DNA from: Candidatus Hydrogenedentota bacterium
GTDB taxonomy: Bacteria > Hydrogenedentota > Hydrogenedentia > Hydrogenedentales > SLHB01
NCBI GenBank assembly: GCA_019695095.1
Contig: JAIBAQ010000009.1
Span: 1 to 64,000, forward strand
DNA length: 64,000 nt
Direction of reading: 5' to 3'
Part shown: positions 1 to 64,000 of the stretch, piece by piece
How positions within the stretch are numbered: position 1 is the first letter of the stretch
How the letters are laid out: the number at the start of each line of letters is the position of its first letter
Notes under the pieces: generated by a model
What the model was told of the DNA's origin: nothing
Databases searched by the model: none
Seen by the model: the letters and a program-made list of their open reading frames with translations, nothing else
Program-made: the position numbers and the translations under genes

Positions 1-866
1 TAGATCTTGTCTTGCACGTCGCCCGCCGCAAACACGCCTTCGATATTGGTCAAAGACGTGCCGGGTTTCGTAACGAGGTAGCCGGTTTCATCCATGTCGA
101 GCAGCCCCACGAAGAGGTCCGTGTTGGGTTTGTGGCCGATGGCCGAGAAGTAGCCGGAGCATTCGATGGTCTTCAATTCACCGGTCTGCACGTTCTTAAT
201 GCGCACGGCGGTCACGCCCGCCTTTTCTTCGCCAAGGATCTCGTCGACGACCGAATTCCATTCGACGGTAATTTTCGGATTGGCAATCGTGCGGTCTGCC
301 ATGATCGGGCTCGCGCGGAATTTGTCGCGGCGATGCACGACATGCACACGGCTCGCAAACCCGCTGAGGAAATTGGCTTCTTCCATAGCGGTGTCGCCGC
401 CGCCTACGACAATAAGCGGCTTATTGCGAAAACGTGGCAAGGCTCCGTCGCAGGTAGCGCACGCAGACACGCCGCGGTTGAGATACTTCTCTTCCGATGG
501 CAGCCCAAGGTAACGCGCGGTCGCACCCGTGGCAATAATCACGCTCTTCGTCTGCAGCGCCTCATCGCCGCAATACAGCGTAAAGGGGCGCTTCGAGAAA
601 TCCACTTTGGTAACCGTCTTCGACTCGATGCGCGTGCCGAAGTGAAGGGCCTGCTTACGCAGCAGGTCCATCAGCGCGGGTCCCGAGACGCCTTCGGGAA
701 AACCGGGATAATTCTCCACTTCGGTAGTCGTCATCAACTGGCCGCCTGGGAGGATGTCCTTGCTGAGCTCGCCTTCCAACATCAATGGATTCAGGTTGGC
801 ACGGGCCGTATAGAGTGCGGCAGTAAAGCCGGCAGGCCCGGAACCGATAATGATTACGTTTTCCAT
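1..866 (-). CDS. trxB: Thioredoxin reductase (3' end cut by the window edge)
   Basis: Cytoplasmic NADPH-dependent flavoenzyme that reduces thioredoxin. The reverse-strand reading frame is open from an ATG at 866 to the window edge, giving 288 residues. It begins [17 protein letters not shown], the FAD-binding GxGPAG fingerprint, followed by a [16 protein letters not shown] segment. The redox-active CxxC (ACATCDG) is at residues 136-139, the same place as in E. coli TrxB. A second nucleotide fold reads [14 protein letters not shown]. The last visible residues (AAGDVQDKI) are the C-terminal FAD motif, so only a few dozen residues are missing. A GGAGAGC Shine-Dalgarno precedes the ATG. No thioredoxin gene is visible beside it. 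The family call is secure. Confidence 0.95.
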
Positions 867-1023
867 GGGTATTGCTCTCCTTCCGATACAAGCATTTGGG
901 TCCCCCCGCAGCATACAGGATTGAACGGGTTGCCAAATCAGTATAGGGAAACAGTGAAACTGCGTAAAGGATTCCGAGGCGTGGATAGGCAAGGAGTTAC
1001 GCGCGAACTCAAGTTAAACGAAC

Positions 1024-2325
1024 TCAGTGCGTCGTCCTGAGAATGACTACGTGCGATGTACCCGGTTGGGTGCGGTCGCCTTTGCCGGTCGCCAGGACGA
1101 TTTCGTTCCGGCCGTCGTTATCTGCGTCGCCGACAGCGAGCCACGTAGATTCGGCGTAGGCGGGATCGAAGTCGGCCAGTAGCTCGCGTTTGACGTTGCC
1201 CACACCGTCCACGTTGTAGCGGTAGACGCGACCCAATCGCCCGCTGGTAATGTTCTCCGAGGAAGCATCGCCCCGCGTCGAAACTAGCAGCTCGTCTCTG
1301 CCGTCGTTGTCCGCGTCTGCAACGGCCATCATTTTCTCGAAGTAGGCCATGTCGAGGTCTTCGGTCTCGATCTCAAGCGTTGCAACGAGGGCCGGGACTT
1401 CGGCTACGCGATACGCAAGCAGCGTGGTCTTGTTGACGGCTTGTTCACGTTTCCACCCCACGACAAGCTCGTTCTTGCCGTCGTTGTTGATGTCGCCAAC
1501 CATGAACGAAGCGTAGAAACACGGGATGCCTCCATAGCCTTCGATTGCCACGCGCGGGGGCGTCATTAACTCGCCGTTGGCGTCGAACTCGAAGATTTCT
1601 ACGCGCGCCTTTCCCGTGCGAAAGCTATTGCTGGTCACGTACTCCATCGACCCATCGTTGTCGACATCGGCGATGATCGATTCTTCGCCCGAGCCGGAAA
1701 GGTGGTAGACCTTGCGCGCTTCGACCTTGCTCAACGCGGCATCGAAGTCGTACCGGATAACCTCGCCTCCGCCGCAATACGCCGAGATGACTTCGTCCGC
1801 GCCGTCGTTGTCGAGGTCGTGTACGGCGAGGTTGTGCGTGAAGCTGCTCTTGTTGATGTCCTCTGGCCGCGAGACTACGCGACGCGTGATGGCGCGCCCG
1901 TCGGTTTCCAGCAAATACAGAAACGCCGTGCCGCCGCGTTCTTCGCCCGTGCCGAGAATGATTTCCTTTTTTCCGTCGTGATTTAGATCGACCGCGCGCA
2001 CCGAGAGCCCCATGCCCGGATTCTGATTGGCGAGGTTCTCGGCGAGCATACGCGTTTCCCAGCTTGCTTCCGTCTTCTTGAATAGGTACAGGCGGCTATC
2101 GGGACAGCCGGTTGTCAGAATCTCATTCTTGCCGTCATTGTCGGCATCCCCGATTTCGACGTCCCACCCTGCATAGCTCTGGTCCACCTCGGCAACAGTC
2201 TCAAGGGACCAGCCTGGCGAGACTTCTGCAGCTATATCGGAATCGACGGCCAAAGCGAGGTCAGCAAACGCAAAACCAGATATAAGAGTGACGATGATCG
2301 AACCCGTGAATTGGAACGATTTCAT
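1024..2325 (-). CDS. Exported FG-GAP/VCBS-repeat beta-propeller protein
   Basis: 433-residue protein with an N-terminal signal peptide (MKSFQFTGSIIVTLISGFAFADLALA), so probably periplasmic or extracellular. It carries at least seven Asp-rich loops of the form D-x-[DN]-x-DG-x-x-E (for example DADNDGKNEI, DLNHDGKKEI, DVDNDGSMEY, DINNDGKNEL), the calcium-binding hallmark of FG-GAP/VCBS blades. A seven-bladed propeller is inferred. No enzymatic motif is visible; such propellers usually bind ligands or proteins. I start at the ATG at 2325 because the frame upstream of it runs through a palindromic repeat (2419-2476) and lacks a signal peptide. Precise role unknown. Confidence 0.8.
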   Translation of the reverse strand: MKSFQFTGSIIVTLISGFAFADLALAVDSDIAAEVSPGWSLETVAEVDQSYAGWDVEIGDADNDGKNEILTTGCPDSRLYLFKKTEASWETRMLAENLANQNPGMGLSVRAVDLNHDGKKEIILGTGEERGGTAFLYLLETDGRAITRRVVSRPEDINKSSFTHNLAVHDLDNDGADEVISAYCGGGEVIRYDFDAALSKVEARKVYHLSGSGEESIIADVDNDGSMEYVTSNSFRTGKARVEIFEFDANGELMTPPRVAIEGYGGIPCFYASFMVGDINNDGKNELVVGWKREQAVNKTTLLAYRVAEVPALVATLEIETEDLDMAYFEKMMAVADADNDGRDELLVSTRGDASSENITSGRLGRVYRYNVDGVGNVKRELLADFDPAYAESTWLAVGDADNDGRNEIVLATGKGDRTQPGTSHVVILRTTH

Positions 2326-2418
2326 AGGTGGTGCCCCCGGTTGCCCTGAGTATAGCAGGGCATGCCCCCAAGTGTAGTGAATCGTAATTGGGGCAGCATA
2401 GGAAGAGTCAGAAGCGGT

Positions 2419-2476
2419 GGAAAACAGGGACTGACACAAGCGCAGCGAAGCGGAGACGTGTCTGTCCCCGTTTTCC
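2419..2476. repeat. REP-like palindromic repeat, copy 1
   Basis: 19-base imperfect inverted repeat (left arm 2419-2437, right arm 2458-2476, two mismatches) with a 20-base loop containing the GCGCAGCGAAGCGGAG core. The reverse complement of its centre matches a second element at 24741-24816 at about 36 of 40 bases. It resembles REP/RAYT-type extragenic palindromes. It lies between the FG-GAP gene and the blaI promoter. Confidence 0.7.
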
Positions 2477-2523
2477 AATAACACACTGTTATTAAATGTC
2501 TTACCGGTCTATACGAAGCGGTC

Positions 2524-2552
2524 TTGACATTGGATTATGTTTGTGCGATAAT
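2524..2552 (+). promoter_or_regulatory. Sigma70-type promoter of the blaI-blaR pair
   Basis: A perfect -35 TTGACA (2524-2529) is followed after 17 bases by GATAAT (2547-2552, 5/6 to consensus). The -10 box runs directly into the operator dyad, the arrangement expected if BlaI represses by blocking RNA polymerase. Confidence 0.8.
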
Positions 2553-2553
2553 T

Positions 2554-2569
2554 TCTTACAGATGTAAGA
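2554..2569. promoter_or_regulatory. BlaI-type operator
   Basis: A perfect dyad TCTTACA-GA-TGTAAGA overlaps the downstream edge of the -10 box. BlaI/MecI repressors bind TACA-x-TGTA-type dyads, so this fits autorepression by the gene that starts 20 bases later. Confidence 0.8.
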
Positions 2570-2588
2570 TTCGGCGGAGGAAACGGTC

Positions 2589-2981
2589 ATGACGAGACTT
2601 CCCGGGATTTCGTCGGCGGAGTGGCGGGTGATGCAGGTGCTATGGCGGCAATCGCCGCTGACGGCGCTCGAGGTGTATGAAGCCTTGGAAGGACAGGCCG
2701 ATTGGCACCCAAAGACAGTACGGACGTTGATGGGGCGTTTGTTGGCAAAGGGGGTCCTGCGGCGCGAAAAGCGTGGTGGGGTGTTTCGGTTCTCCCCGTC
2801 GGCGTCGGAAGAAGAATGCGTACGCGAAGAAAGCACGTCGTTCTTGCAGCGGTGCTTCGGCGGGCGAGCGAAGCCCATGCTGGCGCACTTCATCGAGCAG
2901 GAAGACCTGAGCACGGAGGACATCGAGTCATTGCGCGCCATGCTGGACCAGAAGTCCAGCGGCGAGAAGTCTAATGACTAG
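2589..2981 (+). CDS. blaI: BlaI/MecI-family transcriptional repressor
   Basis: 130-residue winged-helix repressor with the family opening (ISSAEWRVMQVLW, then LTALEVYEAL) and recognition region WHPKTVRTLMGRLLAKGVL. The C-terminal part (SFLQRCFGG to LRAMLDQK) matches the dimerisation helix that the BlaR1 protease pathway cleaves in relatives. A GGAGG Shine-Dalgarno (2576-2580) precedes ATG 2589. It overlaps the next gene by 8 bases, so the two are translationally coupled. It probably represses its own operon through the dyad at 2554-2569. Its trigger need not be a beta-lactam, because the partner sensor lacks a penicillin-binding domain. Confidence 0.93.
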   Translation: MTRLPGISSAEWRVMQVLWRQSPLTALEVYEALEGQADWHPKTVRTLMGRLLAKGVLRREKRGGVFRFSPSASEEECVREESTSFLQRCFGGRAKPMLAHFIEQEDLSTEDIESLRAMLDQKSSGEKSND

Positions 2982-5214
2982 CGCGTGGGGCTGGGTGGAA
3001 GAGACCTTCTTGCGTGTGCTGAATGTGTCGTGGCAAGCGGCGTTGTTGGTGGCGCTTGTCGTTGTCGTTCAGCGCCTGCTTCGCGGGCGGATAAGCGCCA
3101 CGGTGCGCCATGCGATGTGGGGGCTCGTGCTGGTGCGTTTGTTGTTGCTGTGGAGCGTACCCGCGCCGTTCAGCGTGTACAACGCGGTGGAAGAGGTGAC
3201 CGCCCTGTTCACGTCGAGCGAGCAGCCGGCGCAATCGACGCTGTTGTATGTCGACGGCAAGCTTGCCGATTCCACCTCGCCCGATGCCGCGCGTGCGGCG
3301 CAGGCAGCGATGGCGGGTGGATCGTCCACGACGATCACACGCGTGAATTCCTCAGACCTTCCAAGCATGCCGCTCCACTCACGCGGACTATCGCCGTGGT
3401 TTGTCGGCGCAGCCATTTGGCTCGCAGGCTCGACAACGATGATTGCGTTCATGGTTGCGCAAGGTCGCACCCTCGCAAGGCGCGTTACAAAGCAACGGTT
3501 GGTGGTGAAACCACAGGTGCTGGAACTGCTCGAAGACTGTAAACAGCGTATGGGAGTCAACACGTGGCTGGCCATGGTGGTGACTCCGTGCGTGGAGGGA
3601 CCGGCCCTGCTTGGAGCGATTCGGCCGCGCTTGCTGCTGCCGCCCGCGTTGCTGGAATCTGCCTCAAGCGAGCACCTTCGCTACGTGTTTCTTCACGAAC
3701 TTGCCCATCTAAAGCGTGGCGACATTCTTATCGGTTGGCTGGTGAACGTCTTGCTCGCTGTTCATTGGTTCAACCCGGCGCTGTGGTGGGCGCGCAAGCG
3801 AATTACCGCTGACCGTGAACTGGCGTGCGATGCGCACGTGCTTTCGGTCTTGAATTTCGAGGAGAGGCGCGGCTACGGCCATGCGTTGCTGGATCAATTT
3901 CAGAAGTTTCGTCCACCCGCGTGGAGTCCCGGACTGGCCAGTGTGCTTGAAGGGAAAACAAACATGGAAAGGAGAATAGCGATGGTTACGCAATTCAGCG
4001 AGACCACGCGATGGAGCAAAGCGTTTGCGGCGTGTGTGCTGGCGCTCTTTGGTGTGTTGGTCCTAACCGACGCGCAAGAGCCGGCAACGGATATATCAAT
4101 CACTCCCGCCGACGTATTTACGTTCGTCGCGGACAACGGCGGCAGGATGATCGCGGCCACGATCACCAATAGCGGCCCGAAAGACCGTGAGGTGGCAGTC
4201 ACCTTCTACGAGGGAGACCCCGATGCGGGCGGAAAGAAGATCAACACGGGCGCGCTGATTGTACCCGCCGGCGGAAAGGCTACTGAAGCCATATCGTGGG
4301 CAGCGCAATCGCAGAGTCAGAAATACACAATTGTTGCGGTAGTAGATCCTGAGAATGCAATCCAGGAGTCCGACGAGTCGAACAATCGGGTGACACAGGA
4401 AGTGTCGGTTGCGGATCGCGTTCCGTCTACAGGCTCCCGTCGTCAAATGGGCGGAATGGGCGGAATCGGTGCACCCAGCGTGAAACCGAGCATCTCGGTA
4501 GTCCGGTCCACAACAAGCGCCGGTGTTGGCGGTCTTGGGGGGCTGGGCGCACCGAGCGCTGCCAGTGGCGGTTTGGCAGCGGGACGGAAGACGACAAGTG
4601 TGTCAAATGCGCTGAAGCAACTTGGGTTGTATTTCAAGATGTACGCGAATGAGACTCCCGGCGAATACTATCCTCCTTTGCGACTTGAGCCGGCACAACT
4701 TCTGCCGGATCTGGACGCAAAGATCGTGTCATCAAATGGCGCTGAAGGCAAACTGCTCAGGTCGTATTTTGGTGATGATTCCGAAGGGGCAATGGCCCTC
4801 TTGGACGTCAATCGCTGCGTGTATCTAGGTTTTGCCCTGCAATCGGACGAAGACGTGAAGGCGTTTGCGTCGGCCTACACGAAAGCCATGGAGAACGTCG
4901 AAGGGGGCGATATCGACAGCGATTTGCCCAATCCGGGACCTCAAGGCCCACCCGAGAAGATTCGCCGTCTTCGCGAGGGGATTGAACGGTTCTTTATTAC
5001 CGACATTAACAATCCCGCAGCCGGGGCGATAGAGCAGTCACAAATCCCCACGGTCATTGAATGGCCCGACCAGAACAAACCTTTCGGTGGGCATGTGCTG
5101 TACATGGACGGGCATGTCGAATACTTGAAATACCCAGATCAATTCCCGATGTCGGAGGAGACGATCAACGCGTTGCGGGGGTTGGCGAAGCTGCCGCCGA
5201 TTAAAACCCGGTGA
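2974..5214 (+). CDS. BlaR1-like M56 metalloprotease fused to CARDB and H-X9-DG-like domains
   Basis: 746-residue membrane protein. The N-terminal part has several membrane segments (about 18-35, 46-62, 140-162) and an M56 zinc protease domain with HELAHLKRGD (HExxH at 241-245) and a downstream Glu in RELACD (about 282). A further membrane segment spans about 350-366. Outside it lies a CARDB-type beta-sandwich (about 372-465; DPENAIQESDESNN), then a Gly-rich linker. The C-terminal domain ends in GGHVLYMDGHVEYLKYP, like the H-X9-DG prepilin-processing tail common in Planctomycetes and relatives. In BlaR1/MecR1 the sensor is a penicillin-binding domain with SxxK; none is visible here. By family logic, signal sensing outside would activate the protease and relieve BlaI repression. 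The ligand is unknown. Confidence 0.85.
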   Translation: MTSAWGWVEETFLRVLNVSWQAALLVALVVVVQRLLRGRISATVRHAMWGLVLVRLLLLWSVPAPFSVYNAVEEVTALFTSSEQPAQSTLLYVDGKLADSTSPDAARAAQAAMAGGSSTTITRVNSSDLPSMPLHSRGLSPWFVGAAIWLAGSTTMIAFMVAQGRTLARRVTKQRLVVKPQVLELLEDCKQRMGVNTWLAMVVTPCVEGPALLGAIRPRLLLPPALLESASSEHLRYVFLHELAHLKRGDILIGWLVNVLLAVHWFNPALWWARKRITADRELACDAHVLSVLNFEERRGYGHALLDQFQKFRPPAWSPGLASVLEGKTNMERRIAMVTQFSETTRWSKAFAACVLALFGVLVLTDAQEPATDISITPADVFTFVADNGGRMIAATITNSGPKDREVAVTFYEGDPDAGGKKINTGALIVPAGGKATEAISWAAQSQSQKYTIVAVVDPENAIQESDESNNRVTQEVSVADRVPSTGSRRQMGGMGGIGAPSVKPSISVVRSTTSAGVGGLGGLGAPSAASGGLAAGRKTTSVSNALKQLGLYFKMYANETPGEYYPPLRLEPAQLLPDLDAKIVSSNGAEGKLLRSYFGDDSEGAMALLDVNRCVYLGFALQSDEDVKAFASAYTKAMENVEGGDIDSDLPNPGPQGPPEKIRRLREGIERFFITDINNPAAGAIEQSQIPTVIEWPDQNKPFGGHVLYMDGHVEYLKYPDQFPMSEETINALRGLAKLPPIKTR

Positions 5215-5246
5215 GAAAGTGCGCGAGTGGCATGTTGCACTGGAGT

Positions 5247-5286
5247 GGGCGAGTTGGACGGGCTGGCGGAACTGACCAACTCGTCC
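5247..5286. terminator. Possible hairpin terminator between convergent genes
   Basis: Arms 5247-5259 (GGGCGAGTTGGAC) and 5274-5286 (GACCAACTCGTCC) pair at 11 of 13 positions around a 14-base loop. It lies just after the blaR-like stop and before the end of the opposing lipoprotein gene. There is no T-run, so factor-independent termination is uncertain. Confidence 0.4.
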
Positions 5287-5323
5287 ATCTTGTCCACGAA
5301 GCCCACTCAACGGGCTTCTTCGC

Positions 5324-8300
5324 CTATGCGCCACCCAACACAAGCTCGACGACACCGACACCTCCGGGAGCAAGGCGCACCTCGAGGGCATTTGCGGCAG
5401 TGTTCCAGTTGAACTCACCCATGCGCGACACGAAGCGTGTGGGCGCTTCACCGCGAACGGCGACAACGCAGTCGCGTGACTGGGTGGGATCCACCAGCGC
5501 AGGCACTGTCGGGGACTTGGAAATGCCGCTGTTGTTGATCAGTCCAACGACATAGCCCGTGGAGGTTCGGCTGACGAACCACTCGACATCCCCCAGGACA
5601 CTGACCGGGGAGACGGCATCCGCGACGAGACGCATGAGGACAGGTGCGATGGGCACAAGCCCGCTTGAGATATCGATCCAGTGGCGTGTCCCGGCAACAA
5701 GCACAAGACCGCTTTTGTAGTTGTGCCAACAGGCGAGCGTTTGACCTTTGTCTGTCCAGGCAATGGGTTGCGTCCCGGTGAGTGCATCGAGCCGGTAGTA
5801 GCGAAACGACGCCGCGATGGGCGTGATGCTCTGCAATGCCGTCTGAATGCCGCAGGCGAATGCGGTGTCCTCGTCGACACGCACTCCAGTGAACGACTCC
5901 GGGAACCAGCGAGCAAGCCCACCATCAATGACGAGGATACCGCCTTTGGCAACGTAGTCATCCAGCGAATCACGGAGCGCGCGCGTTACTTCGATGTCGC
6001 CCACCGGCCAGATAACTGCGTAAGTTTGGAGAACACTGAGCGGCGCGTCATCGGTAATAACATCGAAGATGTCGCCATACGGGCCGTTTGCAAGTTGTCC
6101 CTGTTCGAAATCGAGACCGTCCCCGCAGGGAAACACGTGGCCGAAGACTGCCTCCAATGACTGCTCCGCGCGTCCCTGGGGCCACACACCAAAGGCGGGT
6201 TGTCCCGGTCGCCACCCGTGGTTGCGATCAACCATGAAGGCGATAGGAGTGACGGGATAGCCGCGTTCGGGGAAGGTTTGCGTAAAGTCGTACCATGTCT
6301 TGAACGCTTGACCGTGCTCCGAAAGGGAATAGGCATTGTCTGACGTCTTTTGAACGAATCCGGAATCGTTCTGGGCGTCAGCCTCATTGCGCACGAATGT
6401 TGCCCCGGCAAGGCTCGCGGCCATGGCGAGGCGAAATTCGAGAGACGCGGAATGACCGCAATCCGGGCCGGAAGCCTGACCCTGACCTGTCCAGCGTATG
6501 CGCGGAGCTTCCGCGGGTCCAAGGGTGTCAAGGGTGGCGCCGGCAAATTCATTGCCAATACTGACTCCCCAAGGCTTTCCACCAAACTGCCGGGATGCAC
6601 CGCGCATGAACGCAAACTGCAGCGGGGCACAAGGAATATCCTTTCCGATCTCAGCGTATGCCATGGGAGCGCCCCACGCATACGCTTGATGGGCGAATAA
6701 CCACGGACCACTCCCTGGATAGAGGTGTCCCTGAGTCTGATTCAACAATTGCTGAAAGTCTTTGCGAAACAATTCCTGGGCGAGTGTCCGCGTCTTCGGA
6801 GTCTTGTGGTCGTTTTCAAGACTCTCCCAGGTGCGCGCCGGCCAACCGTTGACGGCGAATCCCGCGAAGCGGTCTCCAGCCATGCTCATGATTGCGCGCA
6901 GGGCAGGTGCAGGGTACGGCGCTCTGAGTTGCGGGAAGTCCGCCGATACAAGAAACGGGAGAGTCGAGGTCTGCATCGCGTTCCACGCGGGATGTTCAGG
7001 TCCAAAGCGCACGTCACTGTCGGCTGGTCCCACAATCGGCATGGCGTCGCGAATGAACGGTTCGGCGGCGAGTCCGAAGTGCATCCACGAATCGGCTCTG
7101 AAATGCACGACACTCCACGTGTTGCGCTCTCTGTAAGGAGCCGGAGTCCACTGTTCAGGCAACGCATACGCGCTTCCTCGTTCATTAAGTGCCGCTACGA
7201 ACGCGTCCCGGCTGGGAAGCAACACCGGCGTAATGGCGTTGGGCGTTACTTCAATTGGTTTGTACTCCAATTCAACCTTGCCGTGGTCGTCGACAATCGA
7301 TAAATCGAGCGAAAACGGGCCGGCGGCATATCGCGCAAAGGGCACCGAAAAGGCGCCGGTCTCGATAGACCGCACTGCGGCCCCAAGGACGCGTTCGCTA
7401 TCGCTTAAGACGGCGCGCGCGAGCTTCTTTTGGGCCTTTCCCATGTCGACTACAGCGGTCGAGAAGGGAACGTCTTCGATGTAGTCGGAGAGCGAAACCG
7501 AGATACGCTCCGGTGCGCTATGAGTGCGAGGTTTGCTTTCCGGAAGCACGGCACGCGTAATGGGTGGAATGAAACCCGAGCATGCAGGTCCTCCTCGAGG
7601 GTGTGTCCATCCGGACCGCGCACGTGTGCGGAAACACGCGATACGAGCGCAGTCCGTGGCCGCCAAGAGCTCCAGCAAACCGTCATCGTCAAGGTCGGCA
7701 AGCACCGCGCCATCGCGCACATTGCCCAGGAGACTCACTTCGTCCTTCACCTGACCGTCCAGAGACGCAACGAGAAGTCTCCAGTCCTTCGTCGGAACGA
7801 GCACGTCCGGTTCGGCATCGCCATCCACGTCAGCAACCAGGGGCCTGGGGACGTAGTCGCCCTTCGGGAGCGATGCTCTTGTCATCACGACGCCGCTGCC
7901 GTTTAGCACGGCGATCTCGCCCTTCTCGCTGACAGTTACAATGTCGATCCCTTCGGGCGGGCGAACATCGAGTAAGGCCGGATTGCCAATGGCGCATGTG
8001 GCAACGGGACGCCGCCAGTATTCTTTGCCGGTCGCGGCATCCAAGGCGTACAGCGTGCCCGCGGCATCGCCAACCAAGACAACGGGACTACCGGAGAGCA
8101 ATTCCGCGACGATTGGATCGGAAAATGAAGGAGCTTGAGGAGTCGGCCGGCGCATGGCGAACTGCCACTGCGGAATCCCTTGGCCATCGACACAGAAGAG
8201 AATGCCGCTTGTGGTCAACGCATAGACCGCTGAGCCGCGCTCAAAGACAGGAGCGGTGGCTGGCGCGCTGTCAAATGCGCCATCGGCGCCGAACTGCCAG

Positions 8301-8806
8301 AGGACGGTGAGGGCGCGGTCCATGGCGGTGATGGTTCCGTTCTTTCGAACGCAGATGATTTCCTGTGTTCCATCGCCATTCAAGTCCGCAAAGGCAGGCG
8401 GAGTGCCCTCGTGAGGATCGCCCGGTACATCCAACCACAGATTGAGACCCGTGGCAAAATCGGCAAGGCTGAGTTTCCCCGTGGATTCTTCAAAGGCAAA
8501 GAGGTAGGAGTGGGCGCCGCGCGCCTCGGCCGCGGCAATTCCGCCTGCAATCCACTGCGGCCTGCGGTAGCGGCCTGCGACGGACCCATCGGCGGCCATA
8601 CTCCACACGGAACCATCGTGTTGTGTCGAGAAGACGACTTCCCGCTTCCCATCGCCATCGTAATCGACTGCAACGGGTAACGATCGGGCCGGCGAGAAGA
8701 CATCGAAATGCCAAAGCTCTTCGAGCGCCTTGGCGTTTGAGGAACACGCCATAAGGCACACGAAGAACCCTATCACAATAAGAACCGATCGTCTTCCGTG
8801 CATCAT
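5324..8806 (-). CDS. Large lipoprotein: FG-GAP/PQQ-like propeller plus putative glycosidase region
   Basis: 1160 residues. The N-terminus is a lipoprotein signal (FVCLMAC-SS, lipobox LMAC). Residues of roughly 30-400 form a propeller with calcium-type loops (DYDGDGKREV, DLNGDGTQEI, DVDGDAEPDV, DLDDDGLLEL) and PQQ-like strands (GTLYALDAATGKEYW). The remaining 700 residues look enzyme-like: a stretch with GKPWGVSIGNEF, a Trp-rich segment, and near the C-terminus a Rossmann-like segment (LQTYAVIWPVGDIEVTRALRD, then YVAKGGILVIDGG) resembling the glutamine-amidotransferase-like domain of GH42-type beta-galactosidases. A final beta-sandwich ends the protein. I cannot place the catalytic part in a named GH family; Glu in IGNEF is a candidate catalytic residue. 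It is probably surface-anchored and acts on glycans. Confidence 0.7.
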   Translation of the reverse strand: MMHGRRSVLIVIGFFVCLMACSSNAKALEELWHFDVFSPARSLPVAVDYDGDGKREVVFSTQHDGSVWSMAADGSVAGRYRRPQWIAGGIAAAEARGAHSYLFAFEESTGKLSLADFATGLNLWLDVPGDPHEGTPPAFADLNGDGTQEIICVRKNGTITAMDRALTVLWQFGADGAFDSAPATAPVFERGSAVYALTTSGILFCVDGQGIPQWQFAMRRPTPQAPSFSDPIVAELLSGSPVVLVGDAAGTLYALDAATGKEYWRRPVATCAIGNPALLDVRPPEGIDIVTVSEKGEIAVLNGSGVVMTRASLPKGDYVPRPLVADVDGDAEPDVLVPTKDWRLLVASLDGQVKDEVSLLGNVRDGAVLADLDDDGLLELLAATDCARIACFRTRARSGWTHPRGGPACSGFIPPITRAVLPESKPRTHSAPERISVSLSDYIEDVPFSTAVVDMGKAQKKLARAVLSDSERVLGAAVRSIETGAFSVPFARYAAGPFSLDLSIVDDHGKVELEYKPIEVTPNAITPVLLPSRDAFVAALNERGSAYALPEQWTPAPYRERNTWSVVHFRADSWMHFGLAAEPFIRDAMPIVGPADSDVRFGPEHPAWNAMQTSTLPFLVSADFPQLRAPYPAPALRAIMSMAGDRFAGFAVNGWPARTWESLENDHKTPKTRTLAQELFRKDFQQLLNQTQGHLYPGSGPWLFAHQAYAWGAPMAYAEIGKDIPCAPLQFAFMRGASRQFGGKPWGVSIGNEFAGATLDTLGPAEAPRIRWTGQGQASGPDCGHSASLEFRLAMAASLAGATFVRNEADAQNDSGFVQKTSDNAYSLSEHGQAFKTWYDFTQTFPERGYPVTPIAFMVDRNHGWRPGQPAFGVWPQGRAEQSLEAVFGHVFPCGDGLDFEQGQLANGPYGDIFDVITDDAPLSVLQTYAVIWPVGDIEVTRALRDSLDDYVAKGGILVIDGGLARWFPESFTGVRVDEDTAFACGIQTALQSITPIAASFRYYRLDALTGTQPIAWTDKGQTLACWHNYKSGLVLVAGTRHWIDISSGLVPIAPVLMRLVADAVSPVSVLGDVEWFVSRTSTGYVVGLINNSGISKSPTVPALVDPTQSRDCVVAVRGEAPTRFVSRMGEFNWNTAANALEVRLAPGGVGVVELVLGGA

Positions 8807-8869
8807 CAGCCAGGGGACTCACCACCCACGAGTAATGGAACCATTGTACCCTCTATTCGGACCGCTCGC

Positions 8870-8901
8870 CAGCCCGTGGTTTTGACAGCCCGTGGTGTGG
8901 A
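8870..8901. repeat. Tandem 16-base direct repeat
   Basis: Two adjacent 16-base units (8870-8885 and 8886-8901), both CAGCCCGTGGT followed by a T/G-rich GA ending and differing at two positions; a third partial CAG follows. Function unknown; it could be a protein-binding site or slippage product. Confidence 0.6.
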
Positions 8902-8936
8902 CAGTCCATTCGAATCCTTGCGCGCGCTTAGTCCGC

Positions 8937-9004
8937 AATTTGCACCGGCGCGATTGAGCTCCGACGCAAATTGCTCACGTGCAAAACGTTGAGGATGTGC
9001 CATG
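8937..9004 (+). promoter_or_regulatory. Conserved 68-base intergenic element, copy 1
   Basis: 59 of 68 bases match, without gaps, the element at 16583-16650. Arms TTTGCAC (from 8939) and GTGCAAA enclose a second stem TGAGC/GCTCA, giving a hairpin; a competing stem CGGCGC/GCTCCG (one mismatch) is also possible. A GAGG and an ATG (9002) end the element. It looks like a structured RNA leader in front of a translation start, but no real protein follows. Function unknown. Confidence 0.6.
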
Positions 9005-9007
9005 AGG

Positions 9008-9112
9008 ATTTCTCGCGAACACACTCTGTATTCGGAGAACCGCTTTGTTTTTCACCGCAAGTCTTGCGAACATACGGGTTACGAGATAGGTTCAAGTGTG
9101 TTCGTGAGAAAT
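9008..9112. repeat. Long inverted repeat with nested hairpin
   Basis: An 18-base arm at 9008-9025 (ATTTCTCGCGAACACACT) pairs with 9095-9112 with one mismatch. The loop contains a perfect CGCAAG-T-CTTGCG hairpin (9056-9068). The structure ends 47 bases before the hslV start. Candidate small mobile element, structured RNA or regulatory cruciform; no copy seen elsewhere in the window. Confidence 0.65.
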
Positions 9113-9159
9113 CCGGGTAAGGTATCGTAGGTGGAAGATAACCGAAGTGAGGTGCATCC

Positions 9160-9693
9160 ATGGAAGGCATTCATGCAACGACAATCGTCAGTGTCCGGCG
9201 CGGATCGCAGGTGGCCATCGGCGGGGATGGTCAGGTGACCGTCGGCAACACGGTTATGAAACATAACGCAACCAAGATCCGGCGGTTGGCCGAAGGCCGC
9301 GTCTTAGCCGGATTTGCTGGAGCCGTATCCGATGCATTCACGCTTTTCGAGCGATTCGAAGGAAAGCTGAACGAGTACAACAAAAGTCTTGTGCGCGCCG
9401 CGGTCGAACTGGGCAAAGAGTGGCGCATGGACAAGTACCTGCGAAATCTCGAGGCCCTGCTGGCCGTATGCGATTCGGAGACATCATTGATCATTGCGGG
9501 CAGCGGCGAAGTCATTGAACCGGACGACGGAATTCTTGCCATCGGCTCGGGAGGACCATTTGCGTTGGCAGCGGCGAGGTCTTTGGTACGTCATACGGAT
9601 ATGGACGCAGAGGCAATCGTGCGCGAAGCCCTCAACGTGGCCTCGGAGATCTGCATCTACACGAATAACCGGATTACGGTCGAACGCCTCTGA
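9160..9693 (+). CDS. hslV: ATP-dependent protease subunit HslV (ClpQ)
   Basis: 177-residue proteasome-like peptidase that partners the ATPase HslU in cytoplasmic protein degradation. The TTIVSVRR sequence is the conserved mature N-terminus, with Thr7 as the expected catalytic residue after removal of a six-residue propeptide MEGIHA, as in Bacillus ClpQ-type proteins. [24 protein letters not shown] and [13 protein letters not shown] are family motifs. A GAGGTG Shine-Dalgarno lies at 9149-9154. No hslU is adjacent, which departs from the usual hslVU pair; the gene seems to stand alone behind a structured intergenic region. Confidence 0.95.
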
Positions 9694-9834
9694 CGGAATA
9701 AGCTAAGCGAATAGCGAATGGTGAGGAGCGAGCATCCGGACACACAGGCAAGTCCACATGAGACAGCCGTCACGCGGCAGTGAGCCTACGTGACTCGTCC
9801 GTGCCTACTTTGGAGGGTTAGCGACCTTAGCGCA

Positions 9835-10419
9835 CTAATCGCGACGGCCACGACCCCTGCCTCGATTACCGCCCAGCGACAACCCTTGAGACAAGTCTTG
9901 CTGATTCCCGCGCCCCAACTGTGCCGCCTGCGGGTTCTGATTCTGATTCTGCTTCTGGGTGCCAGCGGTTCCTTCGCGGTACCGTTGTCCATAGCCCCAA
10001 GGGCCCAGACTTCCCTTAATGATCGCGATAGGGCGAGTCTTTTGCTTTGGTTGATTATCGAGGCGGACGACTTTCGAGCGCTTTACACTTGGCTTGGCCA
10101 GTTCAACTTCTTCTTGTGCGACGCGCTCGGTCGTGAGGGCCGCTTGGCGGCGTTGCTGCACTTCATCCTGTGGGACCAATAGCGACATGTCCGGCCCTTC
10201 GTACGTTTCCTCTACGACAGGCTCCGGCTTGGGTTGACGCTTTGGGACCTTTGCCGCCGGCTTTTCTTCCAGGCTTTCCATAGTTTCGGGCGTGGCGCTT
10301 TCTACGGTGGCACCACCGCTATCTGCAGAATTCTCCGCGGCTTGAGCCCACGCGCTCGGGACTGCCCACAACGCGGCAAGGAGAGCCAAAGTCACTATCG
10401 CCAATCTGCGCACGAACAT
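9835..10419 (-). CDS. Exported low-complexity protein of unknown function
   Basis: 194 residues starting MFVRRLAIVTLALLAALWAVPSAWAQA, a clear Sec signal peptide with a likely AQA/AWA cleavage site. The mature part is charged and proline-rich (KVPKRQPKPEPVVEE), has a segment rich in Arg, Gln and Glu, then a Gln/Asn-rich tail ending GGNRGRGRGRRD. No catalytic motif seen. ATG 10419 is preferred because it has a GAGGG Shine-Dalgarno and starts the signal peptide. The basic RG tail could bind nucleic acid or anionic glycan, but that is speculation. Confidence 0.65.
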   Translation of the reverse strand: MFVRRLAIVTLALLAALWAVPSAWAQAAENSADSGGATVESATPETMESLEEKPAAKVPKRQPKPEPVVEETYEGPDMSLLVPQDEVQQRRQAALTTERVAQEEVELAKPSVKRSKVVRLDNQPKQKTRPIAIIKGSLGPWGYGQRYREGTAGTQKQNQNQNPQAAQLGRGNQQDLSQGLSLGGNRGRGRGRRD

Positions 10420-10520
10420 GTCAAATCCCTCGTCGTTAATGAGACCCACAGGCTCTAGTTTAGCCCGGAACGCCTCCAGACGCAATATATTCTTGACGGG
10501 CCGGTTGAGGAGTCGTCGGT

Positions 10521-12470
10521 TCACAAGAAGTCGACATTCACCACACTTCCCGCTTTGACCCCGACGGTTCGGAATCCGCGTTGGATTACGCTACCGTCCG
10601 TTTCGCTCAGCGCAAACGCACCGATGGTGTACGTACCATCTTGGAGGCAGTTGAATTCGTATTTGCCCTGATATGCCAGCGTATGAGCCCCCATACCATC
10701 TGTATACCGAAGCATCTTGTACGGGTTGCCCGCGCACGGTATCGCATCCTGAGGGAATTCAGTCCCTGGCGCGAGAAACAGGAAATAGCGCTTCTGGCCC
10801 TCGTGCTGCGCGACGGAACCTTGCACCATGCCCGTGCCTCCAATCGCGATGTCCAGTTCGGTTGTCTTGCCCGCCTGGACCTCGGCGGTGTATACGCTGT
10901 GGTTGAAGCAGCCGCTATGCATGACGGAGGTGACCCGTGTATTGGTCCAAACGCACAACTGGTATCGCCCTGCCGGGAGGGTCATCTCGTAGCTCTTCGG
11001 TCCCACCAGCCCGCCATCCAGTTCGGCTCCTGTGAAGACTGATTCGCCTACAGGACCTGAGAAAGGCTCCCATTCGGTGGAACCTTCAAGTCGGCAGTTA
11101 ATTTGGCAAGCCGCTTCCCGCCCCGCCATGTCGCCGGAGTATGAAAGGTCCACGTGTAGCGTTCCCGCGGCGTCGAGTAGTATTTCCACCGGATTCTGGC
11201 GGCCTTGGGTAACGTCAATCGGGGAAGTGATGGTAAGTCCATACCCTCTTGCATACACAAGAAGGACGGCCGTTCCTTCACCGACATCAGGGATGCGAAA
11301 CTTGCCTTCGCGGTCGACCCTGAGTTTGCCCGACGATACCGCTTCACGAAGCGTCGAGTACGAGGGTTGAATCGTAGAGCCGCTTCCAAGCTGGTTGTTT
11401 ACAATACAGACTTGAGCCGTTGTGACGGGCATTCGTGTCGCCTTGTCGAGTACGACGCCAACGATTTCGCCCGCAAGCAACGGCTTCATGGTGATGACGA
11501 TGTCCTTGTCACCAAGAGGAATGTCGTTCGCGCGGGTAGGCGCGTAATCTGGGTGTTCGGCAAACAGATGTACTCTTGAGTTCGCGTGCTCTCTTCCCGA
11601 ATACACGAGATTAGCCAGTTGAAACAGTCCTTGGCCGTCTGAGCGCGTGAAGCCGGCAAGCATCTCCTCACCGGTTAAGAAAATGCTGGCGTCTTTAATC
11701 GGTTTCCCGTCTGGATCGACTACGGTCCCGCCTGACGTCGTTTGCCATTGTAGCGGCAGCAAGAGGATTACCCCCTCACGGTGCTCACCCTTATGGAGTG
11801 AAATCGTCGGAAACGTTGCATCATCGACCAGTTGTCTTCGGAACTTGTGGCTGGTCTGTGCTGAAGCAGGAGCAAAGGCGGCGTACAGACGCACGTCGCC
11901 CGCCTCAAACTCCTCGAGCAGAAAACGTCCATCGTCTTGCGTCGTGCCCGAAGTTGCCTTGAAACCGTCCTGCCCATCCCCAGTCACGACAAAACCGCTG
12001 AGCGGTTTCCCATCCGATCCCTGCACAATTCCTCCGATACTTCCAAGCGGCTTTAAGAAAAACTCGACGGGACGGTTTGCGGTGACAGAGACGTCGACAG
12101 GGCACTGCGAAGTAGCGTAACCCTCCGCTGATGCCATCAGAACTAACCCGGAACTCGCATCGGTTTCAGCAAGGACGAAACCTGCTTGGTCGTTCGTCCT
12201 CGTGGACGCGAGAACTTCCGTTCCCTTTCGGAGTTCTACTCGCGCCGAGGCAATTGCGTTGCCGTGTGATGAATAGACATGCCCCTCGAAGGCTGCACGC
12301 CGGGCGCCCGGAAGGTTTTGCACATTGGGTGACACGGGTTGTGTAGAGACGATTTGCACGGGGTATGAGGAGGACGCGGGAGTCTTACCCGGTGGGCTGC
12401 CGTACCTGAGCCAAGCCAATAGCACCGCCAGCGCCACCAGGAGTAGCGAAATCCCAGCGATCTTCTTCAT
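10521..12470 (-). CDS. Membrane-anchored protein with carboxypeptidase-regulatory-like repeats
   Basis: 649 residues with one N-terminal membrane segment (KIAGISLLLVALAVLLAWL) and no other hydrophobic span. The rest is a series of beta-sandwich domains of the carboxypeptidase regulatory-like type: FEGHVYSSHGNAIASARVEL, GGIVQGSDGKPLSGFVV, TVVDPDGKPIKDASIFL and GEIVGVVLDKATRMPVTTA each open a repeat. Such Ig-like/transthyretin-like domains are structural or binding modules. Not predicted to be an enzyme. Its stop is about 100 bases upstream of the low-complexity gene on the same strand, so the two could be cotranscribed. Confidence 0.75.
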   Translation of the reverse strand: MKKIAGISLLLVALAVLLAWLRYGSPPGKTPASSSYPVQIVSTQPVSPNVQNLPGARRAAFEGHVYSSHGNAIASARVELRKGTEVLASTRTNDQAGFVLAETDASSGLVLMASAEGYATSQCPVDVSVTANRPVEFFLKPLGSIGGIVQGSDGKPLSGFVVTGDGQDGFKATSGTTQDDGRFLLEEFEAGDVRLYAAFAPASAQTSHKFRRQLVDDATFPTISLHKGEHREGVILLLPLQWQTTSGGTVVDPDGKPIKDASIFLTGEEMLAGFTRSDGQGLFQLANLVYSGREHANSRVHLFAEHPDYAPTRANDIPLGDKDIVITMKPLLAGEIVGVVLDKATRMPVTTAQVCIVNNQLGSGSTIQPSYSTLREAVSSGKLRVDREGKFRIPDVGEGTAVLLVYARGYGLTITSPIDVTQGRQNPVEILLDAAGTLHVDLSYSGDMAGREAACQINCRLEGSTEWEPFSGPVGESVFTGAELDGGLVGPKSYEMTLPAGRYQLCVWTNTRVTSVMHSGCFNHSVYTAEVQAGKTTELDIAIGGTGMVQGSVAQHEGQKRYFLFLAPGTEFPQDAIPCAGNPYKMLRYTDGMGAHTLAYQGKYEFNCLQDGTYTIGAFALSETDGSVIQRGFRTVGVKAGSVVNVDFL

Positions 12471-12563
12471 GGCAAAACGCTTCCTATCGTCAGAAACGCA
12501 GCCTTCTGCGACCTCGTTTTCTCTGTGCTACCGAGATGAAATGGGTAAGGAAGCAGGTAACGA

Positions 12564-14117
12564 TCAAAGCCGTTGTTTTCGCGCGAGCGACTCGAGGCGC
12601 ATGCCAACGATGGCGGTGCGAATCAGACCCATGATACCGCCCGAATACGCGGCGTCAATCAGTTTGGACAATGCCGCGTACTTCTCTTTGGTGTAGGGAT
12701 ACCAGTTGGGTTCGAGTTTGGCGCTCTGTTTGTCGACGAGAATCGACTTGACATTGGAGAACGTGTACAGGCCGTACGGGCCCTTGTACCGTCCGAAGCC
12801 GCTGTCCTTCACGCCGCCGAAGGGTAGACCGGAGTTGCCTTCGGTGGCCATGACGTTATTGATGGACACGTTACCGGTCACGATCTTCCGGGCAACGCGT
12901 TGGGCACGCTCCAGGTCTTTGGACCAAACGCTTGCGCTCAGTCCATAGGGCGAATCATTGGCGAGGGCTATCGCCTCTTCTTCGGTTGAGAACTTCATGA
13001 TGGGCAACAAGGGACCGAAAGTCTCGTCGGTCACGGCCTTCATGGAGTTGTTGGCGTCTGCGAGTACGGTAGGCGGAAAGATGGAAGAGCCTGGCTTACG
13101 CGGTCCCCCGGCAAGAATGGTCGCACCTTTGTCGATGGCGTCCTGGAGGTGTTCATCGAGGGTAGTCAATTGACTTTCCGTGGTCATGGTGCCAACGTCG
13201 AGGTCGCCCTGATCGTCCGGCTTGGAAGCGAAGGTACTCAAGCGGGCGGCCTTTTCCTTGGCCATCGCGACAAACTGGTCGTAGATGCTTTCCTGCACGT
13301 ACACACGCTCCACAGAGGTACAGCTTTGGCCGGTGTTGGTGAAGGCGCCCCACAGCGCGCCATTAACCGTGCGTTCGAGGTCTACGTCGTCAAAGACAAT
13401 CATGGGATCTTTCCCGCCGAGTTCCAGTTCGACGGGAATAAGGTGTTGCGATGCTTGTGCCATGATCTTTTTGCCTGCCGCAACACTTCCCGTGAAGAAG
13501 ATCTTCGCGGGCTTCAGGTCAATGAGTTTGGTGGCCGCTTCGCGAGTGCCGTAGAAGACCTGGATGGCATCCGGCATGAAACCGCTGTTTTTCACGATGT
13601 CTTCCATGACACCCTTGAGCGGGGTTTCTTTGGACGGTTTCAAGATGGCGGAATTGCCGGCCAGGAACGCGCACAAGGTCGGTAGGAAGCTCAAGGTAAA
13701 TGGGTAATTCCACGGCGAAATAACGAGGACGGGTCCTATCGGCTCGAAGCAAACGTATGACTTCTTGCCCATCAAAATGAGGGGTGTCGGCGCCTTCTGG
13801 TCGGCGAGAATCTTGGCCGCGTTCTTTGCGTAATAATCGATCAGATCGATGACCGGGAAAATTTCCGTAAGCAAGGCGTCCAAACGGCTCTTGCCGGTCT
13901 CGCGAATGACCTTGTCGCAGATTTGTTCGCGGCGCTCCATAATGTAGCGCTTAAGCTTAAGTGTCTCGGCCACGCGTTCTTGCACGGACATTGCGCTGAC
14001 GTTCGCGTGGGCGGTTTGCGCTGTCGCAAACACTTGGCGTATCTCATCATCGGTTGGCTCCGCGATGTTGTAGAGAATCTCGCCGCTAAGTGGATTGCGC
14101 ACAGTAATACCGGCCAT
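12564..14117 (-). CDS. NAD(P)-dependent aldehyde dehydrogenase
   Basis: 517 residues of the ALDH superfamily, oxidising an aldehyde to the acid in the cytoplasm. Visible motifs: ISPWNYPFTL (cofactor fold), LKPSKETPL, FFTGSVAAGKKI, the general-base Glu in ELGGKDPMIVF, the catalytic Cys in NTGQSCTSVERVYV, and PFGGVKDSGFGRYKG. The pattern is closest to the YwdH/YneI-like and succinate-semialdehyde groups; substrate not resolvable. It has an unusual basic C-terminal extension after the NVKSILVDK core. ATG 14117 is preceded by AGGAG. Upstream on the same strand is the exosortase pair. Confidence 0.9.
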   Translation of the reverse strand: MAGITVRNPLSGEILYNIAEPTDDEIRQVFATAQTAHANVSAMSVQERVAETLKLKRYIMERREQICDKVIRETGKSRLDALLTEIFPVIDLIDYYAKNAAKILADQKAPTPLILMGKKSYVCFEPIGPVLVISPWNYPFTLSFLPTLCAFLAGNSAILKPSKETPLKGVMEDIVKNSGFMPDAIQVFYGTREAATKLIDLKPAKIFFTGSVAAGKKIMAQASQHLIPVELELGGKDPMIVFDDVDLERTVNGALWGAFTNTGQSCTSVERVYVQESIYDQFVAMAKEKAARLSTFASKPDDQGDLDVGTMTTESQLTTLDEHLQDAIDKGATILAGGPRKPGSSIFPPTVLADANNSMKAVTDETFGPLLPIMKFSTEEEAIALANDSPYGLSASVWSKDLERAQRVARKIVTGNVSINNVMATEGNSGLPFGGVKDSGFGRYKGPYGLYTFSNVKSILVDKQSAKLEPNWYPYTKEKYAALSKLIDAAYSGGIMGLIRTAIVGMRLESLARKQRL

Positions 14118-14265
14118 GACAGGATCTCCTTGGTGCGGTACCCCCCTGGTCTCGCATTGGAAAGCAAGGCTATCGTACCACACGTTGTGATGCATTTCAC
14201 GGCAGAATTGACAGGGTGAGACCGAAGGTGCGTAGCGCTTGGCTGAAGGTGCGGCGACCTGAGCC

Positions 14266-14817
14266 TTACTTGTCCGTCTCCTGGGACGTGGCCGGTTTCG
14301 CCCACGGCATTTGGTCCCAGAAGGCAAGAACGATCCACAGAATAAAGGGAAGTGTCAGTAGGACTTGGGCAAAAGCGACAAAATAGGTTTGGTCGCGGGC
14401 GATAGTCTTTGCAAGTGAGTAGAAGGTGACGAGGTAAGCGGCGTGGGTAAACGCGAGAATGGCAATTCCCGCGGCGGTACCCAGTGCGAGTCTGCGGAAA
14501 CCGAGGCGGCCGGTAGCCAGCATAAGCGCGCAAAAGGTGCCGATATTGGAAACGAGCTGGGCGATGGGCAGCGTATTGGGTTGGCCCATTACCACGTAGC
14601 CCATGACGGTGTCGACGTTCATTACGCCTTGAGCATGTACGACAACGCCTTGAATGGGGTAACCGAAGATGGCCCTAAGAATGAAGGCGGTGACGTGGCC
14701 TAGGCCAAGCGCGTACGCCGGCATAATCTGCCACCACAGGCACAGGCAGACCGGTGCCAGAACGAACAGCTTCACGCAGAACCATATGAACCGCCGGACG
14801 GTTAGTTCCTGCGCCAC
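14266..14817 (-). CDS. Exosortase-associated membrane protein
   Basis: 183 residues with about four to five membrane segments (first at VKLFVLAPVCLCLWWQI, last at FVAFAQVLLTLPFILWIVLAF). It lies directly downstream of the exosortase gene on the same strand. Its position, size and topology match the small membrane proteins that accompany XrtH-type exosortases; I infer that association from context. The GTG at 14817 is the likely start: a GGAGG lies seven bases upstream, whereas an in-frame TTG at 14823 is too close to it. Probably an accessory to sorting of C-terminally tagged exported proteins. Confidence 0.65.
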   Translation of the reverse strand: MAQELTVRRFIWFCVKLFVLAPVCLCLWWQIMPAYALGLGHVTAFILRAIFGYPIQGVVVHAQGVMNVDTVMGYVVMGQPNTLPIAQLVSNIGTFCALMLATGRLGFRRLALGTAAGIAILAFTHAAYLVTFYSLAKTIARDQTYFVAFAQVLLTLPFILWIVLAFWDQMPWAKPATSQETDK

Positions 14818-14951
14818 GTGCAATCCTCCGGATTGAGGAATTGAGACTTGAAGGTTGAGACTTCAGATCTCAAATCCGAGGCTACGGAATTCACAATCAG
14901 TAAATTCTGGAATGTCAGTATCTCTTATCGCCTCAATGTACGCGCTGTACT

Positions 14952-16235
14952 CTACGCTTCAATCTTCTTCTTTCTGGGTTTGACCAGGAATTCGACCCAG
15001 AGCAGCCAGACGGTAACCACAAACAGAATATAAATGCCTTGCCACACGTATTCGTGGGCGAACGTGAACAACTCTCCTGCATCGGTATACGCCCCAATCA
15101 CGGCGAGGCAACTCAGGCGAACGATGTTGACCGCATAGAGTATAGGGATCCCGATAAGCAGACCGACGAGACGTTTCCACATGTGGGTGGGGAACGCAAG
15201 CATCGCGGCGAGGAAGATGGCCATGGAGGACAATGCGCCGCAATCGGGCACGACGTTGAACCGGAATCGGATGTCTTTGTTGGACTTTTCGTCGGGCGCT
15301 TGCGACCGCTTGGCGTTTAGTTGTTCGATTTCCGCCCGGATCGGCTTGGCTCTTTCCGCGCGCTGCTCGGGCGTGAGCGACACGTCCAACTGGATGGCAT
15401 CAAGCTGTTTCTGCTTGTCGGCCAGATCCGAGTCAAGGCCGCGTTTCATCAAAAAGTCCACGGTGGGGCCGGTCCGATCGCTGATTTGAACGCTGGTCTT
15501 GCGGGCGCGACCTTCGATGAAGGCTCGTTGTGCTACTCGGGCGGCCTCGACGCGTTTCTCAAGTGCGTCGAGTGCTTCCTGGCGGCCAGGTATCGATGCG
15601 TCGGAGGATTCGAGCAGGCGAAGCTCTTCACGGGCGGCGTTGACGGTTGCCGTGATATCGGGCGTGGTCACTTGGATAGGACCAGAACGCGAAGCGCGCC
15701 GCATAGCTTGTTCCACGCGGTCGAGCAAGACGGCAACGTGCCGCAACTGATCGTCGATGGAGCGAATCTCTGGGCGGGGCAACGGATCCGTGAGCGCGAG
15801 TTGCTCCAGTTCGCGCTTGTAATCATTGCGAAGGCGCAGCGCGCGGTACACCCATACCTCGTAGGCCGTTAGCGGCTTTTCATTGGCCGCACTCTCCGGT
15901 ACGTCGCCGGGCTTGGGTTTGACGCCCTTCCATTCCTCGATGGAGGCGCGCACGGAAGCCGCGCGATCTTTGTATAGGTCGGGATCTTCCACCCTGCCGT
16001 GCTCGCCAATGATATTGAGCACAGATGCCGTGTGGCTTGCGACGTGGAAGAGGTACCAATTCATGAAGGAGGAATTGATGGCGGCGCGGTTGAGCGTGAG
16101 AAGCGCAAATGTGCTGACAAGGAAGATGAGAACGAATAGCACCGCACCACGCCGGGGCGAGCGGCGGGCGGGGAGGGCCGGCGCTCCCGAGACAGGACTG
16201 TCGGCTATTTTATCCGTAGAGATTGTATCCGGCAT
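14952..16235 (-). CDS. xrtH: Exosortase (XrtH-like) with a large coiled-coil insertion
   Basis: 427-residue membrane transpeptidase predicted to cleave and sort exported proteins bearing a C-terminal PEP-CTERM-like signal. The conserved catalytic set is visible: Cys332 in VPDCGALSSMAIFLAAMLAF, Arg373 in NIVRLSCLAVIGAY and His394 in TFAHEYVWQGIY, within the last four membrane segments. After the first membrane segment (about 31-48) and a short amphipathic stretch comes a hydrophilic, helix-rich insertion (about 84-320) with heptad-like Leu/Arg/Glu spacing. XrtH proteins are usually under 200 residues, so this adds about 230 residues, presumably on the periplasmic side. No protein in the window ends with a recognisable sorting tail. 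The gene symbol is a family-level guess. Confidence 0.8.
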   Translation of the reverse strand: MPDTISTDKIADSPVSGAPALPARRSPRRGAVLFVLIFLVSTFALLTLNRAAINSSFMNWYLFHVASHTASVLNIIGEHGRVEDPDLYKDRAASVRASIEEWKGVKPKPGDVPESAANEKPLTAYEVWVYRALRLRNDYKRELEQLALTDPLPRPEIRSIDDQLRHVAVLLDRVEQAMRRASRSGPIQVTTPDITATVNAAREELRLLESSDASIPGRQEALDALEKRVEAARVAQRAFIEGRARKTSVQISDRTGPTVDFLMKRGLDSDLADKQKQLDAIQLDVSLTPEQRAERAKPIRAEIEQLNAKRSQAPDEKSNKDIRFRFNVVPDCGALSSMAIFLAAMLAFPTHMWKRLVGLLIGIPILYAVNIVRLSCLAVIGAYTDAGELFTFAHEYVWQGIYILFVVTVWLLWVEFLVKPRKKKIEA

Positions 16236-16582
16236 TTGAATCCAATTGCGCGGTCCCCGGTCCGCGCGTCTACCCGTGTGTTGCGATATTCAAGACGCAG
16301 TCAGGAATCCGGAGCATAGCACTGTGGCGCGAATGGCGGCAACCGACGCGACTCCGTCATGACACCCCATGTGGTTTGACGACTCAAGGGGTCGCTTAGC
16401 TGGAGCGGTGAAGTTTTGCTGGGGCGCCCCTGGGCTCATTTTGACGGGGCAAGGGGGGGTCCCGTTTGTAGAGCGTGAGATTCAGGGGTACACCCCTCCA
16501 GCAATTTGACGATTCAAGGGTCCAGAACGCGTCTGAGGTTGGGTCCATGGTTTCGGGATTTGAATTGAAAGCCTATTGACCG

Positions 16583-16650
16583 AATTTGCACCGGCGCGAT
16601 TGAGCGCCGACGCAATATGCTCACGTGCAAGACTTGGAGGTTAGGCCATG
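16583..16650 (+). promoter_or_regulatory. Conserved 68-base intergenic element, copy 2
   Basis: Gap-free match to 8937-9004 (nine differences). Here the stem CGGCGC-GATTGA-GCGCCG is perfect, and the alternative TGAGC/GCTCA plus TTGCAC/GTGCAA pairing is also kept. It ends in GGAGG (16636-16640) and ATG 16648; the frame after the ATG is only 11 codons long. The conservation therefore covers the structure, Shine-Dalgarno and start codon but not a downstream protein. Confidence 0.6.
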
Positions 16651-16960
16651 GTTATCCTCCGGAATGATGTCCCTCATATATAAGGGGAAGTTCGTTGCAC
16701 TTGGACATGTGGTGCCCCTTCAGGGCGGACGGCCGGATGGGCTGGTTTCCTGGGGCGGCGTCCTCCTTCGCTCCTCGACTGCGTCTCGGGGCTTCGGAGG
16801 ACTCTGCCCCAGGCTGTTATGTTTTGCGCCGTGCGGCGCGCAGGAGGAGCAGGCGGTGTGAGTAGTGGACGAGAGTACACGGTGTCCGATGCCAAGTGAA
16901 GTCGTCGTCACCCTGCCCGTTGTTTCTTTCATCAAGACCCGCGCTCGCGCGGTCCCCCGC

Positions 16961-16995
16961 TCGGAATGACAAGAGGGAAAAGACGCGTGGCATGC
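16961..16995. repeat. 35-base direct repeat, copy A
   Basis: Matches 17111-17145 at 33 of 35 positions. Starts CTCGGAATGACAAG and ends AAAAGACGCGTGGC plus two or three bases. The CTCGGAATGAC part resembles one arm of widespread intergenic palindromes (compare 33561-33640). Confidence 0.7.
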
Positions 16996-17110
16996 CGACA
17001 GGTGTGTCGGCGGAGACCGGGCGCTATAAAGGCATGGGGTAGGCGCGAATATGGTGTTCCGCGCACGGCACGAGGAGTTTAAGCCAGATTCCTCGTCCGC
17101 CTGGGGCAGA

Positions 17111-17145
17111 CTCGGAATGACAAGTGGGAAAAGACGCGTGGCGTG
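17111..17145. repeat. 35-base direct repeat, copy B
   Basis: Second copy of the repeat at 16961-16995, 150 bases away in the same orientation. Function unknown. Confidence 0.7.
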
Positions 17146-17553
17146 GGCTCAAACGTCACAGACCCGGCATGAGCCTACTTTCCAAAACGCGACCCCGGTA
17201 GCGCAGCGCTCGCCGAGCGCGGCGTGGTGTATATCGTGGATTACGGGTAACACGTGGCATGGGGTGACCTGATGATCTTCGCTTGCTGGTGCAATGGAAG
17301 TCTTCGGCCGGGGCCGTGATCCGCTGCGGCGGTTTCGGAGACCACGCTACAGCAGGTGCTGCGCATCACCTCTGGTCTATGGTCGATTCGGCGCCGCGTT
17401 CGGCGATAGCGGCGCTACCGGATGTCCGGCTTACGGCAAATCGTCGTTCGCCGAAGGCGGCTGCGCATCAAGGGGAGAATTGCAGCCGAAGGCGTCTGCG
17501 GCACGGATACGAAGATGCATGAAGGGGAAGGCAGGATCCAAGTAGCGAGTATT

Positions 17554-18591
17554 TCAGGGAGAAGGTGCTTCGTTGAGCTTGGCTTTGAATGTGTCGAGGA
17601 ATCGCTTCTCGTTTTCCGTGAGTTGAGCGGTTAGGCCAGCGCGCCGCAGGTCGAATCCGCTTTCGGTGTGGAAGGTCCAGGCGGCGGCCCCGGCGCTCTT
17701 GGCTTTTGTGATGGCGGTGAGGAATTCTTCCGCACCGAGGTCTTGCTCCATGGATGCGGGTTCGCCGAGGTAGATCGGAATACGCCCGGCCTGTTTCGCT
17801 CGCTGCACAAGCTGGTCCATTGCGTCGTATTGCCAGGGGTTTCGGGATTCGTGCCACGCGACAATATCCAGTCCGAGCCTGACGGAGCGCGCGACGACGT
17901 CTTCCGGACCGATCTCATTGGCAAGCGAGGCGGTCACGATGCGGCCGGGGTCTACGGCTTTGATGGCGGCGAGAAAGCGTTTCACCTCGTCGTCGCTCAG
18001 ATGGGTGATGCGGCCGTTGAATTCGTTTTGGATGTCAAAGAAGACATTGCGATAGGCGCGAAGGGCGCGGGCCGTTTCGGTCAAACCGCGCTCGTAGGCG
18101 TCGGCATGTACTTGGTTGACCGGCAATTCGGCCTGTGAGTGGCCGAGTTGGCTCTCCGTCAAAGCGGACAACCCCCCTACCGTTTCGAACGCGAAGGAGA
18201 GATCAACGATGAAGCCCATCGAAGACGCTTTATCCAAGACGGGCTTCAGCCGTGCCAGTCGGTCTGGGCGGATCGCGCCGGTGGCATCCATGAGGGTATC
18301 GTCAGGGAAATGTGTCATGTCGGCGCAATTCCACCAATTCGGAAAGACGCGGATGCCGTCGACACCCACCGATCTGAAGTATTCGAAATCGGTGTCGAGA
18401 GTAGCGTCGGACGCGCGCATGGCGTCGAAATAGGAGACAAGAACAAGGAAGCGCGGATGACCATCAACGGTGAAATGGTCCCCCTCGACGCGCAACGCGG
18501 GCGCGGCAGATGCGGCGAGGGAAGTCCATACAGTAAGCAGTAACCCGGCCAGGACCGGCCAACGAGAGCGGGTCAGCGAGCGGATGTGCAT
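17554..18591 (-). CDS. Exported GH5-like glycoside hydrolase
   Basis: 345 residues: signal peptide (SRWPVLAGLLLTVWTSLAASAAP) followed by a (beta/alpha)8-barrel of the cellulase/mannanase clan. FEYFRSVGVDGIRVFPNWWN marks the early barrel. The acid/base Glu is expected in FFDIQNEFNGRI and the nucleophile Glu in IPIYLGEPASM, both at strand ends as in clan GH-A. ATG 18591 is preceded by AAGGAGGG; upstream codons lack a signal peptide. It probably hydrolyses a beta-linked polysaccharide outside the cytoplasm; exact family and substrate are not certain. The gene is isolated, with the repeat region downstream and the infC leader divergent to it. Confidence 0.8.
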   Translation of the reverse strand: MHIRSLTRSRWPVLAGLLLTVWTSLAASAAPALRVEGDHFTVDGHPRFLVLVSYFDAMRASDATLDTDFEYFRSVGVDGIRVFPNWWNCADMTHFPDDTLMDATGAIRPDRLARLKPVLDKASSMGFIVDLSFAFETVGGLSALTESQLGHSQAELPVNQVHADAYERGLTETARALRAYRNVFFDIQNEFNGRITHLSDDEVKRFLAAIKAVDPGRIVTASLANEIGPEDVVARSVRLGLDIVAWHESRNPWQYDAMDQLVQRAKQAGRIPIYLGEPASMEQDLGAEEFLTAITKAKSAGAAAWTFHTESGFDLRRAGLTAQLTENEKRFLDTFKAKLNEAPSP

Positions 18592-18749
18592 AAAATGACC
18601 CTCCTTGGAGGGCACCATAGTGCCTATCCCGAACGAAGAAGGCGAATTCCCAGGGTGGTCCGGGGAGGTGTGCGGGTATCTCAGTGCTCCTGAAACGGCT
18701 GTCAGGAATGGTCCTGATGGGAGGAGACACCAGCCAAGGGCGCGCCAGT

Positions 18750-18779
18750 TTGACAGGGACGGCCGGTATTTGGTAGAGT
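18750..18779 (+). promoter_or_regulatory. Putative promoter of the infC operon leader
   Basis: TTGACA (18750-18755), 18-base spacer, TAGAGT (18774-18779, 4/6 to consensus). Transcription would begin about 210 bases before infC, leaving room for the leader hairpins at 18860-18874 and 18883-18919. Confidence 0.5.
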
Positions 18780-18859
18780 CTGGTTCGCTGTAAAAGCGCA
18801 AGTAGGAGCGCCGGCTTCTCACCTTGCCGCGACCGTTGGGTCTGGGCGCAAGGTTGCTG

Positions 18860-18874
18860 ACAGGAGTATCCTGT
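18860..18874 (+). promoter_or_regulatory. Leader hairpin before the infC attenuator
   Basis: Perfect ACAGGA-GTA-TCCTGT hairpin eight bases before the terminator stem. It could be part of an alternative fold that controls read-through; its 5' arm also contains an AGGA. Confidence 0.45.
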
Positions 18875-18882
18875 ATATTTTT

Positions 18883-18919
18883 GGCGGCAGAGGCACGGCG
18901 TGCCCTGCCGCCTTTTTTT
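18883..18919 (+). terminator. Intrinsic terminator in the infC leader (attenuator candidate)
   Basis: GGCGGCAG pairs with CTGCCGCC, then after one bulged A GGCAC pairs with GTGCC, closing a 3-base loop: a 13-pair stem followed by seven T. It lies between the putative promoter and infC, with infC starting 80 bases later. In Bacillus and others infC-rpmI-rplT is controlled by leader termination, so attenuation is likely here. Confidence 0.75.
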
Positions 18920-18999
18920 GTTGTTGCCGTGGGTGCCGTGATCCGGGGCAGCAGGAATGGAGAGAACGTAAGCTCACGGGATGACAGGAGGGTGATCTA

Positions 19000-19530
19000 A
19001 TCGCCAAGCCGATCGACCTGAAGGTGCGAGTGAACGAGGGCATCACCGCACGCCAAGTACGCGTTATTGACGAGGCTGGAAATCAACTGGGAATCATGTC
19101 GCCGCAGGACGCGTTGCGAGACGCGTTTGAGCGCGGGCTGGACTTGGTAGAAGTGGCGCCGAACGCGGTGCCGAGTGTTTGCCGAATCATGGATTACGGC
19201 AAATACAAGTATCAGCAGAGCAAGCGCATGAAGGAGTCCCGGAAACACCAGCACGTCGTAATCGTCAAGGAAGTCAAGTACCGGCCCAAAATTGATGACC
19301 ATGACTTCGACTACAAGACCAACCACGTGCGGGAGTTCCTCACGGAGGGGAACAAGGTCAAGGTCACGGTGACGTTCCGAGGGCGTGAAATGGCACATCC
19401 GGAATTTGGCCAGGAGATTCTGGCGCGGGTGCTTGAAGCGACCAAGGATCTGAGCGCTGACCAGATTGATCCGAAGACGGTCCGCCTGGAAGGCCGGAGC
19501 ATGATCATAGTTCTTTCGCCGTCGCGCTAG
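19000..19530 (+). CDS. infC: Translation initiation factor IF-3 (non-canonical ATC start)
   Basis: 176 residues if started at ATC 19000. IF-3 binds the 30S subunit and proof-reads start-codon selection. Family motifs: RVNEGITARQVRVIDEAGNQLG (shown in part), DLVEVAPNAVPSVCRIMDYGKYKY in the N-domain, VKYRPKIDDHDFDYK and the C-domain VTFRGREMAHPEFG. A strong AGGAGGG (18986-18992) sits seven bases before ATC, while the in-frame GTG at 19024 is too far away. IF-3 genes classically use AUU/AUC so that the factor limits its own translation; this gene appears to keep that. First gene of a housekeeping run. Confidence 0.95.
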   Translation: MAKPIDLKVRVNEGITARQVRVIDEAGNQLGIMSPQDALRDAFERGLDLVEVAPNAVPSVCRIMDYGKYKYQQSKRMKESRKHQHVVIVKEVKYRPKIDDHDFDYKTNHVREFLTEGNKVKVTVTFRGREMAHPEFGQEILARVLEATKDLSADQIDPKTVRLEGRSMIIVLSPSR

Positions 19531-19664
19531 GAAAGCGTCGCGACGAAGAGCTGAAAGCCCCGAGTGGGAGCGCGGTTTGTAGCCGCTGAAATCGAGGGAG
19601 GGAGCTTTTTCCCTGCACGGCCCCCGAGAACGTTGGCGCCGAAATAAGCGCCGTGGGCGCGAAG

Positions 19665-19698
19665 CGTGGGATGACCTGCGAAAGCAGGAGCGTCCACG
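19665..19698 (+). promoter_or_regulatory. Hairpin with symmetric internal loop before rpmI (r-protein operator candidate)
   Basis: CGTGG (19665-19669) pairs with CCACG (19694-19698). GATGA faces AGCGT as a 5x5 internal loop. CCTGC/GCAGG closes a GAAA tetraloop (19680-19683). The rpmI Shine-Dalgarno AGGAG (19705-19709) follows within seven bases. Ribosomal protein L20 represses this operon in other bacteria by binding rRNA-like leader structures; that function is inferred here. Confidence 0.5.
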
Positions 19699-19714
19699 GT
19701 GAAAAGGAGAACAT

Positions 19715-19912
19715 ATGCCGAAGATCAAGACCAACAAATCCGCCGCGAAGCGGTTCAAACGGACGAGCACGGGCAAGTTCAAGCGGTTTAAGGCGTTTGC
19801 GCGCCATTTGCTGACGCCGAAGAGCCAGAAGCGGAAACGCAGCTTGCGCAACGCGGTTGTGGTGAGCGAGGCGGATGCGCCGCGTCTCAAGAAGATGATG
19901 CCGTACAGCTAA
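19715..19912 (+). CDS. rpmI: 50S ribosomal protein L35
   Basis: 65-residue, highly basic protein of the large subunit. [15 protein letters not shown] and [16 protein letters not shown] are diagnostic. Normal length. It sits between infC and rplT in the universal order. A good AGGAG precedes the ATG, with a structured hairpin just upstream of that. The 184-base gap from infC is longer than usual and holds possible regulatory RNA. Confidence 0.98.
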
Positions 19913-19988
19913 GGAGCTGGGCATCGGGTTTCGGAACACGAATACACCCGCCACGATGTGGCGGCATTGAGATTGAAGGAGCATAGTC

Positions 19989-20354
19989 ATGCCACGATCC
20001 ACAGGAAGACCGGCGTCGCGCGATCGGCGCAAGAAAGTATTGAAACTTGCATCCGGTTACCGTGGTTCCCATCACCGGTTGATCAAGACGGCGAAGCAGT
20101 CGGTCGATCATGCGGGCGTTTACGCGTACCGCGATCGCAAAGCACGGAAGCGCGATTTCCGCAAGCTTTGGATTGCGCGCATCAACGCCGCAACGCGCGC
20201 GGCCGGTATCTCGTATAGCCGGTTTATGCAGGGTCTCCGTCTGGCGAACATCGACGTGAACCGCAAGATGCTTGCGGAAATCGCGGCGACGGATGAGGAC
20301 GGATTCAACCGCCTGCTTGAGGTCGTCAAGGCCAAATTGCAAGCTGCGGGTTGA
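19989..20354 (+). CDS. rplT: 50S ribosomal protein L20
   Basis: 121-residue primary assembly protein for the large subunit. [24 protein letters not shown] and [20 protein letters not shown] (shown in parts) are family motifs, as is [20 protein letters not shown]. An AAGGAG lies before the ATG. Likely autoregulator of infC-rpmI-rplT. Its stop is two bases before the hisA start, so the biosynthetic genes that follow are probably cotranscribed. Confidence 0.98.
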
Positions 20355-20356
20355 CC

Positions 20357-21085
20357 ATGCGCATTGTCCCCGCGGTGGATATCCGGGGCGGGCTGTGCGT
20401 GAACCTGGTCCAGGGCGATTACGGTCAAGAGACCGTATTCGCGGAGGATCCGGTAGCGCAAGCGCGTTCCTGGCACGAACTCGGCGGCGACATCATCCAC
20501 ATCGTAGACTTGGACGGCGCCCGTAGCGGCGCCGTCTGTGTTTTGGATGCCGTGCGTCGCATGACGGCGGCAGGGATGCGGGTGGAAGTCGGCGGCGGGA
20601 TTCGCACGATGGAAAGCATTGACGCGCTTGCCGAAGCGGGCGCGGAACGCATCATTTTGGGCACGGCGGCGCACCGGGATCCCGAGTTGCTGCGCGTAGC
20701 CGCACGCGCTTATCCTGGGCGCATTGTAGTGGGCATCGACGCGCGGGCGGGCAAGGTCGCCTTGAGCGGTTGGCTGGAGACTACCGAGACGGATGCCGTG
20801 TCGTTCGGCAAGCAAGTCGAAGACGCAGGCGCTTCGCGTATTATCTATACCGACATTCTGAGTGATGGGATGATGAAGGGTCCGAACTTGGAAGCCACGC
20901 AGGCGGTGGCCCGGGCCGTAGGCATTCCCGTGACCGCGTCGGGCGGGATGTCGTCGTTGGACGATGTCCGGCGAGTGAAAGCGCTGGAACCCGACGGCGT
21001 GGACGAGGTGATTATCGGCAGGGCGCTCTACTTGGGGGTGTTTACGTTGCCGGAAGCGATTGCCGTGGCGCAGGAACAGCCGTGA
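20357..21085 (+). CDS. hisA: ProFAR isomerase HisA
   Basis: 242-residue (beta/alpha)8-barrel enzyme of histidine synthesis that isomerises the aminoaldose ProFAR to PRFAR. The N-terminal catalytic Asp is in IVPAVDIRGG, phosphate-binding loops are GGGIRT and ASGGMSSLDDV, and the second catalytic Asp is in IIYTDILSDGM. Full length. It begins two bases after the rplT stop and overlaps the next gene in GTGA. No other his genes are in the window, so it is separated from the rest of the pathway. Confidence 0.95.
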   Translation: MRIVPAVDIRGGLCVNLVQGDYGQETVFAEDPVAQARSWHELGGDIIHIVDLDGARSGAVCVLDAVRRMTAAGMRVEVGGGIRTMESIDALAEAGAERIILGTAAHRDPELLRVAARAYPGRIVVGIDARAGKVALSGWLETTETDAVSFGKQVEDAGASRIIYTDILSDGMMKGPNLEATQAVARAVGIPVTASGGMSSLDDVRRVKALEPDGVDEVIIGRALYLGVFTLPEAIAVAQEQP

Positions 21086-21939
21086 CAGCACACTTCAATA
21101 CGGCCGCGATTGTCGGCGTAGGTCTGCTGGGCGGTTCGCTTGGGCTTGCGCTCAAGGCGCGCCGCATGGCGGACCGTGTTTATGGAATCGGGCGCAGGCA
21201 GGAATCGCTCGACACGGCGCTGAAACTTGGCGCGGTCGACAAGACCTTTCTGGATCTGAGCGAAGGCATTCGCGGGGCCGATTTGATTGTGTTGTGTACG
21301 CCGGCGGCGCTGGTCGCAGGGCAGTTGGATACCATCGCTTCGTTATGCGACCCTTCCGCCGTTGTGACGGATGTCGCGAGCACGAAGGCCGAGATCTGCG
21401 CGCATGCGCGCGCTACGTGGCGGCAACCGCTTCGTTTTGTTGGAAGCCACCCCATGGCGGGTTCGGAGAAATACGGACCGGAACACGCGACGGATCGGCT
21501 CTACGAGAATTGCGTGACGCTTGTCGAGTGCGCGAACGGCCACGCCGCCGATGCCCATGAGGTCGTGTGCGGATTGTGGAAGGGCGTGGGTGCGCGTGTG
21601 GTTGAAATCGATCCCGCGGTGCACGACGCGCTGGTGGCGCGATCCAGTCATATTCCGCATATTGCATCCTCGTTGGTGGCGTCGCTCGCGGGTAACCTCG
21701 GCGACATTCGCTCCACGGTAGGCAAAGGGTTTCGCGATGTGACGCGTGTGGCCGGGGGACGGCCCGAAATCTGGCGCGACATTTGTCTGACGAATCGCGA
21801 GGCGATATCGGAAGGACTTGCGGAGTTGGCCAAGCGGCTTGACGCCGTGCGCGCCATGATTGCGGAGAGCGACGGGAATTCATTGGACGCCTTCTTCGCG
21901 GAGGCGCAACTTGCACGCAAGAAGGCTTTGGGCGAATGA
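21082..21939 (+). CDS. tyrA: Prephenate dehydrogenase
   Basis: 285 residues. NAD(P)-dependent oxidative decarboxylation of prephenate in tyrosine synthesis. The N-terminal Rossmann motif is VGVGLLGGSLGLAL; GSHPMAGSEKYGPEHA contains the conserved His and substrate loop; the helical dimerisation domain contains HDALVARSSHIPHI. It starts with GTG overlapping the hisA stop and ends in an ATGA overlap with tmk, so translation is coupled on both sides. No ACT or chorismate mutase domain is fused. Confidence 0.93.
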   Translation: MTAHFNTAAIVGVGLLGGSLGLALKARRMADRVYGIGRRQESLDTALKLGAVDKTFLDLSEGIRGADLIVLCTPAALVAGQLDTIASLCDPSAVVTDVASTKAEICAHARATWRQPLRFVGSHPMAGSEKYGPEHATDRLYENCVTLVECANGHAADAHEVVCGLWKGVGARVVEIDPAVHDALVARSSHIPHIASSLVASLAGNLGDIRSTVGKGFRDVTRVAGGRPEIWRDICLTNREAISEGLAELAKRLDAVRAMIAESDGNSLDAFFAEAQLARKKALGE

Positions 21940-22565
21940 AGCGGGGCTGCTTTATCACGTTCGAAGGCGTGGAAGGCTGCGGCAAATCGACCCAATTGGC
22001 GCTTCTTAAAGACTACCTGGAATCGCGCGGGTGTTCCGTGGACGTAACGCGAGAACCGGGGGGCACACCCATTGCAGAGGCCATTCGCGGCGTGTTGCTC
22101 GACCCTGTTCATCGCGAGATGACTTCCGTGACAGAGCTGCTGTTGTACGCTGCCGCACGGGCTCAACACGTCGCCGAGCGCATTCGGCCCGCGCTGGACG
22201 CAGGCAAGGTCGTGCTCTGCGATCGGTTTGCAGATTCAACGACGGCCTATCAAGGCGCAGGGCGCGCGTTGTCTCCGGAGACCATTGCAGCGTTGCACCG
22301 CATCGCGACAGGCGGAGTTTGGCCTGACTTGACCATCGTGCTGGACATCGATCCGGAGGAAGGTCTAAAACGCGCGATGGCACGGCGCGGCCTGGACCGG
22401 ATTGAGAATGAGTCCATTGAGTTTCACCGGCGTGTTCGCGAAGGGTTCTTGGCCTTGTCGCGCTCCGAACCGGAACGTGTGGTGCCGATTGACGGCGCGC
22501 GCGGCGTAGATGCTGTAGCGGCGGACGTGCGCCGGCTGGCCGAAGAACGGATACCGCTCGCATGA
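21936..22565 (+). CDS. tmk: Thymidylate kinase
   Basis: 209 residues. Phosphorylates dTMP to dTDP. P-loop FEGVEGCGKST near the N-terminus, REPGGTPIAEAIR nucleotide-binding segment, DRFADSTTAYQGAGR and a lid region MARRGLDRIENE. Start overlaps tyrA; stop overlaps holB by four bases. The tmk-holB-ricT-tatD order is also found in Bacillus and other bacteria, which supports the annotation of all four. Confidence 0.96.
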   Translation: MKRGCFITFEGVEGCGKSTQLALLKDYLESRGCSVDVTREPGGTPIAEAIRGVLLDPVHREMTSVTELLLYAAARAQHVAERIRPALDAGKVVLCDRFADSTTAYQGAGRALSPETIAALHRIATGGVWPDLTIVLDIDPEEGLKRAMARRGLDRIENESIEFHRRVREGFLALSRSEPERVVPIDGARGVDAVAADVRRLAEERIPLA

Positions 22566-23650
22566 GCTTCAACGCTATACGTGACCAAGAAGTGGCGGTT
22601 CGCCTGTTGCAGAACATGGTGCGCGAGAAGCGCATTCCGAATGGCTTGCTGTTCCTGGGTCCCGGAGGAGTTGGCAAGGCGATGGCGGCGACGGAACTTG
22701 CCAAGGCGATCAACTGTACGGCAGGCGGGACGGAACCCTGCGACGAGTGTCTTTCCTGCCGCAAGATTGCGCATGGAAACCATCCTGACATAAAGATTGT
22801 CACGCCCGCGACGAAGAACCGCGAAATCCTGAAGAAGGACATCGACGAGATCAACGAGTTGGCGGCGTTGCGGCCGTTTGAATCGCAGTGGCGCATTTTC
22901 ATCATTCGCGATGCGGACCGCATGCGGCGCGAGGCACAAGACCACTTCCTGAAGACGCTGGAAGAACCGCCGGGCAAGTCGGTTTTCATACTGATAAGCG
23001 AGTACCCGCGCATGTTGTTGCCGACGATTCGATCGCGGTGCCAGTCTGTCCGATTTCGGGCGTTACGCCGCGAGACTGTGGCGGATCTGCTTTTGAAGCT
23101 GCGCGATTTGGACGCGAATACAGCGGATTCGATAGCGGGGATTTCGGAAGGCGAAATGTCGCGCGCATTGGATCTGGTGGACAGTGACAAACGGGACATC
23201 GTGCTGGCGCTGGCGCATAAGTTGGCAGATGGTGACGATCCGGTGGTAATGGCGGAAGAGTTCGCGGCGTTTCTCGAATCGCGACGCAAAGAGATAGAGT
23301 CCGCGGTGAAGGCGGAAATGGGGATTGACGACGCGAACGAACTTTCACGGGATGATTTGGAGCGGTTGAAGGAGCAACGGGTGGCCCAACTGAATGCGGT
23401 CATCAAACGTGATATACTCGAATTGTTGCACCTGCTGGCTACCTGGTATCGCGACGCGGCCGTACTCGGCGAGACGCATGATCGGGAGCAGGTGTGGAAC
23501 AAGGATCAACTGGAACGCCTCGAACGGGAGTCCACGGCGTCGGTCGGAGAGAAGATCCGGGCCATCGAGCAGACGCGGGTGTACCTCGATCGCTACATTC
23601 CCGAAGAGCGCGTGTTCCGCGATTTGTTCCTTACGCTGGCGAAAGCATAG
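22562..23650 (+). CDS. holB: DNA polymerase III subunit delta' (clamp loader)
   Basis: 362 residues. AAA+ clamp-loader subunit. LLFLGPGGVGKAMAATELA is the P-loop, ending in GKA rather than GKS/GKT, as befits a delta' subunit that need not hydrolyse ATP. The zinc-binding cluster is CTAGGTEPCDECLSC, and later motifs are IRDADRMRREAQDHFLKTLEEPP and LPTIRSRCQSVRF. The C-terminal part contains a charged helical segment (KEIESAVKAEMGIDDANEL) and is somewhat longer than in E. coli. Coupled to tmk by overlap. Confidence 0.93.
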   Translation: MSFNAIRDQEVAVRLLQNMVREKRIPNGLLFLGPGGVGKAMAATELAKAINCTAGGTEPCDECLSCRKIAHGNHPDIKIVTPATKNREILKKDIDEINELAALRPFESQWRIFIIRDADRMRREAQDHFLKTLEEPPGKSVFILISEYPRMLLPTIRSRCQSVRFRALRRETVADLLLKLRDLDANTADSIAGISEGEMSRALDLVDSDKRDIVLALAHKLADGDDPVVMAEEFAAFLESRRKEIESAVKAEMGIDDANELSRDDLERLKEQRVAQLNAVIKRDILELLHLLATWYRDAAVLGETHDREQVWNKDQLERLERESTASVGEKIRAIEQTRVYLDRYIPEERVFRDLFLTLAKA

Positions 23651-23671
23651 GCCGGCCCGGGAGTTGTGACC

Positions 23672-24706
23672 ATGCAGATGGTGAAGATTCGATTGCGCAA
23701 GCCCACGCGCGTTTTTACGTTCTTGAGCGAAGATATTCCTTTGTTGCGAGATGAGAATTGCATCGTGCGCAGCGACCGCGGTCTCGAATGGGGAACGTGT
23801 GTGCTGCCGCCGGAGGAGTGTCCCGAAGAAGCGAAGAGCCGGCTCAAGATGACTGTTGTGCGGAAGGTGACCCACAACGACGAGGGCACGTATCACCAAC
23901 TCCTTATCGATGAAGCGCGCGCGAAGGACATCTGCGCGCAGCGCATCAGAGAGCACAAGCTTCCCATGAAGCTGGTGGACGTGGAGTATACGTTCGACAA
24001 GCACAAGGTTGTGTTCTACTTCACGTCGGCGGATCGCGTTGATTTCCGGCATCTTGTACGCGACTTGGCGACGGATCTGAAGACGCGCATCGAGTTGCGC
24101 CACATTCAAGTGCGCGACGAAGCGAAGATTATCGGCGGGATCGGGGTCTGCGGGCGTGAGCTTTGTTGTTCAACGTGGCTGCAAGAGTTCAAACCGATCT
24201 CGATGAAGATGGCGAAACGGCAGAACCTGTCGTTGAATCCCACCAAGATCAGCGGGCAGTGCGGCCGATTGTTGTGCTGCCTGAGCTACGAAAACGAAAT
24301 GTACAAAGACGCGAAGCGCGCAGAGGCATCGGCGAAATCGGCTCCGAAAGAAGAGGAGCCGATCGAGGCGGATGTGTTCGGGCACGAGGGCGCGTTCGCC
24401 GATTCGCCGTATCGTCCGTCCGACTGGAAAGAACGGCTGCTGGCAGTCGCCGATGGCGACGAGGAAGTCATCACCGAAGAGTTCGAGGACGATGCGGACG
24501 TGATGGTGGACGAAGAGGACACCAACGCAGTGTCGGGGCAACGCCGCGAGCAACGCCCGCAGCAGGGTGGCCGTCCGCAGGGTCCGCGTCCGCAGGAAGG
24601 GCAGGCGGGCGAGGGCGGCGGACAACGCCGTGGCAGGAGACGCCGCCGCAGGAAGAGTTCGGGTGGCGGTGGCCAGGAAAACCGGCCGGCGAATCCCCAG
24701 AACTAG
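23672..24706 (+). CDS. ricT: PSP1-family protein (RicT/YaaT) with a basic RG-rich tail
   Basis: 344 residues. The PSP1 domain contains RADRVDFRHLVRDL-type sequence (ADRVDFRHLVRDLATDLKTR) and two Cys clusters, CGRELCCSTWL and CGRLLCCLSYE, that in RicT help hold [4Fe-4S] clusters of the Ric complex influencing RNA processing. After about residue 225 comes an acidic stretch (DGDEEVITEEFEDDADVM) and then a low-complexity tail rich in Arg, Gln, Gly and Pro with a run of six Arg. The tail is not part of the core family and could bind RNA. ATG 23672 has GGGAG upstream. No ricA or ricF is visible. Confidence 0.9.
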   Translation: MQMVKIRLRKPTRVFTFLSEDIPLLRDENCIVRSDRGLEWGTCVLPPEECPEEAKSRLKMTVVRKVTHNDEGTYHQLLIDEARAKDICAQRIREHKLPMKLVDVEYTFDKHKVVFYFTSADRVDFRHLVRDLATDLKTRIELRHIQVRDEAKIIGGIGVCGRELCCSTWLQEFKPISMKMAKRQNLSLNPTKISGQCGRLLCCLSYENEMYKDAKRAEASAKSAPKEEEPIEADVFGHEGAFADSPYRPSDWKERLLAVADGDEEVITEEFEDDADVMVDEEDTNAVSGQRREQRPQQGGRPQGPRPQEGQAGEGGGQRRGRRRRRRKSSGGGGQENRPANPQN

Positions 24707-24740
24707 GCCCCCGTGAAGAACCGAATTATCGACAGGGACA

Positions 24741-24816
24741 AACCCGTCTTCTCTTTACTCCGCTTTGTGGAAACTTGGGACAGACCCGTCTCCGCTTCGC
24801 TACGCTTGGGGCAGTC
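24741..24816. repeat. REP-like repeat, copy 2 (two tandem half-elements)
   Basis: GGGACAAACCCGTCTTCTC (from 24735) and GGGACAGACCCGTCTCCGC (from 24778) are related half-elements. The second, continuing through the CTTCGCTACGCTTGGGGCAGTC segment, matches the reverse complement of 2419-2476 at about 36 of 40 bases. It separates ricT from tatD. Confidence 0.65.
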
Positions 24817-24840
24817 GGTGATTGCCTTCCGGATTCCGTT

Positions 24841-25614
24841 ATGAAGCGGCCTGTTGATACGCACTGCCATATCCAGTCTGAAAAGTTCGACGAAGACCGC
24901 GAGGCTACTATTTCGCGCGCGCTGGATGCGCTTGAGTGGATTGTGGTCATCGGCGACGATCTAGAATCGAGCGAGGCGGCGGTTGCGTTGACACGAGACC
25001 GTGTGTATGCGGCTGTGGGTGTGCATCCGTACCATCCCGAGTATGTCACGGAAGAGGGCATTGCGAAATTGCGGGAAATGGGGAGCCGTTCCGGTGTGGT
25101 GGCCATCGGAGAGATTGGCCTCGATTACTACAAGTACAACACGGCTCCGCGTGAAGCGCAGCAGAACGCGTTTCGCGCTCAATTGGACCTTGCCGTGGAA
25201 CTGAATCTGCCGGTGGTTATTCACAACCGTGATGCCGAAGACGATATGGCGGCGACGTTGGACGAGTATGCGCGACAGTTGCCGGGCGGCATCATGCATT
25301 GCTTCTCGGGCGATGCGGCGTTTGCCGAAACGTGTGTGGCCTGGGGCTTTCACGTATCGTTTGCTGGGAACGTAACCTTTCCAAAGGCTGGGTCGTTGCG
25401 TGAAGCGGCGCTGGCCGTGCCGATGAATCGCTTATTGATTGAAACGGATAGCCCGTATCTAGCGCCGCAACCGGTGCGCGGCAAGCGGTGCGAGCCTGCC
25501 TTTGTGCGGTACACTGCGGAGACTCTGGCGGCGCTGAAGGGACTGACGTTTGAGGAATTCTGCGAGCAGACCACGCGAAATGCGTCTGAACTGTTTCGAG
25601 TTATGCCGCGCTGA
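24841..25614 (+). CDS. tatD: TatD-family metal-dependent nuclease
   Basis: 257 residues, amidohydrolase-fold 3'-5' DNase family. Metal ligands are visible in VDTHCHIQ (two His near the N-terminus), AIGEIGLDYY (Glu), VVIHNRDAEDD (His), GIMHCFSGD (His) and IETDSPYLAPQP (Asp). Full family length. ATG 24841 is the first Met that opens the domain; the frame upstream runs through the repeat and is not coding. Linked to tmk-holB-ricT as in Bacillus yabD. Confidence 0.93.
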   Translation: MKRPVDTHCHIQSEKFDEDREATISRALDALEWIVVIGDDLESSEAAVALTRDRVYAAVGVHPYHPEYVTEEGIAKLREMGSRSGVVAIGEIGLDYYKYNTAPREAQQNAFRAQLDLAVELNLPVVIHNRDAEDDMAATLDEYARQLPGGIMHCFSGDAAFAETCVAWGFHVSFAGNVTFPKAGSLREAALAVPMNRLLIETDSPYLAPQPVRGKRCEPAFVRYTAETLAALKGLTFEEFCEQTTRNASELFRVMPR

Positions 25615-25696
25615 GCGGACGCTTTCCTTGTTGAATTGCGAGGCGTTGTGATAGCCTCGAATCTCGAGTTTCCTTACCTAAGAAACGGACAGAATT

Positions 25697-27736
25697 ATGC
25701 ATGGTGTTGACGATACGGGCGAATACAATCCGCGCCACCTGAGCGACGCGCAGGGCCGCACGTGGCCGATCTACAACCGGTTGCTTGGCTACGTGATGCG
25801 GTACAAGTTCCGGCTGGCGACCTCGATCGTATTCGCTTTTTTTGTTGCCGGTTCGTTCGGGGGCGTGATTATCGGCACGGGCACCATCGTTAAGTACGTG
25901 TTTGAATCCAATGATGCGAAGGTTGCAGGCGATCTTGCGCATGTTCAGAAGAATGTGAGCCAGCGCGCGGACAAGATTGATGCGTTCATTGGAGGCAAGT
26001 ATGCCAACCGGCTGGCGGGTGACATCAATGGGTTGATCGCGACGAGGCTGGCCTATCTTCGAGAAAACCCCATGCGCGCCATGACGTGGGTGTGTGTATT
26101 GGTCATGTCGCTGACCATTCTGGGCGGCATTGCGCGGTTCTTGCAGGAGTACTTGTCGGCGTCGATTGCGACCTTTGTGACGATACAACTCGGCAAGGAG
26201 ATGTACGCAAACATCATCCGTTTGCCGCTGAAGTTCTTTGAGCAGCGCACCTCGGGAGAAGTGGTGGCGCGACTGACCAACGATATTTTTATGGCGGGCC
26301 GCGGTTTGACGGTCGTGTTCATGAAGTTGTTTCGCGAGCCATTCAAGGCGCTCATGTTCCTGGGAATCGCCCTGTGGCAAAGCGTGTCGCTCACATTGAT
26401 TGGACTGTGTGTGTTGCCGCCGGTCGCTTACGTGATGATTAAGGTTGGCCAAAGCGTGCGACGGCGCGCGCGACGGTCGTTGGAGAAGGTCGCATCGTTG
26501 CAGACGGTAGCGAAGGAGACCGTGACGGGGATTAGTATCGTCAAAGGGTATTCGATGGAAGATTACGCCATCGGTGTGGTGAATCGTGAATACCGGAAGC
26601 TGGAGCGTCAGGGTCTGAAGATGATGTGGGCCGACGCGGCCATTGGCCCGCTGACCGAAATCGTGATGATGATTGGTTTCGTGGTCTTCATTTATATCAG
26701 CGCCAAACAGGTTAAGGACGGCATCCTGGAACTGTCTGAGCTCGCTGTGTTGTACGTCGCGCTGGCGGGCATGCTCGATCCGATTCGCAAAATCACGTCG
26801 GTGAACAACGCGGTGCAGAGCAGTGTGGCCAGCGCACAACGCGCGTTCGAGTTCATTGACATGAAGCCCGAGATTCTGGATGCGCCGGACGCGGTCGAAT
26901 TGAAACCGATTAAAGACGGCATCCGCTTTGACAACGTGCAGTTCGGATACGACGGCAAGACGGAAGTCCTGCACGGCGTGTCGTTTGAAGTGAAGAAGGG
27001 CGAGATGGTGGCGATCGTCGGCCACAGCGGCGCGGGCAAGAGTACAGTCGTGAAGTTGTTGCCGCGTTTCTACGACGTGACCGGCGGCGCGATCCGGTTC
27101 GATGGCATCGATATTCGGAAGGTGACACAAGAGAGCCTGCGCGCGCAGATCGGCATCGTGACGCAAGAGATCATCCTGTTTAACGAGTCTGTACGCGCGA
27201 ACATTACCGCGGGCAGGACCACGTATTCGGATGACCGCATTCGCAGTGCCGCGAAGGCCGCGCACGCCGAGGAGTTCATTGAGCGGTTGCCGCGCGGATA
27301 CGACACGCCCGTGGGCGAATCGGGTGGACTATTGTCGGGCGGGCAACGCCAGCGTCTGGCGATTGCGCGCGCGCTGATGAAGGACCCGTCCATTCTGATT
27401 CTTGACGAGGCCACCTCAAGTCTGGACACCGAGAGCGAGCGCGCGATTCAGAGGGCTATCGAGGAGTTTGTGGTGGGGCGCACGTCGATCGTGATTGCAC
27501 ACCGACTGTCTACGGTGCAGCGAGCGGATCGAATCATTGTGCTCGACAATGGGTGCGTAGTCGAGCAAGGGACGCACCACGAACTGTTGCAGCGCGAAGG
27601 CAGCGTCTACCGCCGTCTGTACGAAGTGCAGTTTGCGAGCGAAGAAGCCGCGCAGGCCGAGAGTGTAGACGCGACTCGTCCAGTCGAGAAGGCAACGAGT
27701 CCTGCACCTCGTGTTGAGCCGGACGTCGCGTATTGA
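25697..27736 (+). CDS. ABC exporter, MsbA/multidrug type
   Basis: 679 residues: six-helix membrane domain fused to an ATPase. Walker A GHSGAGKST at about 442, signature LSGGQRQRLAIARAL at about 546, Walker B ILILDEATSS, and a switch His in IVIAHRLSTVQ. Between the first two membrane helices there is an unusually long, charged segment (about residues 68-118, containing LAHVQKNVSQRADKIDAF), probably periplasmic. Homodimeric exporters of this type flip lipid A or drugs; the substrate is not known here. The adjacent lipoprotein gene starts at its stop codon. Confidence 0.92.
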   Translation: MHGVDDTGEYNPRHLSDAQGRTWPIYNRLLGYVMRYKFRLATSIVFAFFVAGSFGGVIIGTGTIVKYVFESNDAKVAGDLAHVQKNVSQRADKIDAFIGGKYANRLAGDINGLIATRLAYLRENPMRAMTWVCVLVMSLTILGGIARFLQEYLSASIATFVTIQLGKEMYANIIRLPLKFFEQRTSGEVVARLTNDIFMAGRGLTVVFMKLFREPFKALMFLGIALWQSVSLTLIGLCVLPPVAYVMIKVGQSVRRRARRSLEKVASLQTVAKETVTGISIVKGYSMEDYAIGVVNREYRKLERQGLKMMWADAAIGPLTEIVMMIGFVVFIYISAKQVKDGILELSELAVLYVALAGMLDPIRKITSVNNAVQSSVASAQRAFEFIDMKPEILDAPDAVELKPIKDGIRFDNVQFGYDGKTEVLHGVSFEVKKGEMVAIVGHSGAGKSTVVKLLPRFYDVTGGAIRFDGIDIRKVTQESLRAQIGIVTQEIILFNESVRANITAGRTTYSDDRIRSAAKAAHAEEFIERLPRGYDTPVGESGGLLSGGQRQRLAIARALMKDPSILILDEATSSLDTESERAIQRAIEEFVVGRTSIVIAHRLSTVQRADRIIVLDNGCVVEQGTHHELLQREGSVYRRLYEVQFASEEAAQAESVDATRPVEKATSPAPRVEPDVAY

Positions 27737-27747
27737 GGGACGCCGTC

Positions 27748-28434
27748 GTGGGACGTGGCATAGTACTTCTGGTTGTGCTTATCACGGCGTGTTCGCCCGC
27801 GCCACCCGCTCCTACGGACAAGCCGGTGGAGTCGCAGGCGCCCACGCAGCAATCTCCTGTCAGCCCCGTTCCTGCGGCGAGTTCTCAAACCACATTGGCG
27901 CGCGTGCGAGTGGTCGATATGGAGGGGCGGCCTTTGGTCAACATGATGCCTATCGCATCCAAAGAGCCCAACGCGTTCGGCAAGCCTATCGCGCAGGGCG
28001 CGTTGACGGATGTGGATGGACGGGGGGTGGTGTCGATACCCGCCGAACAATGGCTTTACGTGCGCGCGTGGGACCCGACGCGGCGCGTATTTGCGAACAA
28101 CTATTTCGATGTATTGCCAGGCAACGCCAACCAGACTGAAGAAATGGTCATCACGATGGTGCCGGGGGCGTCACTCAGCATGGAACTCGTGACGCCCGAG
28201 GGGCGGCCCGTTGCCGAAGAGAATGTGGGTGTCATGCTCTTTCACCCGACTCGCGGACCGTGGTGGCCCGACGAGGCCGATTCGGATAAAGAGGGACGCG
28301 TTGTGTTTCCGTCGCTGCCGCCGGGCAAGTTCACGGTGAAGCTAAAGACAATCAGTGGGCTGACGCTTGATCTGCCGGAAGTGGTCTTGCCTCCGAATGG
28401 TAAGACGGACTTGGGCGAAGTGGCGCTGCAATAA
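27748..28434 (+). CDS. Lipoprotein with carboxypeptidase-regulatory-like domains
   Basis: About 228 residues. Signal sequence RGIVLLVVLITAC with lipobox ITAC followed by a Pro-rich linker (SPAPPAPTDKP). Two transthyretin/Ig-like beta domains follow, opening at RVRVVDMEGRPLVNMM and SMELVTPEGRPVAEENV. GTG 27748 is chosen because GAGG lies nine bases upstream; TTG 27733 is an alternative. Cotranscribed with the ABC exporter and possibly a periplasmic accessory; function unproven. Confidence 0.7.
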   Translation: MGRGIVLLVVLITACSPAPPAPTDKPVESQAPTQQSPVSPVPAASSQTTLARVRVVDMEGRPLVNMMPIASKEPNAFGKPIAQGALTDVDGRGVVSIPAEQWLYVRAWDPTRRVFANNYFDVLPGNANQTEEMVITMVPGASLSMELVTPEGRPVAEENVGVMLFHPTRGPWWPDEADSDKEGRVVFPSLPPGKFTVKLKTISGLTLDLPEVVLPPNGKTDLGEVALQ

Positions 28435-28437
28435 AAG

Positions 28438-28510
28438 AAGGACCCGAACGATCAAGTGAGGCGAAGACAGCCGTTAGGCCGCTCCTCAATCTCGACTCGT
28501 TCAGGTCCTT
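28438..28510. terminator. Long imperfect hairpin between convergent genes
   Basis: 14-base arms 28438-28451 and 28497-28510 (one mismatch) with a nested TGAGG/CCTCA stem, placed between the convergent lipoprotein and Dabb genes. A bidirectional terminator is the simplest reading, although the T-run is weak. Confidence 0.5.
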
Positions 28511-28532
28511 AACGTTGTTTGGATGCCGGCTT

Positions 28533-28931
28533 CTAGTCGCGGGCCCAGTAGTCCACCACCAGCGCCTTCTCAAGGCAGGTGCCGGCAAGTTTGACGAATT
28601 CCTTGTGTACGGGGTGCGGCAGGTAGGCGTCGCGGTCGGCTTCGCTCTTGAAGGTCACGAAGAAGCAGTGCGTGAATCCTTGTTGCAGATTTTCCGTGCT
28701 GACATCCGTGCCCCATTCGAAGTCCTGGATCAGCGGCAGCTTGCCCTTCATGGCGGCGAAGGCTTCTTCTACGCTCTTGACCTGTTCCGGCGTGGCGTCG
28801 GCCTTGAACTTGAAGAGCACGACATGACGAAGGACCTTGGCTCCTTCCGGCTTGTCCGCGGCGTGGACCACCGCCATGCCCACCACCAGAACGAGCGAGA
28901 ACGCGAGTAACGTTGCAAGCAGCTTCTTCAT
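28533..28931 (-). CDS. Exported Dabb (stress-responsive A/B barrel) domain protein
   Basis: 132 residues with a signal peptide (LLATLLAFSLVLVVGMAVVHA). The mature part has the Dabb pattern: LRHVVLFKFKADATPEQV near the start, a central helix (VEEAFAAMKGKLP), FTHCFFVTFKSEADRDAYLPH and the ending VVDYWARD. Dabb proteins form dimeric alpha/beta barrels; a secreted form is common in Planctomycetes-like bacteria. Enzymatic role unknown. Confidence 0.85.
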   Translation of the reverse strand: MKKLLATLLAFSLVLVVGMAVVHAADKPEGAKVLRHVVLFKFKADATPEQVKSVEEAFAAMKGKLPLIQDFEWGTDVSTENLQQGFTHCFFVTFKSEADRDAYLPHPVHKEFVKLAGTCLEKALVVDYWARD

Positions 28932-28964
28932 TGTTGATTCCCCTTGTGTGTTGGTTTGGATCGA

Positions 28965-29432
28965 CTACGGGACTGGTTCGATTCTTTTCCGAAAATGGAC
29001 AACATGTTCCGTTTCTTCGAAACCGACATGCAGGTGGGCGGCGATACCCATAGCATTGCTGACCACGGCATCGGATGCCAATTCGCGGCAATCCCGGGCG
29101 AACGACCATTCTTCGATGGCCCGGATCAGGGCTTTGCCGACGCCCTGGCCGCGGGCGTCCTTGTCTACATACCAGCCTTCGATGTACCCAACGGGGCTGG
29201 TTTCGCAGCCTTCGGCATGGCGGCGGATGGAGGCTTCAACGAAACCTTGAAGGCCTCCACCCGGGCGTGGGCAGACCATGACGACAGCGTCGTATGCGGT
29301 CATGATGGACTTCATTTCGGCACGGTGCTGGTCTTCAGAGCCTTGCGGCCATAGAAGCTGCCGCATGCGCAGCCACTCGTATTGGTCGTCGAGCGACGCG
29401 CGGTGAATTGCGAATCTGATGGAACTCTTCAT
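28965..29432 (-). CDS. GNAT acetyltransferase of the aminoglycoside 6'-N type
   Basis: 155 residues, acetyl-CoA-dependent. The N-terminal WLRMRQLLWP, middle ASIRRHAEGCETSPVGYIEG and WYVDKDARGQGVGKALI (acetyl-CoA loop R/Q-x-x-G-x-G) and C-terminal HVGFEETEHVVHFRKRI match the AAC(6')-I group seen in Acinetobacter and enterococci. This similarity is seen in motifs only; the natural substrate may differ, and no mobile element or other resistance gene flanks it. An intrinsic chromosomal gene is the likely status. Confidence 0.8.
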   Translation of the reverse strand: MKSSIRFAIHRASLDDQYEWLRMRQLLWPQGSEDQHRAEMKSIMTAYDAVVMVCPRPGGGLQGFVEASIRRHAEGCETSPVGYIEGWYVDKDARGQGVGKALIRAIEEWSFARDCRELASDAVVSNAMGIAAHLHVGFEETEHVVHFRKRIEPVP

Positions 29433-29470
29433 GGAGGTATATCGATAGTTGCCGGTACTACGCGCCGGAT

Positions 29471-31018
29471 TTACTGCGAACCGGTGGTATTGTCCGGTAG
29501 CCGTCCATATATGTCGGTCAATTCGGCGAGCCGTTCGCCCACGGAGTCATTCAGCATGCCCGAGGCCAAGCGCCAGCGCCAATTGCTACCTCCCGAACTC
29601 CCCGGGAGGTTCATGCGCGCCTCGCTGTCGAGGCCGAGGATATCTTGAACGGGAACGACCGCCGTATCGGCAACCGAGGCCATGAGGGCACGGATACACA
29701 CCCAATTGATGTCTTTGCCACTGGTGTTGAGGTAGTTTTTCGCGTAGGCGCGTTCAGCAGATATGGCCTTGCGCGACTGGGTAGAGCCGCCTTTGGCGTC
29801 CCACCAGCCGACAGTGGTGTCGTTGTCGGCGGTGCCGGTGTAGGCGACCGTGTTGTGTTCCCAGAGATGGGGCAGGAGACCCGAGTGGCGGGCGTCCGCG
29901 CCGAACGCGAACTGGAGGACGGCCATGCCGGGGAATCCAAGCCGGTGGCGCAGTTCTTCCACCTCGTCCGTGATGATGCCGAGGTTTTCGGCGACGATGG
30001 CCACTTCGCCCAACGCGCCGCGAATGGCATTGAAGAGGTTGTCGCGCGGTCCGGGCAGCCAACGCCCGTTGACGGCGGTTTCCTCGCTGGCCGGAACTTC
30101 CCAGTAGGATTCGAAGCCGCGGAAGTGATCAATGCGCACGATGTCGACGAGCGACAAAGTGGCGCGAATGCGCTGAATCCACCAGAAATACCCGCGTTGT
30201 TCCATGACGTCCCAGCGGTAGAGCGGATTGCCCCACAACTGACCGGTTGCGCAGAAGTAATCCGGCGGAACGCCGGCGACAACCGTGGGGTAGCCTTTTT
30301 CGTCGAGATAGAACAGGTCGGGGTGCGACCACGTGTCGGCGCTATCCCAGGCGACATAGATGGGGATGTCGCCAAGAATTCGGATGCCGCGTTCGTTGCA
30401 GTAGCGCTTGAGCGCGCACCACTGCTTGAAGAACTGAAACTGGACGAACTTCAGCACATAGATTGGTTCTGCGAGAGCCTCGCCCCAATGCCGGAGCGAA
30501 TCATCGAGACGCTGCCGGAGGCCGTCGTCCCAGGTTGTCCACGGCTTCCATTTGTACGCCTGCTTGGCGGCCATGAACAGGGTGTAATCGCTGAGCCACC
30601 AGTTTTGGTCGGTGCAGAACGAGTCGAAGGCGTGCCGATCCGGGTGGTTCGGGTTTGCCTTAAACGCGGCGGCGGCCTTGTCGATGAGTCCTCGTTTCCA
30701 GTCGATGACCCAGCCAAAATCGACGCGGTCCGACGGAAAGTCCGGCGGATTGGAAATTTCCTGCGGGTCGAGGAGGCCGTCCTCAACAAGCAGTTCTGGG
30801 CTGATTAGCAGAGGATTGCCCGCAAACGAGGAGAAGCACTGATAGGGCGAGTCGCCGTATCCGGTGTGTCCAAGCGGCAGAACCTGCCAAACGCGCTGAC
30901 CGTACTTTGCGAGGAAGTCGGCAAAACGATAGGCCTCGCTTCCCAGGTCACCGATTCCGAATCGGCCCGGTAACGAGGTCGGGTGCAACAGAAGACCGCT
31001 ACAACGTTTAGTTTTCAC
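29471..31018 (-). CDS. malQ: 4-alpha-glucanotransferase (amylomaltase)
   Basis: About 515 residues, family GH77. Transfers alpha-1,4-glucan segments and releases glucose during maltodextrin or glycogen metabolism. Diagnostic: SGLLLHPTSLPGRFGIGDLG at the start, VDIVRIDHFRGFESYWEVP with the nucleophile Asp, VAENLGIIT with the acid/base Glu, and TGTADNDTTVGWW with the stabilising Asp. GTG 31018 fits the family start; a TTG at 31039 is an alternative. No glycogen genes are adjacent. Confidence 0.94.
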   Translation of the reverse strand: MKTKRCSGLLLHPTSLPGRFGIGDLGSEAYRFADFLAKYGQRVWQVLPLGHTGYGDSPYQCFSSFAGNPLLISPELLVEDGLLDPQEISNPPDFPSDRVDFGWVIDWKRGLIDKAAAAFKANPNHPDRHAFDSFCTDQNWWLSDYTLFMAAKQAYKWKPWTTWDDGLRQRLDDSLRHWGEALAEPIYVLKFVQFQFFKQWCALKRYCNERGIRILGDIPIYVAWDSADTWSHPDLFYLDEKGYPTVVAGVPPDYFCATGQLWGNPLYRWDVMEQRGYFWWIQRIRATLSLVDIVRIDHFRGFESYWEVPASEETAVNGRWLPGPRDNLFNAIRGALGEVAIVAENLGIITDEVEELRHRLGFPGMAVLQFAFGADARHSGLLPHLWEHNTVAYTGTADNDTTVGWWDAKGGSTQSRKAISAERAYAKNYLNTSGKDINWVCIRALMASVADTAVVPVQDILGLDSEARMNLPGSSGGSNWRWRLASGMLNDSVGERLAELTDIYGRLPDNTTGSQ

Positions 31019-31188
31019 GCCTGCGATTGTATATGGCAAGCGCCCCCCGTTTGCAAGCGGAAGGTTTCATGTCGCGAGTTGGAGGTTGCTTACAGTCAGG
31101 CAAGACTGCTTCTTCGTTCTATTTCGCTGTAGTGTGCATATGGCACCTCATGCGACTAAGATAGAGGAGACGAACGAGGAGATCCCCT

Positions 31189-32607
31189 ATGTATATGAAT
31201 CGCCGGGAATGGTTGCGGGTCGCTGGGGTTGCGGCGGGGAGTGGCTTGTGGGCGAGTGTGGCGCGCGGCCAGGATGCGGCTGGCGCGGCGGCGAAGCGTC
31301 CGAACGTGGTCTTTATCCTTGCGGATGACTTGGGGTATGGCGATCTCGGATGCTACGGCCAAAAAGTAATTCAAACACCGCGGCTGGATCAGATGGCGGC
31401 GGAGGGCGTGCGGTTTACGCAAGCGTACGCGGGGAGCACGGTGTGCGCGCCGTCGCGGTGTTCGTTGATGACCGGGTACCACTGCGGGCACGCGTGGATA
31501 CGCGGAAACGGAAGGCAATCCCTGCGCCCAGAGGACGTGACTATCCCCGAACTGATGAAGCGGGCGGGGTACGCAACGGCGCTGATTGGCAAGTGGGGCT
31601 TGGGCGAACCGGATACGACGGGGTCGCCCATCAAGAAAGGCTTCGACTATTTCTTCGGTTACACGGACCAGGGTCACGCGCACAATTACTACCCGGACTT
31701 TTTGTGGCGCGGCGAGGAGCGGGTGCCCATTGAGGGCAACGTGCAGAGTCCGACAAAAAAAGGTGTTGCCGTCGAGCGGAAACAGTATTCACACGACCTG
31801 TTTATCGAAGAGGGCTTGAGTTGGATCGAAGCGCACAAAGCAGAACCGTTCTTTCTGTATCTCGCACTGACGATACCGCACGCGAATAACGAACGCGGGC
31901 GCGCGGAAGGCGACGGTATGGAGGTGCCGGACTACGGGCTGTACGCGGACAAGGCGTGGCCGAAACCGGAGCAAGGGCGAGCCGCGATGATCACGCGGAT
32001 GGACCGCGATGTGGGGCGTGTTCTGGATCGGTTGCGCGACTTGGGCATCGCGGAGAACACCATCGTGTTTTTCACGAGCGACAACGGTCCGCACCGGGAA
32101 GGCGGATCGGATGCCGACTTCAATGACAGCAACGGGCCGGTGCGCGGCTACAAGCGCGACCTTACGGACGGAGGCATCCGTGAACCGATGCTGGCGTGGT
32201 GGCCGGGGACGTTGAAGCCGGGCGCGGTAAGCGAGCAGGTGTGGGCGTTTTGGGACGTGATGCCGACGCTTGCCGAATTGGCGGGCGTGGAACCGCCGAA
32301 AGGGATCGACGGGATATCCATTGTGCCGACATTGAAAGCAAACGGCGTGAAACCGGAGTTGGTGGAGCAGCCGCAGCATGAGTTTCTGTATTGGGAATTT
32401 CATGAGGGAGGCTTCGATTGCGCGGTGCGGTACGGTGACTGGAAAGGCATCCGCAATGGGCTTCACGGGCCGCTTGAGCTGTACAACATTAAAGACGACA
32501 TCGGGGAAACGAAGGACGTGGCCGCGGACCACCCAGACATTGTCGCGAAGATCGAGGAGTATCTGAAGACCGCGCGCACAGAGAACGAATTCTGGGTGCC
32601 GAAGTAG
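31189..32607 (+). CDS. Tat-exported sulfatase (arylsulfatase type)
   Basis: 472 residues. MYMNRREWLRVAGVAA is a twin-arginine-like signal. The alkaline-phosphatase-fold core opens NVVFILADDLGYGDLGCYG (two metal-binding Asp), and Cys86 in VCAPSRCSLMTG fits the C-x-P-S-R motif in which Cys is converted to formylglycine. Later motifs are FFTSDNGPHREGG and GGIREPMLAWWPG. It removes sulfate esters, probably from sulfated polysaccharides. No formylglycine-generating enzyme is seen in the window, so maturation must be encoded elsewhere. GAGGAG precedes the ATG. Confidence 0.93.
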   Translation: MYMNRREWLRVAGVAAGSGLWASVARGQDAAGAAAKRPNVVFILADDLGYGDLGCYGQKVIQTPRLDQMAAEGVRFTQAYAGSTVCAPSRCSLMTGYHCGHAWIRGNGRQSLRPEDVTIPELMKRAGYATALIGKWGLGEPDTTGSPIKKGFDYFFGYTDQGHAHNYYPDFLWRGEERVPIEGNVQSPTKKGVAVERKQYSHDLFIEEGLSWIEAHKAEPFFLYLALTIPHANNERGRAEGDGMEVPDYGLYADKAWPKPEQGRAAMITRMDRDVGRVLDRLRDLGIAENTIVFFTSDNGPHREGGSDADFNDSNGPVRGYKRDLTDGGIREPMLAWWPGTLKPGAVSEQVWAFWDVMPTLAELAGVEPPKGIDGISIVPTLKANGVKPELVEQPQHEFLYWEFHEGGFDCAVRYGDWKGIRNGLHGPLELYNIKDDIGETKDVAADHPDIVAKIEEYLKTARTENEFWVPK

Positions 32608-32650
32608 GGGCGGCGAGAAAGCGGGCGCATTGGCGCAGAATCGAGGGACC

Positions 32651-33394
32651 ATGGCGGTCGAAAAAGCGGAACGCTTGGCGGTATTGATCGACGCGGACAA
32701 TACGCAGAGTTCGATTATCGAAGGATTGCTGGCGGAGATTGCGAAGTACGGCGTGGCCAGCGTGAAACGCATCTATGGGGATTGGACGTTACCCGCGTTG
32801 AAAGGCTGGAAAGAGGTGCTCCTGGAGCACTCCATTCAGCCGATTCAGCAATTCGGGTACACGCGCGGGAAGAACGCCACCGACAGCGCGATGATTATCG
32901 ACGCGATGGACCTGCTGTACACGGGAAAGTTTACGGGGTTCTGCCTCGTGTCGAGCGACAGCGATTTCACGAGGCTGGCATCACGTATCCGGGAGTCGGG
33001 TTTGCTTGTGTACGGGTTTGGCGAGAAGAAGACACCGGCGGCCTTCGTGTCGGCGTGCGACAAGTTCATTTACACCGAAGTGCTGCGCGCGAAGATTAAC
33101 GAGAACGACGCGATTGCGCGGAAGTCGGCTTCCGAGTTGAAGCAAGACACGAAGTTGGTCCGTTTGATTCGCAACGCGGTCGAATCGTCATCGGACGAAG
33201 TCGGTTGGGCGCACCTCGCCAATGTGGGCAGCAACATCGCAAAACAGTCGCCGGAGTTTGACCCGCGCAACTACGGGTACGCCAAACTCAGCGAGTTGAT
33301 CAACGCCATCAAGCTGTTCGACATCGAGGAACGGCAAGTCGGCGAAGGGCGCGGAAAGGCGATTTACCTGAGGGACAAGCGGAAGAAGGAGTGA
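32651..33394 (+). CDS. NYN-domain (LabA-like PIN) protein with OST-HTH/LOTUS domain
   Basis: 247 residues. The NYN ribonuclease-like domain is clear: LAVLIDADNTQSS, RIYGDWTLPALKGW, GKNATDSAMIIDAMDLLY and CLVSSDSDFTRLASRIRE carry the acidic residues of the PIN fold. After a linker comes a winged-helix LOTUS/OST-HTH module (KLVRLIRNAV to YAKLSELINAI). Such proteins are thought to act on RNA. ATG 32651 chosen over TTG 32630. The gene follows the sulfatase by about 40 bases but is probably functionally unrelated. Confidence 0.88.
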   Translation: MAVEKAERLAVLIDADNTQSSIIEGLLAEIAKYGVASVKRIYGDWTLPALKGWKEVLLEHSIQPIQQFGYTRGKNATDSAMIIDAMDLLYTGKFTGFCLVSSDSDFTRLASRIRESGLLVYGFGEKKTPAAFVSACDKFIYTEVLRAKINENDAIARKSASELKQDTKLVRLIRNAVESSSDEVGWAHLANVGSNIAKQSPEFDPRNYGYAKLSELINAIKLFDIEERQVGEGRGKAIYLRDKRKKE

Positions 33395-33455
33395 GGGGTG
33401 CATCAGCAAGCGATGCGAAAACGCTAAGTTAAGAGGAGACCTGACGGTCGTAAGA

Positions 33456-33481
33456 GTGGCGCGGTCAGGAAACCGCGCCAC
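33456..33481. terminator. Strong hairpin, possible terminator
   Basis: GTGGCGCGGT pairs perfectly with ACCGCGCCAC around a 6-base loop, 62 bases after the NYN gene. No T-run follows, so it may be a rho-independent terminator only in part, or an mRNA-stabilising structure. Confidence 0.45.
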
Positions 33482-33560
33482 AGCAGGAGACGTCGTATTT
33501 TCGTACCGCTCCCCCAAAAAACAGCTTCATCTAAACAATATTTGGAACTCGCTTTGGATT

Positions 33561-33640
33561 GTCATGCTGAGCGGCAGCGAAGCATCTGGCGCCGGAATGA
33601 GCCGATCTTACGCCAGATCCCTCGCTTCGCTCGGGATGAC
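33561..33640. repeat. Large intergenic palindromic repeat (GTCAT...ATGAC type)
   Basis: Arms 33561-33591 and 33611-33640 pair with a few mismatches; they begin GTCATGCTGAGCG and end CTCGCTTCGCTCGGGATGAC. This matches a widespread intergenic palindrome type in many bacterial phyla (GTCAT..GAGCGAAGCGA..ATC). Mobility mechanism unknown; no transposase nearby. Confidence 0.75.
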
Positions 33641-33854
33641 AGTTTAACTGCCTTGCGACACAGCTCTCTTCGTGCCGTGATTCTTCCCCAGTGGGCAACA
33701 CGCGCATTCGACGTTGCACTTAAAGGCTCAGGAGTACTTGAGCCGAGGCAAGAATGTCAACCGCCACGAAGTACGATGCCGGATAGAGTTAGTTCTCTCC
33801 CGATTCATCGATGATTCGGACATAGCCGTGCCGTTTCGCTAAAGTTGCTCTCCG

Positions 33855-34721
33855 CTACACATCGCATATCCGAACCGCTTGGGTCAGCGACGGGATCGGG
33901 TCTTTCGCCGGGATGAATTCTTGGGCGAGGTAGCCGGTGAAGCCGGTAGCGACGATGGCTTCGCAGATGCGGCGGTAGTTAAGTTCCTGGGTGGCGTCGA
34001 TTTCGTGGCGTCCGGGAACGCCGCCGGTGTGGTAGTGGGCGATGTATTGGTGGTTCGCTTCGATGGTGGCGATGACGTCGCCTTCCATAATCTGCATGTG
34101 GTAGATGTCGTAGAGAAGTTTGAAGCGGTCAGAGCCGACTTCTTTGCACAATTCCACGCCCCATGCGGTGTGGTCGCATTGGTAGTCTTTGTGGTCGCGC
34201 TTGCTGTTGAGCAGTTCCATGCAAATGTTGATGCCCAACTTCTCTGCCGTCGGCATGATGCGCTTCAGCCCTTTGGCGCAGTTCTTGATTCCTTCTTTGT
34301 CGCTCAAGCCGCGGCGATTGCCGGACAAAGCGATCATGTTGGGAACACCCGCGGCGACGGCGAGCGGCAGTAGGCGCTCTGATTCATCCACGTACTTGTC
34401 GTGATTCTTCGGGTCGTTCCACCCGTCGGTAAGACCGCTGGGGCCGTTGGCCATCGCGCAGACGAGTCCGTAGTTCTTGACCGTGGCCCAGTCGCTTTCG
34501 CCGAGCAGATCGATTCCCTTGAGACCGATGGCCGCCCCTGCTTTGCACAGTTCGTCCAGGGGGATCTTCGAATAGCACCATTTGCAGGCGGACTGTTTCA
34601 GGTTGCCCTTCACGGGGCCATCGGCGGGCGCGGCGGCATCTTGCGCGCTGGCTACAAGCGATCCGGCGACGGTTCCTGCGAGAACGGACATGGCAGTACG
34701 ACGAGTAATCGCGGGCGGCAT
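33855..34721 (-). CDS. Tat-exported sugar phosphate isomerase/epimerase-like (hydroxypyruvate isomerase type)
   Basis: 288 residues. Tat signal ITRRTAMSVLAGTVAGSLVAS; the mature part is a xylose-isomerase-like TIM barrel. Metal-ligand motifs: ICMELLNSK (Glu), FKLLYDIYHMQIMEGD (Asp, His), IAHYHTGGVPGRHEID and YLAQEFIPAKDP (Glu). It resembles Hyi/IolE-type isomerases but is apparently exported, a feature frequent in Planctomycetes-like genomes. ATG 34721 has AAGGAG. Upstream sits a 9-base tandem repeat (34788-34817). Substrate unknown. Confidence 0.85.
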   Translation of the reverse strand: MPPAITRRTAMSVLAGTVAGSLVASAQDAAAPADGPVKGNLKQSACKWCYSKIPLDELCKAGAAIGLKGIDLLGESDWATVKNYGLVCAMANGPSGLTDGWNDPKNHDKYVDESERLLPLAVAAGVPNMIALSGNRRGLSDKEGIKNCAKGLKRIMPTAEKLGINICMELLNSKRDHKDYQCDHTAWGVELCKEVGSDRFKLLYDIYHMQIMEGDVIATIEANHQYIAHYHTGGVPGRHEIDATQELNYRRICEAIVATGFTGYLAQEFIPAKDPIPSLTQAVRICDV

Positions 34722-34787
34722 AGGAAGTCTCCTTGTTGTCGTGTGAACGTATTGTGACAGATGGCGGGGGTGGGGTCCAGTTGGGGA

Positions 34788-34817
34788 GGGACCCATGGGA
34801 CCTATGGGTCCTATGGG
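34788..34817. repeat. 9-base tandem repeat, locus 1
   Basis: Three consecutive 9-base units (GGGACCCAT, GGGACCTAT, GGGTCCTAT) and a partial fourth, starting 67 bases upstream of the isomerase gene. Related units occur at 63332-63381 upstream of another Tat-enzyme gene. Confidence 0.7.
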
Positions 34818-34940
34818 GCGCGGTTCTTGACATAGACATGGGTGTAGTGCCACGCTTCAGTACGTTGGGGGCAGTTTGGGGCTGGCTGATTTCAGCCGGG
34901 GCGTGTGTTTGGTTGCACATTTGTCGCGGAGAACGCCGTT

Positions 34941-35786
34941 GTGACGCATGGTTCAATGGAACGTTCCGATCGCTTGCGCGCGCTGCTCGCGGACCACACG
35001 GTAGCCATGCCCGGCGCGATCAACGCGCTGAGCGCGCGCCTGATCGAGCAAGAAGGGTTCGAGGCGATTTACCTATCCGGGGCGGTGTTGGCCAACAGTG
35101 TGGGCGGCGTGCCGGATGTCGGGTTGATGACCCTTTCGGAGTCGGTGGCGCATTGCGCGGCCATCGCGAATTCGACAAGTCTGCCGATCATTGCCGACGC
35201 GGACACGGGGTATGGCGGGCCCGAAAACGCCGCGCGCACGGTGCGTTTGCTGGAGGCGGCGGGCGTCAGCGGGATTCATCTGGAGGACCAGAATTTTCCA
35301 AAGCGTTGCGGCCACCTCGATGGCAAGTCTCTTGTGTCGATGGAGGAATTCTGTGAGAAGATTGCCGCGGCAGCAGAAGCCAAGACAAGCGACGACTTCC
35401 TGCTGTTGGCACGCACGGATGCGCGCGGGGTGACAAGTTACGACGACGCGGTGAAGCGCGCACACGCCTATCTGGAGGCGGGGGCCGATGGCATTTTTCC
35501 CGAGGCGCTGCAGGGCGCGGAGGAGTTTGCGCGGTTCGCGCAGGACGTCGACACCATTTTGCTGGCGAACATGACGGAGTTTGGAAAGACGCCGTACCTC
35601 AGTGTGGATGAATTCTCGGAAATGGGGTATAACATCGTGATCTTCCCGGTGACCTTGCAGCGGATTGCTATGAAGGCTATGCAATCGGCGCTACAGGAGT
35701 TGAGGGAAGTGGGTACGCAGCGCGACATGCTGGATCTGATGCAGACACGGCAAGAGCTGTACGAGTTGCTCGACTACGACGTGTAA
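34941..35786 (+). CDS. prpB: Methylisocitrate lyase
   Basis: About 281 residues of the isocitrate lyase/PEP mutase superfamily. Cleaves 2-methylisocitrate to pyruvate and succinate. YLSGAVLANSVGGVPDVG, the Asp-rich metal site ADADTGYGGPEN, GIHLEDQNFPKRCGH with the catalytic Cys of K-R-C-G-H, and LLARTDARG support it. GTG 34941 has a GGAG nine bases upstream; ATG 34956 is an alternative. The prpC gene follows on the same strand after 94 bases, so the two encode a propionate (methylcitrate) route. Confidence 0.9.
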   Translation: MTHGSMERSDRLRALLADHTVAMPGAINALSARLIEQEGFEAIYLSGAVLANSVGGVPDVGLMTLSESVAHCAAIANSTSLPIIADADTGYGGPENAARTVRLLEAAGVSGIHLEDQNFPKRCGHLDGKSLVSMEEFCEKIAAAAEAKTSDDFLLLARTDARGVTSYDDAVKRAHAYLEAGADGIFPEALQGAEEFARFAQDVDTILLANMTEFGKTPYLSVDEFSEMGYNIVIFPVTLQRIAMKAMQSALQELREVGTQRDMLDLMQTRQELYELLDYDV

Positions 35787-35880
35787 TCGCAAGCCGCGGT
35801 TCGTGCGCCGCGGATACGATAGTTGGCCCGGAGCAAGGCTGGGCGCCTGGTGCAAATCGCAATTCAAGGAGGGTGGGTTC

Positions 35881-37002
35881 ATGTCCCAGGAGAATTTCAA
35901 GCCTGGACTGGAAGGAGTCATTGCGGGCGATACGGAAGTGGCGTGCGTCGATCAGGGTGTGCTTCTGTATCGCGGATATGCCATCGAGGACTTGGCTGAA
36001 CACGCCACGTTCGAAGAAGTGGCGCATTTGCTGCTGTACGGGGAATTGCCGGATCAGATTCAACTTGACGTGTTGAAAGCCGTTGTGGAGGAAGCGCATA
36101 CGCTTTCGAAACCGGTTGTCGATGCGCTTCGGCTGATTCCACACGATGTGCCGATGATGGATGTGCTGCGCTCCATGGTGTCGTTTGCAGGGCATTACGA
36201 CCCCGTCAAGGGAGACAGCACGCCCGCGATGTATCAACGGGCCCTGTGGTTGATTGGGCAGACGGCGGCCATCATCTCGGCGCGGTACCGTTTGATCAAC
36301 GGTAAGGAACCCATCGAGACGATGTGCGGCCTGTCGCACGCGGCACAAATCCTGTACCAGGCTCATGGTGTCGTGCCCGATGCGTTATCGGCGCACTTGC
36401 TTGACTTGACGCTTGTGCTCTACGCCGAACACGAATTTAACGCGAGCACGTTCACGTGCCGAGTGATTTGTTCGACGATGTCAGACATGGTTTCCGGTGT
36501 TACGGGGGCCATAGGCGCGCTTAAGGGGCCGCTTCACGGCGGGGCCAACGAAGCGGCGATGGAGATGCTGAAGCAATTCAAGACCGCGGATGAAGCGAAG
36601 GCTTGGATCGCGAATGCGCTGGCCACCAAGCAGAAAGTGATGGGATTCGGCCATCGCGTCTACAAACACGGCGACCACCGGGCGCGCATTCTGGAGCGCG
36701 AACTGCGCAAACTTGCGGAGAGCAAGGGCGAACAACGCTGGATGGACATCTATGATGCCATCAAGGATCCGATGGTGAATGAGAAGAACATCATGCCGAA
36801 TGTGGACTACCCGTGCGGACTGACCTATTTCCTTCTGGGACTTCCGCTCGATTTGTATACGCCGCTATTTGTCGCGTCGCGGGTTACGGGTTGGTGCGCC
36901 CACTTTATTGAACAGGCCATGAATAACCGCATTTACCGGCCGTTGAGCCGATATACGGGTCCTGCTTTGCGTCCGGTGAAGCCGCTTGCAGAGCGCGGCT
37001 AG
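35881..37002 (+). CDS. prpC: 2-methylcitrate synthase / citrate synthase
   Basis: 373 residues. Condenses propionyl-CoA (or acetyl-CoA) with oxaloacetate. Catalytic residues are visible as His in LYAEHEFNAST, His in MGFGHRVYKHGDHR and Asp in PNVDYPCGLTYF. GGANEAAMEMLKQF and RPVKPLAERG are typical of the short type II-like/methylcitrate group. ATG 35881 has AAGGAGG. Pairing with prpB favours methylcitrate synthase, but PrpD/AcnD is not in the window. A strong terminator follows. Confidence 0.9.
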   Translation: MSQENFKPGLEGVIAGDTEVACVDQGVLLYRGYAIEDLAEHATFEEVAHLLLYGELPDQIQLDVLKAVVEEAHTLSKPVVDALRLIPHDVPMMDVLRSMVSFAGHYDPVKGDSTPAMYQRALWLIGQTAAIISARYRLINGKEPIETMCGLSHAAQILYQAHGVVPDALSAHLLDLTLVLYAEHEFNASTFTCRVICSTMSDMVSGVTGAIGALKGPLHGGANEAAMEMLKQFKTADEAKAWIANALATKQKVMGFGHRVYKHGDHRARILERELRKLAESKGEQRWMDIYDAIKDPMVNEKNIMPNVDYPCGLTYFLLGLPLDLYTPLFVASRVTGWCAHFIEQAMNNRIYRPLSRYTGPALRPVKPLAERG

Positions 37003-37038
37003 CCCCGGCTTTCTCGAGACTTCGTAAAACAAGACAAA

Positions 37039-37075
37039 GGCGCCCGGCAGGTAAGTCTCCGGGCGCCTTCTTAGA
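37039..37075. terminator. Bidirectional terminator between prpC and cupin
   Basis: Perfect 9-pair stem GGCGCCCGG (37039-37047) / CCGGGCGCC (37059-37067) with an 11-base loop, followed by TTCTT on the plus strand and by TTTGTCTTGTTTT on the minus strand. Serves both convergent genes. Confidence 0.8.
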
Positions 37076-37453
37076 TTAGATGGAAGCGCTTGGTTCCAGG
37101 GAAGCGCTGTCAGCGAAATGGGTGTCGGCAACATCGTAGGCCGGCGATGCGATAATCAGCGATTCCAGTTCGCCTTGGGCGTAATGCCTGGCTCCAGGCT
37201 TAATCCAAACGCAATCGCCCGCCTCGACTTGTACGGGTTCTCCGTCGATGAACAGAATGCCCGAGCCGTGCAATACGTAATAATACTCGTGCGTGTGTTC
37301 GTGCCAGTGCTCACGGGCGTCGTGAATACTAAGATGAGTGACGCTTACGGGGACGCCGTCGTCTTTCTTGAACAAGCGCCTTCGGAAGCCGCACGTACTC
37401 CGCTCGGACGGGACCGAGTCCGCTGTCCTCATCTCGTAGCGTGGCGTTCCCAT
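37076..37453 (-). CDS. Cupin-domain protein
   Basis: 125 residues, single small cupin barrel. Metal-ligand motif 1 is HWHEHTHEYYYVLHGSG with a Glu in the expected spacing; motif 2 is WIKPGARHYAQG. GEPVQVEAGDCVWI lies between. Cytoplasmic (no signal). Such monodomain cupins can be sugar isomerases, dioxygenases or binding proteins; function not assignable. It ends directly at the shared terminator. Confidence 0.85.
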   Translation of the reverse strand: MGTPRYEMRTADSVPSERSTCGFRRRLFKKDDGVPVSVTHLSIHDAREHWHEHTHEYYYVLHGSGILFIDGEPVQVEAGDCVWIKPGARHYAQGELESLIIASPAYDVADTHFADSASLEPSASI

Positions 37454-37472
37454 GCCTATTTGGTGCTTGCGC

Positions 37473-40400
37473 CTAGTTTCCGTGCAAGATCGAGTTCACG
37501 GTAGTTTGCAGATCCGATGCGTCGGTATTGCCGTCACCGTTTGCGTCTGGGTTAATCCGCGGATCTATCGTCCCGAGCACCGCAGCAACAACCGCCTGCA
37601 GATCCACGGAGTTGATCTTGCCGTCCTTGTTGGCATCCGATTTTGCAGCCTCTCCGATGGTAACCATCGGCGATTGGTACGCAATGCCGCGCAGGTATTC
37701 GTAACCCGTCACGGTGTAGCCTACGGGAATTGTCGTGGGCAAGACGGTGAAGTACCAGAGTTCACCCGGTTTCGTTGCGGTATTCGGCACGGTCAGTTGG
37801 TTGTTGAACGCGGGTATGTGGGCGTTGTTCTTGTACCAAAGGATCGTGCTTGGTCCTTCAGGCTGAGTCGGGTGCACATAATCATAGCTGCCGTACAGGT
37901 TATCGCCGTCGGCGGGTTCCGTGGGCAGCAACGTCAGATTCTCCGCAATCGGCGCCACGTCGTCTTCGGTGAGGTAGATGTAGACAATTTGACTGGCGAT
38001 AGTTGCGCCAACGGTTGCGGTAAATACGACTTCATGAACTTCGGCGGAAGCGCCGTCGGTATCCCAAATGAAAGCGCCCGTAGTGGTGTTGAAGGAGGCG
38101 CCGCCGGGAGTTCCATTCGCCCCATAGGTGGGCGTGCCCCCAATGCTAGAAGTGGCGTGAACCGTGAATTGGACCGTATCTCCGACACTCGCATATTGAA
38201 TGGGAATTGGGTCGATCTGAACGGCAATGGGTTGAGTCAACTCCGAGAGATTCGAGGCCACTTCCTCGGGTTTCTTAACGTTGTCAACGAGGTCTTTGGC
38301 GAGCAACGGGAGGCCCCGGCCATCGGATATGCCGACGATGGCGTTCTTGACGGTTAGCGCCCCATATGTCATTCGAATATGCCCGCTATAGAAGAGTTCA
38401 CACTGCACGGTGTTGCCGTAGTTCTGCCCGGGAATCGTTGTGCCAGTTCCAGTAAAAGCGGGAACGTTTTCAAACGTGACAACCATTCGGTCGTCCAGGA
38501 AGCGGCCCCAGACTTGTCCTCCCGCAGTCGGGTTCAGATCAGAGAACAGGAACGAGATTCGAGGCCACTCGAAGTGCTTTTCGTAGGTTGTGGGATAGTT
38601 CGGGTCGCTGAAGATGGCGTAACGATCCACGATTGCCGTAATGCACCCATTGGCGCTGACGGTCAGCTCCGTCAGCAGGTTCCCGAAGAACGGGAAAGGT
38701 GCGTCGGGTGAGAAGGAGACGGATCCGTCATCCGTCAACGGCAGGTTGAAGATGTTCTCTTTCGCGATAGGCAGGGTCGCGGCGTCTGTGATGGTGGCTT
38801 CGTACGTCGGGTAGTTGAAGTAGTCCTCCGGGCGAAAGGATGCATACCCCTGCAGAAGACTGCCCGTGGGTGCGATAAGAATCTGACGATAGGAAAGATC
38901 GGTCCCGTTGGTGTAGTTTTCGCTGAGGTAATCGATGTCTTGCCCGACATATACCCGTGCGTAGAGCGGTTCGTTTTCCGGGTCTGAACCTGTCAGCGGA
39001 AAGATCCCATAAAACAGTTGAGTGCCGGATGCGAAATTCCCGTCTACGTACTTGGTCTGGCCTAACACGAGGTCGGTTACGACCGTGCCGTCTGCGTCAT
39101 GATTTGGGAAATGAAGTGTATTCCTGACGACCCTTACGCCTGTGAAGTCGCCGAAATCCGGGTTTTCCCACGTCAGCACAACCTTGTTGGATCGCTCACT
39201 GGAGCCTTGAGCGCGGAGATTCCGAAGGTAACCTTCGGGGATCAGGATCTCCGTTGCAAACAATGCTCGCTTGACATTCTGTGCGTCCAGAGCGAGATTC
39301 TCCGCGGCTTGCAGCAAAGCTAGACCGAATTCGGGGTAGTCAGACGATTCGTTCAAGAGATTGGTCTGAACTTCGTAAACCAAATCCGATGCCGCGTCGA
39401 TACCTAACCCCGTGACCGAAAAGCCATTGAAATCATCACCATCGGTTAGCAGATAGCAGAGCTTGTTGCCCACGCCGCTATTGTGATGGACTCCCCCGTT
39501 ATCATCTACGCCGTAGAACCAGCCACTGCCCAAGTACCTGTCGGGCATCCGGTAAGAGTCTCCGTCCAGAAAGTTCGCGACCACGGGAGGATTCTTCATA
39601 GATCGAATTGCCCCACCGTAATAACCGGAACCGAACGGAATGTCTTCTCCCATCCACCATTTGGCGGCAGGGGTGTCATCGCCATAGATGTCTGTTGCAG
39701 TGTTCGACTGATCGACCCATTCCCCCCACATGTCGGAAATGGACTCGTTAATCGCGCCGGACTCATTTGCGTATATAAGGTCAGACGTATAGTCCGTGAC
39801 GCCGTGCGTGAGTTCATGCGCGACAACGTCATCTACAACGAAGTCCTTGCCAAAGATCATCGCTTTTGCCGAACTGCTCCAGCCGGCATTCCGATAGGGG
39901 CAATAATAGATCGAAGGACAATAGCGAACGGTCGCAACCATGGTCATGCCTGCGTCGTCGATGCTGTCACGTCCATTTATGGCCTGGTAAAAATCATAGG
40001 TGTCGCCGTAGTAGTCGTATGCTAAATCCACATCCGCAATGCCTGTGGCCGACTGGCTTTCCTGGCGGGCGAGCGTGCCGGAAGAAGTGCTGTGGGCGTC
40101 GTAAATGCGCCGAAACTTGGCATTGTGAATCAACGACCATTTGAACGCGACCAACCCGCTATGTGCGTCGACAAGCACACGTTCGCTCACTCCGATGGGA
40201 GTGCTGTCGACAACCACAGACCACACCAAGCGCACGGGCCCGAGATTGCCAATTATGGTTGGGGCGTAGATCATCAGTTCCGGAGTCGAGGTGGTGTATT
40301 GGAATTCCGGATTCTCCAATTTCAGGACGGCAATCGCCGCTTGGGATGCCGCATTCGCGGTAATCGTCGGAGTGGTCGATAAAGAGCCCGAATAAAGGCT

Positions 40401-40871
40401 CGGGGCTTCGCGCATGATATCGCTGTTGACACAGACGACATCTTTCGCCGCGTTCAACTGCACGATTGCGCTGGCTCCCAGTACCTTGATGCCCTTGAAG
40501 GTCTGTCCCACGCGCACGTAGGTACGCCCGTCTTTTGATGTGATGCGGGTGGTGGTGAGGCCAACGTTAGGGTTGAGAACTCCAAATGCCTTGGCGTTTT
40601 CGTTGATAAACGCTTTGGCGACGGCGTCAGCCGATCCGGCATTCTTTGCGGCGACCGATGGGGCAAAGGAAGCGCCGGACGGGGCTCCCATAAAGCGGAG
40701 GTAGCCTTCCGCGGAGTATAGAGTCGTCGCCGATTCAATATTCGCTCCGCCCTGGAGGGTCTTCAGGGCCTTCATGGCGTCGGGAGGGATTGGCTGCTGA
40801 GCGGCAGCAGTCCCAGCGACAACAATGAATACCCCAAGAACGATTACAAGAAGCGCCAATCGGGCTCGCAT
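37473..40871 (-). CDS. Secreted thermolysin-like (M4) metalloprotease with C-terminal dockerin-type repeats
   Basis: 1132 residues. Signal peptide (ARLALLVIVLGVFIVVAGTAAAQ), a thermolysin propeptide (FTP/PepSY) region up to about residue 240, then the M4 catalytic domain with HELTH at about 352-356 and the zinc-ligand Glu in GAINESISD (about 375). VHHNSGVGNKLCYLLTDG is the C-terminal active-site His region of M4 proteases. Later come an MAM/Ig-like part with a He_PIG-like motif (ATFNTTTGAFIWDTDG-type) and at the end two Ca loops DANKDGKINSVDLQ and DANGDGNTDASDLQ, as in dockerin type I. It is a secreted protease possibly attached to a cohesin or surface scaffold. ATG 40871 has GGAGATCCC. Confidence 0.9.
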   Translation of the reverse strand: MRARLALLVIVLGVFIVVAGTAAAQQPIPPDAMKALKTLQGGANIESATTLYSAEGYLRFMGAPSGASFAPSVAAKNAGSADAVAKAFINENAKAFGVLNPNVGLTTTRITSKDGRTYVRVGQTFKGIKVLGASAIVQLNAAKDVVCVNSDIMREAPSLYSGSLSTTPTITANAASQAAIAVLKLENPEFQYTTSTPELMIYAPTIIGNLGPVRLVWSVVVDSTPIGVSERVLVDAHSGLVAFKWSLIHNAKFRRIYDAHSTSSGTLARQESQSATGIADVDLAYDYYGDTYDFYQAINGRDSIDDAGMTMVATVRYCPSIYYCPYRNAGWSSSAKAMIFGKDFVVDDVVAHELTHGVTDYTSDLIYANESGAINESISDMWGEWVDQSNTATDIYGDDTPAAKWWMGEDIPFGSGYYGGAIRSMKNPPVVANFLDGDSYRMPDRYLGSGWFYGVDDNGGVHHNSGVGNKLCYLLTDGDDFNGFSVTGLGIDAASDLVYEVQTNLLNESSDYPEFGLALLQAAENLALDAQNVKRALFATEILIPEGYLRNLRAQGSSERSNKVVLTWENPDFGDFTGVRVVRNTLHFPNHDADGTVVTDLVLGQTKYVDGNFASGTQLFYGIFPLTGSDPENEPLYARVYVGQDIDYLSENYTNGTDLSYRQILIAPTGSLLQGYASFRPEDYFNYPTYEATITDAATLPIAKENIFNLPLTDDGSVSFSPDAPFPFFGNLLTELTVSANGCITAIVDRYAIFSDPNYPTTYEKHFEWPRISFLFSDLNPTAGGQVWGRFLDDRMVVTFENVPAFTGTGTTIPGQNYGNTVQCELFYSGHIRMTYGALTVKNAIVGISDGRGLPLLAKDLVDNVKKPEEVASNLSELTQPIAVQIDPIPIQYASVGDTVQFTVHATSSIGGTPTYGANGTPGGASFNTTTGAFIWDTDGASAEVHEVVFTATVGATIASQIVYIYLTEDDVAPIAENLTLLPTEPADGDNLYGSYDYVHPTQPEGPSTILWYKNNAHIPAFNNQLTVPNTATKPGELWYFTVLPTTIPVGYTVTGYEYLRGIAYQSPMVTIGEAAKSDANKDGKINSVDLQAVVAAVLGTIDPRINPDANGDGNTDASDLQTTVNSILHGN

Positions 40872-41197
40872 GGGATCTCCCTCCATCCTGCCAAGAGCGC
40901 GCGCGTAGGATGAAATCACCCTTGCCTCAACTCAACACTTGCGCACCTGTCCGGCAGGCTGTCCCCTGATTCGGATGCACTTTTAAGTAACTATCGGGAT
41001 AGGCTTTACGTCACCCATACCCGTTTGAGAGAACCACAACGCCAGAATTCAAGAGTATCGTCAGAACCACCATATCGGTTCACCATTTCAGAGTACTCAG
41101 GGAGTGAGGAGCTTGTCAAGGAAAATTGCGTCTAGGCATATGATTAAATTGCGTTTTATGAAAAAACAATTCCAAACTGCCAGAGGTCTTCTTATAG
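40872..41197. other. AT-richer intergenic region
   Basis: 326 bases between two minus-strand genes. A TTGACA at 41119-41114 on the minus strand with a weak TACTCT 18 bases on may be the protease promoter. A 23-codon frame at 41140 lacks support. Nothing else recognised. Confidence 0.4.
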
Positions 41198-42688
41198 CTA
41201 TCTTCGGCTAACGATCACGCGAAACAGATTGCGCAAGTTACACAACCCCGTTGCTTCTAGGAATGACACGCCAAGTATCATAGAGATCACGCATGCGCCT
41301 AATGAAGTTGCGAGGGGCGCAGATTCGAATGCCGACGTTTGCCGCAGAGCAAGGCAGCCAGCGCCTAACGCAAGCGCGAGCAGACCGGATGCACAGGCGG
41401 CTCGGATGGGAATTCTGGGGGTAAGGAGTCGCCACACCGACCGTGTAGTCCAAGCGGCGGCGAGGCCGTGGGACAGGACCGTGGAGAGTGCGGCCCCGGC
41501 GATTCCCATACTCCAGATGAGTGGGATGGCCAGCAGCGTGTTGGTGAGGAGGGCCGCGACGATGGCCCAGCACGCGTCGCGCGCGGCCTCGACTCCGGCA
41601 AGGACATGCAGGTTCAGGAAGGTAACGAAGAAGAACAAGCTGCCAATGGCAAGAATGTTGAAGGCAAGCGGGGCTTGAAGCACGTCACCTCTAAAAAGCA
41701 CCGTCATGAACACGTCGGAGAAGCAGGCGAGGAATACACCCATTGGCAGCATGAGCGCAACGGCGGCTTCGTACATGCGGGAAAGGCCATCGGCCAGTAA
41801 ATCGCGCTCGTTGCGGAGCCAGAGTGTGCGTACCATCGGGAGAAATGGCTGCGCGCCCGCCATCATGAGCGTGTACAAGATAGTCACGGTGGGCACGGCG
41901 ACCTGGTAGGCGGCGACTCCGCGGAAGTCGTGGGTGATTAGTGTGAGCATGAGGGTATCGATGTTGGCAAAGAGGACCACGCCACCAAAGGCGATGCTCA
42001 AATATTTCCCGTGGCTGAAGGATTCCCGCAGAAGGTCGGGCCGCCATGTGGACGGTGCGCGCAGCAATGGACGGTATGAAGCGAGAATTGCCGCGAATTG
42101 GAGCGCAATTGCCGCGACTGCACCGAGCACATAAGCCGGGGCAACGGCGGCGAGGCCCGCCCCCCAGTTCAGAAAGACCACCACCGTTCCTACGCAGACA
42201 ACGGAGCGAATCAAGTCAGCCGCGTTGCGCCATGCGATGAACTGCAGCCCCAGAAGGGTTTGCTGCCCGACCTTGAAGAGGATAACGATACATGCGTGCA
42301 GGGCGAGGATGCGAAGGGTGAATACTCCCGCGGTGTTTTCCAAGGCCCACTGGGCGATGGGGCCCGCAAACACCCACACTTGTGCGGCGAGCGCGATGGC
42401 GACCAGACCTTGCGGGACGAGTGACCCCAGGAGCAGGGCCTTCATGGAGCGGTAGTCGCGAGCCTCGCGGAATTGCGTCACGTTGGGCGTGAGACCTGGA
42501 TCGAAGCCGAAGGAAAAGAGCGGCTGAAGAATGGAGAAGAACGAGAAGGCCGCGTAGAAGAGTCCGAATTCCTCGTGGGAAAGCCTTCCATAGAGCACGA
42601 CGCGCAGTACATAGAACAAGATTCCGCAGAGTACCGCCGCGGCCACGGACGAAACGGTGTGGTAGAGGTATTGGCGCGCGTAACTCAT
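41198..42688 (-). CDS. Polysaccharide/oligosaccharide flippase (MOP superfamily)
   Basis: 496-residue integral membrane protein with about 12-14 hydrophobic helices. It resembles Wzx/PST-type lipid-linked oligosaccharide flippases (GRLSHEEFGLFYAAFSFFSIL and GGVVLFANIDTLMLTLI are typical). Translocates undecaprenyl-linked sugars across the inner membrane. Its ATG 42688 overlaps the stop of the upstream glycosyltransferase (ATGA), so the two are translationally coupled and probably serve the same glycan. Confidence 0.85.
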   Translation of the reverse strand: MSYARQYLYHTVSSVAAAVLCGILFYVLRVVLYGRLSHEEFGLFYAAFSFFSILQPLFSFGFDPGLTPNVTQFREARDYRSMKALLLGSLVPQGLVAIALAAQVWVFAGPIAQWALENTAGVFTLRILALHACIVILFKVGQQTLLGLQFIAWRNAADLIRSVVCVGTVVVFLNWGAGLAAVAPAYVLGAVAAIALQFAAILASYRPLLRAPSTWRPDLLRESFSHGKYLSIAFGGVVLFANIDTLMLTLITHDFRGVAAYQVAVPTVTILYTLMMAGAQPFLPMVRTLWLRNERDLLADGLSRMYEAAVALMLPMGVFLACFSDVFMTVLFRGDVLQAPLAFNILAIGSLFFFVTFLNLHVLAGVEAARDACWAIVAALLTNTLLAIPLIWSMGIAGAALSTVLSHGLAAAWTTRSVWRLLTPRIPIRAACASGLLALALGAGCLALRQTSAFESAPLATSLGACVISMILGVSFLEATGLCNLRNLFRVIVSRR

Positions 42689-43851
42689 GAGGCGTGCGAG
42701 TCCAGCGCACACTTCAATGCGGCCACGAACGCGTCGGCGGTTCGGGCAACGGTGAACGGCGCGATAGCGTCGCGCGCGGCCCAGGTCATGGCCTCACGAT
42801 CGGTGGTGTCGTCGAAAAACCGCAGCATGGCGTTACAGAGGGCCCGCGGATTACGCGAGGGCACGACGTATCCGTTGACGCCGTCCTGGAGCAAGTCGGG
42901 CGCCGCGCCGCAGACATCCGTAGCGAGCACGGGAAGGCCGCACGCGAGCGCCTCGTTGATGACGAGGCCCCAGATCTCGCTGCGTGATGGCAAGACGAGC
43001 AAGTCTGCGATGGCGTAGTACCGTGCCAGTTCCTCACGAGCAACGAATCCTTCGAAGCGCACCCTGTCGGTGATGCCGTGAGTGGCGCAGAACTCGCGGT
43101 ATCCAGCTTCGCCGTTTCCGCTACCGACCAACAGCAACGTCGCATCCGAATGTTGCTTCGAAAATAGGGCGAAGGCATCAAGCAATTCCGGGACGCCTTT
43201 CAAGTCCAGGAGATTGCCCGCATATAGGATAAGGTGGCGGGTCGTAATCTCCAGGCGCGCGCGCGTTTCCGCACGAGGGACGGCTGCTGCGCGTTTTGCG
43301 AATTCGTCTATTTCGACGGTATTGTAGGCGAGCATGGTGCGTTCGGGAGCCGCGCCGAGCGAAACGAGGTATTCCTTAGCCCGGGTGCCGTATGCAAGCC
43401 ATGCCGTGGCGCTCTTCACGAGCCAGCGCACGATCGGCAACGTGGCGCGACGGAGGCGTGTATCTTCGGCGGCGGTGCTGCCGCTCCATAGGATGAACGG
43501 GACATGGGTAAGGCGCGCGTGAAGCGCGGTGTAGAAGGCCGCGGGCGTATCCCACGCGCAGAAGATAATGGCGTCATACCGGTTTCGAATAAGATCGAAG
43601 GGGAGCGTGGGATTGAGCAGGATGACGTTGTATCGGCTGCCGAGTGGGATTAGGAAATGCGGCACTCTACGCAGGCGGAAACCCGCCTCTGGGGCGTCGG
43701 CGGGCCAGTCGCGCACCGCGCGAATATCTCCAAGAATCCACACGTCGAGGTCCATCCGCGTCGCGAGTTCCCGAAAAAGGGGAATCCGAAACGGAGACAG
43801 GAAGTTGTGGATTAGCAGTACGCGAGGCTTTGTGTCGTTAGGCTCTCCCAT
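42685..43851 (-). CDS. GT4-type glycosyltransferase
   Basis: 388 residues of GT-B fold, family 4-like. N-terminal PRVLLIHNFLSPFRIPLFRE is the acceptor-side Rossmann start; the C-terminal donor site contains ILYAGNLLDLKGVPELLDAF, LLVGSGNGEAGYR and the E-x7-E motif SEIWGLVINEALACGLPVLATDV. No signal peptide; acts at the cytoplasmic face, making the substrate for the coupled flippase. Confidence 0.9.
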   Translation of the reverse strand: MGEPNDTKPRVLLIHNFLSPFRIPLFRELATRMDLDVWILGDIRAVRDWPADAPEAGFRLRRVPHFLIPLGSRYNVILLNPTLPFDLIRNRYDAIIFCAWDTPAAFYTALHARLTHVPFILWSGSTAAEDTRLRRATLPIVRWLVKSATAWLAYGTRAKEYLVSLGAAPERTMLAYNTVEIDEFAKRAAAVPRAETRARLEITTRHLILYAGNLLDLKGVPELLDAFALFSKQHSDATLLLVGSGNGEAGYREFCATHGITDRVRFEGFVAREELARYYAIADLLVLPSRSEIWGLVINEALACGLPVLATDVCGAAPDLLQDGVNGYVVPSRNPRALCNAMLRFFDDTTDREAMTWAARDAIAPFTVARTADAFVAALKCALDSHAS

Positions 43852-43914
43852 ACGTGCGAATGGTAGGTCCGGCTGACACTGAATTCAACGCTTTACACTT
43901 GACCGCACCGGACT

Positions 43915-46194
43915 CTACGATTTGTCGCGGACAAAGAAGATTCGGTCGACATAGACCGCATCTATGGCGTCGGGGTTGTTCAACGGCGCTACCCAAACGT
44001 ATACGTCCGTGGTGAACGTGTGCGTACCCAGATCCACGGTGCAATAGCCTTTGGCTGCGTCATCGGCCGCTACTGTGCGTTGCGCCAGCGCGGTCTTGCC
44101 TGCATTATCGTAAATGCCCACGACCAGTGCCCCGCCCGTCGCTCCGGCTCTGACGTCGCACCGTACGACGACATAAGCGTGCGCTTTCCCGAGGTCTACA
44201 ACTTCAGGTTCGACAGGATATTGGACAGCCCACTGCGTGTGATTGGAGGGCATGCGAGCCGTTCGGCCATCCGAAGCCGAGGGATCGTCCGCAATGTTCG
44301 CCCACTCGCCCGGATTGGCAAGGCGAAACTGATTGTCTTGAACGTCGATGAAATCGGCAGGGTCCAGTCCCTTGCACAATTCCGGAAGTATCCCGGCCGG
44401 GCGATACCGGTCATGCAGCAGCTCCTCGTAGTGCGAGAACGGACCGCCTTCGCTGTAGCTGCCCGCATCGAAGAGGTGCGCCCGCGCAATGTATTGCTCG
44501 AGCAACTCTTCGGGTTTCTCGGGGCCACGGAACGGCTTGTCTTCCCGCATGGCCATGCGCTTAAGAGGACGGTAATTCATGAGCCACGTGTGATCGAGCG
44601 GCATACGGGCGCGCTGAACGCGCGCCAGCAACTCGGGGTTGCCTGCCACGCGCTTCTCTGCTTCGTTGAACAGTTCGGTTGCCTGGTTGATGTCATCGAG
44701 ACCAAACCACTCGGAGGTGTTGTGCATGTAACAACGCAAATACGTGCCATTGCGCTCGACCGCATTGTGGATGAGATCAATGTATTGCTGGACGGGTTCG
44801 GCGGCGGGGCCGTAGTAACCACTCAAAAACTCGGCAATCAATGCTTTGTCATCACGCGAAGGGTCCCACATCAGGTGCGCGAAGAGCCAAGCGCGGAGTT
44901 CGGGGAAGTCGCTGATAGAACAGCCCGCATCGCCCTGCTCGAACAAGCCCACGGCCTTGTGCTCGACAAAATAGCGGATGTTGGGAGCAAGTACGCGTAA
45001 ATTGGGATGGGGAAGGAGGTAGTTGGAGAAGTTCGTCACATAGTCCCACACATAGAGCTGGTGGGCGATACCGCTCCAATCGCGCATGTCTTTCTGAAAC
45101 GATTCGTTCTGGGGACCCGTTCCCAGCGGCTGCGAGAAGGAGCATTCGATCGAACAGAGCCGGATCAGCACGTTCTTGCGAGGCCGGGCGGTTTTTGGCG
45201 CTTGCCGGGTGTAGCTGTACGCGAGTGTCTCGATAAGCGCGTCGGGGAACTCTTTCTCGATTTCCTCGGCAACGGCGTTTACAAAGTGAATGACAGGACC
45301 CGATGCCGCGCCTTCCGCGTCTTGAAGGGCCTGGCACTTGGCGCATTGGCAGGGGCCGTGGCAGTCGTTCTGGCTAATGGAGATAATGCCGGAAGTTGGG
45401 TCTTTGCGAATCCATTCGAGCGCGTTCTTGACGAATTCAGCTCTCATTTCCTCATTGGTGAGACAGAGCTGGGCGTTCTCGGTGGTGCGTTTGCCGCCAA
45501 TTTCGCTGTACCACTCGGGGTGCGCCTCGAAATACTTCTCCGGCGGCAGGATCTGGTAGAAGGTGTGGCACCATCCAAGGATGGAATAGTGGCCGCCATA
45601 TTCGGGCGTTATCTGCTCGAAGTGCCCGTTGCACTTGCTACGCGCGGCATAGACGCCGTCAAACGCGCCTCGATAGAAGGCTTCGCGGCAACGTAGTTTG
45701 GGCACGTAGACGAGGTCGAGGGCGGGAATCTCCAAGTCCGGCTTCTTTGGAGTGTAGCTTTCGTAAGAAGTCCACCAGCGGCAGCCCACGGTGTCTTCAA
45801 GGAACGTGTAGACAGCGTAAAGCGTGCCGCGCGGTTTGTCGCCAGCGAGATAGAGCGATTCGCCGGCCGTCTTGATGAAGATCCCGTCGTGCTTCAGTGA
45901 TTCGAGGTCGAAGTTAGGAAAGGCTTCCCGGAAAAGCTGTCCGGGGCCGACGACGATACGCTTGGTTCCGGCCGCTTCAGGTGTACCCTCGACGGCGATG
46001 GGCAGCGTGCATCCCGTGACTTGTGCCAAGTGGCTCTGCAATTCCGTTGCAGCCGTCGATTCGGATGGTATCGTGTCCGCGGGGACAACGATGGTGTAGG
46101 CGGATTGGCCGTTGGTGGCGATGGGCAGTCCGGCAGCATTTGCGGACAAGATCGTAAGGGCGGCGAAGACGCTGACCGATAATACAGTACGCAT
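43915..46194 (-). CDS. Exported DUF4838 glycosidase-like protein
   Basis: 759 residues with a signal peptide (TVLSVSVFAALTILSANAAG). The N-terminal GH67N/GH20-N-like domain is followed by a TIM-barrel-like DUF4838 core. VGCRWWTSYESYTPKKPDLEIP, GGHYSILGWCHTFYQILPPEKYFEAHPEWY (shown in part), ISISQNDCHGPCQCAKCQ and LCSIECSFSQPL are typical of this Bacteroides/Planctomycetes family. The C-terminal segment resembles a carbohydrate-binding module. Likely acts on uronic-acid- or GlcNAc-containing glycans; no activity proven for most members. ATG 46194 has GGAG eight bases upstream. Confidence 0.85.
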   Translation of the reverse strand: MRTVLSVSVFAALTILSANAAGLPIATNGQSAYTIVVPADTIPSESTAATELQSHLAQVTGCTLPIAVEGTPEAAGTKRIVVGPGQLFREAFPNFDLESLKHDGIFIKTAGESLYLAGDKPRGTLYAVYTFLEDTVGCRWWTSYESYTPKKPDLEIPALDLVYVPKLRCREAFYRGAFDGVYAARSKCNGHFEQITPEYGGHYSILGWCHTFYQILPPEKYFEAHPEWYSEIGGKRTTENAQLCLTNEEMRAEFVKNALEWIRKDPTSGIISISQNDCHGPCQCAKCQALQDAEGAASGPVIHFVNAVAEEIEKEFPDALIETLAYSYTRQAPKTARPRKNVLIRLCSIECSFSQPLGTGPQNESFQKDMRDWSGIAHQLYVWDYVTNFSNYLLPHPNLRVLAPNIRYFVEHKAVGLFEQGDAGCSISDFPELRAWLFAHLMWDPSRDDKALIAEFLSGYYGPAAEPVQQYIDLIHNAVERNGTYLRCYMHNTSEWFGLDDINQATELFNEAEKRVAGNPELLARVQRARMPLDHTWLMNYRPLKRMAMREDKPFRGPEKPEELLEQYIARAHLFDAGSYSEGGPFSHYEELLHDRYRPAGILPELCKGLDPADFIDVQDNQFRLANPGEWANIADDPSASDGRTARMPSNHTQWAVQYPVEPEVVDLGKAHAYVVVRCDVRAGATGGALVVGIYDNAGKTALAQRTVAADDAAKGYCTVDLGTHTFTTDVYVWVAPLNNPDAIDAVYVDRIFFVRDKS

Positions 46195-46420
46195 GGACCG
46201 TGCTCCACGTTGCGGAAGTTGTTGGATCCCCCCATGCGCGCATAGTAAAGGCGGGGGCACTCCATTTCAAAGGGCTCTGCTCAAGGCGATGTGTCGCATA
46301 CATCCTACAGAGTGAATATGCGGCGCTTTTGCGGTTCAGGTTGAGGCGGAATTCGCGTAGAATGAAGCGTCTGACCTGGATCGTCCGGTCGGCGCCAATT
46401 GCTCTTCAAGGGGACTCGCC

Positions 46421-47806
46421 ATGAAACGCTTCGGGACTATCTTCACACTCTGCATTATCTTGGCTATCGCCGGTTGCGGTAAATCGGCTCCGGTAGCTGC
46501 ACCTGACGGTGCTGTAACGAAGGGGACACCCGAACAGACTTCGCCGCCGGCTCCCGCCGCGGAACCTGCATCCCCGCCAGCGCAAGCGAACGTCAACACC
46601 TCGCAGACGGCGGCCAAGACCGAAGCGGCATTGAGCGCGGAACCGGCCGCCGAACGCACCTTGCCCGCCGGGCATTGGCTGGAAGGAACGAGCAAAGAAC
46701 TTGACATGCTCGACGCGATAATTGCCCCGGCCGCGCCACGAAAGTTGCTGGCCGAATCCGGACCAGCCTACCTGGAACAGATTGGCCTGGCGCGCGTGCT
46801 GCATTTGAAGGGCACCCATTACGAAATGGGGAAGCAGCACGGGACGTTGATGAAAGAGGAGATTCTAGCTGCTGCAAATCTGATTAAGACGATTGGCGCG
46901 TTTGAGTGGAAAGAAAACTACCAAGTGAGCATCCGCGAGGCATGGACGCGGACCAGCCCGTTCATTCCCGACAAGTACAAGGACGAAATTCGTGGGATGG
47001 CCGAAGCGATCGGGTTGACGGAAGAAGACGTGCAGAACTTCACAATCTTTCCCGAATTGTTCCATTGCAGCGGCTTTGCCGTGTGGGGCAAGGCGACCGA
47101 GGATGGTTCCTTGCTTCATGGGCGCGTCCTGGACTACATGCGCGATGCGGGTCTCGACAAGTGGGCTTTGGTCATCATCCAAGAACCCGAAGGAGCTAAT
47201 GCGTTTGTGAATGTCGGGTATTCGGGCACAATCGGCAGCGTGACCGGGATGAACATGCAGCACGTGGCCATTGGTGAGATGGGCGGAAGAGGCGAAGGTC
47301 AATGGGACGGAATGCCCATGACGTTGCTGCTGCGCGAATGCCTGGAATCGGCGAACACGCTGGACGACGCGCAACGCATCATGTCCGAGAGCAAGCGCAC
47401 GTGCGAGTACTACTACGTCATCAGCGATTCGAAAGCCAACAACGGGCGCGGCGACGCGGTCGGTGTGGCGGCAACGCCGGAGCAAATCCAGTTCATCCAT
47501 GCCAACGAGTTCAACGAACGGTTGCCAAGGCCGGTTGAAGACGCGGTTCTGTTGTCCGCAGACGACCGCTACAACTGTCTCGCGGACCGCGTCCAGAAGA
47601 TGTACGGCAAGATAAATCCTCAAGTCGGAATGGATATCATGGCGCGGGGCGTGGCAATGAAGAGCAACATGCACAACGCTCTGTTTAAGCCTGCAACGTT
47701 GGAGATGTGGGTAGCCAACTCGACGGTGAAAGAACCGGCCTGCAACTTGCCGTACACGTACTTCAACCTGAAGGAACTACAGGAACAGCGCCCCTCAGCG
47801 CAATAG
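46421..47806 (+). CDS. Lipoprotein of the C45 acyltransferase/phospholipase B-like family
   Basis: 461 residues. Lipobox LAIAGC (Cys19) then an Ala/Pro-rich linker of about 60 residues. The enzymatic domain opens LARVLHLKGTHYEMGKQHG, and Cys216 in FHCSGFAVWG is the expected Ntn nucleophile produced by autoproteolysis; SLLHGRVLDYMRD follows and AIGEMGGRGEGQWDGMPM is conserved. The family (isopenicillin N acyltransferase-like) cleaves amide bonds of N-acyl compounds. It is a periplasmic or surface-anchored form. Substrate unknown. Start ATG 46421. Confidence 0.88.
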   Translation: MKRFGTIFTLCIILAIAGCGKSAPVAAPDGAVTKGTPEQTSPPAPAAEPASPPAQANVNTSQTAAKTEAALSAEPAAERTLPAGHWLEGTSKELDMLDAIIAPAAPRKLLAESGPAYLEQIGLARVLHLKGTHYEMGKQHGTLMKEEILAAANLIKTIGAFEWKENYQVSIREAWTRTSPFIPDKYKDEIRGMAEAIGLTEEDVQNFTIFPELFHCSGFAVWGKATEDGSLLHGRVLDYMRDAGLDKWALVIIQEPEGANAFVNVGYSGTIGSVTGMNMQHVAIGEMGGRGEGQWDGMPMTLLLRECLESANTLDDAQRIMSESKRTCEYYYVISDSKANNGRGDAVGVAATPEQIQFIHANEFNERLPRPVEDAVLLSADDRYNCLADRVQKMYGKINPQVGMDIMARGVAMKSNMHNALFKPATLEMWVANSTVKEPACNLPYTYFNLKELQEQRPSAQ

Positions 47807-48025
47807 CGATATTCCGAAGTGTTGTGAGGACACGCACTCGAATCGGATGCCTTGTCCTGTGGCACTGCCGTCCCCAGGACGAGAGCGATCCCGTGCTGTT
47901 TGCGGCATGACTGGTTTGCGGTGGTTCCAATCCCGTTAGCTTTCAAAAGACGGCGGGTTGCGGGTTTGGGGCAGGGTCACTACGATAGAGCGAATGGGCG
48001 AATAGCGCTCCGGGGGGTACGACGC

Positions 48026-49999
48026 ATGGCGAACCAGAATCGACTAGCTCTTATAACCTTGGCGTGCATTGCGGCGCTCTCGCTGAATGCGTATGCCGAC
48101 TCGGCGAAACTGAGCGCTCTCGATTTATCCAAGATGCGGCAAGGCTGGGGCGAACCGCAGGTGAACCAATCCCTCATGGGTGGGACGCTTTCGATTGCGG
48201 GGAAGAAGTTCACGCACGGTGTGGCCACGCATGCTACCAGTGCGCTGTGGGTGGATCTCGGCGGATCTGCCAAGGAATTCACCGCATTTGTGGGCGTGGA
48301 CGACACGGCCATTCGCGGTAAAGCATCGGTAGAGTTTGTGGTGATTGGTGATGGTAAACGGCTGTTCAAGTCGGGCGTCATGCATCAAGGGGAAGCGGCA
48401 AAAGAGGTCCGTGTCGACCTGCGCGGGATGAAGACACTGTTGCTTCTCGTGAACGACACGGGCGACGGAATCAATCACGATCATGCCGACTGGGCGGAAG
48501 CGCAATTCAAGTACGACAAGCGGGCGCCTGAATCCGTTGCGGCTCCGTCTGAGGAAAAGGTGATTCTAACGCCGAAACCCGGTCCGGAACCTCGGATAAA
48601 TGGACCAAAGGTATACGGATGCCGTCCCGGGCATCCCTTCATTTACCGCATACCCACGACGGGCGAACGGCCCATGGAATTTGCGTGCGAGAACCTTCCC
48701 GCCTCGCTCACGTTGAACGCGCAATCGGGCATCGTGACCGGAATCGTGCCGGATGCTGGCGAGTACGCGGTGACACTGCGCGCGAAGAACACGCACGGCG
48801 AGGCATCGCGCACATTCAAGATTGTTGCGGGCGACACGTTGGCGCTGACTCCGCCGATGGGCTGGAATCATTGGTACGCGCACTACAACCGCATCACCGA
48901 TGCAATGATGCGCGAGGCCGCGGATATTATGGTGTCAAGCGGGATGGCGGACGTGGGATACCAGTTCGTGAGCATCGACGACTGCTGGATGAACGCAGAC
49001 AAGCATGACGATCCCATGCGCGTGGGGCCCGCGCGCGACGCAAACGGGAACGTGCTACCCAATAAACATTTCCCCGACATGAAGGCGTTGACGGACTATA
49101 TCCACGCGAAGGGGTTGAAGGCAGGCATCTATATTTCGCCGGGACCGCGCACGTGTGCGGGGTTCACGGGGAGCCTGGGCTACGAAGCGCAAGACGCCCA
49201 GCAGTTCTCGGACTGGGGATTCGATTTGCTCAAGTATGATTTATGTTCGTACGGCGACGTTATCGGTAAGACCGTTACCGTAGAGGCGCTGAAGGTTCCC
49301 TACCAATTGATGGGCGACTTGTTGAAAGCGCAAGATCGCGATATCCAGATGAACCTGTGCGAATACGGTTTGGGAGACGTATGGGAATGGGGCGCGGAAG
49401 TGGGCGGGCAATCGTGGCGCACGAGCGGCGACCTCGGATTCGAACTGAACCGAATCTTCGAAGTGGCGCTGGAGAATGCCAAGCACGCCGAGTTCTCGCG
49501 ACCGGGAAGCTGGAACGATCCTGACTATATTCAGATTGGGTACATTGGCGACGCACGCACAAACGGAAATCCGAAGCCGTGCGACCTCACGCCCAACGAA
49601 CAATACGCGTTCATATCGCTGTGGAGTCTCATGGCGTCGCCGTTGTTTTACAGCGGAGATATGTCGAAGCTCGACGAGTTTACGATCAACGTGCTGTGCA
49701 ATCCCGAAGTCATCGATATCGACCAAGACCCACTAGGCCAGTGCGCGCGGGTTGTTCCGCTGGACGAGGACTCTTTCGTGATGGTGAAGGATCTTGAGGA
49801 TGGGTCGAAGGCGGTAGGTTTCTTCAATCGGGGCGAATTTGAAGCGCGCTTGTCGGTGGAGTGGAAAACCCTTGGGATTACCGGCTCGCAGAGACTGCGT
49901 GATGTGTGGCGCCAGAAGGACCTGGGCGACGCGACGGAGAAGTTCGATGCCACAATCGGGCGGCACGGTGTGGTGCTGCTGAAAGTGACGAAGAAGTAG
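48026..49999 (+). CDS. Exported GH27-type alpha-galactosidase with N-terminal NPCBM domain
   Basis: 657 residues. Signal peptide (LALITLACIAALSLNAYA), then an NPCBM-like galactose-binding domain (about 25-160; FTHGVATHATSALWVDLGG and VVLLVNDTG-type motifs), a He_PIG Ig-like domain, and a GH27 barrel with TPPMGWNHWYAHYN, SIDDCWM, the nucleophile Asp in DLLKYDLCSYG, and WRTSGDLGFE for the acid/base region. Releases alpha-linked galactose. ATG 48026 is preceded by GGGGGG. Its Sec signal and neighbours point to plant or algal galactan/galactomannan use. Confidence 0.9.
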   Translation: MANQNRLALITLACIAALSLNAYADSAKLSALDLSKMRQGWGEPQVNQSLMGGTLSIAGKKFTHGVATHATSALWVDLGGSAKEFTAFVGVDDTAIRGKASVEFVVIGDGKRLFKSGVMHQGEAAKEVRVDLRGMKTLLLLVNDTGDGINHDHADWAEAQFKYDKRAPESVAAPSEEKVILTPKPGPEPRINGPKVYGCRPGHPFIYRIPTTGERPMEFACENLPASLTLNAQSGIVTGIVPDAGEYAVTLRAKNTHGEASRTFKIVAGDTLALTPPMGWNHWYAHYNRITDAMMREAADIMVSSGMADVGYQFVSIDDCWMNADKHDDPMRVGPARDANGNVLPNKHFPDMKALTDYIHAKGLKAGIYISPGPRTCAGFTGSLGYEAQDAQQFSDWGFDLLKYDLCSYGDVIGKTVTVEALKVPYQLMGDLLKAQDRDIQMNLCEYGLGDVWEWGAEVGGQSWRTSGDLGFELNRIFEVALENAKHAEFSRPGSWNDPDYIQIGYIGDARTNGNPKPCDLTPNEQYAFISLWSLMASPLFYSGDMSKLDEFTINVLCNPEVIDIDQDPLGQCARVVPLDEDSFVMVKDLEDGSKAVGFFNRGEFEARLSVEWKTLGITGSQRLRDVWRQKDLGDATEKFDATIGRHGVVLLKVTKK

Positions 50000-50050
50000 G
50001 CAGAACGCTGTGAGGGGTGTATCGGAAGTCGTGACCCCGCCAGAAACGGC

Positions 50051-50085
50051 ATTTCAAATTTGAAATTTCAGATCTGAGATCTGAA
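50051..50085. repeat. Two adjacent AT-rich palindromes
   Basis: ATTTCAAATTTGAAAT (50051-50066) is a perfect palindrome; TTCAGATC-TGA-GATCTGAA (50067-50085) is an immediately adjacent perfect inverted repeat. A related TTGAGA/TCTCAA-bearing stretch occurs at 14840-14880. They look like short intergenic repeats. Confidence 0.6.
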
Positions 50086-50216
50086 TTCTAGTCGCTGAAG
50101 TCGTCTTATTAATCAAGTGAGCAGCCAAATACCTCCTGCGGAAGCCATATGAAGACGGCAATGAACTTCGCAGAAGCGAGTGAAGGCGGGACGGTTCGGG
50201 TGAGAGGAAATCAGAC

Positions 50217-52547
50217 ATGCAAGAATCCGAGAGTGGCAAGCTGTTTGGAACGCAGACGTGGTATCTCATGGGCGCGGCGTTCTTCCTGGTCCTCTCGCTT
50301 GTCTCGCCATCTGCGGGCGCAGAAGCGGCAGTTCCATATTCGGAAGCGCTCCGCAGTGCGGCAATCACGCTCGACTCGTTGCAGAGTCCAATCAACGATG
50401 CGCTTATCATCGGCAACGGCGACGTTAACGCGCTTGTGTTCGCCGATAAGGACGACTTGGTCATTCGCATCACCAAGAACGACGTGTGGGATGCGCGACT
50501 CGACTCCCCGCTCGACCCGCCCTTGCCAACGCTGAAACGGTTGTTGGAGCTAAAGGACCGCGATTGGAAGTCCGATGACCGAATCTTGCCCGAAGGCAGC
50601 GAATGGAAGGGGCCTGACTCGTATCATGCGCACGCGTATCCATGCCCGAGGGCGTGCGGTGTGTTGCGTGTGAAAGGGGCGGCGCGCGGAAAGTACACGG
50701 CTACGCTGTCTATCGATACCGCCACCATAGAAGTACGCGGCGACCACGGCGCGTACCGCATCTACGTTCCTGCGGGACTCAACGCGATCTTGGTGGAAGT
50801 CACGGATGGCGATTCCTCCTTGACGGTAGAGCTAGAGCCGATTCACTCAGATGACATACCTGAACCCGAGACAGACCGCGGTGTAGACGAGCAATTGGTA
50901 AAGCAGGTCTTGCCCGGCGACGAGGACTGGCCCGGGATGAAGTTTGCCGTCGCCGCGAAGACAGACGGCGGGAAGTGCGCGGCGGTCGCCGTGTGCACAT
51001 CGCTCGAAGCGGGCGAATATCTGGCTGCGGCGAAGCAGACTACGGTGATTGCGCTTTCCGGACGAGAATCGCTGCTGAAGAGCCATAAGGAGATGTGGGC
51101 CAAGTTTTGGAGCCGCAGCGGCATTGAACTGCCGGACGCGCTGCTGCAATCGGTGTGGTACCGCAACCTGTACTTCTTGCGATGCGTGTCGAAACCGGGC
51201 GTCGTAAGTACGGGGCTGTTTGCGGGACTTCTTAACGACAAGCCGGAATGGCACGGCGACTATCACACCAATTACAACATTCAGCAGACGTATTGGGGAA
51301 CATTCGCTGCAAATCAATGCGACTTGGCGGAACCGTATGACCGGCTGATGACGGAGTATTTGCCGCGCGCGCGTTGGCTGGCGCGACAGATCTTCGACAT
51401 GGAAGGCGCCTACTTTCCGCATGTGCTGTTTGCGTATGAGCCTCCGGACCCTACACTGTGCAAATCGCCGGTCGGACGGCAATATATCCATCACGTGTGG
51501 GGTATGACGCAGGGCGTAAATGGATTCAGTGTGCAGCCGATTTGGTGGCACTACAAGTATGACCCGAGCCGCGCGTTTCTGGAGACGAAGGCCTATCCCG
51601 CGGTACGCGATGTGGCCGACTTTCAAGCAGCGTTTGTGGAGCAGTGCGAGCGTGTTGGTGACAAGGCCGTACTTGCTCCATCGGTTTCACCGGAACACTG
51701 GGGCTGGACGAAACACTTCGAGAAGAATCGTGATTGCGCCTTCGACATAGCGATGTACCGGTATATCTTCGATGCGGCCGTTGAAGGCGCGACGACATTG
51801 AACTGCGACGCGAATCGTGTCGAACGTTGGAAGAAGGCAAAGGCTCTCTTGCCCGACTATCCGCAAAGCGCGCAGGAGCCGCGCGTGGTTGTGGATGTGG
51901 CAGGCGCGGCTCCCACCGAATACAACATCCCGGTGCCCACAACACCGGTGTTCCCGTGCGATGTGGTGACTTGGGAGTCGCCGAAAATGGATCAGGATTT
52001 GTTCCGCACAACGCTGGCCAACCTGAAACACAACGGCAACAATGCGCCCATTATGCTGGCGGCGGCGCGCGCGCGGTTAAGCACACCTGACGCGTACGAT
52101 TTCCTTCGGAACGAACTTCAACAGCGAGCCCGGCGCAATGGCACACTGTCTTTCAACACGATTCAGAGCGGGCACAAGTTCAATGACTTCGGGCATTACA
52201 CGGAGATGTTTGGCGCAGTACTGCCAGTCTCCGAACTGTTGATTCAGAGCGCTGGCGGCACGATTCGCCTATTTCCGGCGTGGCCCAAGGATAAGGATGC
52301 TGCGTTCGCGACACTGCGGACAGAAGGCGGCTTCCTCGTGTCAGCGGAATTTCGCGCTGGCCGGGTAACCAACGTGCGCACTGAGAGCACCGCAGGCGGT
52401 GACTTGAAGATGCTATCTCCGTGGGAAAAGGGCGAAGTCAGCAGCGACAGCGGCACAACGTGGAGCGTTTTGACTCTCGACAGCGCGGGCGTGATGCGAA
52501 TGCCCACGAAACCGGGAGACGTGCTGCTGCTACGGCCGATCGGCTGA
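50217..52547 (+). CDS. Exported GH95-like glycoside hydrolase
   Basis: 776 residues. Signal segment YLMGAAFFLVLSLVSPSAGAEA; the following beta-sandwich opens INDALIIGNGDVNALVFADKDD, typical of GH95-like proteins. The (alpha/alpha)6 barrel carries YRNLYFLRCVSK, WHGDYHTNYNIQQTYWGTF, VSPEHWGW and a late GHYTEMFGAVLPVSELLIQS followed by IRLFPAWP. GH95 enzymes are alpha-L-fucosidases and galactosidases; the exact activity here is not known. A second start at residue 17 (MGAAF) is possible. Confidence 0.85.
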   Translation: MQESESGKLFGTQTWYLMGAAFFLVLSLVSPSAGAEAAVPYSEALRSAAITLDSLQSPINDALIIGNGDVNALVFADKDDLVIRITKNDVWDARLDSPLDPPLPTLKRLLELKDRDWKSDDRILPEGSEWKGPDSYHAHAYPCPRACGVLRVKGAARGKYTATLSIDTATIEVRGDHGAYRIYVPAGLNAILVEVTDGDSSLTVELEPIHSDDIPEPETDRGVDEQLVKQVLPGDEDWPGMKFAVAAKTDGGKCAAVAVCTSLEAGEYLAAAKQTTVIALSGRESLLKSHKEMWAKFWSRSGIELPDALLQSVWYRNLYFLRCVSKPGVVSTGLFAGLLNDKPEWHGDYHTNYNIQQTYWGTFAANQCDLAEPYDRLMTEYLPRARWLARQIFDMEGAYFPHVLFAYEPPDPTLCKSPVGRQYIHHVWGMTQGVNGFSVQPIWWHYKYDPSRAFLETKAYPAVRDVADFQAAFVEQCERVGDKAVLAPSVSPEHWGWTKHFEKNRDCAFDIAMYRYIFDAAVEGATTLNCDANRVERWKKAKALLPDYPQSAQEPRVVVDVAGAAPTEYNIPVPTTPVFPCDVVTWESPKMDQDLFRTTLANLKHNGNNAPIMLAAARARLSTPDAYDFLRNELQQRARRNGTLSFNTIQSGHKFNDFGHYTEMFGAVLPVSELLIQSAGGTIRLFPAWPKDKDAAFATLRTEGGFLVSAEFRAGRVTNVRTESTAGGDLKMLSPWEKGEVSSDSGTTWSVLTLDSAGVMRMPTKPGDVLLLRPIG

Positions 52548-52596
52548 GGCGCACAACAGCAGGGTTTAGCGTTTTCCAGATCCGCCAGTCTGAATT

Positions 52597-55500
52597 CTAC
52601 GCAAATACGACCTTGAACGTCCTGATCTCGAACGGCTTAATGAAGAACCGCACGTTGTTGCCCTGCGGTTTCACGCTCACGTCGTTCTCTTCCATCAGAT
52701 CGCATTCCGTGACCTTCTTGGGGCGGCGTCCGAACGTCAGGGTGGCGTCGCCGCGCTGCCCGTGCGCCTCAAACACGCGCACGATGATTGCATTCGAGTC
52801 CTCGTGCTTTTTCACCGCGTCGATGATCACGTTCTCCACGTCGATACTTGCAAACGCATCCACCGCCGGCAATGTCCCGCGCGACTTCGGTGCGGATACG
52901 GCCAAAAGGGGGACGTTCAATTCGTAACCTTGCCGTACCGCGCCGTTGCGCCAGCCCCATGCGTGCGGGTAGAGCGAATACGTGAACTCATGGAAGCCCT
53001 CGTCCGCGATCGGATCGGGATCGATAGAGGAACGAAGCAACGACAGGCGCAAGACATTGCCCTTCACGTCATATCCGTATTTGCAGTCATTCAGCAACGT
53101 AACGCCGTAATCGCCTTCGGAAATGTCGGCCCACCGGTATGCGGGCACTTCGAACCGGGCGCGATCCTGCGGCCAATTGTTGTGGGTATTGCGTTCGATG
53201 GCCGCGTACGGGATTTCGAAGGTGGCGCGTTGTGCGCGCACGTCGACCGGAAACGCCACCTTTAGCAGCGTGCGTTTCTCGTGCCAATCGACACGCGTGA
53301 CAAAATCCACGCGCGGCGACGCCGCGTAGAGAGTGACATCTTGCGTGAACGTGCTTTTTTCGGTCTTGCGTACGATGCGCACGACAGCGCGTACCGGTCC
53401 GCTTTCGACAACTTCGATGCTTTCCGTCGACTGGGGTTCCCACATGACGGCCTCGAAGTTGTGGTCAATGTCCCACGCATCGTGCAACCAGGGCCGGTCT
53501 TCGAAGAGCTGGAGCACATTGCCGCGCTGCCCCTTGGGCAGCACCTCGCGCCGCTCGACTTGATCAAAGATGCTCGTGAGGCAGCCTCTCTTGTCGAACC
53601 GGATGCGGAGATACGGGTTCTCCATCCCTGTCGTGCTCGCCTTGAGAAAATGACTCGGTTGCGCCGCGTTGCGACCTTGTACGATTCGATAGGTTGAGTA
53701 ACCCAAAGGCGGAACCCCGTTTGCTTCAATCAGCAACGATCCGTCTTCCGCAACCTGGTGCGGCGTGGCTTCACCCGTGGGGCCGACCACAGCGAAATCG
53801 ACGTCGGGAAGGTTCGTCTTGACTTGGGCCGTGTCTGCGCGTACCCAGCCCAGCGTGTTGAACACGACGACGGGCGCGCCTTCGCCGGATGTGTCAATCC
53901 CGCGCAGAATAGAGGCAACCGCGGTATCGCGCACGTCCTCCGCTTCCTTGCGCGCGGCGGCATAATCGATATCAGCCTGCGTGTATACCTCCGTGATCGA
54001 CGAACCGGGAAGAATGTCGTGGAACTGATTCGTCAAAACGGCTTTCCACGCATTCCACAACTTCGCGTTGTCGTATTTGCCGCCTTTCATCAGCGAAAGC
54101 ACACTCAGGAATTCCGTGTCGCGCAACAGCACTTCGCACTTCCGATTGTTGCGTTTCGTGCGCGCTTGCGTCGTTTGGCAGCCGCGATGCAATTCCAGGT
54201 AGAGCTCGCCGTTGAATACAGGAAGCGCCTTGTCGCGCGCTTTTTGCCGCATACGTTCCACGCAGTCCGAGATGCGACCGAATTCGCATTGGGGCACACC
54301 GGTAATGTCTTTCAAACGTCTGCCATGTTCGATCATGTTCATGGTGGGGCCGCCGCCTCCGTCGCCCCAACCAAACGGATACGGCAACTCGTCGACGAGT
54401 TCCTTCTGCTTGAACAGCTTCCACTGCTTAATGCACTTCTCGGGAATCGGATTGCCGTTGTAGTTCAACGGCGGCATGATCGCGAACACGCGCGAACCGT
54501 CCGCGCCTTCCCACTCGAACATGCTGTATGGGAACTGCGTCATGCGGGACCAGTCGATCTTGGTTGTAACGAATGCGGTGAGTCCGGCCTTGCGGATGAT
54601 CTGCGGCAGCGACCACATATAGCCAAACGAATCGGGGACCCATACGATGGTGGAGCGCTTGCCGAATTCGCGCTCGTAGAACCGGTTGCCATAGAGGTAC
54701 TGACGCACCATGGATTCGCCGGAAGGGACATTGTGATCGGGTTCGCACCACGGCGCGCCACACAACTCCCAGCGGCCTTCCTTCACGCGCTGCTTGATGC
54801 GCGAGTAGAGTTCGGGGTAGTGCGTCTTGATCCATTCGTACTGAACCGGCTGACTGCATGAAAAGTGGAACTCCGGATAGCGTTCCATAAGGGTCAGCAT
54901 CGTGGAAAATGTGCGCGCGCATTTGCGTTGCGTCTCCCGCAACGGCCACAACCACGCCGTGTCAATGTGCGCATGGCCGGCCAACACCAGCTTGCCCATG
55001 TCGGTGTCGGCCCCGAAGTCGCGCAAGCCTCGGCGCAAAGTGCGTTGCGCCCGGGCGATCGAGTCGAAGTAGGATGCTTCGCCAATATGTTGCAGGTCCA
55101 CGCCGCGCACACACTCATCCAACAACGCCATGAGATGACGGGCGCGCGACGTGTCCTTCTCGAGTTGTTCCCATACTTCGTACACGACGGTGCAGTCCCA
55201 ATAAAAGTCCCACACCAGCGGATTCATGACCGCGATATCGGCGTAGGCAAAGACGTGGCGCAGATCGTGGCGCGTGCTCGGGCAGGTTTCGAGGACAATC
55301 TCGAAGGTCTCGCCTCCGCGCGCCTTCTCTGTGAGGTACAGTTCCTCGTGATTGCGGTCCAATCCCTGGAACGGCACTCCGTTGACATAGGCGAGCGCTT
55401 CGCCGCCTTCATTCATGTCGGGTGCATCGGGTACGAACGAGGCCCGCGCCGTGCGCACGAATGCCACGACCCGTTGGCCTTTCATGGAAGGGGGAATCGT

Positions 55501-55731
55501 GACGTTCATGCGGAACCACGTTGTCTGATCGAAGCCGCCCCACATTCCCAGCACCTTGAACGGTTTCCAACCCGTTTGAGGCGCGCGCTCCGGGCCTTTA
55601 CCCAACCCCGTGACGCAGATCTCGAGATTGCCGATGGGTTGGCGCTGGCTATAAATGGTCTTCCCGATATCCGAGATCCGATTATGGATCTGGACAGCTT
55701 CAATATGGCGTTCTGATTCAAAATACGGCAT
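52597..55731 (-). CDS. GH38 alpha-mannosidase with canonical catalytic Asp
   Basis: 1044 residues, no signal peptide, so probably cytoplasmic. After an N-terminal jelly-roll (about 1-240), the GH38 catalytic domain shows the zinc site HAHIDTAWLWPLRETQRK (His255, Asp257) and the nucleophile Asp367 in VWVPDSFGYMWSLPQI. The later motif NQFHDILPGSSITEVY marks the three-helix bundle. The C-terminal beta domains contain the DVRAQRATFEIPYAAIERN stretch. It hydrolyses alpha-mannosides, probably imported oligosaccharides. Divergently transcribed from the second GH38 gene. Confidence 0.93.
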   Translation of the reverse strand: MPYFESERHIEAVQIHNRISDIGKTIYSQRQPIGNLEICVTGLGKGPERAPQTGWKPFKVLGMWGGFDQTTWFRMNVTIPPSMKGQRVVAFVRTARASFVPDAPDMNEGGEALAYVNGVPFQGLDRNHEELYLTEKARGGETFEIVLETCPSTRHDLRHVFAYADIAVMNPLVWDFYWDCTVVYEVWEQLEKDTSRARHLMALLDECVRGVDLQHIGEASYFDSIARAQRTLRRGLRDFGADTDMGKLVLAGHAHIDTAWLWPLRETQRKCARTFSTMLTLMERYPEFHFSCSQPVQYEWIKTHYPELYSRIKQRVKEGRWELCGAPWCEPDHNVPSGESMVRQYLYGNRFYEREFGKRSTIVWVPDSFGYMWSLPQIIRKAGLTAFVTTKIDWSRMTQFPYSMFEWEGADGSRVFAIMPPLNYNGNPIPEKCIKQWKLFKQKELVDELPYPFGWGDGGGGPTMNMIEHGRRLKDITGVPQCEFGRISDCVERMRQKARDKALPVFNGELYLELHRGCQTTQARTKRNNRKCEVLLRDTEFLSVLSLMKGGKYDNAKLWNAWKAVLTNQFHDILPGSSITEVYTQADIDYAAARKEAEDVRDTAVASILRGIDTSGEGAPVVVFNTLGWVRADTAQVKTNLPDVDFAVVGPTGEATPHQVAEDGSLLIEANGVPPLGYSTYRIVQGRNAAQPSHFLKASTTGMENPYLRIRFDKRGCLTSIFDQVERREVLPKGQRGNVLQLFEDRPWLHDAWDIDHNFEAVMWEPQSTESIEVVESGPVRAVVRIVRKTEKSTFTQDVTLYAASPRVDFVTRVDWHEKRTLLKVAFPVDVRAQRATFEIPYAAIERNTHNNWPQDRARFEVPAYRWADISEGDYGVTLLNDCKYGYDVKGNVLRLSLLRSSIDPDPIADEGFHEFTYSLYPHAWGWRNGAVRQGYELNVPLLAVSAPKSRGTLPAVDAFASIDVENVIIDAVKKHEDSNAIIVRVFEAHGQRGDATLTFGRRPKKVTECDLMEENDVSVKPQGNNVRFFIKPFEIRTFKVVFA

Positions 55732-55916
55732 TGAGTAGAGGTCCTTTGGAAAGTAGGGGGAAACTTGAAGGAATAGTATAGCGGCGAGCAGGGCAATGAA
55801 GAAAGTGATCGCTCGCGGTTTTCCATTTCTTCGGCGAATCGCGTAAAATCACGCCCCTGCAACGGGCCGCGCGGTACTTGGGGCAACAGCAACACACTAC
55901 GTTTAGGGGAAGGCCA

Positions 55917-58712
55917 ATGAGCCGAGGATACGAGATTCACGTCATCGCAAATACGCACTGGGACCGGGAATGGCTCTACAACTTTCAGGAAACCCGGCAG
56001 ATGCTGGTCGAATTGATGGACCTGCTGCTGGACGTGCTGGACAAGGAACCGCGCTATAAGTCGTTTCTTCTGGACGGCCAATCCGTGCCCATCGAAGATT
56101 ACCTCGAAATACGCCCGGAGAACCGTGCGCGTCTCGACAAGCACGTCGCGGACGGGCGGCTGCTGATCGGACCGTGGTACACGTTGCCGGAATGCTTCAC
56201 GGTGAACGGCGAGTCCTTGGTGCGCAATCTCACCTACGGTCACCGAGTCTCGCGCGAACACGGCGGTGTGATGAAAGTCGGTCATACGGCATTTTCGTAC
56301 GGACAGAACTCGCAGATGCCCCAGATTTATCAAGGGTTCGGCGTCGAGGTGATGCTGTTTTACCACGGCGTCTCCCACGACCAGGTCGCCAACGAGTTCA
56401 TTTTTGAGGCCGCCGACGGCACGCGCATTCTCGGTTCGCAGATGAGTTCGGGCGCGCGCTACAACTTCTATCACAATGTGTATCGTCCCGCCGTGTTTGG
56501 CAAGGATATTACCGAACGGCTGTATCGGTGGACCGAAGGGGGGTTGCCTTTCCACTTGTGCCGCGAAGATCGCAGCATGGGCCATCACATCCTGCTCGAC
56601 CCCGTGCGCGGCTTTGACAAAGAGCGCGCGCGGCAGTGCATCAAGGCGCTGCGGGATAAGGAAGCGGACATCGCGACGACACCGTATCTCGCGTTCATGA
56701 TGGGCCACGACAGCAGCATTCCTGATCTCGTCGAGATGGACCTTATCGACGAGGCACGGAAGGTGCTCAACGGCGACACCATTTTGCACAGCCGGTTGCC
56801 CGATCTTGTTGAGAAGGTTAAGAAAGCCGCCAAGAATCTGAAGGTCCTGAAGGGCGAACGCCGCACGCCGGTGTTGATGAATCAGCGCATTCACCTGTAC
56901 AGCGATGTGCTTTCGAGCCGCACGCGCATAAAGCGTTTGAACGCGCTTACGGAACAGGCGTTGCAGCGCTGGGCCGAGCCTTTTGCCGTGCTTGCATGGC
57001 AACTGGGCGCGGCGTTCCCCGCGTCGTCGCTCGACCTTGCCTGGAAAACACTGCTGAAGAGCCAGCCGCACGACAGCATATCAAGCAGCGGTATCGACGA
57101 CATCGAGCGCGACGTGCGCGACCGGTTGAGGCAAGCGATCAATCTGTCCGATTCGGTGCTTGCGCGCAGCCTGCAACACATTCAGAGGCGCATTGACAAT
57201 TCGGGCGCCGGGACGGATGAGGTGCTGGTAACGGTGTTCAACGCGTCGCCGAGGCCACGAACGGAAGTGGTGACGGCGGTGGTTGACGTGCCGAATACAA
57301 GCGCGATGAGCGGTTTCGAAGTGGCAGACGCCGGCGCGAAACGAAAAGCAGAGCCGGTGCAGCTTGCTACGCGGAAGCCTCACTTTGCGGTTGTGAACCA
57401 CGCGGCTGACGCAACCTACATGCTCGAAAGCGAACAGGTGAAGTTTCACTTCGAGGCGAAAGACATTCCCGCGTTTGGTTACAGCACGTTCAAGCTTGTC
57501 CCAACAAAGACGTTCGGGCGCGGCGGACTCGTGTGTGGGCGCAACGCGATGGAGAACGAGCACCTGTGCGTTGTCATCAACGAAGACGGTACCTTCTCCG
57601 TTTTGCACAAGGCCACGGGGCAGTGGTACGACGGCCTGAATAGTTTTGAAGACGGCGGTGAAGTGGGCAATGCTTGGATGCATATCGAGCCTGCTATCGA
57701 CCGCATTGTGTCGAGCATCGGCGCTCCGGCATCCATCGCGCTGGAGGAAAACGGGGCGATGCTGGCGCGTTACCGCATTGAGTACGACATGACAATCCCT
57801 GCGACGTTTGACGAAGCGGGTGGCGACGCGTGGCGGCGGCTTGACGGCGGCGGCAGTTCGGCTCGGCGCAGCGAAGAGACAGTATCGTTGCGCATTACTT
57901 CGTATGTCACGCTGCGAAAAGGCGCCCGGTCCGTTGAAGTGACGACGCGGTTCAACAATACCGCGAAGTATCACCGTCTGCGCGTGCTCTTCCCAACGGA
58001 CCGCAACACAAATGTATGCCATGTGGAGACTCCGTTCGATGTAGTCGAGAGACAGGCCGAACCCGGCGCGGACAGTCCCTGGCAGGCGGCCAACGCAACG
58101 TTCCCGATGCAGCGGTTTGTGGATGTGAGCGACAAGCGCGGCGGGTTGGCGATTATCAACGACGGCTTGCGCGAGTACGAGGTGATGCCGGGCGAAGAAC
58201 GAACCATTGCGATCACGTTGATGCGCGCGTACGAAATCGCGTTGACGACTGTGAGCAAGCGGTGGGAGCGGCATCCGGAGATGGAGTTGTCGCAGTGTCC
58301 GGGCGAGCACGAATTCCGGTATCTGGTCTTCCCGCACGCAGGCGCGTGGGATCAGGGCGATGTCTATACCGAGGTCGAACGGTTGAATGTTCCGCTTGAA
58401 TTGGCCCAAGCCGGTCCTCACAAGGGTGACCTGCCTCAACGCGCGAGCTTCATCGAAGTCACGCCCGTGAATGCCGTTGTCAGTGCAATGAAACAATCCG
58501 AGGACGGCAAGTCGCTCGTATTGCGGCTCTTCAATCCAACGACGAAGTCGATTCATGCAACGATCAAGACGCACGCAAAGCTTCGCTCTGCGCAGTTGGT
58601 TACGCTTGAGGAGACGAGCGCGAAGAAGCTCACGGTTCAAGCCAAGTCCGTGAAAGTCCCCATGGGGCCGAAGAAGATTGTGACGGTGAAACTCGACCTT
58701 GGCAGAGTCTAA
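55917..58712 (+). CDS. GH38-like protein lacking the usual nucleophile Asp
   Basis: 931 residues. The zinc site is intact in IANTHWDREWLYNFQETRQML (His14, Asp16 region). Where GH38 enzymes have a PDSFG nucleophile, this protein has TAFSYGQNSQMPQI, with Phe126 in the place of Asp. The spacing from the zinc Asp (110 residues) equals that in the neighbouring canonical enzyme, so the alignment is firm. LMNQRIHLYSDVL and SQPHDSISSSGIDDIERDV are late family motifs. It may be a subfamily using a different nucleophile, or a binding protein. ATG 55917; no signal peptide. The two genes share a divergent 185-base promoter region. Confidence 0.8.
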   Translation: MSRGYEIHVIANTHWDREWLYNFQETRQMLVELMDLLLDVLDKEPRYKSFLLDGQSVPIEDYLEIRPENRARLDKHVADGRLLIGPWYTLPECFTVNGESLVRNLTYGHRVSREHGGVMKVGHTAFSYGQNSQMPQIYQGFGVEVMLFYHGVSHDQVANEFIFEAADGTRILGSQMSSGARYNFYHNVYRPAVFGKDITERLYRWTEGGLPFHLCREDRSMGHHILLDPVRGFDKERARQCIKALRDKEADIATTPYLAFMMGHDSSIPDLVEMDLIDEARKVLNGDTILHSRLPDLVEKVKKAAKNLKVLKGERRTPVLMNQRIHLYSDVLSSRTRIKRLNALTEQALQRWAEPFAVLAWQLGAAFPASSLDLAWKTLLKSQPHDSISSSGIDDIERDVRDRLRQAINLSDSVLARSLQHIQRRIDNSGAGTDEVLVTVFNASPRPRTEVVTAVVDVPNTSAMSGFEVADAGAKRKAEPVQLATRKPHFAVVNHAADATYMLESEQVKFHFEAKDIPAFGYSTFKLVPTKTFGRGGLVCGRNAMENEHLCVVINEDGTFSVLHKATGQWYDGLNSFEDGGEVGNAWMHIEPAIDRIVSSIGAPASIALEENGAMLARYRIEYDMTIPATFDEAGGDAWRRLDGGGSSARRSEETVSLRITSYVTLRKGARSVEVTTRFNNTAKYHRLRVLFPTDRNTNVCHVETPFDVVERQAEPGADSPWQAANATFPMQRFVDVSDKRGGLAIINDGLREYEVMPGEERTIAITLMRAYEIALTTVSKRWERHPEMELSQCPGEHEFRYLVFPHAGAWDQGDVYTEVERLNVPLELAQAGPHKGDLPQRASFIEVTPVNAVVSAMKQSEDGKSLVLRLFNPTTKSIHATIKTHAKLRSAQLVTLEETSAKKLTVQAKSVKVPMGPKKIVTVKLDLGRV

Positions 58713-58735
58713 TTCGGTTTTCAGTGACGAAAAGA

Positions 58736-58766
58736 GACGCGCCGGCACTGGCAATGCCGGCGCGTC
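58736..58766. terminator. Bidirectional terminator of GH38-like gene and micropeptide genes
   Basis: Perfect 12-pair stem GACGCGCCGGCA (58736-58747) / TGCCGGCGCGTC (58755-58766) with a 7-base loop CTGGCAA. It ends the plus-strand GH38-like gene 24 bases after its stop, and on the minus strand it follows the micropeptide stop by 31 bases and runs into TCTCTTTTC. Confidence 0.85.
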
Positions 58767-58797
58767 CTAATTTGGAGACGATTACCGAATCCAGGCG

Positions 58798-58884
58798 TCA
58801 CGTCACCTTTTTCGCCGGCTTAACCGGTACCAGCGCCGCCGGAGCCGGCAGTCTCGTCTTTGATACTTCCTTCACGTGTTTCAT
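58798..58884 (-). CDS. 28-residue micropeptide, paralogue 2 of 2
   Basis: A 28-codon gene: MKHVKE at 1-6, SK at 8-9, LPAPA at 12-16, VP at 19-20, KP at 22-23, KK at 25-26, ending in VT. It is basic (Lys-rich) and Ala/Pro-rich, with no hydrophobic stretch and no cysteine. A textbook AGGAGG lies seven bases before ATG 58884. The ACAGG that starts this Shine-Dalgarno can pair with an upstream CCTGT (a small hairpin). It lies 78 bases downstream of its paralogue on the same strand and is followed by a strong terminator. Comparison with the paralogue shows many synonymous codon differences, evidence of selection on the peptide. No family recognised. Confidence 0.8.
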   Translation of the reverse strand: MKHVKEVSKTRLPAPAALVPVKPAKKVT

Positions 58885-58962
58885 TTGAAGTCCTCCTGTT
58901 TGGGACAGGTTGATAGGCTCCTTTTCAAACTGAAAGGGCGCCTTGCGATTGAGGCGATTGCT

Positions 58963-59049
58963 TCACCCTGCCTTTTTCACAGGCTTGGCGGGAACGGCTC
59001 CGGCCGGCGCGGGTAACTTTGCCTTGGACAATTCCTTCACATGCTTCAT
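58963..59049 (-). CDS. 28-residue micropeptide, paralogue 1 of 2
   Basis: A 28-codon gene, 19/28 identical to the downstream gene at 58798-58884: both have MKHVKE, SK, LPAPA, VP, KP and KK at the same positions. Ten of the 19 shared residues use different synonymous codons (for example AAG/AAA, CAT/CAC, TTA/CTG, CCC/CCG, GTT/GTA), which is hard to explain for non-coding DNA. GGAG lies eight bases before ATG 59049. A promoter with TTGACA at 59146-59141 lies upstream. No transport, protease or modification gene is adjacent. Possible roles are a small secreted or regulatory peptide, a peptide precursor or a small stress protein; none is shown. Confidence 0.82.
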   Translation of the reverse strand: MKHVKELSKAKLPAPAGAVPAKPVKKAG

Positions 59050-59117
59050 CCTTTGATCTCCATTCTGGGATTCACCCATTAACTACATGTGAACACTCTG
59101 GACGCCTTGCGGAAATC

Positions 59118-59146
59118 ATCGTAGACTGGGGAGCGCAATCTGTCAA
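59118..59146 (-). promoter_or_regulatory. Promoter of the micropeptide pair
   Basis: On the minus strand TTGACA (59146-59141) is followed after exactly 17 bases by TACGAT (59123-59118, 4/6 to consensus). Transcription would start about 60 bases before the first micropeptide ATG, leaving a short 5' leader. Confidence 0.6.
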
Positions 59147-59229
59147 TGGGCGGAAAAGGCGATCAACGTAAATAGTATGAACGGACTGACTGCGGCTGCC
59201 GCGGATTGAACTTCGGGAGAGGGTCTTCT

Positions 59230-60249
59230 ATGTTCGGGGACATGCGTAAACTCAATTACCGCGTGATTGCTCTTGCCGCGTGCGCAGTCTGTTGCGCGAT
59301 GGCCGATCCGCCGTCGCCCGAATATCCTAGAATCAACCCCGCGCCGTGGTTTGAAGTCGATCCTGCGTGGCCGCAGAAGCCCGCGGAATTCACGTGGGGC
59401 GCCATGGCGGGCGTGGCCGTCGACAAAGACGATAACGTGTGGATCTATACGCGGGCGACGCCATCGGTGCAGGTCTACGCGCCGGACGGAAAATACCTCT
59501 TCGGTTGGGGCGAAGGTACGGGCGCGCACCACATCATGATCGACCGCGAAGGCTACGTGTGGACCACCGACTTCGTACGGCACGTTGTGGAGAAACATGA
59601 GCGCGACGGCAAAGTGCTGCTGACGTTGGGGGTGGAGAACGAGGCGGGGACTGACGAGAAACACTTCTTCCGTCCCACGGACGTCGCAGTGGCGTCGAAC
59701 GGCGATTTGTTTGTGTCGGACGGTTACGGCAACGCGCGCATCGTGCACTTCACGAAAGATGGCACGTTTGTGAAGACGTGGGGAACGCTGGGCGTTGAGG
59801 ACGGGCAGTTCAGCATCCCGCACTCGATTGCTATCGATTCCAAAGACCGGATCTACGTGTGCGACCGCAACAATGCGCGTGTGCAGGTATATTCGACCGA
59901 AGGCGCGTTGCTGGATTCATGGAAGCACATCGCGGTGCCATGGTCAATCTTCATCACGGATAAGGACGAAATCTGGATTTGTGGTTCGTCGCCGATGCCG
60001 TGGGTGAACGATCCGAAATATCCTCATATGCCGCTGGGCTGTCCGCCGAAGGATCAACTTGTCATGCGGTTCAACATTGACGGAAAGTTGCAGCAGCTTT
60101 GGACTATTCCCAAAGGCGACGACGGCAGCGAGAAACCCGGGGAGTTGAATTGGGTTCACTGCATTGCGTTGGATTCGAAGAGGAATCTGTATCTTGGGGA
60201 TATTCAGGGCAAGCGGGTGCAGCGATTTCTGTTGAGCCTCTCGCCGTAA
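59230..60249 (+). CDS. Exported NHL-repeat propeller protein
   Basis: 339 residues. Signal peptide (NYRVIALAACAVCCAMA) and then a six-bladed NHL-type propeller: repeats such as GVAVDKDDNVWIYTRATPSVQVY, DVAVASNGDLFVSDGYGNARIV, SIAIDSKDRIYVCDRNNARVQVY (shown in part) and IALDSKRNLYLGDI. Periplasmic or secreted. ATG 59230 is preceded by GAGAGGG. In relatives such proteins can be lyases or binding scaffolds; no active site is evident here. It starts 84 bases past the -35 of the divergent micropeptide promoter. Confidence 0.85.
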   Translation: MFGDMRKLNYRVIALAACAVCCAMADPPSPEYPRINPAPWFEVDPAWPQKPAEFTWGAMAGVAVDKDDNVWIYTRATPSVQVYAPDGKYLFGWGEGTGAHHIMIDREGYVWTTDFVRHVVEKHERDGKVLLTLGVENEAGTDEKHFFRPTDVAVASNGDLFVSDGYGNARIVHFTKDGTFVKTWGTLGVEDGQFSIPHSIAIDSKDRIYVCDRNNARVQVYSTEGALLDSWKHIAVPWSIFITDKDEIWICGSSPMPWVNDPKYPHMPLGCPPKDQLVMRFNIDGKLQQLWTIPKGDDGSEKPGELNWVHCIALDSKRNLYLGDIQGKRVQRFLLSLSP

Positions 60250-60291
60250 TCGAGCCGCCTGCGAGGAGCGCCCTCGCCGCGACACGCGCTT

Positions 60292-61248
60292 CTATCGCGC
60301 GTTCGTGTACGCCTGAGGAGACGCGTCCGCGCCGTCTTGATACCAGATTTGGTTTCTGCCGGCTTCCTTTGCGCGGTAGAGGCACCCATCGCTGCGCCCG
60401 ATGCACGAATCCACGCCTTCGCCCTTCTGGCACAGGGCAAGTCCGATGCTGATTGTGGCGCCAATGTCGGTGTCGTTGAAGCGTGTGCGCAGGGCAATGA
60501 CGCGGCTGCGCAGGCGCTCGGCGACTTCAAGCGCGGCGACCAGATCCGTTTCGGTGAGCAGAACCAGGAATTCCTCCCCGCCCCATCGTGCGCACAGATC
60601 GATCTTTCGCACGCCACCACTGAGCGTATGGGCCACGTTCACGAGCACCGCATCGCCGGCATCGTGTCCAAAGGTGTCATTGATTCGCTTGAAATGATCG
60701 ATATCGACCACAAGCACGGCATTTGTGCGTTGGGTCCGGTCGGCTCGCAGGAATTCGCGGGCAAACACTTCGTTGGCGCCGCGCCGATTTGGAAGACCCG
60801 TGAGGGGGTCGGTGCGGGAGGCCGTCTCCAACTCGGCGTTTTTCTGGAGAAGGGCATCGCGATTGGCCGAGAGTTGCTCGACCATCCAGTTGAAGCTTAC
60901 CGAGAACTCCCCCATGAAATCCACGCGTTGGGTGAAGTCGCCTCTGGCTACCTGCTGGGTCTTCCAGGTCAGATGACGCAGGCTGGCGTGCAGGTTCTTC
61001 ATGGATTGAAGCGCAAGCATCCAGCCGCGGGGCGGCTCCGCTTCCAGGTCGCCGCGTGAGAGGGCCTCGGCGAACCTGGACAGCGTCTCGTATTCATCCA
61101 CGAGTCGATCTATAGCCTGCGCGAGGCCATCGAATTCCGTTTCCTGTGCATTGGCTGGCGCATGATAGCGCCGGGCCGGCTTGCCCCGGAGAATGCAGTC
61201 GATGATTTCGTGCAGGAGCGCGATGTCCTGAGCATTAACCTGGATCAT
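60292..61248 (-). CDS. Diguanylate cyclase (GGDEF)
   Basis: 318 residues. The N-terminal part is a cytoplasmic helical region with a HAMP-like linker (QQVARGDFTQRVDFMGEFS). The GGDEF domain opens ASRTDPLTGLPNRRG and has the active site ARWGGEEFLVLL, an intact GGEEF. An RKID (RxxD) inhibitory site five residues before GGEEF predicts c-di-GMP feedback inhibition. No membrane segment. The gene starts six bases after the stop of the V4R gene, so the pair is an operon in which the V4R protein may be the sensor. Confidence 0.92.
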   Translation of the reverse strand: MIQVNAQDIALLHEIIDCILRGKPARRYHAPANAQETEFDGLAQAIDRLVDEYETLSRFAEALSRGDLEAEPPRGWMLALQSMKNLHASLRHLTWKTQQVARGDFTQRVDFMGEFSVSFNWMVEQLSANRDALLQKNAELETASRTDPLTGLPNRRGANEVFAREFLRADRTQRTNAVLVVDIDHFKRINDTFGHDAGDAVLVNVAHTLSGGVRKIDLCARWGGEEFLVLLTETDLVAALEVAERLRSRVIALRTRFNDTDIGATISIGLALCQKGEGVDSCIGRSDGCLYRAKEAGRNQIWYQDGADASPQAYTNAR

Positions 61249-61254
61249 GACCTG

Positions 61255-61782
61255 TCACATCTGACGTCTGGCTTCGAAGCGGCAGACCCTGTCACCGGAA
61301 CACCAGCAATCCACTTCCTTCACATTGAATTCCACGCCGGTGTGTGCGAGGAGCAGGCCAGCGATGAAGCCTTCATCGTAGGTGCAGATTTCCTCATCGC
61401 AAACGGGCAATCCGGAGCAGTCCAAGTCTTCCGCGACCGTCATGGTGAAAGAGAGCGCCTCGAGATCGGATCGTTCGACGCGAAGTATTCCGATGCGAAG
61501 GCTCTTGAGCAGATCCTGCAGTTGAGCCACGAATTCATTAAACGACTCGCGGTTTGTGATGAGCTTTTCGTAGAAGTGCTGCCCCGCGGTTTTTCCTGCG
61601 CGATAGAAGATTTCGTTGGCCTTATCGACCCCCAATTCGGTTATCAAGACATCCCGCAGCGTGAATTGCATCAATCGATAGACCGACACATCCGTGGTGG
61701 TGCCCAGGTTTGGACGACCCGCTTCCACGTTGCCAAGCATGGCCCAGCTGAAGCTGGGCCGGTTTTCCCTATCCTTGAACAT
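61255..61782 (-). CDS. V4R-domain protein (ligand-sensing module)
   Basis: 175 residues. V4R (4-vinyl reductase-like) fold with the typical Cys-containing end: GLPVCDEEICTYDEGFIAGLLLAH and VDCWCSGDRVCRFEAR. The N-terminal half (VSVYRLMQFTLRDVLITELG, then IFYRAGKTAGQHFYEK) also matches. V4R domains bind small hydrophobic molecules or regulate signalling partners. The gene is cotranscribed with the diguanylate cyclase. AAGGGTG precedes the ATG. The ligand is unknown. Confidence 0.85.
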   Translation of the reverse strand: MFKDRENRPSFSWAMLGNVEAGRPNLGTTTDVSVYRLMQFTLRDVLITELGVDKANEIFYRAGKTAGQHFYEKLITNRESFNEFVAQLQDLLKSLRIGILRVERSDLEALSFTMTVAEDLDCSGLPVCDEEICTYDEGFIAGLLLAHTGVEFNVKEVDCWCSGDRVCRFEARRQM

Positions 61783-61884
61783 TGCATCACCCTTACGTTG
61801 CCGTCCTAGTCGCGGCTAGCGCGAAGGCATGTTACCTGAACGGCGCACTGCGCACCAGAACGGATGTCCCTACTTTCTGACCAT

Positions 61885-63222
61885 CTACACCGTGTCCGGC
61901 ATGCGGAATGGTTCGCGGCCTTCGCGTTTGATGAGGGCGTTGGCCTCGTCGTCATTAACAAAGGTCTCGGTTGCAGCGTCAATGAAAAGTTTGCGGCCAA
62001 GCCGGTACGAGGCGTTGCCGTAGTGGCAAAGGCTCGTTGACAATTGGCCTTCCGCGATATCGGCGTTCGGCGTGTTGCGCGAGCGGATGCAGTCCAAGAA
62101 GTTGGCGATGTGTTCCTTCTGCGGAAAGTTGCCGTGCACGATCTGCGAGGAGTGGCCATAATCGTTGTCCGGCGCGAAGGTCTGCCAACCGCCGCCATGC
62201 CTGCCAAAGTACATGAACTCTTTCGTGCCGTAGATTTCCACGCGCGTGCCGCTAAAGGGCCACGTGGGAAGAATGTCCTTGTCGCGGATTTCCATGGGCG
62301 TCTTTTTCATGTACGGCGCCCAGAGCACCTGCTCGAAGACCATCGTTACCTTGTCGAAGTCCCAATTCACCACGTGGGTGTCGGGCGTTTCCTGGTCGTC
62401 GTCGAAGAATTGCATGCCGCCCGTCGAATAAACGGACTTCGGACACGTGAGCCCGGCGATATAGCGGGCCATGTCCACCTGATGGCAACCGTCGTTGGTG
62501 ATATCACCCGCGCCGTAGTCCCAGAACCAGTTCCACGCATAGTGGAAGCGATTCTCGTTGAAGGGGCGCTTGGGAGCGGGTCCCAGCCACATCTCGTAGT
62601 CGACGCCCTCGGGCGGGTCTTTATCCACTTCTTTACCGATTGTGCCGCGCACTTTGCTGTTCAGCACGCGCACAAAATGGATGTCGCCCAGCGCTCCGGA
62701 AGCAACGTAGTCTCTAGCGGCCTTGGCATATTCTCCGCTGCGTGTTTGCGTGCCGACCTGAACGACGCGGTTGTATTTGCGCGCCGCCTCGACCATCTTG
62801 CGGCCTTCCCAGATGTTGTGACACGTTGGTTTCTCTACGTAGACATCCTTGCCCGCCTGGCAGGCCTGGACGGTCGGGAGGGCATGCCAATGGTTTGGCG
62901 TCGAATTGATCAGTGCGTTGACTTCAGGATCGTCGAGAATACGCCGATAATCCTGCACGCATTCCGGGGCCTTGCCGCAGACATCTTCGACGGATTTGGC
63001 CCTGCTTGGAAAGAGGCGCGAATCCGGATCAGCGATGTACTTCAGAATGACGTCGTCACGTTCGGCGAACGTTGGAGCGAGGTAACTGCCGCGCCCGCGG
63101 ACACCCATGATGCCTACGACGATCTTCTCATTCGCACCCAGCACGTTGATGGAGAACGTATTTGCCACGCCCACTGCCATGGCCGTCTTCGTCGTTTTAC
63201 TCAAGAACTCGCGTCGGTTCAT
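61885..63222 (-). CDS. Tat-exported Gfo/Idh/MocA-family oxidoreductase
   Basis: 445 residues. MNRREFLSKTTKTAMAVGVA is a twin-arginine signal. The Rossmann fold (VVGIMGVRGRGSYLAPTF), the NTPNHWHALPTVQACQAGKDV stretch and VYVEKPTCHNIWEGRKMVEA (shown in part; EKP is the family motif) follow. GDITNDGCHQVDMARYI contains the conserved Asp/His catalytic region. Probably a periplasmic NAD(P)-dependent sugar or glycoside oxidoreductase, as in Planctomycetes. ATG 63222 has GGAGGG. A 9-base tandem repeat lies upstream. Confidence 0.9.
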   Translation of the reverse strand: MNRREFLSKTTKTAMAVGVANTFSINVLGANEKIVVGIMGVRGRGSYLAPTFAERDDVILKYIADPDSRLFPSRAKSVEDVCGKAPECVQDYRRILDDPEVNALINSTPNHWHALPTVQACQAGKDVYVEKPTCHNIWEGRKMVEAARKYNRVVQVGTQTRSGEYAKAARDYVASGALGDIHFVRVLNSKVRGTIGKEVDKDPPEGVDYEMWLGPAPKRPFNENRFHYAWNWFWDYGAGDITNDGCHQVDMARYIAGLTCPKSVYSTGGMQFFDDDQETPDTHVVNWDFDKVTMVFEQVLWAPYMKKTPMEIRDKDILPTWPFSGTRVEIYGTKEFMYFGRHGGGWQTFAPDNDYGHSSQIVHGNFPQKEHIANFLDCIRSRNTPNADIAEGQLSTSLCHYGNASYRLGRKLFIDAATETFVNDDEANALIKREGREPFRMPDTV

Positions 63223-63331
63223 GGGGCCCTCCAATCGGTTTCAGGCGGCTGACAGCTTTCTTCGTCCCATGAGTTCATAGTACTCCACGAGAAAAGGAAA
63301 CGCGAGGACATGGGGAGGGGGAGCAGTGAAA

Positions 63332-63381
63332 GGGACTCATGGGTCCTATGGGTCTCATAGGTTCCATGGGTCCGAGGGTCC
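63332..63381. repeat. 9-base tandem repeat, locus 2
   Basis: About five consecutive 9-base units (GGGACTCAT, GGGTCCTAT, GGGTCTCAT, AGGTTCCAT, GGGTCCGAG) plus a partial unit, 110 bases upstream of the Gfo/Idh gene and just after the uvrA end. Sister of 34788-34817. Confidence 0.65.
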
Positions 63382-63411
63382 GCGTGAAACTACACCGATG
63401 TCCTCTCCGCC

Positions 63412-64000
63412 CTACACCAGCCCCTTCAAATGCTGTCCGGTATACGACGTCTTGGTCTTTACAATCTCCTGCGGAGGGCCGGCGGCAAGAATGCGTCCGC
63501 CGTTATCGCCGCCCTCGGGACCGAGATCGATGATCCAGTCTGCCGTTTTGATGACGTCAAGATTGTGTTCGATGACGAGGACCGTGTTGCCTGCATCGAC
63601 GAGGCGATGCAAAACGCTGAGCAACTTGTCGACATCGACGGCATGCAGGCCGGTTGTGGGCTCGTCGAGGATATAGAGTGTGCGGCCAGTCTGTCGTTTT
63701 GAGAGTTCGGTTGCAAGCTTCACGCGCTGCGCCTCGCCGCCAGAAAGCGTTGTGGCTGCCTGGCCCAGCTTGATGTATCCGAGGCCGACGTCGTTGAGCG
63801 TCTCCAGTTTTGAATAGACCGCTGGAATCGGCTTGAAGAACGTGCATCCCTCTTCGACCGTCATATCAAGGACTTCGAATATGTTCTTCCCTTTGTAACG
63901 GACCTCGAGCGTGTCGCGGTTGTAGCGCATACCCTTGCATTCCTCGCACGGCACGTACACGTCCGGCAGGAAGTGCATCTCGATCCGAATGACGCCGTCG
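63412..64000 (-). CDS. uvrA: Excinuclease ABC subunit A (C-terminal end; 5' part beyond the window)
   Basis: The reverse-strand frame is open to the window edge (196 codons). Nucleotide-excision-repair damage-recognition ATPase. The visible part contains [20 protein letters not shown] (C-terminal zinc finger), the ABC signature [15 protein letters not shown], Walker [17 protein letters not shown] and the switch region [20 protein letters not shown]. It is the end of a protein normally about 940 residues long. The stop is at 63412-63414. Confidence 0.97.

Follow-up and report, generated by a model that had tools for sequence, protein, structure and literature searches.

The window analysed here, a stretch of 64,000 nucleotides from a Candidatus Hydrogenedentota genome, contains two adjacent peptide genes that are probably orphan RiPP-like precursors, with a leader that would be bound in trans by an operon on another contig, followed by trimming and export. 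The pair belongs to a large and apparently undescribed family, the MKH peptides, which together with the operon forms a peptide system found almost throughout a phylum that is known here from metagenome assemblies only. To judge from their records, the genomes examined from this phylum are draft or metagenome assemblies. The MKH genes are short enough for ordinary gene callers to miss.

Two similar peptide genes in the window

Translation and comparison confirmed the two minus-strand frames of 28 codons that a preliminary description of the sequence had noted, lying 78 bases apart and identical at 19 of 28 residues (Table 1). Ten of the nineteen shared residues are specified by different synonymous codons, as had also been stated, with a pS of 0.85 versus a pN of 0.18. 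When one peptide was used as a whole-genome query, the other was recovered at E = 5e-7, so that their likeness is not due to chance. An in-frame ATG upstream could extend the first ORF to 38 aa; the family alignment begins at MKH.

Both Shine-Dalgarno sites and the promoter-like element of the preliminary description are present, the latter being the sole sigma-70-like match within 700 bases (0.3 expected). The terminal hairpin was also found, but with 15 pairs instead of the 12 first reported, a 3-nt loop and a weak T-run (CTTTTCG). As it lies just beyond a convergent alpha-mannosidase gene as well, it may serve both units. This GH38 gene (55878-58712, assigned by Pfam) and a divergent gene for an NHL-repeat protein are the neighbours of the pair, and a large ORF at 52597-55731 on the opposite strand resembles, by eye only, a second alpha-mannosidase. 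An Rfam search of the window matched no family.

Table 1. Positions of the peptide genes, their putative parts and the associated signals in the window.
Feature	Position	Strand	Basis
MKH peptide gene 1, MKHVKELSKAKLPAPAGAVPAKPVKKAG, 28 aa + stop	58963..59049	-	translation; family membership; leader scoring higher than every one of 8832 null N-termini
MKH peptide gene 2, MKHVKEVSKTRLPAPAALVPVKPAKKVT, 28 aa + stop	58798..58884	-	translation; family membership; leader score
Putative leader of peptide 1, residues 1-16, MKHVKELSKAKLPAPA	59002..59049	-	positions 1-8 and Ala-rich patch 12-16 conserved over 150 relatives; cut after last Ala inferred
Putative core of peptide 1, GAVPAKPVKKAG	58966..59001	-	variable part of the family; boundary inferred
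Putative leader of peptide 2, residues 1-16, MKHVKEVSKTRLPAPA	58837..58884	-	same basis as leader of peptide 1
Putative core of peptide 2, ALVPVKPAKKVT	58801..58836	-	variable part of the family; boundary inferred
Shine-Dalgarno GGAG of peptide 1	59058..59061	-	sequence; SD-like site in 150/151 family ORFs
Shine-Dalgarno AGGAGG of peptide 2	58892..58897	-	sequence
Promoter-like TTGACA-17-TACGAT	59118..59146	-	scan, 1 found vs 0.3 expected; consensus match only
Terminator-like 15-pair hairpin with weak T tail, between convergent genes	58735..58767	-	z = -5.4

Neither peptide contains cysteine, and the putative cores are small, cationic and rich in Lys and Pro. Small cationic cores in the pair and hypervariable cores in the family would suit bacteriocin-like toxic peptides with immunity encoded elsewhere. 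Such a role is very improbable, given that no immunity gene lies beside the pair and the leader is not of the double-Gly type, and near-universal presence in a phylum speaks against an antimicrobial function, an argument also made for SCIFF (PMC8326336). The preliminary description had suggested peptide precursors, signalling peptides or antimicrobial or immunity peptides; the first two point in the right direction, whereas the last have gained no support.

Conserved leaders and variable cores

A total of 150 unique family ORFs, ranging from 27 to 73 aa, were read across Hydrogenedentota. Their N-terminus follows M[KR]H[VIL][KR]x[VIL][ST] and continues into an Ala-rich P/AxA patch, while the C-termini are hypervariable. 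Over about 150 members the sequence information is limited to residues 1-8 and the Ala-rich patch at 12-16. P..A or A.A occurs within residues 9-20 in 123 of the 150 members versus 12 of 138 for residues 23-34; family selection used positions 2-8, and the patch played no part in it. The C-termini include Lys/Pro-rich (the window type, also seen in genus g9), amphipathic, Trp-rich and Cys-containing forms, with many being amphipathic or hydrophobic and with no obvious modifiable motif common to the cores. A conserved leader joined to a variable core, as in RiPPs generally, is thus a property of this family.

The window genome (6.8 Mb, 405 contigs) contains at least twelve small MKH ORFs, located on contigs C9 (2), C14, C24, C45 (2), C59, C67, C70 (2), C142 and C280. 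The weak peptide matches within this genome are other small ORFs having only the N-terminus in common. Similar small ORFs, often in tandem, were found by a family-level search in many genera. The DNA pattern searched, M-K-H-[ILMV]-[KRHQNS]-x-hydrophobic-[S/T-like] (ATGAARCAYVTNMRN..), gave 122 matches in 25 genomes, compared with four for the reversed control and three for a control in which His codons took the place of Lys codons and vice versa, and a narrower DNA pattern matched 53 of 68 genomes across the phylum; these counts are lower bounds for the family with a few spurious matches among them. The spurious ones, recognised on translation and set aside, were ORFs of 7-19 aa or the beginnings of long unrelated genes.

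Homologous short frames are present in most Hydrogenedentota genomes, contrary to the refuting case named in the preliminary description (no such frame in any relative). Across 63 homologous pairs pN/pS is 0.20, both in the leader and in the core, with many pairs saturated at synonymous sites, and close congeneric pairs are clean (e.g., dS 0.34 / dN 0.02). This ratio and the clean close pairs mark the MKH ORFs as translated, selected peptides, and the selection on the peptide that the preliminary description had read from two genes holds across many relatives. An SD-like site, by a loose criterion, precedes 150 of 151 unique family ORFs. Chance ORFs in a spacer would be short and match no described family, as is the case here. 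Such an origin has a negligible probability and is already contradicted by the E-value between the pair, the 122-versus-3 control, the pN/pS of 0.2 and the near-constant SD-like site.

Searches of Pfam and NCBIfam with ten MKH peptides returned no credible family, in line with the earlier statement that no family was recognised, but a large family does exist across the phylum. No small peptides or RiPPs of Hydrogenedentota were described in the open literature searched.

An associated operon conserved across the phylum

MKH genes were found directly before GNAT1 of a conserved operon in 24 of 30 distinct operons (counted over distinct genomes with enough upstream sequence), and none is recognisable beside the other six. 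The operon comprises one to six MKH genes, GNAT1 and GNAT2 (in some cases plus another GNAT) and the genes for a CPBP (Rce1-like) protease, for an ABC ATPase with an ABC-2 permease and for a SPASM/GNAT protein of ~640 aa, and this order (mkh-GNAT1-GNAT2-CPBP-ABC ATPase-ABC-2 permease-SPASM/GNAT) is the same across families. The MKH peptide heading the operon is the most conserved member, MKHIKxIS..RADAFTDFxNAxWRAWxDFRxxKKNE. The CPBP proteins have an intact protease motif (EExxxR in 31 of 31). The GNAT fold is supported for the GNATs; the canonical acetyl-CoA motif [QR]xxGx[GA] occurs in only 6/24 and 5/32 of them, which makes acylation doubtful.

In the window genome the operon, which includes two further MKH genes, lies on contig C70 (L113), and the window pair lies on C9, a different contig of the same bin. 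The preliminary description had found no processing gene adjacent to the pair. This is correct for the local neighbourhood but not for the genome, as the C70 operon contains leader-binding-type, protease and ABC-export genes beside two other family members.

The SPASM/GNAT protein was found in 62 of 68 genomes with one gene per genome, the second matches being fragments at contig ends. Four genomes (G047, G048, G050 and G051) have neither this protein nor a credible MKH ORF. G063, which is 60% complete, has MKH ORFs and no operon match, and in G033, G034 and G042 the operon is present with no credible MKH ORF by the DNA patterns used. G049 has MKH ORFs and no match to the SPASM/GNAT protein; it was considered as a counter-example and dropped, since the operon start (GNAT1-GNAT2-CPBP) is present on its short contig C288. 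All named operon-bearing genomes are Candidatus Hydrogenedentota, except for two labelled 'uncultured bacterium' and one labelled Nitrospiraceae bacterium (L180, JAACEL010000057.1). The latter record contains the operon with three MKH genes, and its label is probably wrong.

Not all MKH genes occur in this setting, as some follow an ECF sigma factor gene or lie within porin/solute-binding/ABC transport operons. Such varied contexts, and the many amphipathic or hydrophobic C-termini, could indicate small non-exported proteins that use the shared N-terminus for something else (docking to a membrane or a complex, or a stress response), with the operon as one user among many. We consider this unlikely because the leader is similar to those of SCIFFs, members next to the operon rank with the best conserved, and four f5 genomes are without the operon and without MKH ORFs.

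A maturase homologue without radical-SAM cysteines

Known radical-SAM peptide maturases are the closest relatives of the SPASM/GNAT protein in NCBIfam, where it remains far under their cutoffs. The best match of the window genome's protein is TIGR04064, the nif11-like peptide radical SAM maturase (1.4e-23; 83 bits versus a cutoff of 519), yet the protein falls outside this family and is without the active-site cysteines. By phmmer it matches CteB at E = 1.8e-17. Foldseek of its structure model, which is of moderate quality (pLDDT 72.5, falling below 50 in parts of the GNAT region), placed CteB at the top, followed by SpeG-type GNATs for the C-terminus. Against the SCIFF maturase of Acetoanaerobium noterae, which has an intact site, the protein aligns at E = 3e-22, with CNLKCKYC facing non-Cys residues and the GNAT added.

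CX3CX2C was found in none of 39 full-length SPASM/GNAT copies, and the C..CWA...C part of SPASM is kept in 36. Judged by this loss, the homology to CteB and the GNAT C-terminus, the ~640-aa protein combines an RRE-like N-terminus, a dead radical-SAM/SPASM part and a GNAT domain. Since CX3CX2C is lost in all 39, it should itself form no thioethers. A putative leader-binding protein of RRE type, so assigned by alignment with CteB, accompanies export and protease genes and precursors, an arrangement expected of RiPP clusters. A route is suggested here in which a radical-SAM peptide maturase loses its iron-sulfur site, keeps leader recognition and is joined to a GNAT.

The missing cysteines (39/39), the mostly missing acetyl-CoA motif and the protease motif kept in 31/31 CPBP proteins would also agree with an MKH N-terminus that acts as a sorting or export tag for the ABC/CPBP operon, the peptides being chemically unmodified and the SPASM/GNAT protein a chaperone or adaptor. 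An ABC transporter is always found in the operon, and cores without an obvious common modifiable motif would fit this arrangement too. We give it some credence while considering it on the whole improbable, as three GNAT domains per operon throughout the phylum are much machinery for a plain exporter and the RRE-SPASM protein is related to peptide modifiers.

Relationship to SCIFF and other RiPP systems

The natural SCIFF of A. noterae, located directly before its maturase in L215, starts with MKKHIKTLSK (MKKHIKTLSKDTLKKSAAKGGC...; full sequence MKKHIKTLSKDTLKKSAAKGGCGECQTSCQSACKTSCTVANQECEREGR). On the MKH leader matrix, where the family median is 26.1, its leader reaches 25.2, a score as high as which was obtained by one of 8832 null N-termini; this comparison concerns a short motif and a single fully read SCIFF. 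The query for the SCIFF search served as a probe only, the conclusion resting on the natural sequence retrieved. Taken with the homology of the SPASM/GNAT protein to CteB and to the A. noterae maturase, this score points to both the SCIFF leader and the SCIFF maturase having relatives in one Hydrogenedentota operon. CteB binds residues 1-21 of CteA through its RRE, on which the leader forms a beta strand (PMC8326336). A phmmer search of an MKH peptide against PDB chains returned nothing, the CteA leader chain being unmatched by sequence, and the TIGR03973 SCIFF model found nothing above its cutoff in the window genome.

The MKH system resembles SCIFF (TIGR03973; maturase TIGR03974; CteA/CteB) in having a leader of the KHIKTLSK type at the extreme N-terminus and a maturase homologue (RRE, radical-SAM fold and SPASM) beside the precursors, and in being a highly conserved lineage-wide system. 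It differs in the C-terminal GNAT fusion, the extra GNAT, CPBP and ABC genes, the many precursors per genome, the absence of a Cys-rich core from the window peptides and the loss of CX3CX2C in all full-length maturase homologues. The window peptides were rejected as SCIFF ranthipeptides, having no six-Cys core (and no Cys) and no live radical-SAM site. The link to SCIFF opens the way to specific bench tests in E. coli.

Prochlorosins likewise combine many dispersed precursors, one leader and hypervariable cores with one trans-acting enzyme, LanM. The MKH operon contains no LanM, and the MKH leader is unrelated and far shorter. Selidamides, the GNAT-acylated RiPPs, also have GNAT-fold proteins in a RiPP-type cluster (PMC9505594); unlike the precursors described there, those of the MKH family fall outside the NHLP/proteusin type, the GNAT motif is mostly degenerate, and any acylation is conjectural. 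Two further assignments were rejected for the window peptides. A Sec-dependent secreted peptide would need a hydrophobic h-region, whereas residues 1-16 are polar or charged despite the AxA, and a double-glycine bacteriocin would have a leader ending in GG and not in PAxA/AxA.

A model for processing in trans

In the reading that we favour, each window peptide would consist of a 16-residue SCIFF-type leader (KHxK-x-[VIL]-[ST]...PAPA) and a 12-residue Lys/Pro-rich core. The RRE-like N-terminal domain of the single-copy C70 protein (RRE, dead radical-SAM barrel, partial SPASM and GNAT) would bind the leader in trans. Cleavage close to the PAxA/AxA patch would follow, with the CPBP intramembrane protease of the operon as the most likely enzyme, and the core would then leave via the ABC-2 transporter. 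Recognition in trans by the C70 operon is a well-supported inference from genomic evidence, and the shared leader is the only direct tie between the pair on C9 and this operon. The many scattered precursors of a genome would share a single processing system, as those of prochlorosins do.

Acylation of the core by the GNAT domains before export is a conjecture. A secreted signal or an envelope-acting peptide is the likely role, signalling being equally conjectural and drawn by analogy from the SCIFF ranthipeptides, which are reported in clostridial quorum sensing (Chen et al. 2020, as cited in PMC8102284). There is a real chance that the MKH system is a new class. More specifically, and only tentatively, it might be a class of ribosomal peptides with about a dozen scattered precursors per genome, a SCIFF-type leader and a maturase that has lost radical chemistry and gained acyltransferases, yielding acylated, mostly Cys-free signalling peptides. 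One leader combined with hypervariable cores would also make a natural library for peptide engineering.

Further genomic contexts and core types

Five loci (L116, L122, L124, L129 and L137) have one to three MKH ORFs following a conserved gene of ~520-600 aa without a Pfam match, which is possibly an anti-sigma factor. An ECF-type sigma factor gene (Sigma70_r2/r4) precedes this gene in four of the five genomes. At two other loci from two genera (L108 on contig C14 of the window genome, and L131), an MKH ORF is flanked by a porin-like gene (Porin_O_P in L108) on one side and a solute-binding/ABC transporter operon on the other; from this setting, some members may be linked to transport.

Two loci of the window genome show other core types. 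A 58-aa MKH ORF on contig C280 (L049) has a six-Cys core, GGCIQDFLNGDFPFCCGEPSLIDCILCSFGMGSCKSDV; by number of cysteines it is the most SCIFF-like core found, although the spacing differs. Two tandem MKH ORFs at L110/L040, starting with MRHIKTLTK... and MRHIKNLSK..., have a common C-terminal C-x-[ED]-YLL-[SA]-GD-[FL]-S-[ST]-F-x2-CK that is unlike the window type.
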